From a virus: DNA of 25,485 bases. The notes under the pieces were generated by a model that worked only from the letters and a program-made list of their open reading frames with translations, searched no databases and was not told the DNA's origin. Below, piece after piece: positions 1 through 25,485 of this stretch. The stretch lies in the IMG/VR virus record IMGVR_UViG_3300025151_000268, positions 1 through 25,485 of that record. The stretch is one strand, 5' to 3'. A program made the position numbers and the translations under genes. Position 1 is the first letter of the stretch, and each line of letters begins with the position of its first letter.

Positions 1-1
1 G

Positions 2-127
2 GCTGTTCGCTCTCAAACCCAGTACAAGCAAGAGTACTTGTCTACTCTGTACACCGCAGACACCCTTTACGGTGTTCAGGTGTATCGTCCTGAAGCTGGC
101 TTTGTTCTGGCAGTACCTTCTGCCTAA
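2..127 (+). CDS. Probable major capsid protein, C-terminal end (partial)
   Basis: An open frame enters from the left edge and stops with TAA. Only the last 41 residues are visible; they include TLYGVQVYRPEAGFVLAVPSA read in short pieces: a TLYG turn, a YRPE strand and a hydrophobic LAVPSA end. This pattern is common at the C-terminus of phage coat proteins, whose last strand follows a conserved LYG motif. Its place directly before a strong terminator and the tail genes fits a coat gene, which often ends its own transcription unit. The identification is inference from a short tail and position; another virion protein is possible. Confidence 0.55.
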   Translation, partial: AVRSQTQYKQEYLSTLYTADTLYGVQVYRPEAGFVLAVPSA

Positions 128-137
128 TAGAGTACCG

Positions 138-163
138 GGGGCCGCAAGGCCCCTTTTCCTTTT
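138..163 (+). terminator. Rho-independent terminator after the capsid gene
   Basis: Perfect 6-bp stem GGGGCC (138-143) / GGCCCC (148-153) closed by a GCAA tetraloop and followed by TTTTCCTTTT. It lies 11 nt after the upstream stop codon and just before the tail fibre gene, so it probably sets the level of capsid versus tail transcripts. Confidence 0.9.
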
Positions 164-182
164 CTCTTGCTAGGAATAACCA

Positions 183-2468
183 ATGGCTAATTACACCAAA
201 ACCACTGACTTTGCGGCTAAAGACACGCTTCCGGGCGGTGACACCAATAAGGTTGTTCGTGGCTCAGAGTTTGAGACAGAATTTGACGCTATATCGACTG
301 CGATTGCTACAAAGTCTGATACAGCAAGCCCTACGTTTACCGGCACAGTTACTATCCCGACCGCTGACATCAACGGCGGAAACATCGATGGGACAGTAAT
401 AGGCGCTTCTACAGCAGCCGCTGGTACGTTTTCTGACCTTACTGCAACAACAGCAGACATTAACGCAGGCACAATTGACAATGCTGTGATTGGTGGCTCT
501 ACAGCCGTTGCAGGGACATTTACCAACCTTACCGCTAGTGGCACTGTTAACTTTAGCGGTGCAACTATTAGCAACCTTGGAACAATTACGACCGCCAACC
601 TAGACGGCGGCACGGTGGACAATGCTGTTATTGGTGGAACAACGCCAGCGGCAGGATCGTTTACCACACTGTCTGTTTCTAGCACGTTTACCGTAAATGG
701 CGGTGCTGTAACAGCTACAGCGGCTGAGCTAAACATTCTTGACGGTGTTACAGCCAGTACCGCAGAACTTAACATTCTAGATGGCAAGTCATTTGTAGAT
801 GAAGATGACATGAGCAGTAACTCTGCCACGGCTATTCCTAGCCAGCAGTCCGTAAAGGCTTATGTAGATTCACAGACTGGCGGGGGCGGGGCTACGCTTT
901 CAGGCCTTACCGACACTAATATTACGTCTCCTGCTGATGCAGCTCTTTTGTTTTACGACACTGCTACATCAAAGTGGATTGACAACGCAGTATCTGGCGA
1001 CATTACGATTGCGGATACTGGCGTAGCTGCGATTGGCACTGGCGTTATAGTCAATGCAGATATTAGTGCTAGTGCGGCTATTGATATATCTAAGCTAAAT
1101 GGCGTTACTGCGACTGCGGCGGAACTAAATATTCTTGATGGAGTTACGGCAACTACAGCAGAGCTAAATATTCTTGATGGCGTTACGGCCACAGCCGCTG
1201 AGTTAAACATCCTTGATGGTGTAACAAGCACCACGGCTGAGCTTAATATATTGGATGGCGTAACAAGCACCGCTGCAGAATTGAATATTCTTGATGGTGT
1301 TACCTCTACAGCCGCAGAGCTTAATCTTGTTGATGGATCTACTGCTGACACAGTAGTAAACAGCAAAGCTGTTATTTACGGTGCGGCAGGTCAGATTACA
1401 GCCAATGAGCTAGATGTAGACAACATCCAAATAGACGCTAATGCAGTCAAGTCTACAAACACCAACGGCAACATTCAGTTATTTCCTAATGGCACAGGTT
1501 TTACAGAGCTTTATGGAAACACCAATGCTGGCGCTATTCGTTTTAACTGTGAATCAAATAGCCATGGTGTAACGGTTAAGGGGCCACCTCATTCAGCGGC
1601 GGCTACTTATAGTCTTGAGCTTCCTGATGCAGACGGGTCAGCCGGACAGCTTCTCAAAACAGATGGCAGTGGTAAGTTGGCATTTACTAGCTCTTTGCCC
1701 GGAGTTACTTCTACATCAGCAGAGTTGAATTTACTTGATGGGTCAACTGCAAATACTGTTGTTAATTCAAAAGCAGTGATTTATGGGTCTAGCGGAGAGA
1801 TTACTACTACTCAGCTAGATTTAACTGGTCAAGGCGATTTGAGATTGCAGGATAGTTCAGGCGGTCAATATGTAGCTTTGCAAGCGGCAGCAACAGTAGG
1901 TTCTAGCTATACACTTACCCTCCCTTCTGCTGATGGCTCTAGCGGTCAAGTTTTGCAGACTAACGGTAGCGGCACTCTTTCTTTTGCTGATGCTGGAGGT
2001 GGCGGGCTAACGTCTTCATCCAATGTTAATCTAGTTGAGGATGCGACTGAAGTAGAGTTTACCGGAATACCTGCTGGCACAACTTTGATATTTATGCAGA
2101 TGCACAAAATAAGGTCTGATGATGATGCAAACGACTGGGGTATACAGCTTGGCGGCTCTAGTGGTTATAAAACAAGTGGATATGAGGGTGGGACATGGGA
2201 CGGCCCCTCTGATAGCACCGGAAGTCAAAGTGGGAAGTTGGGATTATTTTATTACAACTCAACAGGAAGAATAGATGCGGCTTCAGCAATATTGTGGAAA
2301 GGACCGGGGAATTATTGGATGTCTATAGGCAATGCGGTCGGAACCCACCATGGTGTTGCTTGGGTTAATTTAGGAGAAGAATTAACAAAGTTAAAGTTGA
2401 TGCTTCAAAATGGTGGCAGAGACTTTGACGTTAGCAGCGGTGGCTCTTGCTCGATTCAATATATGTGA
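183..2468 (+). CDS. Tail fibre protein with AELNILDG repeats
   Basis: A 761-aa fibre protein, presumably trimeric and used for host attachment. The N-terminus (residues 1-45, rich in TKTTDF and DTLPGGD-type motifs) resembles the virion-anchoring end of marine phage fibres. Residues 45-170 carry about three 30-aa repeats of the form DGGTxDNAVIGGxTPAAGTF. Then come 13-aa repeats, consensus GVTATAAELNILD: two at nt 705-782, six in tandem at nt 1101-1334 and one at nt 1701-1739. The last 150 residues (from about nt 2010) are non-repetitive with Gly, Trp and Tyr, as expected for a receptor-binding head. AGGA lies upstream of the ATG. The repeat family is established in marine phage fibres; receptor and host are unknown. 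Confidence 0.85.
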   Translation: MANYTKTTDFAAKDTLPGGDTNKVVRGSEFETEFDAISTAIATKSDTASPTFTGTVTIPTADINGGNIDGTVIGASTAAAGTFSDLTATTADINAGTIDNAVIGGSTAVAGTFTNLTASGTVNFSGATISNLGTITTANLDGGTVDNAVIGGTTPAAGSFTTLSVSSTFTVNGGAVTATAAELNILDGVTASTAELNILDGKSFVDEDDMSSNSATAIPSQQSVKAYVDSQTGGGGATLSGLTDTNITSPADAALLFYDTATSKWIDNAVSGDITIADTGVAAIGTGVIVNADISASAAIDISKLNGVTATAAELNILDGVTATTAELNILDGVTATAAELNILDGVTSTTAELNILDGVTSTAAELNILDGVTSTAAELNLVDGSTADTVVNSKAVIYGAAGQITANELDVDNIQIDANAVKSTNTNGNIQLFPNGTGFTELYGNTNAGAIRFNCESNSHGVTVKGPPHSAAATYSLELPDADGSAGQLLKTDGSGKLAFTSSLPGVTSTSAELNLLDGSTANTVVNSKAVIYGSSGEITTTQLDLTGQGDLRLQDSSGGQYVALQAAATVGSSYTLTLPSADGSSGQVLQTNGSGTLSFADAGGGGLTSSSNVNLVEDATEVEFTGIPAGTTLIFMQMHKIRSDDDANDWGIQLGGSSGYKTSGYEGGTWDGPSDSTGSQSGKLGLFYYNSTGRIDAASAILWKGPGNYWMSIGNAVGTHHGVAWVNLGEELTKLKLMLQNGGRDFDVSSGGSCSIQYM
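1101..1334 (+). repeat. Six tandem 39-nt (13-aa) repeats in the tail fibre gene
   Basis: Six back-to-back units encode G-V-T-[AS]-[TS]-[AT]-A-E-L-N-[IL]-[LV]-D. The protein sequence is almost constant, while third codon positions differ widely between units. Two more units lie at 705-743 and 744-782, and one at 1701-1739. Confidence 0.9.
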
Positions 2469-2475
2469 GGAGTTT

Positions 2476-2736
2476 ATGAAAAAAGTAGTTCATAACCTGC
2501 AGACAGGTGAGACGACCACCGTTGATCACACAGACGGTGGTATCACATTAACAGCAGAAGAAAAAGCCGCCCGCAAAAGGGAGGATCGAGATTTGCTGCT
2601 TTCAAAAACCGACTGGAGAGCCGCCAGCGATTTAACATTGTCAACTGAATGGGCAGCATATCGTCAAGCATTACGCGATGTGCCGCAGCAAACAGGGTTT
2701 CCTGACTCAATTGCTTGGCCTGAAAAGCCTGAATAG
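2476..2736 (+). CDS. Phage tail assembly chaperone-like protein
   Basis: An 86-aa protein starting at the ATG behind GAGGAG, 7 nt after the fibre stop. An upstream in-frame start at 2410 lies inside the fibre gene and is unlikely. The C-terminal half shows the signature of the small tail-fibre-associated chaperone family (Pfam Phage_tail_APC type): LLxxTDW, then WxxYRQALRDVP, GFP and a closing WPEKP. These proteins usually sit directly after a tail fibre gene, as here, and are thought to help fold or attach the fibre. The family match is confident; the exact role in this phage is inferred. Confidence 0.8.
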   Translation: MKKVVHNLQTGETTTVDHTDGGITLTAEEKAARKREDRDLLLSKTDWRAASDLTLSTEWAAYRQALRDVPQQTGFPDSIAWPEKPE

Positions 2737-3611
2737 TGAAAATACGGTCACTAATTATTACTGCGTGTTTGTTATGTCCTGCCCTTGCGCTGGGGGAGGA
2801 CACGACGACCAATATACAGACAACATCGTCGTCTACAAACACCAATAACAACAACAATCAAAACGTCAATACGACGACCTATACAGGTACGTCTAGCAAT
2901 ACCAACGTGAACACAAACCTGAACACGTCAGCTATTGACTCAACCTATAGCGCCACTACAAACAACACGAATCTTAATCAGAATACAACTGATTACACTG
3001 GCTTGATTACTAATATCAACACCACTAACTCAACCAGTAATAACGTAAACAACAACACCAACAACAACATCAACACCAATACGAATACGTCTGTTAGCAC
3101 CGCTACAAACATCAATCAAAGCACCAGTAATAGCGTTAGCCTAACTACTTCTGAGACGACTATTGACCAGACAAGCAGGTCTACGTCAGACGTTAACTCT
3201 AATAACAACAACGTAAACACGAACAACTCTACTAGCACCTCAACTCAGAGGGTGACGCAGGACATCAACTCGCCACCTCCTAGTGCGATAGCTCCGAGCA
3301 TTGGCAGTAGCTACAGCCAAGACCTCTGTACTACGGGTATATCCGGGGCGGTGCAGACTCAGATACTTGGCTTTTCGACCGGCAAGTCTGTGCGAGACAA
3401 GAACTGTGAAAGAATCAAGCTCAGCAAGACCTTGTACGACATGGGGATGCGGGTAGCTGCTGTTAGCCTTATGTGCCAAGACTACAGGGTGTGGTCGAGC
3501 ATGATGGACGCTGGGACACCTTGCCCTATTGAGGGGCAGATAGGTGATGAGGCCAAGGCGTTGTGGGCGGCTTATCCTGAGCGTATTCCTGAGCCAGAGA
3601 GACGCATGTGA
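2736..3611 (+). CDS. Secreted Asn/Thr-rich protein with conserved Cys-containing C-terminal domain, unknown function
   Basis: A 291-aa protein with a GTG start that overlaps the upstream stop by one base. Residues 1-20 form a signal peptide (KIRS, then a hydrophobic run ending ALALG). An ITAC near residue 11 resembles a lipobox but sits too early to be convincing. Residues 22-180 are extremely rich in Asn, Thr and Ser with alternating N-x-N patterns. After a short PPP linker, residues 195-291 form a compact domain with four Cys and motifs SGAVQTQ, VRDKNCERIKLSKTLYDMG and MCQDYRVW. I recall similar Asn/Thr-rich proteins with this end in marine phages, with no function assigned. The position between tail chaperone and holin suggests export during lysis or a surface role; this is inference. 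Confidence 0.75.
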   Translation: MKIRSLIITACLLCPALALGEDTTTNIQTTSSSTNTNNNNNQNVNTTTYTGTSSNTNVNTNLNTSAIDSTYSATTNNTNLNQNTTDYTGLITNINTTNSTSNNVNNNTNNNINTNTNTSVSTATNINQSTSNSVSLTTSETTIDQTSRSTSDVNSNNNNVNTNNSTSTSTQRVTQDINSPPPSAIAPSIGSSYSQDLCTTGISGAVQTQILGFSTGKSVRDKNCERIKLSKTLYDMGMRVAAVSLMCQDYRVWSSMMDAGTPCPIEGQIGDEAKALWAAYPERIPEPERRM

Positions 3612-3612
3612 T

Positions 3613-5406
3613 ATGAAGCGACTTGTTGGCACAATGTTGTTGTTTTATGCCTGCACTGGGTATGGGCAGACTCAAACTACTGAAAACTTGATAACTCTCA
3701 CTCAGGCTTCAAACAATATAGCGTTTAATGCAGTAGCGGGGACTTATCAGTATAGCTTCCAGACTGGCGAGGTAACGGGTGGTGGCTTGTTACCCCAATA
3801 TGACCCGCTACAAATACTCACGCTCAACTGGTCGTTTGATGCCCTAATGAATTGCAACAATTCTATTGGTGGGTTTTGCCAAGATGAGAATGGTATAGAA
3901 GATGAACTGCAAGCATTTCTTGCTGTGACCAACTCAGATGGTGATGAGGATGTGCGTCAGGTTCTAAACACCAGAGATTATTTTACGGAGTGGCAGACTT
4001 TTAGCGGGGCTGAGGTTTACGACTTTGGTAGTGCGTATGAGGCTGTTGCGTTCCAAGTTGAAGGAGTGGATCGTGGCTTTTGGGCTGGTAATTACGGGCC
4101 AACAATCAGAAATCCATCTGTGATTGCTATCTACACTCCAATAGCTGGGCCTAAAATTCTCCCTGACTGCACTAATCCTCAAAGTGATCCGACTTGTGAT
4201 GGGTATGGCGATAATGTCGCTGTTGCCCCTCCTGTAGAGCCTGAGCCTCCAACCTTTGCAGACCAAGCAACAAACGCTGTATTTGGCGACTCTCCTGATG
4301 ACTTTTTGTTTTTAGAGCAACCTGACTCAACAGGAAAGCCAAGAATAATGAAGCAGATAGAGGCTCAACAGGTTTATCAAGATATGCCTCAAGAGGCAGA
4401 AATGTTTGATGCACCGCCTGTTCAGGGTAGGCCGCGAATGGAAGATGAGCCGCCTGTATTTGAAGAGCCAGAGCGGTTGATACAGATTGAGGAAGAACCT
4501 CCAGTTATTCGAGAAGCAAGAGAAGTCAAGCCTGTTGAAACGGAAGAAGCCATTGCAGAAATCGTGCGGGTTATAGAAGAGCCTCGCCCTGAGCCTGCTC
4601 CAGTGCAGGAGATTGTTGAGCCAGAGCCGGTTGCTATTCAAAAAGAGGTGGCTCCGATAGAGGTTGTTGCTGAAACACGCGCAGAGCCGGCCGCCGAAGC
4701 TGTACGCGAAGTAGTAAAGCCAGCGGTCGATGTCGTAGGGATGGCGCTATCTATGGCTAGCCAGCAGTCAAGTCAAGGTACTAGCGGCTTTGAAAGCCAG
4801 CAGAAGTCTCAAGAAATGCAACAGACAGCCCAGAGTGGCAGTCAATCTGGTGGTAGTAATTACTGGGACTCTGCGACACGAGAAACGCAGATTGCACAGT
4901 CGTTAGTCCAGCAAATACAGCAACAGCAGTCAAACAACATGGTGTCTGTAGATTTAGCGCCTCCATCTCAAGAGCAGTTTGAGGATGACTTCAATGATGC
5001 TTTGGCTGCAGGGCAGAGCGTGGGTCAGTTTTTAAGCTCACAACCGCCGGACTTTAGCCGCTTTGAGATTGATGAGCCGAGCGTTCAAGAGCAAAAGCTG
5101 GTGCGAAGAGCGACAGTGGCTTTAAAAACTATGAGTGAAGTGCAGGTTACTAAGAGCATGGATCAACAACTAGAGACGCTATCGGATACAGGCGGGTTTA
5201 CAGACCAAAGCCTTGCTGTGTTTTTGATTTCTAACAACGCAGACTTTAATCAATATCAAGATGTAAACCTCTCTGATCGTGATGAGTTCTACAAAAGCAA
5301 ACAGGTCTACCCAAGAAACGCCCCGCGGGTTGATCCCTTTGGTGTGCTGAGATTGGGCGGGTCAGAAACATTCAATGATCTGGTGGACATACAATGGCAG
5401 AGGTAG
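3613..5406 (+). CDS. Large secreted Pro/Glu-rich protein, unknown function
   Basis: A 597-aa protein. I start it at the ATG two bases after the preceding stop because this exposes a signal peptide (MKRLVGTMLLFYACTGYGQ); a longer start at 3544 lies inside the previous gene. FYAC is a poor lipobox, so ordinary signal peptidase cleavage is likelier. Residues 20-195 are a folded domain with Trp, Tyr and four Cys. Residues 200-375 are a Pro/Glu/Val-rich stretch with many PEP and EEP motifs, probably extended and spanning. Residues 400-480 are Gln/Ser-rich, and the last 120 residues look folded again. Together with the preceding gene it forms a secreted pair ahead of the holin. An envelope-spanning or virion surface role is possible; no family is recognised. 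Confidence 0.7.
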   Translation: MKRLVGTMLLFYACTGYGQTQTTENLITLTQASNNIAFNAVAGTYQYSFQTGEVTGGGLLPQYDPLQILTLNWSFDALMNCNNSIGGFCQDENGIEDELQAFLAVTNSDGDEDVRQVLNTRDYFTEWQTFSGAEVYDFGSAYEAVAFQVEGVDRGFWAGNYGPTIRNPSVIAIYTPIAGPKILPDCTNPQSDPTCDGYGDNVAVAPPVEPEPPTFADQATNAVFGDSPDDFLFLEQPDSTGKPRIMKQIEAQQVYQDMPQEAEMFDAPPVQGRPRMEDEPPVFEEPERLIQIEEEPPVIREAREVKPVETEEAIAEIVRVIEEPRPEPAPVQEIVEPEPVAIQKEVAPIEVVAETRAEPAAEAVREVVKPAVDVVGMALSMASQQSSQGTSGFESQQKSQEMQQTAQSGSQSGGSNYWDSATRETQIAQSLVQQIQQQQSNNMVSVDLAPPSQEQFEDDFNDALAAGQSVGQFLSSQPPDFSRFEIDEPSVQEQKLVRRATVALKTMSEVQVTKSMDQQLETLSDTGGFTDQSLAVFLISNNADFNQYQDVNLSDRDEFYKSKQVYPRNAPRVDPFGVLRLGGSETFNDLVDIQWQR

Positions 5407-5864
5407 AGTTTGCAGGTCTAAAGGTTTCTGGCGGCAAGTTGCTGCTAGCTATACCTTTTGCGGGCAGTGTCATAGCCGCCATGTGGGGTGGCTTTGAGCT
5501 ATATCAACGGTTGTTGACCGCAGAGCAGGCAATAACCGAATACGTCTCACCCGACTTCAGTGCCTACGATGAAGCTCTGGCGGTGATTGATACAAAGATG
5601 AGCAACGTCGATTCCCTAACGACTGCCCTAGAGCGTGAGTTAGACCGCCTACAGGCCGATATAGACGTTGTAGAGTCGATTGCTAGAAGCACTGATGACA
5701 CGGTGGCTGAGGCTACCAGAGAGATGAGAGACGACGTTTACGCCCTTGAGGAAAGGGTGAACGACAGCCTCAGAGAGATAAACAACGAGCTTAGGGTCAT
5801 GCGCGATGATTTAGAAGAGCGTATAGAGCGAATCCTAGATAACCCGCTAAACACAGAAGAGTGA
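5394..5864 (+). CDS. Membrane-anchored coiled-coil protein (possible inner-membrane spanin)
   Basis: A 156-aa protein overlapping the previous gene by 13 nt. One membrane segment lies at about residues 14-36 (LLLAIPFAGSVIAAMWGG). It is followed by a long charged region with heptad-like spacing, rich in Glu, Arg, Asp and Leu (residues 60-150), typical of a coiled coil. The topology of one N-terminal anchor with a periplasmic coiled coil matches inner-membrane spanins, and the gene sits next to the holin. No small outer-membrane lipoprotein partner is visible inside or beside it, so the spanin call is tentative; a holin accessory protein is the alternative. Confidence 0.6.
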   Translation: MAEVEFAGLKVSGGKLLLAIPFAGSVIAAMWGGFELYQRLLTAEQAITEYVSPDFSAYDEALAVIDTKMSNVDSLTTALERELDRLQADIDVVESIARSTDDTVAEATREMRDDVYALEERVNDSLREINNELRVMRDDLEERIERILDNPLNTEE

Positions 5865-5872
5865 GCTGAAAA

Positions 5873-6247
5873 ATGTTACAAGCATTGTTAGGTCCGGTAG
5901 CAGGGTTGGCAAAAACATGGATGAACAATCGCCATGAGCAGTCTCAAGCTAAGCATCAGGCAAAGATGGAAGTCATTAGCAACACGGCTACGTGGGAAGA
6001 AAAGATGGCTGAGGCGTCTAATAACTCGTGGAAAGACGAGTTTTGGACGATTGTACTCGCAGTCCCACTATTCTGCCTTGGATACTCTGTTGTGGCTGAT
6101 GATGCCTCTATTGTTGATCGCGTTCGTTATAGCTTTGACGTTCTATCTACTCTGCCTGATTGGTATCAGTATCTTCTTTTTCTCGCAGTCAGCGCCAGCT
6201 TCGGAATCCGGGGTGCTGATAAGCTGATGAAGCTGAGGGCCAAGTAA
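5873..6247 (+). CDS. Holin, GTA/3TM-type
   Basis: A 124-aa protein of the family known from gene-transfer agents and marine phages (Pfam GTA_holin_3TM). The N-terminus has an amphipathic helix followed by a charged His/Gln/Lys-rich linker. There are two clear membrane helices, at about residues 53-75 (FWTIVLAVPLFCLGY) and 96-118 (WYQYLLFLAVSASFGIRG), and a short basic tail. Holins make the inner-membrane lesion that times lysis. The gene lies 8 nt after the coiled-coil membrane protein and overlaps the next gene by one base. The endolysin it would release is not in this window. Confidence 0.75.
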   Translation: MLQALLGPVAGLAKTWMNNRHEQSQAKHQAKMEVISNTATWEEKMAEASNNSWKDEFWTIVLAVPLFCLGYSVVADDASIVDRVRYSFDVLSTLPDWYQYLLFLAVSASFGIRGADKLMKLRAK

Positions 6248-9200
6248 TGGCGACTGCCGCTCAAATTAGCACGCTATACAACAAGTATCTTGGCCGGGAT
6301 CCTTTGCAGTCTGGTATTGACGCATGGCTTGCGACAGGTCAGAGCATTGAGCAAATAGAGCAGGGCATAGCCAACTCGCCTGAAGCGGCTGTATTTCAAG
6401 CATTTAACGAAACTGTTGGCCGCGATCCGACAATGGAAGAGCGGGACTTTTACGTAAACGTCAACCCTGCACCTATTGAGGTTGTTGAAGAGGTTTTGTC
6501 TGGTACGCAGGAAGCGCAAGAGTTTCAGATCCAGCAGCAGTTAGATGAGACGGATATGTTGGCCGATACAACGGCTGATGACACAACGGCTGATGATGTG
6601 GCCGACGATACTCCAGCAACAGATCCATTCCCTACTGCTGATACGGGTCGATTTGGGGGCATGATTGATGCTTCTGCAACCTTTGCCGATGCTAATCAAT
6701 ATCTTGGCGTCAATGAGGCACAGTGGTCTGCATTTGTTAATGAAGTAAACGACATCAAAGCGCAAATGAATGCTTTTGAGGGCAATGAAGCTCGCGTTAT
6801 GCAACAGCGAAGCACCCCAGACGCCCTTTTAGATCGCCGTATTGCTGTGCTGCTTAACCAAAATCCCGGCATGACCCCTGATGAGGCAAGGGCAGAAGCT
6901 GAGGCCAGCCCTGAATATCAGGACATGGTGGCTACTAATCAACAATACGAGGCATTAAATAGCCGATTGAACGAGCTTTACGCATCTGTAGGCTTGGACT
7001 CTCAGGGCAGCATTACAGGCTCTGACATGGGCGTTGAAGGCGGCATTGTTAGATTTGACCTGCAAGATGGCGGGGTTACGTTTGAGGCTTTAGGCAACTC
7101 AGTGGCTAAAGGTTTAATTATTGGCGCCGCTGCAGCCATATTTACTGGCCCATTAGCTACTGCATTAGGCCCGGCAAGTGCAGGTGGTGCTGGCATATTT
7201 TCGTCTACTGCTGCTGCAAAAGCGGCTTCTAGTGCAATTATTAGCTCTGCATCTCAACTGGCTGCTACTGGCGAGTTAGATATTGGTCAGGCGCTTGTGT
7301 CTGCGGCTATTTCTTATGGCGGCACACAGCTTGGTGATGCTATTAAGAGTAGCGGTGCTATAGGAGACATTGTGTCTCAGGTCGAATCCACAGCTAACTC
7401 AGCGGTAGATTTTTTAAGTCAAGGAAATTCTATAGCTGAAGCTGCAATTAAAGCTGGTGGTATGAGCATGTTGTCTCAGCTTGTGACTACTGGCGAAGTT
7501 AGTCTTGAGCAAGCAGGAATAGCAGCGTTAATTGCTGGTGGCGCTGAAGGTATTAATGAGCTTGCGGTAGCATCTGGGCGAGACGCCGATGAGTTTATGG
7601 CAGATCTTGCAGAGCAGGAAGAGTTCCAGCAGGCTGCAATTGATGCCGATATTAAAGACCCATTTCTCAACCCTAATTACCAGACGGTAGGTGACGGGAG
7701 TGTTGTGTTAAACACCGTCACTAACGAAGTATTTAGTGTTTCTACCAATCAATCGTTAGGCCAGTTTGATTCTTTAGATGCCAACAGTGATGGTGTTTTA
7801 TCGGCATCTGACTTGCAGGAGACAGGAGTTACAGCTCAGCGAGTAACGCCAAATTTATTTGATTACAAAATGGGGGATACGGTTTATGTCGATGCCTCTG
7901 GATCGCCTGTTAACCCCGATACGGTTAAATTTGGACCCAATGGATTTGTAGATAGCGATGGCAATTTGCTAAGCACAAAGCCATATAATGAGGTGTTTGG
8001 TGGGGATAGAGGCGGTTTAGTTTGGAACTCTGAAGGCGGCACAGAAGGCACAATTAACTACGAAAACGGTGAGCTAGCATACACAAAAGTAGAAGGTCAG
8101 TGGCAAGACGCTCAAGGAAATATAGTTGATGATCCTCAGCTTGCAGATGAATTGACATTGATTGCCGCAAAGGCGATTGACACCCCGCTAGAGTCTGTTA
8201 CTTACTACGATCAAGACGGCAATCCAATTGATTACAACTATGCGCCGTACAAGTTGCGCGATAGCTATGAGAGCGGTCAGTATTCTGGAACAATTTTTGG
8301 CAAAGACGGCAGTCGCTATCAGTGGGATGACGCTACAGGACTGTATAAATATTCGCCAACTACTGCTGACGCCGGTTACACACAAGAAGTGTGGTATGAC
8401 CCAACAACCGGCACAGAATATGTAAAGGTAGAAGATAAGCTAACCATAAATAAAGTTGACCTTAACAATGTAGTGGAGCCGGAAAAACCGGTCACTGTGG
8501 AGACAACTGATGTAGGCGGCGATTCAGCCTCCTCTCAGCAAGCTGTAACTGACCTTACAGAAAGTTTGTCAAATGCATCGAGCAGCGAAGCTGCAAGCCA
8601 AGCAGTTACAAGCGCAGCGGCATCTGGTTTATCAGCAACTCAAATTGCGACGGCTGTTAACAGTGCGTTGAGTGGCGGGACAATTAGCTCTGAGACGGCT
8701 AGTGCAGCATCATCGGCGTTAGAAGGCATAACAAGTAAGGGCGACGTATCTGACGCTGGCGTTTTGAGTGCTTCTGGCGATCTTGCTACTGACACTGGCT
8801 CTGACGGCGCTACTGTTACAGCAGTTACTCAACCTTCCGGACTTTTGACTGGTAGCAATATTACAACTGGCGCAGGGGTTTCTGGGTCGGCTGGCGGGGA
8901 TGCAAGGCTTTCTTTTGATGATTTTACCGGCTCAAGCGGAGACGGAAGATTGTCTTTTGATGATTTTAATGTTTCTACTGGTGGCGTTGCTGGCGATGGA
9001 TTAAAAGCAAATGGTGTAACCGTAGCTAATGTTGGCGCAGGAAATATTACAGGTGGCTCTGGTCTAGATGGGTCCGGAGTGGCCGGATCAGGAGTTGATG
9101 GCTCTGGTCTAGACGGGTCCGGCCTAGATGGGTCCGGCCTAGACGGGGCTGGAGTTGATGGTTCTGGTGTGAATGGGGATGCCAAATTAACTACTACAAT

Positions 9201-9585
9201 AGACACATCAATAACCACCGGCTCTGCAATAGCGCCGACTGCTGGGCCGCCGGGACCGGGAGTCACAGAAACCGTTGAAAATGGCAAAGGTAATGGGAAA
9301 GGGTCAGGGGAAGGTTCGGGTGAAGGCTCTGGGAGTGGCTTAGGTGGCGCTGGGACAGCAGCCGTTGGGGCATCTGGGATGCTTACTGGCCAAGAATCCC
9401 GCCCGCTATCTAAAACAGACATTCGCATTCAAGCCGATCCGGTTCAGGCAGCTCGCATTCCTGTAGAAGATGCGGTTGCTCAACTCATGAAATACATCAA
9501 CCAGCCCCACATTGATAAGCCATCTGGCCAAGCGCTAAGCGGTCTATTCGATAAAATTTTTGAAGATCGAGAGAACATCGCATGA
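6247..9585 (+). CDS. Large virion-associated protein with DUF4214-like start and an EF-hand-type loop
   Basis: A 1112-aa protein with a TAATG overlap to the holin. Residues 1-75 resemble DUF4214 (YLGRDP and a second GRDPT turn). Residues 280-445 are Ala/Gly/Ser-rich and partly hydrophobic, as in ejected or membrane-interacting virion proteins. A canonical calcium loop DANSDGVLSASDL lies at residues 511-523. Residues 560-740 are Tyr/Gly-rich. The C-terminal third is Ser/Ala/Gly low complexity with two RLSFDDF copies, a five-residue Gly repeat (937-980) and a GKGSGEGSG stretch. A conserved end (last 60 residues) follows. The size and position before the adaptor and nozzle suggest a structural or ejected protein; the exact role is unknown. 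Confidence 0.7.
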   Translation: MATAAQISTLYNKYLGRDPLQSGIDAWLATGQSIEQIEQGIANSPEAAVFQAFNETVGRDPTMEERDFYVNVNPAPIEVVEEVLSGTQEAQEFQIQQQLDETDMLADTTADDTTADDVADDTPATDPFPTADTGRFGGMIDASATFADANQYLGVNEAQWSAFVNEVNDIKAQMNAFEGNEARVMQQRSTPDALLDRRIAVLLNQNPGMTPDEARAEAEASPEYQDMVATNQQYEALNSRLNELYASVGLDSQGSITGSDMGVEGGIVRFDLQDGGVTFEALGNSVAKGLIIGAAAAIFTGPLATALGPASAGGAGIFSSTAAAKAASSAIISSASQLAATGELDIGQALVSAAISYGGTQLGDAIKSSGAIGDIVSQVESTANSAVDFLSQGNSIAEAAIKAGGMSMLSQLVTTGEVSLEQAGIAALIAGGAEGINELAVASGRDADEFMADLAEQEEFQQAAIDADIKDPFLNPNYQTVGDGSVVLNTVTNEVFSVSTNQSLGQFDSLDANSDGVLSASDLQETGVTAQRVTPNLFDYKMGDTVYVDASGSPVNPDTVKFGPNGFVDSDGNLLSTKPYNEVFGGDRGGLVWNSEGGTEGTINYENGELAYTKVEGQWQDAQGNIVDDPQLADELTLIAAKAIDTPLESVTYYDQDGNPIDYNYAPYKLRDSYESGQYSGTIFGKDGSRYQWDDATGLYKYSPTTADAGYTQEVWYDPTTGTEYVKVEDKLTINKVDLNNVVEPEKPVTVETTDVGGDSASSQQAVTDLTESLSNASSSEAASQAVTSAAASGLSATQIATAVNSALSGGTISSETASAASSALEGITSKGDVSDAGVLSASGDLATDTGSDGATVTAVTQPSGLLTGSNITTGAGVSGSAGGDARLSFDDFTGSSGDGRLSFDDFNVSTGGVAGDGLKANGVTVANVGAGNITGGSGLDGSGVAGSGVDGSGLDGSGLDGSGLDGAGVDGSGVNGDAKLTTTIDTSITTGSAIAPTAGPPGPGVTETVENGKGNGKGSGEGSGEGSGSGLGGAGTAAVGASGMLTGQESRPLSKTDIRIQADPVQAARIPVEDAVAQLMKYINQPHIDKPSGQALSGLFDKIFEDRENIA
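9055..9180 (+). repeat. 15-nt tandem repeats encoding G-[LV]-D-G-S
   Basis: About eight units of five residues (GLDGS, GVAGS, GVDGS, GLDGS and so on), with near-identical copies such as GGTCTAGACGGGTCC and GGCCTAGATGGGTCC. They sit inside the glycine-rich tail of the 1112-aa protein and are likely to vary in copy number through slippage. Confidence 0.85.
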
Positions 9586-10229
9586 CATATTTGAACTTGG
9601 TAAATAATGTATTACGGCGTCTTAGAGAGGACGAGGTAAGCAACGTATCTGAAAGCACATATAGCGCCATGGTTGGCGACTATGTAAATGATGCAAAGGA
9701 TTTGGTTGAGACTGCGTGGGACTGGTCAGGTCTGCGTACTACGCTAACAATCACGACCGCAGCAGATGATTACACCTATTCACTCACTGGTAGCCGTAAT
9801 GAAGGCAAGGTGTTTAGGGTTATCAACGACACCTCTAATGCCGAAATGGAATATCAAACGCAGGCATGGTTTGACAATGAGTTCTTTGTCAATACGCCTG
9901 TATCTGGGTCGCCTAGATACTTTACGTACAACGGCCTAGATGCCAGTGGCGATACGCAGATTGACGTATACCCTAAGCCTGACGGCGTGTATTCGCTGAA
10001 GGTCAAGATGGTAAACAGGAACACAGAGCTAAGCGCAAACGCTGACACTCTTGTTATTCCTAGTAGCCCCGTTATCCACATGGCGATAGCCCTGCTTTCG
10101 CGTGAAAGAGGCGAGACGGGTGGTACGTCTACAGCAGAGTATTTTGCGATAGCTGATAAGCATTTGTCTGATGCGATTGCGTTAGATGCCCAGAAGCACC
10201 CAGAAGAGACAATCTTCTACACACCGTAG
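9582..10229 (+). CDS. Head-tail adaptor protein (SU10 adaptor / gp4-like)
   Basis: A 215-aa protein with an ATGA overlap to the previous gene. It begins TYLNLVNNVLRRLREDEV, continues with a YVNDAKDLVETAWDWSGLR helix, then a beta-rich middle with YTYSLTG and a YPKPDGVYSLKVKMVNR strand, and ends in helices bearing RERGETGGT and a YFAIADKHL segment. This order is typical of the short-tailed-phage adaptor placed between portal and nozzle. The tail nozzle gene follows at 8 nt, which supports the call. The length is normal for the family. Confidence 0.75.
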   Translation: MTYLNLVNNVLRRLREDEVSNVSESTYSAMVGDYVNDAKDLVETAWDWSGLRTTLTITTAADDYTYSLTGSRNEGKVFRVINDTSNAEMEYQTQAWFDNEFFVNTPVSGSPRYFTYNGLDASGDTQIDVYPKPDGVYSLKVKMVNRNTELSANADTLVIPSSPVIHMAIALLSRERGETGGTSTAEYFAIADKHLSDAIALDAQKHPEETIFYTP

Positions 10230-10237
10230 GATAGGTT

Positions 10238-11758
10238 ATGGCACAGCCGCTAAGAAGTATTGATCTGGTAGCCCCCGCCTTCCGTGGGATTAACACGGAG
10301 GATTCGCCTATTGCGCAGGATACATCCTTCGCAGAAGTCGCAGATAACGCGATTATTGATCGACAGGGTCGATTGGCGTCTCGTCAGGGCAACAGCGTTA
10401 TTACGACCAACAAGACCGTGCTGGGTACTGACTACATTCACAATATCCACGAGTTTTACGATAGTGCTGGCAACGAAGTTATCTTCAGCACTGGCAATAA
10501 TAAGATTATGACCGGCACTACTACGCTGGTAGATGCTACGCCCGGCTCATACACGATTACGGCTAATGATTGGAAGATCGTCAACTTTAACGATCATGCG
10601 TACTTCTTTCAGCGTGGCTACGAGCCTCTGGTGTATAGCAATAGTCTGGGTGCAGTGACCAAGATGACCGCTGTATCTGGGTCTTCTGTTGCGGCGGCTC
10701 AGTACTGCCATGAAGTTATTGCTGGGTTTGGCCGATTGTGGGTGGTTGGTACAGCTACTAACGACACCACTATTTACTGGTCTGATTTGTTAGACGGTGA
10801 TGACTTTAGTGGCGGGTCTAGCGGTTCTATTGACGTATCTAAGGCGTGGCCCGATGGTGCTGACAAGGTGGTGGCACTGGCGGCACACAATGGCCTACTG
10901 GTTATCTTTGGCGAACACAGCATTTTGGTGTATCAAAACGCAGACACCCCTGCGTCCATGTCTATTGCAGACACAATTAGCGGTGTAGGCTGTATCGACC
11001 GTAAGACGGTGCAAAGCATTGGCACTGACCTATTGTTTTTGAGCGATGACGGCCTACGTAGCCTTGGTCGGGTGATTCAAGAGAAGTCTTTGCCGGTATC
11101 TGACCTCAGCCGTAACGTAAAACAAGACTTGATTGCAAAGCTGGCTGCCAAAACCAGCCCCGCTACCAGCGTATACAGCCCTGAAAACTACTTCTATTTA
11201 CTAGGCTTGCCCGATAGCAACCTTATTTACTGCTTTGATCTGAGGGGTCAGCTAGAAAACGGCTCGTTCCGTGTAACCAAGTGGCCTAGTGTTAATTTCA
11301 AGAGCTTTGCTAGAGACCGCAATGGTGACATCTATATTGGCACGGTTGATGGCATTGGCACTTACGACGGCTTTGATGACAACAACTCATCATATATCTT
11401 CCGGTATACCAGCCCCGGCCTGACATTTGGCGATCCGTCAAAGATTAAGATCCTCAAGAAGATACGGCCTACGATTGTGGGTGGTAATAATGCAGATATT
11501 ATCCTGAGTTGGACGTATGACTTCTCAGTTCAGGCCAACACCTCAAGGTTTAGGGTTGGCTCATCAACGCCGGGGTTTTATGGCGTGTCAGAATATACGG
11601 CTGTTGAGTATTCTCTTGGCGATCTAATCAGCCGCAAGTCTTTAAATTGTACGGGTAATGGCACTGTGGTTACGGTAGGTTTGCAAACAGAAGTAAACGG
11701 TAGCTCTATATCCCTACAGGAAATGAACGTATTAGCATTAATAGGTAAGACGTTATGA
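10238..11758 (+). CDS. Tail nozzle / phage stabilisation protein
   Basis: A 506-aa, beta-rich protein with AGGATAGG before its ATG. The N-terminus (GINTEDSPIAQDTSFAEVADN, here described in part) followed by IIDRQGRLASRQG is a hallmark of phage nozzle or stabilisation proteins. These bind the adaptor ring and continue the tail tube. Further blade-like motifs include HEFYDSAGNEVIFSTGN, a WVVGTATNDTTIYWSDLLDG stretch and LVIFGEHSILVYQ. The length fits P22 gp10 and SU10-type nozzles. The next gene starts within its stop codon (ATGA). Confidence 0.75.
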   Translation: MAQPLRSIDLVAPAFRGINTEDSPIAQDTSFAEVADNAIIDRQGRLASRQGNSVITTNKTVLGTDYIHNIHEFYDSAGNEVIFSTGNNKIMTGTTTLVDATPGSYTITANDWKIVNFNDHAYFFQRGYEPLVYSNSLGAVTKMTAVSGSSVAAAQYCHEVIAGFGRLWVVGTATNDTTIYWSDLLDGDDFSGGSSGSIDVSKAWPDGADKVVALAAHNGLLVIFGEHSILVYQNADTPASMSIADTISGVGCIDRKTVQSIGTDLLFLSDDGLRSLGRVIQEKSLPVSDLSRNVKQDLIAKLAAKTSPATSVYSPENYFYLLGLPDSNLIYCFDLRGQLENGSFRVTKWPSVNFKSFARDRNGDIYIGTVDGIGTYDGFDDNNSSYIFRYTSPGLTFGDPSKIKILKKIRPTIVGGNNADIILSWTYDFSVQANTSRFRVGSSTPGFYGVSEYTAVEYSLGDLISRKSLNCTGNGTVVTVGLQTEVNGSSISLQEMNVLALIGKTL

Positions 11759-13116
11759 CAACCCCCAACGTGTACAGCACGACGGTCGGCCAGCAAGATC
11801 CAACGCAGAATTATCAAGTCATAGACGAACTGCAAGGATTGATAAATCCCAGCCAAGCCTATAACCCTTCGGGGACTTATGCTGGCGCCACGGCAAGTGG
11901 CGGCTATGACTATTCAGGCATTTCATCTGGCTCTGTAGACCAAATGATTAATAACATTGCCGGATCCGGCATTCTTAGCGGTTTGTTTGGCGGCATAGCA
12001 GAGAACATCGTGCCAATAGCATCCGGAATAGGCGGGGCGGCAAGCCTGATGGGTGCGTACAACCGGCTTGGGTCGATTGGTGAGCGTGCCAACATCGGTG
12101 CAGGGCTTATCGGCGAAGAAGCCTTTGCGCGGTCGCAGTTCAAGCCATTTACCGTTACTACGGGGACAGGCTCTAGTGTTGGCGTAGGTGTCCCAGCACC
12201 CGGAGCTTTCCCTGAAATGGGCCGAGAAGCCCGTATCCAGCAGCTTATGGACACTCAAGGGATTACCCGTGAGCAGGCCATAGCGAACCAACAAGCCTCA
12301 CAAATGCGTGGGTTTGACATAAACAACGACGGCGTAGTCACCAATCAAGAGTTTGCGGCTGCTAGAAATGCTGGGTTAACCGGCACAGGCGCAGTTGGTG
12401 GGGCTGGTGGTGGCGCATTTACTGGCGCAGGGCCAATGATTGGGCCAAATATCCAGACAACGTACAGCCCTTTAGAGCAGGCTATATCTCAAGGGGCCTT
12501 TACAGGCGCGCAAACCTTGCTGGGTGGCGTGGCAGGCGATCAAGCGGCTCGAGAGCAAGAGATATTCGACCGTATCAGAGCTACTCAGCTTGGTGAAGAA
12601 GAGCGTCAGCGTCTAGCCCTTGAAGAAAGGCTTGCTAGTCAAGGTCGATTGGGTGTCCAGACGGCCATGTTTGGTGGTACACCAGAGCAACTAGCACTAG
12701 CTAAGGCTCAGGAAGAAGCTCAGGCTAGGGCATCACTGGCAGCTATACAGCAAGCTCAAGCAGAACAGGCACAACAAGCACGACTTGGCACTCAGCTATT
12801 GGGTGCGGCGTATCTGCCAGAAGCTCAGGCTCAGAATGCCCTACAACGTGGCCTTTTGGCCTCTCAGATAGCACAGCGTGGTCAGCTATATGGGACTGGA
12901 CTATTCGGTGAAGCCTCTATAGCGGGCCTAGATGCCCTTCTGGCGTCAGGTATCGGTCAGGCTGAGCTGATGGGAACAACCGGGACAGGATTGCTGTCAG
13001 GGGCTATAGGTGGCGCTGGTGGCGGCCAAGGCGGCCTAACTGAAATTCTTGGAGGTCTTGCCTCTGAGTATGGCCCGCAGGCGGTCGATTACATTGCAGG
13101 TTTGTTTAGGAGATAA
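11755..13116 (+). CDS. Probable internal virion / ejection protein with EF-hand loop
   Basis: A 453-aa protein with an ATGA overlap to the nozzle gene. The N-terminal third is Gly/Ser/Ile-rich with a small hydrophobic region (residues 80-105). A canonical calcium-binding loop DINNDGVVTNQEF lies at residues 188-200. A Gly-rich turn follows, then a long helical region (residues 245-380) full of Ala, Gln, Glu and Leu (EEERQRLALEERLA and AQAEQAQQARLG types), as in phage ejection proteins. The end is Gly-rich with a YIAGLFRR tail. I recognise no precise family. The position after the nozzle, ahead of two more helical proteins, supports a DNA-ejection role. Confidence 0.65.
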   Translation: MTTPNVYSTTVGQQDPTQNYQVIDELQGLINPSQAYNPSGTYAGATASGGYDYSGISSGSVDQMINNIAGSGILSGLFGGIAENIVPIASGIGGAASLMGAYNRLGSIGERANIGAGLIGEEAFARSQFKPFTVTTGTGSSVGVGVPAPGAFPEMGREARIQQLMDTQGITREQAIANQQASQMRGFDINNDGVVTNQEFAAARNAGLTGTGAVGGAGGGAFTGAGPMIGPNIQTTYSPLEQAISQGAFTGAQTLLGGVAGDQAAREQEIFDRIRATQLGEEERQRLALEERLASQGRLGVQTAMFGGTPEQLALAKAQEEAQARASLAAIQQAQAEQAQQARLGTQLLGAAYLPEAQAQNALQRGLLASQIAQRGQLYGTGLFGEASIAGLDALLASGIGQAELMGTTGTGLLSGAIGGAGGGQGGLTEILGGLASEYGPQAVDYIAGLFRR

Positions 13117-13119
13117 GTT

Positions 13120-14391
13120 ATGGCTTTAACACTTAAATCGGCGTCGCTTTTAGCAAGGCCGGGATTTACCGAACAGGCCGGACAGGTTGCCAAAGAGTTT
13201 GCCTCAGCACCCGCGATAGGAAGGCGGCGAGGCATGTTGACTGATCTGCTTGGCCCTGCATTAGACCCAATGGCTACATCAGAACAATTGCGGCAGTCTG
13301 CGATTGGCGCGCTGGGCATGGGCGAGCAGGACTTAGCTTTACAGCTTGGGCAAATGGCGGCGGCAAAAGCGCCGGTGGACTTGGCAGGCTACTACGCTAG
13401 AAACCCTAACGAAAGAGCCGATCTATCTAAGAGTTTTACCCCAGAAAGCATAAGGAACTATCTTTCTTCTGGCGGGCGACAGCCTTTGATCCCGCTGCCA
13501 AAAACCGGTGACACCACAAACATCAATCTGGATATGGCGGAGGCTAGAGAGACAAAACTGCAAGAAGAACTAGGAACTCAAGAGGCAAAGGCCATTGGCG
13601 CTACGATAGAAGCGGGGCGAGAGGCAACCCAAGTTCTTCCTAAGTACGCCCAAGCTCGCGCAATCATGGAGCAGAGTGGCGATGATATAACAGGATTTGG
13701 TGCTGGAGCTTTATTAGATGCGCGAAAGTTAGTGCAGGCAACGTACAATGCGTTTGGCGTAAGCCCGAATGACTCCGTTAGAAGCGCGTTAGATAGGAAT
13801 GTTGCTGATGCCGAGCTAATAACCGCATTTCAACAAGATTTTGTTACCGGCAGGCTTGCCGCAACAAAAGGCGCCATATCAGATGCTGAATTTAAAGCGT
13901 TTTTGGCTTCAGTGCCGAATCTTATGACATCAAAAAAAGGCTACATAAGTATGTTGAACTTCTTGGAAAAAGCCGCTGTTCGAGCAGAAATAAAGGGGGA
14001 TTATTTCCGAATGGGCATTCCCTCTGAGGCCAATGCCAATGACTTTAAGCAAGCCGATAAGATGTGGACTGTTTTTAGCTCTCAATTCCCCGCTGGAAAT
14101 GAAAACACTGCGGGCATACCAAAGGATGAGCTTCGCCAGATGTGGAATCAGTTTAGAATTAAGAATACGAATGAAAAAGGCTTGCCAAAGCAACAAATAA
14201 CAGCGTTAGACCCTAAGCAAGTCAATTTTTTTGCGACAAATGAGGATGGTGAGCTTGCCCCAGTAACGCTTGCAGACCTTCAAGAAGAGGCAATAGCAAG
14301 ACAAGAGCCGCTAGGGATGTTTTTGCAGAAGATGTATGCAAATCCCAATATAACTATACAGTTTGCCCCTCCAGTTCAGGCTACAAGGTAG
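13120..14391 (+). CDS. Probable internal virion / ejection protein
   Basis: A 423-aa, mostly helical protein with GGAGATAAG before its ATG and only 3 nt after the preceding stop. There is no signal peptide and no clear membrane segment. Charged helices dominate residues 60-300. They include TNINLDMAEARETKLQEEL and, in the second half, FVTGRLAATKGAISDAEFKAF, which recalls phage ejection and internal proteins. A hydrophilic C-terminus follows (residues 330-423). The function is inferred from its place as the second of three large proteins after the nozzle. A structural scaffold role is an alternative. Confidence 0.6.
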   Translation: MALTLKSASLLARPGFTEQAGQVAKEFASAPAIGRRRGMLTDLLGPALDPMATSEQLRQSAIGALGMGEQDLALQLGQMAAAKAPVDLAGYYARNPNERADLSKSFTPESIRNYLSSGGRQPLIPLPKTGDTTNINLDMAEARETKLQEELGTQEAKAIGATIEAGREATQVLPKYAQARAIMEQSGDDITGFGAGALLDARKLVQATYNAFGVSPNDSVRSALDRNVADAELITAFQQDFVTGRLAATKGAISDAEFKAFLASVPNLMTSKKGYISMLNFLEKAAVRAEIKGDYFRMGIPSEANANDFKQADKMWTVFSSQFPAGNENTAGIPKDELRQMWNQFRIKNTNEKGLPKQQITALDPKQVNFFATNEDGELAPVTLADLQEEAIARQEPLGMFLQKMYANPNITIQFAPPVQATR

Positions 14392-14398
14392 ACTAAAT

Positions 14399-16384
14399 AT
14401 GGCAGACCAAAAACACTTAGATTTTCTTTTTGACACTCTTGAGGCCAATGAGGTCGCGGAGAGCGATCAGCCGGTAAGTCAGCCAGACGTAGCTGTTCAG
14501 CCAATTGCGTCTCCCGATACTAAGAAAAGGGACGTAAAATATCTTTTTGATACGCTTGAGCGTAATGAGTCAAAAGAGCTTACTTCTGCTACGTTTGCTG
14601 ATGTGGCAAAGTCTGGTGGCTTACGAGCTATTGCTGGCCCGGCGCAGGCATTCTTGGCCCTTGTGGAGTCATCCGCAGAATCGGCTGGCAATCCATATCC
14701 TGAAAATCTATACACCGTTGAAGAATTTACTCAAATGATTCTTCAGATGGAAGGGAATAAAGATATGGGGGCTGGGCAACGGTTTGTCAGGGACACTCTC
14801 GCAAATGTCATTCCCATCGCGTTAGAAATTGGTCTTACCAGAGGCGCTACCATTCCGCAAACAATAAAGGTTACTGGGGGCGTTGGTCTTGGCTCTGGCT
14901 ACACGCAGTTTGTTGAAGACCCAACTCAAGCAAAAACAGGAAGCACCGCTAGGATGACCAATGCCGCTCTTTCGTCATTAATAGGGATGATCGCCAGCGG
15001 AGGCACTTCCCTATTCGGAAGAGGTATTGATTACCTGCGTGGGGCTAGGGGTACACGAGAATCTGCAAATGTTGACATCCGCCCAGATGTTGATACCCGG
15101 ATGGAGGGTGCAGCCACAATAGAGCAGGCGCGAGATGTCGGAATCACCCTGACACCGGGGCAGGCGACCTCTGACATTGCGCTGCAGACCCAAGAAATGT
15201 CAGCAGGCGGAAGGTTGAGCAGGCAGTTAGTCAGAGAAATTGGCGACACAGTACAATCCAACCAAAAAGCCGCAGATGCCTTAATTGATGACCTGTATTC
15301 TGTGCTTTTGCCAGAGGGCAAGGCAACGATCCACGCGAATGTTTCTGCGTTGTATGAAAAATCTGGCAAGCAGCTACTGAGGGGCGATTCTCTGGATGCT
15401 TTTAATGATCTCAGAGCATATAGCCCAAGAGGTACGGATAAGCTGTCTGTAATTGAAAAAACAATAGCAAATATAACTAACAACCCAGCGACAAATAGAG
15501 CGTATGCAGAGCTTCCAGAAAACTCTATTGGCAGAGCAAATTTAATAGTCCGTAACTTGCAGACTCAAATTAACGCGGCTAAAGAGGCTGGAACCGAAGA
15601 CTTTATTCCCCTAAAAAATCTAAGAGAAGATCTTTTAAAAATACTGGACGAGGCTTCTCCAGAGTACGCGTTAGCTCGCCAAACCAGTCAGAGGGAAAAA
15701 GTAGCCCAAGAGGTTATAGAGGCCTTAAGGGCTGATAAAGGTTCTGCTGTCGTCCCCTACGCAAATAGCGCCGAAAGGTTTGTTGGCGCGTTTGATAACG
15801 TAAAAGCAAAAGAAAAGCTCTTCGAGGGCATCAGCAACCTGCCAAACAAGGCCATGCAAGCTGAAGCTAGGGCAAAGTTTGAGCTTTTAATAAAGTTGCT
15901 ACCTAAAGTTGCTAGTCAGCAGAAGTTTTTAGAACAGCGACTAGCTCAGTCTGGAGAGAGAATATTGCAAGAACGCGCCTCACCTGAAATTGGCTTTCTT
16001 TTTAGCGCGTTAAACGCAATAAACACCAACAATGACACCAATTTTTTAAGGTTTATCTTAGACCCGTCAAAAACATCAGCGCGGCTTAGAGAGTTAAATC
16101 TTGAAAGAAACACGGCATCAGAAGAGTTTTTAAAGAAAGTAGGAATCGTTTTTGGCGAGATAATTGATGATTACGCAACAGAAAATGTAGCTGGTATGGA
16201 CTTTGCGGAAAATTTAGAGCTATCTGGTTTAGATCGGCAGGCAATGGGTCGATCTACCGATTCTGCAAAAGCAAAGGCTTACAGAAACCTGCTCCAATCT
16301 GGCCGACTAGATGAGTTTATGGCAAAAAATCCCGAGGCCTATAAGATACTGCGCGATGCTGGAAAGGCTCAAGCCATCGTTTAG
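14399..16384 (+). CDS. Probable large internal virion / ejection protein
   Basis: A 661-aa protein. I start it at the ATG 7 nt after the previous stop; an earlier start at 14363 overlaps the preceding gene. Residues 5-18 and 44-57 repeat the motif [YF]LFDTLExNE, a duplicated short linear motif. Residues 75-220 hold several hydrophobic or amphipathic stretches (GGLRAIAGPAQAFLALVES; ALSSLIGMIASGGTSLFG). Helical regions follow, beginning GITLTPGQATSD and QTQEMSAGGRLSRQL, which is a pattern I associate with phage ejection proteins. The C-terminus is charged. Its stop codon directly abuts the stop of the opposite-strand gene. Confidence 0.65.
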   Translation: MADQKHLDFLFDTLEANEVAESDQPVSQPDVAVQPIASPDTKKRDVKYLFDTLERNESKELTSATFADVAKSGGLRAIAGPAQAFLALVESSAESAGNPYPENLYTVEEFTQMILQMEGNKDMGAGQRFVRDTLANVIPIALEIGLTRGATIPQTIKVTGGVGLGSGYTQFVEDPTQAKTGSTARMTNAALSSLIGMIASGGTSLFGRGIDYLRGARGTRESANVDIRPDVDTRMEGAATIEQARDVGITLTPGQATSDIALQTQEMSAGGRLSRQLVREIGDTVQSNQKAADALIDDLYSVLLPEGKATIHANVSALYEKSGKQLLRGDSLDAFNDLRAYSPRGTDKLSVIEKTIANITNNPATNRAYAELPENSIGRANLIVRNLQTQINAAKEAGTEDFIPLKNLREDLLKILDEASPEYALARQTSQREKVAQEVIEALRADKGSAVVPYANSAERFVGAFDNVKAKEKLFEGISNLPNKAMQAEARAKFELLIKLLPKVASQQKFLEQRLAQSGERILQERASPEIGFLFSALNAINTNNDTNFLRFILDPSKTSARLRELNLERNTASEEFLKKVGIVFGEIIDDYATENVAGMDFAENLELSGLDRQAMGRSTDSAKAKAYRNLLQSGRLDEFMAKNPEAYKILRDAGKAQAIV

Positions 16385-16398
16385 CTAATTCCAGCTAA
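16381..16398. terminator. Weak hairpin across the two convergent stop codons
   Basis: TTAGCT (16381-16386) pairs perfectly with AGCTAA (16393-16398) around an AATTCC loop and covers both facing stop codons. There is no T-run on either side, so termination activity is doubtful. Confidence 0.25.
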
Positions 16399-16768
16399 CA
16401 ATCTCATAGCTAGGATCAGCCTCAGCCTTCCTAAACTCTGCCCTGTAATGATCACTAATTTCTTTACGCAGTAATTTATTAGTCTTCAGCAGGGCATTGG
16501 CCTTTTCTCTCAGAATGTCCATGTGGCCCTCGCCATACAGCTTTGTCAGCCAGTCAGTAAAGGCTACGGGGTTCGACGTAAACCACTGGTGGTGGTATCT
16601 GCATAACGTCACCGCGTTATCCATAGACCAGCGTACAGACTTCCTAGCTCGACCGTATATATGCGCGCAGTCCGTCCCTTCCTTAGAGCAATACTGGCAA
16701 AGATGGCGGTCTCTATGCCTGACACACTTGCTAAACCAGTCATCACAGGCTTCTCTTTTCACTGCCAT
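16385..16768 (-). CDS. HNH-type protein resembling NinG/Rap recombination endonuclease
   Basis: A 127-aa protein with AAGGA before its ATG. Cys/His pattern: C24-x2-C27 (CQYC), H36 in CAHIY, then C56-x2-H59-H60 (CRYHHQWF). This is a zinc-supported HNH / beta-beta-alpha-metal fold. The stretch VRHRDRHLCQYC followed by NAVTLCRYHHQWFTSNP parallels lambda NinG (Rap), a structure-specific nuclease acting on recombination intermediates. It also shares a WLxKLYGEG segment in the position of the NinG C-terminal helix. A NinB-like gene in the same operon supports the call. A generic HNH homing-type nuclease is the alternative. It is the last gene of the leftward operon. Confidence 0.65.
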   Translation of the reverse strand: MAVKREACDDWFSKCVRHRDRHLCQYCSKEGTDCAHIYGRARKSVRWSMDNAVTLCRYHHQWFTSNPVAFTDWLTKLYGEGHMDILREKANALLKTNKLLRKEISDHYRAEFRKAEADPSYEIVSWN

Positions 16769-16813
16769 TACATTGATTCCTTAGCAGACCAGCATTTTAC
16801 GTTTAACTTCATA

Positions 16814-17431
16814 TTAAATTAGCCTCGGTTGGGTCGGGATCTTCTTAAATGTATTTGCTGTATTTTGTTTTTTCCCTTTCGGGAAGCATGGCAACGGCGT
16901 CCATCGTAATTTATGGCGCAAGTGCTTCTTTTCTTTTTTCGAGCCATGAAAAAAAACGTAACGATGCTTTGAGCTACGGAAAACTCTGTTTGCCGATATA
17001 CCAGCGTGATGTCTTGGGTGCTTGCCGTCTTCAGCTGCCATGTCTGTCCTTTCTTTGCTTGTGCCACAAAAGAAAAAATTACACGCTTGGTAAACTATTC
17101 CGCTATGACCTTGCGCGGTGTCAGCGTAAGACACAATGACTCGCGGTTTTGGCAACTTTTTTATCGCATTAGCCACCAAAAATGAGGCTTGGTTTGGTTT
17201 GTTGTCCTTCAAAACCAGCCTATTTAGCTCTAAAACCAAATCTTTGTTCTCCGGCCCGCACACCCCAGTGCAAACAAATGGCGATGCCGGGGAGCCAAAC
17301 GTAACGACCCCAAGTAAGTCAAGGCCGTCGAATAAACCAAACGCAAAACTAATAGAAGGCACTCTTGAGGCGTAATGAGTGTTTACTATGAGCGGCGTGG
17401 CCTCGTCATAACTAATTGATTTCACATTCAT
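16814..17431 (-). CDS. mom: Mom family DNA adenine methylcarbamoyl-type modification protein
   Basis: A 205-aa homologue of phage Mu Mom, a GNAT-fold enzyme that modifies adenines in phage DNA so that many restriction enzymes fail. Hallmarks: SISYDEATPLI at the start, SISFAFGLFDG, GVVTFGSPAS, LELNRLVLKDNKPNQASFLV, the catalytic-region block VSYADTAQGHSGIVYQACNF (residues 100-119), and SKHRYVFFHGSKKEKK with a following FPKGK near the end. The ATG lies 10 nt after the stop of a 54-aa gene. A GTG at 17449 overlapping that gene is the alternative start. Mu mom is also translationally coupled to a small upstream gene (com), but the upstream gene here lacks the Com zinc finger. The family call is firm; the actual base made is inferred. 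Confidence 0.9.
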   Translation of the reverse strand: MNVKSISYDEATPLIVNTHYASRVPSISFAFGLFDGLDLLGVVTFGSPASPFVCTGVCGPENKDLVLELNRLVLKDNKPNQASFLVANAIKKLPKPRVIVSYADTAQGHSGIVYQACNFFFCGTSKERTDMAAEDGKHPRHHAGISANRVFRSSKHRYVFFHGSKKEKKHLRHKLRWTPLPCFPKGKKQNTANTFKKIPTQPRLI

Positions 17432-17441
17432 ACGCGATCGT

Positions 17442-17606
17442 TCAGTCACCCTGCCTTGGCTTCGGGTAGCGGATTATCTCAAGAGGCGTCTCATCTACAT
17501 CCTTGAGTGGCTTAGTACTCAGATCCATCATTATGGCTACGTCCTGCTGTAGCCGCTTTGCCATAGATTCTGCGGCCTCTAGGGCCAGTTGTGCGTCATT
17601 CTTCAT
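17442..17606 (-). CDS. 54-aa protein coupled between the ninB-like and mom genes, unknown
   Basis: A small gene with AAGGA six bases before its ATG. It starts inside the upstream stop (ATGA) and ends at or inside the start region of mom, where a GGGTGACTGA sequence overlaps the alternative GTG start of mom. The protein begins MKNDAQLALEAAESMAKRL, an amphipathic helix, followed by DVDETPLEIIRYPKPRQ. There are no Cys or His residues, so it is not a Com-like zinc finger. It may couple translation of mom to that of the gene before it. No family is recognised. Confidence 0.7.
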   Translation of the reverse strand: MKNDAQLALEAAESMAKRLQQDVAIMMDLSTKPLKDVDETPLEIIRYPKPRQGD

Positions 17607-18019
17607 AACTCATCCTTCAATGTCTGTGGAAACGGGACGTAAATCCCTTTCTTCTCTGAGAGCCACCGTATAAGCACCTCAGCGGCTTCGCTTAGCTCCC
17701 CACCCGTGAGCCTAGTGGTGGAGGTTTTGTCGTACATGGCCTTAATGATGGGCTTGTAGAGCATCTCTTTGACAAGCCCTTCAGTAAACGGTATCTCTAC
17801 CTCTTCGTTGAAGGGGTGCTTATTGGAGTACCCGGCATCGTTAAGCTGTTCTGCCATCTGTCTGAACCATAGGTGCATGGCGTTATTCTGTCGCTCGGTC
17901 CTGCCTGCTGGCTTGATTGAGTACACAAGATGGTTGCCCTGCTCAAACTGATCTTTTGCAAAGTCGATAAAGAATTGCAATTTATCTTTATGATCGATAA
18001 TCCATCTATGACCGTCCAT
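17603..18019 (-). CDS. NinB/Orf-like recombination protein (tentative)
   Basis: A 138-aa protein started at the ATG with AGGGG five bases upstream. A longer start at 18055 overlaps the previous gene by 28 nt and lacks a good ribosome site. The segment RTERQNNAMHLWFRQMAEQL recalls the RSxxQNxxxWxxxxDVxRQ motif of lambda NinB (Orf), a recombination mediator that helps annealing on single-stranded DNA. A later TSTTRLTGGELSEAAEVLIR followed by EKKGIYVPFP matches the helix and tail of that family. The NinG-like gene downstream and the annealing protein across the divergent region fit. The match is by motif memory, so the confidence is moderate. Confidence 0.5.
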   Translation of the reverse strand: MDGHRWIIDHKDKLQFFIDFAKDQFEQGNHLVYSIKPAGRTERQNNAMHLWFRQMAEQLNDAGYSNKHPFNEEVEIPFTEGLVKEMLYKPIIKAMYDKTSTTRLTGGELSEAAEVLIRWLSEKKGIYVPFPQTLKDEL

Positions 18020-18027
18020 CTTCACCC

Positions 18028-18546
18028 CTAAGACACCCGTTTTTCTTGTATCCATTCCATTAAAGCACCTAGCGGCTTGAGGTGTTCCCGCCCTACAAAC
18101 CAGCCTGCACCATGCCCCAAGTCTTTTTGCACCATCACCTTTTGGGCCTGCCCAACGCCGATGAACCCCGGAATATCAAACACATCATCTTCCCCTGTCT
18201 TGCAAACCAGTACCGCTACCTGCCAATCAAACTTTGAGTGCTTTGCGAAAAGCAAATTGCCATTCGGAGAGAACGTCCCTTTTACCTGTACCTGTAATTC
18301 TCTTCTGCCACAGTCCACATAAATGTCAGTGCCTAAGTCTGGCCCCATCTCGCTAAAGCCGTATTTCATCCCTAGCGCCTTCCTTACGACAATCTCTGAA
18401 TGAACACCTAAAAGCTCCACGTCCAAGTCAGATCTTTTGGTGTCCACCCTCATGTTGGGTATGCCGGTATCCCGCGACATGTGAGAAGCCGTCCTAGCCA
18501 TGCGGATAGACATATCTAATTCTGATTTTCTAAGCCTTACCTTCAT
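18028..18546 (-). CDS. PD-(D/E)XK-type nuclease
   Basis: A 172-aa protein with the core of a PD-(D/E)XK nuclease: E51 in GVHSEI, D74 in GTDIYV, then Q87-V-K89 in LQVQVKG. This is the E...D...(E/Q)xK pattern, with Gln in place of Glu as in several nuclease branches. A strand-helix tail with FDWQVAVLVCK follows. It could be a recombination nuclease or resolvase, or a nuclease against host DNA. The next gene overlaps it slightly only if that gene used its longer start. The ATG has no clear ribosome site (GGCCGAAAATCC precedes it), and a 77-nt inverted repeat lies about 40 nt upstream, so translation may be regulated by structure. Confidence 0.65.
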   Translation of the reverse strand: MKVRLRKSELDMSIRMARTASHMSRDTGIPNMRVDTKRSDLDVELLGVHSEIVVRKALGMKYGFSEMGPDLGTDIYVDCGRRELQVQVKGTFSPNGNLLFAKHSKFDWQVAVLVCKTGEDDVFDIPGFIGVGQAQKVMVQKDLGHGAGWFVGREHLKPLGALMEWIQEKRVS

Positions 18547-18587
18547 GGATTTTCGGCCAAAATAAAATTGTTAATGAAATCAAGAAT

Positions 18588-18664
18588 ATGCCCACTTGGC
18601 CCACTTGGCCCCTGTTCTGGGGGGCCGCCCCCTAAAACACGGGCAAAGCGGGCAATGTGGGCAT
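18588..18664. repeat. 77-nt imperfect inverted repeat made of 9-mers
   Basis: The left arm 18588-18625 and the reverse complement of the right arm 18627-18664 agree at 31 of 38 positions around one central base. Each arm is made of three 9-mers. Left: ATGCCCACT, TGGCCCACT, TGGCCCCTG. Right, reverse complement: ATGCCCACA, TTGCCCGCT, TTGCCCGTG. Each arm then has a G-run that closes the stem. It sits between the ATPase and nuclease genes. No T-run follows on the minus strand, so it is not a standard terminator. Confidence 0.9.
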
Positions 18665-18692
18665 GTCCATGTTTTTGTTGAAGTTTTTTTTC

Positions 18693-19880
18693 TCACCAGT
18701 TTTCACCCCTCCAGCGGTAATTTTTGGCATTGTTGCCGGGGTTCCTGCGGAGCTTCAGCATGTTGCCTTTCAACAAGTCCATGCAGTTGCGCAGGGTTTT
18801 CTTAGTGCATTCGTTGGGGTTCAGGTGGTCATCATTCAGCATCCTAAATAGCTCTGCTTGGCTATGCTCAGTGCCATCCTTCATCACGGACTCGAGGAAC
18901 AACACCTCATCCTCATATTTGGCAAATGCCTTGCCGACGTTGATCTGGGCCATCTGCTTCTTCTTCAAGCCACTGATGTCATCTTCATCAAGGAACTCAA
19001 CAGAATCCACAGACTCCTCGTAGCCGACTGTTTCGTTAGTCTGCCTATATCGGAAGCCGCCAGAAAATGAAATCTGCCTACGATCCTTTTCGTTTATTAC
19101 TAACAGTTCTTGATAGTCTGCAAACTTGTCGTTTAGTGGGTCAAGGCCAAACATATTGTCTACATCCGCCTTCAAGTCCTGCACGCCCTCATAGATCAGG
19201 CGGCCGTCTAGCGAGCGATGTTTATTACAGTGGCCCAGCAGGATCACAGTCCCGCCAGCAGCCGCGAACTCTCGGAAAGTATGCAGAATATCCGCCACCT
19301 CGCCCTTGTTCAGCACTGATGCAAACTTCTTCAGGGTGTCGCAGATGATGATCTTGCCCTCTGCCTGACCCTCTTCGCGGATCAAGTCGAGCATTCTCAG
19401 GGCGTCATTGGCGTTTCTTAGCGCTGGATCTTGCGAGTTGGCTAGGGTAACCATAGCCATACCATGCTTCATGCCCATTTCTGCCTTCTGGACAATACCT
19501 CTGGCCCCGTCATCCTCGTTGAAGTAGATAACGTCCGAGCCTTTTATCAGGTTATTGCGGATTGATTTAAACAGGTTGCCTAATACCCAGACCGTCTTGC
19601 CGGCCCCAGATGGCGCGTAGACGAGCGTTACGGTTCCGGTAGTAATCATGCCTGAGATAACTTCGCGTTCGTTAGCGAGCCTCTGCTTAAGCTCAGCGAG
19701 CCGATGGTGGGTGCTGGCCGCTTGTAATCTCTGGAGGGCTGATAATGGTTCGTTGATGTACTTCTCGTAACGTCTAGGCTTTTCGTCTAATAGCTTTTTG
19801 TATTCTTCTGCTGGGTTGTACGTTTCATTCATTTCTGCGTACATGGCTTGCATGGACGCGATGAAGTCGTCGTCTCTCAC
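18693..19880 (-). CDS. RepA/DnaB-like AAA ATPase (AAA_25 type)
   Basis: A 395-aa RecA-fold ATPase, probably a replicative helicase or recombination motor. Walker A is APSGAGKT at about residues 89-96. Walker B is IIICDT near 178-183, followed by VILLGHCNKH as the RecA-type third motif. Upstream, VIYFNEDDG resembles the AAA_25/RepA pattern. The C-terminal 90 residues carry a winged-helix-like domain (HSQAELFRMLND). I take the GTG with AGGGAG five bases upstream as the start; a GTG two codons earlier has no spacer to its ribosome site. It opens the leftward operon from the divergent region. A RadA-like repair ATPase is the alternative. Confidence 0.8.
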   Translation of the reverse strand: MRDDDFIASMQAMYAEMNETYNPAEEYKKLLDEKPRRYEKYINEPLSALQRLQAASTHHRLAELKQRLANEREVISGMITTGTVTLVYAPSGAGKTVWVLGNLFKSIRNNLIKGSDVIYFNEDDGARGIVQKAEMGMKHGMAMVTLANSQDPALRNANDALRMLDLIREEGQAEGKIIICDTLKKFASVLNKGEVADILHTFREFAAAGGTVILLGHCNKHRSLDGRLIYEGVQDLKADVDNMFGLDPLNDKFADYQELLVINEKDRRQISFSGGFRYRQTNETVGYEESVDSVEFLDEDDISGLKKKQMAQINVGKAFAKYEDEVLFLESVMKDGTEHSQAELFRMLNDDHLNPNECTKKTLRNCMDLLKGNMLKLRRNPGNNAKNYRWRGENW

Positions 19881-19981
19881 TGTCACTCCCTATCCCATTT
19901 TTCGTTGAGCGGAACCGCCAACTCTGAATCAGCCGCCTGAGCTTGTCAACAAATTGCTGACCTTTTTTAATTAGGGGCAGA

Positions 19982-20031
19982 TGTCATCAAGTGTTATCAT
20001 GTGTAGTCAAATGTAATCAAATGATGTAAAG
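19982..20031 (+). repeat. Tandem 10-bp repeat array upstream of the annealing-protein gene
   Basis: Four consecutive units TGTCATCAAG, TGTTATCATG, TGTAGTCAAA, TGTAATCAAA (consensus TGTNATCAAR), followed by a degenerate TGATGTAAAG. The 10-bp period places each copy on the same face of the helix, as expected for a protein-binding array (operator or iteron). It ends 30 nt before the start codon at 20062 and lies in the only gap between two divergent operons (19881-20061). Confidence 0.85.
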
Positions 20032-20061
20032 TAGGCTCAGGTCAGCAAAGGAGGGAAGAGT

Positions 20062-20670
20062 ATGGCCGATAAAAACAAAGGTGAGGTAGAGATCCATGGC
20101 AAGGTTTACCTAACTGTTGCCAGAAGGATCGATGATTTCAGAAAGTCAGAAGAGTTTAAGGGCTGGTCGATTGAGACAGAGTTGGTTAGCGCCGAGGACT
20201 CGATGGTCGTGATGAAGTCAACTATCCGGGATAGTGATGGCAAGGTTGCGGCCACTGGCTACGCTGAAGAAAACCGTAGTTTCGGAAAGATCAACAAAAC
20301 GTCAGCCCTTGAAAATGCCGAGACCTCGGCGGTCGGCAGGGCCTTGGCGTTCCTTGGTCTTGGCGGTAGTGAAATAGCCAGCGCCGATGAGGTATCCACT
20401 GCTATCGCTCACGGGTCGGTGAAGGATGTGATGGAGCCGATCCTAAAGCACAACGATGTGGCCAGAGAGAACTTCGATTCTATCTACTTCATCAAGGAAT
20501 ACATCAAAACCGGAGATGTTTCCGGAGTTGCACAGATATGGCTTGAGTTGTCTAACGAGATAAAAGAAGCCTTATGGGTTGCCCCGACAAAGGGCGGCGT
20601 ATTTACCACAGAAGAGCGGGCGTTTCTCAAGTCCGATGAATTTGCACAAGCCAGAAAGGAGGCCGCATGA
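20062..20670 (+). CDS. Putative single-strand annealing / ssDNA recombination protein
   Basis: A 202-aa protein with a near-perfect AGGAGGG ribosome site. Residues 10-60 carry the pattern HGKVYLTVARRIDDFR, GWSIETELV and ATIRD-like strands (KSTIRDSDGKVAATGYAEE). Residues 76-98 carry INKTSALENAETSAVGRAL, a helix signature I associate with ssDNA-binding or annealing proteins of phages (ERF/Rad52-like functions). The C-terminal half is helical. An SSB-like gene follows with an ATGA overlap, as is usual for phage recombinases. The motif match is from memory, so the exact superfamily is uncertain. Confidence 0.55.
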   Translation: MADKNKGEVEIHGKVYLTVARRIDDFRKSEEFKGWSIETELVSAEDSMVVMKSTIRDSDGKVAATGYAEENRSFGKINKTSALENAETSAVGRALAFLGLGGSEIASADEVSTAIAHGSVKDVMEPILKHNDVARENFDSIYFIKEYIKTGDVSGVAQIWLELSNEIKEALWVAPTKGGVFTTEERAFLKSDEFAQARKEAA

Positions 20671-20939
20671 GCGACGAGAAAGATTTCGTCAATGGCATGA
20701 TTGTTAAGAAACCTAACGACAACGCGCCAGATTTTGTCAAAGCCAAGGTGTCTATCAAGCTCGATGACTTCAAACAGTGGATTGGCAGCTTTGTTAAAGC
20801 CAACCCTGATGATGAGTGGATAAACATTGACGTAAAAGAATCACAGAAAGGCACTTGGTATGCCGAACGTGATACATGGAAGCCCAAGAAAGAGGGTTCC
20901 GCCCCGGCCGCCAAGGAAACCGATGACATTCCTTGGTAA
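20667..20939 (+). CDS. Single-stranded DNA-binding protein-like, with DDIPW tip
   Basis: A 90-aa acidic protein with an ATGA overlap to the annealing-protein gene. A short folded region carries FVNGMIVKKPN, FVKAKVSIKLDDFKQWIG and EWINIDVKESQKGTWYAERD. A Pro/Ala/Lys linker then leads to the extreme C-terminus ETDDIPW. The tip mimics the DDIPF end that bacterial SSB uses to recruit repair proteins. It is half the size of a normal OB-fold SSB, so it may be a compact phage SSB or an SSB-mimic. The role in recombination is inferred from the pair. Confidence 0.65.
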   Translation: MSDEKDFVNGMIVKKPNDNAPDFVKAKVSIKLDDFKQWIGSFVKANPDDEWINIDVKESQKGTWYAERDTWKPKKEGSAPAAKETDDIPW

Positions 20940-20979
20940 CATCAACCAGCCGCTGCTTGACTCCCGCAGTGGCAATCTT

Positions 20980-21008
20980 GCCCAGACCCCAAGCTCTGGG
21001 CTTTTTTT
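20980..21008 (+). terminator. Rho-independent terminator
   Basis: Stem GCCCAGA (20980-20986) / TCTGGGC (20995-21001), perfect over 7 bp, followed directly by seven T. It closes the annealing-protein/SSB transcript 40 nt after the stop, yet a small gene starts only 11 nt later, so that gene depends on read-through. Confidence 0.92.
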
Positions 21009-21019
21009 GAGGAGAAGCA

Positions 21020-21256
21020 ATGAACGATCAAGATGAACCCCGAGTTAGTGGTAAAGATTATCTGACTTACCGTACTTTGTTTGATATTTTCAAGGTGTAT
21101 ACAACGCCTAAGCTCAAGCGCGTACTGGAAGCCAACAACATTAAATATCTGGTGGACGGGAAGGGCAAACCGTTGGCCCGGATTGATGATGTGTACGGAT
21201 CTAGCTACGGAAGGAGTGAAGATAATACTACCACCGTCACAGCTTCGCCAGAGTGA
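21020..21256 (+). CDS. Small DUF4224-like protein
   Basis: A 78-aa protein with GAGGAG before the ATG, immediately after a terminator. The middle, TPKLKRVLEANNIKYLVDGKGKPLARIDDV, read in parts, resembles small phage proteins of the DUF4224 type, whose helix and wing (a lone residue pattern LxxxxIxyxvdgxGkp) suggest DNA binding or excisionase-like folds. The C-terminus is Thr/Ser-rich and probably disordered. The family assignment is tentative; function unknown. Confidence 0.6.
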   Translation: MNDQDEPRVSGKDYLTYRTLFDIFKVYTTPKLKRVLEANNIKYLVDGKGKPLARIDDVYGSSYGRSEDNTTTVTASPE

Positions 21257-21330
21257 GCAAAGATCGGGGTGGCTGGCTTGACCGGGTTCCGGAATGGCTA
21301 CCGCCCCTTATCCTTGTTTCAGCCGTCTCG

Positions 21331-21774
21331 CTATATATCTTGGCGGGGGATGTTGCCTAGCTCTTGATGGTACTTCACGTTCTCTAGGTGTTGTGCCATC
21401 ACTTCTTCTTTTGACTGGCCGTGATACTCGACCGCCAGCCTCATATCTAACAGCACATTGTTCAGGCTTTTAGTCTGAAAGCCATCACCTTCCTGTTTGT
21501 AGATCGAAGCCAGCACCCTGCCGAACTTACCGCGCTTGTCGATATACGTCCTGAGAAGCACCGTACAGCCCTCTGGAAGCTCGTTTTTTAAGTAATCTTT
21601 AGCTAGGTTGCCGAGTGCTTTTGTCTCTGGCGTGCCGCCACGGATCTCTGCGGTGTCTATACCGTAGAGTCTTATAGATTGATTGTGTAGCCAAACGCCC
21701 ATCCCTAAATCGAGATCAACCCGGCATGAGTCGCCATCATAGATAGATCGGATACTGGCCTTGTAGGTATACAT
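21331..21774 (-). CDS. Staphylococcal-nuclease-type thermonuclease
   Basis: A 147-aa protein with GGAGG five bases before its ATG. The SNase active site is intact: D13/D15 (YDGDS), R35 in SIRLYGID, D40, E43 in DTAEIRG, and R86 in GKFGRVLA. These positions nearly coincide with the classic Arg35, Asp40, Glu43, Arg87. There is no signal peptide, so the enzyme acts inside the cell, perhaps in host DNA breakdown. It is convergent with the small + strand gene ending at 21256; the 74-nt gap shows no clear terminator. Confidence 0.88.
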   Translation of the reverse strand: MYTYKASIRSIYDGDSCRVDLDLGMGVWLHNQSIRLYGIDTAEIRGGTPETKALGNLAKDYLKNELPEGCTVLLRTYIDKRGKFGRVLASIYKQEGDGFQTKSLNNVLLDMRLAVEYHGQSKEEVMAQHLENVKYHQELGNIPRQDI

Positions 21775-21834
21775 GATGGCCTCCGGAAGAAGGGGCGGTA
21801 TTGAGTGAACTGGGACCGCCTAAAACCAGCCAAC

Positions 21835-21850
21835 ACGCGAGGGATCGCGT
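21835..21850. other. Perfect 6-bp hairpin downstream of a small membrane-peptide gene
   Basis: ACGCGA / TCGCGT with a GGGA loop on the + strand (TCCC on the - strand), 8 nt after the stop of the 34-aa gene. There is no T-run, so it may be an RNA-stability element rather than a terminator. Confidence 0.4.
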
Positions 21851-21857
21851 TACACAG

Positions 21858-21962
21858 TCAGAATACTAGCACGAGGATGGCCAACGTCACTAGGCATCCC
21901 AAAACGCCTGCAACACAGCATACAGCCGCCAGCAGGAGCTTTTCTGTGCGGTCGCTATACAT
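21858..21962 (-). CDS. 34-aa single-span membrane peptide
   Basis: A small gene starting ATGTATAG and overlapping the stop of the upstream gene by 8 nt. A strong AGAGGAGG ribosome site lies about seven bases upstream. The sequence begins MYSDRTEKLLLAAVCC and continues as one hydrophobic helix (residues 9-34) with three Cys. The basic/acidic head and the single helix suggest an inner-membrane peptide. Holin-like or regulatory roles are possible; nothing is recognised. Confidence 0.65.
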   Translation of the reverse strand: MYSDRTEKLLLAAVCCVAGVLGCLVTLAILVLVF

Positions 21963-22944
21963 TAATTGCCTCCTCTAATGGCTGAACGAGCCGATATATA
22001 TTGCCTTCGTAGGTTGCCTGCTTAGGGCCTACAAAGCTGGGTTTAACGTAAATCTTTTTCTGGTACTGGGGGTGATGCCTATACCTTGGGTGGCTTAGGG
22101 TTTTCCAATGCCCGCGCCTGCGGTGAGGCTTGGGCGATGCGTGTGTTCCGCACCCCGGCTTTTGTGTGGCTGGCATTCTGTCTAAAAGCAAGATATTTGG
22201 CCCGCTTGCGGCCCGCCACGGCTTCCCTTTATTCAATGGGCTTTTTTTCTTTGGCCCCGCTTGGGAGTTGACGGGTGCTACCTCAACCAAATGTTTGTCG
22301 CCGTATTTTGCATAAGCCCATGTCGCCAAGCTGGTTTCGTGTAAGTGGGCGGCGTGTTGTTCTAGACCGGTGATCTTTTCCCCCCAGTATTCTAAGGCTT
22401 CATGGGCTGATATTACCTTGGTTCGGTAGCGATCATTGCCATCAGGATTTAAAAAAGCCCATCCCTGCCACACGAAAATAAACGGATCTCCTTCATAAGC
22501 GCAAAGCATCACCAAGTACTTTCCACGGTGTTCATCCATGACTTCCGCTGCGTCGAATCCGTTCCAGCTTGCCTGCCCGTCAAATAAATCTCTGGGGTAA
22601 TCTTTTAAACAGGTAAGATCCGGTCTTGCGACATCCAAAAAACACCCCCAGACCCTTGACGTGTAATTTATTATCCCGTTTTGGCTCGTCATTTTCCCGC
22701 TATGACGGAGTTGCATGGCCCACTCATTAAACACCGGCTCTGGCGCTTCTTGGGTATAACCATTTTTTTCGAGGTTTTGGGCAAACTTACCAATCGGGGT
22801 TTGATCGAAAAGATTCTCAGTCATAGAAATCAAAGGCTCATTCATAGACATTTCGATAAGTTTATGAAGGTTGGTCGTGTCGCCAAGAACCCTCTTTCCT
22901 CCCGTTAACGCGCGTCTCACAATTTCTGCGTCTGGCCGTTTCAT
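21955..22944 (-). CDS. Phage protein with Arg/His-rich C-terminal RRGHW domain, unknown
   Basis: A 329-aa protein starting with an ATGA overlap to the gene before it. Residues 1-230 have Trp/Tyr/Asp-rich segments such as VMLCAYEGDPFIFVWQGWAF, without a recognised catalytic motif. After a Lys/Pro linker (PKKKSPLNKGKPW) the last 85 residues carry HASPKPHRRRGHW, TLSHPRYRHHPQY, KKIYVKPSFVGP and EGNIYRLV. That RRGHW...KKIxVxPxxVG end recurs in many phage proteins of unknown function. It may bind nucleic acid, given its charge; this is inference. Confidence 0.65.
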   Translation of the reverse strand: MKRPDAEIVRRALTGGKRVLGDTTNLHKLIEMSMNEPLISMTENLFDQTPIGKFAQNLEKNGYTQEAPEPVFNEWAMQLRHSGKMTSQNGIINYTSRVWGCFLDVARPDLTCLKDYPRDLFDGQASWNGFDAAEVMDEHRGKYLVMLCAYEGDPFIFVWQGWAFLNPDGNDRYRTKVISAHEALEYWGEKITGLEQHAAHLHETSLATWAYAKYGDKHLVEVAPVNSQAGPKKKSPLNKGKPWRAASGPNILLLDRMPATQKPGCGTHASPKPHRRRGHWKTLSHPRYRHHPQYQKKIYVKPSFVGPKQATYEGNIYRLVQPLEEAINV

Positions 22945-23210
22945 GCGTAATCACCCGCGCAAACGTCAGCGTTGCTTGCGTCCTCTTCGATTAAGTCCAT
23001 GATGTAGTCAAAGCTCAACAACAGTGTGATATTGACCTCACCCGAACCGGGGATATGAGTCATCACCTTAACCAGCTCAAATGTTTTGGGTTCCGCGTCA
23101 CCGTCACCCGCGTTAATGCGGTAGTGAACATCCGCATAAATCGTCGCCCATTCTGAATCAAGCTCGGTCGAGAATACGTGCGTCCTATCGTAAAGTGTTG
23201 AAACTCCCAT
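22941..23210 (-). CDS. Small protein of unknown function
   Basis: An 89-aa acidic protein. I start it at the ATG that overlaps the upstream stop by one base (TGATG); an earlier in-frame start lies inside that gene. It has alternating beta-like segments (STELDSEWATIYADVHYRI, FELVKVMTHIP, EVNITLLLSFDYIMDLI) and an acidic tail with one Cys. There is no membrane segment. It is coupled at both ends, so it is clearly part of the leftward transcript. Confidence 0.65.
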   Translation of the reverse strand: MGVSTLYDRTHVFSTELDSEWATIYADVHYRINAGDGDAEPKTFELVKVMTHIPGSGEVNITLLLSFDYIMDLIEEDASNADVCAGDYA

Positions 23211-23446
23211 CACTCTTCCTCCTTCGTTGCCAGACCCACAAGCCAATCCATTTGCGCTAGCGCGCGGTCTAGCCCTTCAACCAGCCCTTTGTAGTAAGCC
23301 TCATTCGCCCAACTCGCATACTTTTCGCGCGGGTCAAAGCGATGCTGAACGGCGGCTTGCTGTTTAAGCAAGGCGTCCATGTGCTGGCTTTGTAGGCGAT
23401 CCCGCCTTTCAATCAACTCTGATACTAATGACAGTTCAACACTCAT
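23210..23446 (-). CDS. Small helical protein of unknown function
   Basis: A 78-aa protein with a GGGTGGAG ribosome site and an ATGA overlap to its upstream neighbour. The sequence is almost all helix: ELIERRDRLQSQHMDALLKQQAAVQH, read in parts, then YYKGLVEGLDRALAQMDWLVG. Heptad-like leucine spacing suggests a coiled coil and self-association. No family is recognised. Confidence 0.65.
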   Translation of the reverse strand: MSVELSLVSELIERRDRLQSQHMDALLKQQAAVQHRFDPREKYASWANEAYYKGLVEGLDRALAQMDWLVGLATKEEE

Positions 23447-23799
23447 TGCTCCACCCCCTGTAATCGGTCAGCAATCATGCCAATGTCACGGCGAGCCATA
23501 GCGACATCATCGGAACCGTTGCGGATCTTAGATAGCCAGCGGTCGGCGGATGCCAGCCCGGCGATAGCTTCCCGCAACCTAATTGCCGTCAATTGCTTTT
23601 GGGTTTCTTCGGATATAGGTGCGGGCTTGCGTTCCTCGATATATGGGAACATATCCCGCGCCACGGCGACTACTTCGGCCTCATAAACCGAATGAGTGTC
23701 CCAGCTGGTATCTAGGATCGCGTGATAAACCGCCTCCGCCTCTGATTTAGAGAGCCAAGGCGCGCATTTAGTAACGTATTGCTGTGAATAAGTAGACAT
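23443..23799 (-). CDS. Small protein of unknown function
   Basis: A 118-aa protein started at the ATG with AAGGGGAT upstream; a longer frame reaches 23976 but has no ribosome site and overlaps the neighbouring gene. Residues 1-60 include the pattern CAPWLSKSEAEAVYHAIL and VVAVARDMFPYI. The rest is charged helices with IRLREAIAGLASADRWLSKI. There is no membrane segment or known motif. It heads a coupled run of four genes ending at 21955. Confidence 0.65.
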   Translation of the reverse strand: MSTYSQQYVTKCAPWLSKSEAEAVYHAILDTSWDTHSVYEAEVVAVARDMFPYIEERKPAPISEETQKQLTAIRLREAIAGLASADRWLSKIRNGSDDVAMARRDIGMIADRLQGVEQ

Positions 23800-23842
23800 G
23801 ATTATCCCCTTTTGTTGATGTTTTGGAAGTTTACCAAACCTG

Positions 23843-24202
23843 TTAACAGTTGAATAGCTCTTCGACAGCATCGGCCAGACCAATCTCGTCGGTAAAGCGT
23901 TCGATGTGAGAGCTTCCCCACCAGTGGCCCTCCACGGTGTTATCGGTAGTGTTGACCCAGATATTTGGCCCACCAAATGCCACTAGGATGCGCGCGCCTT
24001 TGATGGTGCGGTCATTGTTCAGAATCCATTCAATATCCAGCGCATCAGTCAACCAATCAAAGCCAGACATTGGACGCAGTTCCTCACCGCATGAACACTC
24101 GCCGGATTCTGTATCTTCGTAAATAGCTTCGCACATCTCACAGAATGCAGACTCAGACTCCAGAGACTTTACGACAGACAAGACATTAGACTTTACAGAC
24201 AT
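23843..24202 (-). CDS. Small protein with a Cys-rich zinc-ribbon-like segment
   Basis: A 119-aa protein started at the ATG with GAGGGAAAT upstream; a longer frame reaches 24259 without a ribosome site. Residues 20-40 hold C-x2-C and C-x-C (FCEMCEAIYED, then GECSCGEEL), a probable zinc site. A conserved-looking body follows: SGFDWLTDALDIEWILNN, RILVAFGGPNIWVNTTDN and VEGHWWGSSHIERF. I have seen this body in phage hypothetical proteins of unknown function. It is preceded by a perfect GTGCCA/TGGCAC hairpin. Confidence 0.7.
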   Translation of the reverse strand: MSVKSNVLSVVKSLESESAFCEMCEAIYEDTESGECSCGEELRPMSGFDWLTDALDIEWILNNDRTIKGARILVAFGGPNIWVNTTDNTVEGHWWGSSHIERFTDEIGLADAVEELFNC

Positions 24203-24221
24203 GATATTTCCCTCGTTTGTT

Positions 24222-24237
24222 GTGCCAGTGTTGGCAC
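24222..24237. other. Perfect 6-bp hairpin in the leader of the zinc-ribbon-like gene
   Basis: GTGCCA / TGGCAC with a GTGT loop (ACAC on the - strand). It lies 20 nt upstream of the start at 24202, just before its ribosome site, so it could stabilise or gate the leader. Confidence 0.5.
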
Positions 24238-24242
24238 CCAGA

Positions 24243-24271
24243 AAACCGCGCGGCGTCACCCGGTGCGGTTT
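24243..24271 (-). terminator. Possible weak terminator after the 87-aa gene
   Basis: AAACCGC and GCGGTTT pair over 7 bp around a GC-rich loop, and on the - strand the T-run is part of the stem (GCGGTTTTCTGG). It lies 18 nt after the stop at 24289. Confidence 0.3.
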
Positions 24272-24288
24272 GTGGGTTTGGGTGGGTT

Positions 24289-24552
24289 TTAGCTGGTCAT
24301 GGCCGTGTGGATAATCACGTGGCCGGTTTTGGTGTCGATTAATCGGAAGTCTCGCAAGCCAGCCGGTGCCATTTGAGTCACGCAGTATTCATACTCTTTG
24401 GCCGCGGATTTCATCGGGTACGGCTTCTTGAGTCGGTTTGACCATTTGGTGTCGGCATACTCCGGCACACCGTCGGCCTCATATTCTGCAACTAGTTTGG
24501 CGCTGTCGCGCTGTTGCACCTGATACCGATATTCTCGCCATTTGTTTGTCAT
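24289..24552 (-). CDS. Small protein of unknown function
   Basis: An 87-aa basic protein with AAGGGG before its ATG. It is the first gene of the leftward block, about 60 nt after the candidate promoter at 24612-24639. The sequence has NKWREYRYQVQQRDSAKLV, a middle YADTKWSNRLKKPYPMKSAAKEY and a closing FRLIDTKTGHVIIHT strand pair. There is no membrane segment. A short DNA- or RNA-binding protein is possible, but nothing is recognised. Confidence 0.65.
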   Translation of the reverse strand: MTNKWREYRYQVQQRDSAKLVAEYEADGVPEYADTKWSNRLKKPYPMKSAAKEYEYCVTQMAPAGLRDFRLIDTKTGHVIIHTAMTS

Positions 24553-24611
24553 GTGTTTCCCCTTTCAATGTGTTTGTTGGTATCAGTGCTGTTGTGCATC
24601 TGATGGGTACT

Positions 24612-24639
24612 ATATTACCAACATTGCAAAGTTTGTAAA
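24612..24639 (-). promoter_or_regulatory. Candidate leftward sigma70-type promoter
   Basis: On the - strand, TTTACA (plus-strand 24634-24639), a 16-bp spacer, then TAATAT (24612-24617). It points at the gene starting at 24552 with a leader of about 60 nt. Assigned by sequence match only. Confidence 0.5.
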
Positions 24640-24753
24640 AGATTATGTTTTCATAAGAACATTGGGTGGTTATAACTTTTTGTGTGGGGTTTGGTGGTGA
24701 CTGTATTGGGGCTTTATTGGGTGCCATGTCCATCCTCACACCTCAACTTTCCC

Positions 24754-24871
24754 GTTCCACTTTGACACCCAGCACCATCGAAGGTTCTGTTTTGAAACTT
24801 GGCCCGTGCCAGATTGGAACCGACCTCGTTTGTGAGTGCTTACTAACCTCGACTGCGTTCCAGATGGGAAC
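24754..24871. promoter_or_regulatory. Four operator-like 15-bp dyads (GTTCC-N5-GGAAC)
   Basis: GTTCCACTTTGACAC (24754-24768), GTTCTGTTTTGAAAC (24784-24798), GTGCCAGATTGGAAC (24806-24820) and GTTCCAGATGGGAAC (24857-24871). The last is a perfect dyad; the others have one or two changes. The start-to-start distances are 30, 22 and 51 bp. Such a set is typical of a dimeric repressor or origin-binding protein. Confidence 0.7.
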
Positions 24872-24981
24872 TGACCCCCCGGCCCCCCTAGCGCAGGCTC
24901 GTTATTATTATTGTACCCACCCACCCACAAAAAAAGCCAAAACTGAAAAGTCGATAATCCTTGCAATCCCCCTTAGCACAA

Positions 24982-25043
24982 GTGTTACGATGTTACTTTC
25001 GGTAACACTCAAAGGTAACGAAAGGTAACACTGGAGGTAACAC
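24982..25043. repeat. Cluster of GGTAAC repeats before the 38-aa gene
   Basis: Direct copies of GGTAAC start at 25001, 25014, 25024 and 25036; three of these extend to GGTAACAC. Two inverted copies precede them, GTGTTAC (24982-24988) and GTTAC (24992-24996). The last copy overlaps the GGAGG ribosome site, so a protein bound here could block translation or transcription. Confidence 0.75.
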
Positions 25044-25045
25044 TT

Positions 25046-25162
25046 ATGATTAAGATGATTGGTAAGCAGGTAAAGTCTAGGACAATGCATCTGACTGACG
25101 TTCAGGCAGGGGCTGTGGTCTTGGGTATTGTGGGCTTGGTCGTACTGGTTTTTATTATCTGA
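25046..25162 (+). CDS. 38-aa single-span membrane peptide
   Basis: A small gene with GGAGG eight bases before its ATG. The basic head MIKMIGKQVKSRTM is followed by one long hydrophobic helix (residues 20-38: AGAVVLGIVGLVVLVFII). It lies directly behind the GGTAAC cluster and ahead of a weak terminator. A toxin-like or membrane-regulator role is possible; no family is recognised. Confidence 0.6.
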   Translation: MIKMIGKQVKSRTMHLTDVQAGAVVLGIVGLVVLVFII

Positions 25163-25163
25163 T

Positions 25164-25195
25164 CTTTAATCTTTAGGATTTAAGGGTTGTTTTTT
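25164..25195 (+). terminator. Weak terminator after the 38-aa gene
   Basis: CTTTAATC (25164-25171) and GATTTAAG (25177-25184) pair at 7 of 8 positions, followed by GTTGTTTTTT. The A/T-rich stem makes it weak. Confidence 0.45.
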
Positions 25196-25227
25196 GAATC
25201 AAGTAATATAGGATAGGGAGGGAAAGG

Positions 25228-25246
25228 CGGGCTTAATGGCCCGTTT
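25228..25246 (+). terminator. Possible second hairpin before the last gene
   Basis: CGGGC (25228-25232) / GCCCG (25239-25243) with a TTAATG loop, then TTT and a further ATTTT eight bases on. It lies in the leader of the following gene. Confidence 0.35.
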
Positions 25247-25266
25247 CGGATTTTGAGGACTGTGGT

Positions 25267-25485
25267 ATGGCTAGTGACCCTTTACAGGTGGGCGGTGTTA
25301 AGTGGCCCAATATGATGCAGAACCCTACGGGTATTGTTGCGGGTGCAGCTAATCCTGCTATGGACCCCACTGCCTTAAATAATGCCCAGATGCCCTTGGA
25401 ATCCTCAAAAGTAAGATTCCAGCCCACATCTGTTGATACCACCCCTTCTACTGATGCCACGAAGGGCAGAGCAATAGACACTTAC
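25267..25485 (+). CDS. N-terminal part of an unrecognised + strand gene (partial)
   Basis: A frame starting ATG with GAGGA upstream runs open for 73 codons to the window edge. The visible part is Pro/Ala/Asn/Thr-rich and low in charge (VGGVKWPNMMQNPTGIVAG, then NPAMDPTALNNAQMP), probably a disordered N-terminus. It may open the next rightward operon (packaging or head genes would be expected in a phage map), but the visible part does not show the function. Confidence 0.6.
   Translation, partial: MASDPLQVGGVKWPNMMQNPTGIVAGAANPAMDPTALNNAQMPLESSKVRFQPTSVDTTPSTDATKGRAIDTY

Follow-up and report, generated by a model that had tools for sequence, protein, structure and literature searches.

A conserved head-to-head iteron element beside a winged-helix AAA_25 ATPase gene of uncultured marine phages: a putative replication origin

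The 25,485-nt stretch of viral DNA analyzed here (IMG/VR record IMGVR_UViG_3300025151_000268, positions 1 to 25,485; "the window") contains a 77-nt inverted repeat at positions 18588 to 18664, next to the gene of a helicase-like ATPase. Such a repeat may be a protein-binding site, for instance at an origin of replication, or the DNA copy of a structured RNA, and the question was which of these explains it. The reading favored here, with a probability of about 0.6, is that of an iteron-type site that is read by the winged helix of the adjacent ATPase and is most likely the replication origin of the phage.

Architecture of the repeat and its neighborhood

A total of 31 of the 38 arm positions were paired around a single central base. 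This was the top score for a palindrome with 38-bp arms in the window; 20 controls generated from the whole window by a first-order Markov model yielded 21 to 25. The original prediction had described six 9-mers in this repeat, all of which were present, with a degenerate innermost 9-mer in either arm, and a period of 9 was assigned to both arms by Tandem Repeats Finder. Its location inside an operon without a terminator also held: the flanking genes are on the same strand, and a scan found no terminator-like site between positions 17500 and 20200. The features are as follows.

18588 to 18614, plus strand: iteron array 1, ATPase-distal arm, three 9-bp units; a homologous arm exists in 104 of 104 relatives
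Units of array 1, plus strand: ATGCCCACT at 18588, TGGCCCACT at 18597, TGGCCCCTG at 18606
18614 to 18638, no strand: core GTTCTGGGGGGCCGCCCCCTAAAAC, which reads on the minus strand as the family's TTTTAGGGGGCGG-type box
18638 to 18664, minus strand: iteron array 2, ATPase-proximal arm, three 9-bp units
Units of array 2, minus strand: ATGCCCACA at 18656 to 18664, TTGCCCGCT at 18647 to 18655, TTGCCCGTG at 18638 to 18646
18693 to 19886, minus strand: RecA-fold AAA_25 ATPase with a C-terminal winged helix (PF13481, E value of 3.4e-9, above the cutoff; phrog_6357), the proposed origin-binding initiator or helicase
18708 to 18914, minus strand: codons of the winged helix, residues 325 to 393 (AlphaFold pLDDT of 83.9; structural matches with Z up to 9.4)
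18789 to 18791, minus strand: codon for residue 366 of the recognition helix, which is Arg here and Leu in 13 of the 13 relatives with CCCC/ACCC iterons

Beyond the repeat lies a gene at 18028 to 18546 (minus strand), followed by a NinB-like gene. The former had been taken for a nuclease gene, an assignment left unsupported by the searches, which gave neither a Pfam match above the cutoff nor a PHROG match. Annealing-protein-like, SSB-like, NinB, and NinG-like genes were identified by Pfam and PHROGs in the neighborhood. A Mom-like DNA modification protein (PF25680, E value of 1.2e-35) is encoded at 16814 to 17449 of the window.

The C-terminal 70 residues of the ATPase were modeled as a winged helix with a mean pLDDT of 83.9 and R366 in helix 3, and this model resembled HxlR-, PadR-, and MarR-type domains with Z scores up to 9.4. 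The model of the full-length protein was poor (pLDDT of 56.6). A low-confidence model of the ATPase core matched RecA-fold helicases, including RepA of RSF1010 (1nlf; Z of 9.4, rmsd of 4.5, 18% identity). As modeled, the ATPase resembles the RecA fold of RSF1010 RepA; a RepA-like helicase would be expected to form a hexamer and to unwind DNA.

Conservation of the element with the ATPase

The relatives were 104 distinct ATPases retrieved from IMG/VR with the window ATPase and a divergent relative as queries. In all 104 cases, an element of a common plan was located downstream of the ATPase gene, composed of a C-rich array, a core of the TTTAGGGGGCGGG type, and a facing G-rich array, with 9-bp units of the xxTGCCCAG type. 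Of 493 neighboring unit pairs in these elements, 440 were spaced by exactly 9 bp, and the arms contained two to six units in nearly all elements. The element was still present at eight loci where an extra gene separates it from the ATPase gene, and the gene following the element varied among the relatives. Because of this distribution, the element is, judged by gene order, an attribute of the ATPase and not of the downstream gene.

AT-rich flanks accompany the element in the window's clade only, so that an AT-rich unwinding region next to it is not kept outside this clade; in other clades, the array directly adjoins the stop codon and the next gene. One clade has the arm types swapped relative to the gene, and the core is inverted in L059, L079, and L197. 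An interpretation of the L059 group as an inversion of the whole element was rejected, because L189 and L192 possess swapped arms with the usual core direction.

Sequence comparisons outside this collection yielded little. In INPHARED, no relatives of the ATPase were found at 1e-5, merely three weak matches at E values up to 1; they were absent from the PLSDB plasmids at 0.01, and no sequence in the PDB matched the ATPase. Distant-profile and other queries against IMG/VR retrieved only the same ATPase family again. No cultured relative of the ATPase turned up, and the portal protein of a related near-full-length record shared about 25% identity or less with those of HMO-2011/CRP-type phages. 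Apart from one collagen-like coding repeat, an exact 29-mer scan with one array type gave stretches that the contig name or inspection of the site assigned to the phage group, the ATPase gene having been checked for in part of them. Exact iteron matches outside the group were judged to be unrelated. Two were coding repeats, one collagen-like (L091) and the other in a Chloroflexaceae MAG (L113); the third was an array with GGGCAAACT units close to a DeoR-like gene of Burkholderia sp. 4M9327F10 (L112:5443-5471).

Two further observations concern individual relatives. The 58-kb record G021 (IMGVR_UViG_3300046167_000364) contains two complete elements, at 16798 to 16954 and 52774 to 52914, and may represent two phage genomes joined in assembly. 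In L003, L004, L005, L009, and L010, the gene directly after the element (MERLLxIDNDFRDLIPPLRLDERAELEASI...) resembles the start of a ParB-domain protein.

Evaluation of a structured RNA

The original prediction had offered as one option an RNA switch that controls the downstream gene, and a hairpin in the transcript might likewise stabilize the mRNA. The minus-strand RNA of the repeat does fold strongly, with −59.6 kcal/mol and a z score of −7.1, and 0 of 200 shuffled sequences were as stable. Moreover, four pairs were changed on both sides in the window's clade, with a covariation score of 0.093 that exceeded those of the shuffles (0.040) and of slid controls. All four double changes were, however, inside the iteron units, which is expected if one binding site governs both arms. 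Agreement between the arms at the XYCCC columns of 60 distinct elements was 0.75, 0.93, 1, 1, and 1, the value of 1 for the CCC columns being given by construction since these were part of the search pattern. The spacer columns agreed between arms at just 0.27 and 0.32, compared to 0.65 to 0.80 for units of the same arm. Even in the window's clade, several spacer pairs were unpaired in most sequences. The center was noncomplementary in several clades, comprising at least 11 distinct elements in which the core has its G-runs to the left and right on one strand. Conserved 9-mers and a covarying stem had both been named as features to look for in relatives, and the comparison separated the two: the cores of the 9-mers were kept, and the pairing of spacers and center was not.

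With spacers and center unpaired and the arm types swapped in one clade, an RNA structure under selection is very improbable. The varying downstream gene and the lack of an Rfam match of the repeat at gathering score also argue against an RNA element, which in addition cannot account for a distant site that switches together with a protein helix, as described below. The conserved feature is the core of a putative binding site, not the hairpin, which results largely from similar sites facing each other, although extrusion at an origin would be conceivable.

Joint changes of the recognition helix and the iterons

Residue 366 of the ATPase is Arg in 91 and Leu in 13 of the 104 relatives. The iterons were of the GCCC type in exactly the 91 Arg366 proteins and of the CCCC/ACCC type in exactly the 13 Leu366 proteins. 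Only the protein columns 340, 347, and 366 split the iteron classes perfectly, and all three are within the winged helix. On a tree calculated from the ATPase domain only, the Arg/Leu state switches at least 7 times, and well-supported branches account for at least 4 of these switches; helix and iterons switched jointly at every state change. A sign test limited to the supported branches comprises 4 independent pairs, with which a p value of 0.05 is unreachable.

Evaluation of this covariation needs to consider the proximity of the two partners. At the main element, the iterons are located tens to hundreds of bases from the helix codons. Because the array is so near to the winged-helix codons, a joint transfer of both is conceivable, and the covariation at the main element could be a joint swap by one recombination event. 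In pairs such as L142/L144 and L057/L044, the sequences diverge at the border between the ATPase domain and the winged helix.

A second site allows these possibilities to be distinguished in part. Next to the small terminase gene, in the late/early intergenic region, some genomes contain a half-site made up of the core box and a single array. Its distance from the codons of the winged helix, going round the genome, is roughly 7 to 9 kb. Nine records possess both sites, and in all nine the half-site type agreed with the helix, being GCCC in six records with Arg366 and CCCC in three with Leu366. The half-site flank is nearly identical in G020 (Leu) and G024 (Arg), whereas the iterons differ; G013 versus G009/G010 represents a second, separate half-site switch on the tree. 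This complete match, with two independent switches, removes the doubt caused by joint transfer in part. That distant iterons track the recognition helix is best explained by binding, as far as the compared sequences allow this conclusion. It is thus highly probable that the ATPase reads the iteron units as double-stranded DNA via its winged helix, and we infer physical binding from this agreement in cis and in trans.

The half-site was not found in the genome of the window. Its positions 24865 to 25221 match the late/early intergenic stretch of the relatives, with GGGAACT followed by C-runs, without the half-site array, and CCTCCCTATCCTA is located at 25209 on the minus strand. A cluster of GGTAAC repeats occurs at 25011 to 25029 and its surroundings, upstream of a short open frame.

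Proposed assignment as a replication origin and competing functions

An origin bound by the adjacent RepA-like ATPase had been proposed originally. The binding part of this proposal is well supported by the covariation of helix and iterons, while replication is the most likely function of the site. The early genes scanned encode recombination and antirestriction functions, and no DNA polymerase, DnaB, or other initiator was among them. In relatives from the window's clade, a gene for a CHC2/DnaG zinc ribbon (PF01807) overlaps the start of the ATPase gene; this gene was not found in the genome of the window. The assignment as an origin is favored because of the helicase-like core of the ATPase, the lack of another initiator in the genes scanned, the zinc-ribbon gene, and the fact that iteron-binding initiators are common. 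A switch of the GC skew at the repeat, which the original prediction had suggested looking for, was not seen: the skew follows the coding strand, and its cumulative maximum at 16248 marks a flip in gene direction and not the element. The skew was therefore uninformative with regard to an origin.

A replication initiation event at this site may proceed as follows. Two head-to-head arrays of 9-bp units flank a core of G/C runs, and the winged helix of the ATPase would read the duplex DNA. The ATPase would assemble on both arrays and open or remodel the DNA. It may then act as, or recruit, the replicative helicase, and the host polymerase would copy the genome. Both the replication start and the helicase action at the element are inferred from the features given above.

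Alternatively, the ATPase may be a transcriptional regulator that acts through its winged helix, with the main element as the target in its own operon and the half-site as that for the late genes. The similarity of the domain to MarR, HxlR, and PadR regulators and the position of the half-site directly upstream of the late operon agree with an operator. On the other hand, the main element follows the ATPase gene inside the operon, and scans revealed no promoter-like site at the main element or beside the half-site. Several genomes lack the half-site, whereas the main element occurs throughout, and a RecA-fold ATPase core would be unusual in a plain repressor, which makes an operator function unlikely. 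A centromere-like partition site or a recombination or packaging site bound by the ATPase is still less probable. Iteron arrays and a DNA-binding ATPase are typical of partition systems, too, but the ATPase matches AAA_25/RecA-type and not ParA-type proteins. The annealing-protein-like, SSB-like, NinB, and NinG-like neighbors and the half-site near the terminase genes would fit recombination or packaging. Against all of these functions stands that no other replication initiator was found among the genes scanned of these phages.

Under the preferred assignment as an origin, a single RecA-fold winged-helix ATPase might even be origin recognizer and helicase without a separate loader. The half-site would tie the replication start to late transcription or packaging, and the specificity domain together with the iterons would form a mobile cassette that sets replicon incompatibility. 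This extended model is speculative and rather doubtful as a whole.

Comparison with known systems

No description of the element was found in the literature searched. The statement that no element of this form has been described was nevertheless too strong, because helicase/winged-helix replication proteins with a downstream stem-loop origin are known. In the archaeal plasmid pRN1 and phage BIP-1, a replication protein with helicase and winged helix is encoded directly 5' of a stem-loop origin of about 100 nt (PMC4234260). The phage system is similar to pRN1 with respect to a replication-type protein with a winged helix and an element downstream of its own gene. The pRN1 protein is composed of a primase-polymerase and an SF3 helicase, whereas a RecA-fold AAA_25 ATPase without a primase domain is present here. 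Moreover, the pRN stem-loops keep structure and not sequence, whereas in the present element it is the sequence units that are preserved and not the structure; a base-paired stem conserved independently of sequence, as in pRN1, was not found, with spacers and center being unpaired.

The O protein of lambda is no ATPase, and its gene itself contains the iterons, with an AT-rich tract next to them. In lambdoid phages, the phage-coded O protein binds the iteron array of ori (PMC7466680). A phage-coded protein and iterons in or beside its own gene are thus common to both systems; compared to lambda, the element described here combines a G/C core with two facing arrays of 9-bp units and has no conserved AT-rich tract. 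Iterons are also present in oriV of RSF1010. RepA of this plasmid is a hexameric helicase relative with a RecA fold (1nlf; PMC8965321), but there a separate RepC melts the origin, at which RepA is loaded, while here the ATPase itself includes the DNA-binding domain. GP46 of lactococcal phage F13 is a RecA-like helicase grouped with RepA and AAA_25, and neither an iteron array nor a winged helix is reported for it in the available part of the same publication (PMC8965321). The RepA_N initiator of the PLE satellite was shown by EMSA to bind iterons with inverted subrepeats (PMC7145576). This is again a mobile-element initiator with iterons, which differs in family (RepA_N), host, and iteron type. 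Lambda O, pRN1, and PLE RepA illustrate that it is common for an initiator to bind iterons or stem-loops located within or next to its gene.

The AAA_25 family was described in 2022 as being without known function (PMC8965321). The data presented here suggest what one group of AAA_25 proteins may do and how the genomes of a group of marine phages, which have no cultured close relative, might be replicated. The switch at residue 366 leads to a precise prediction: exchange of one amino acid should alter the preferred iteron base. The half-site makes a link between replication and late genes testable.

A different type of repeat was present on the other side of the ATPase gene. About four copies of the AT-rich 10-bp repeat ATGTAATCAA are located at 19981 to 20023 of the window, between the divergently oriented ATPase and ERF-like genes in their promoter region, and may possibly be an operator or an unwinding region. 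Several relatives contain similar AT-rich repeats beside a TTGACA...AGAGTTA promoter-like pair.
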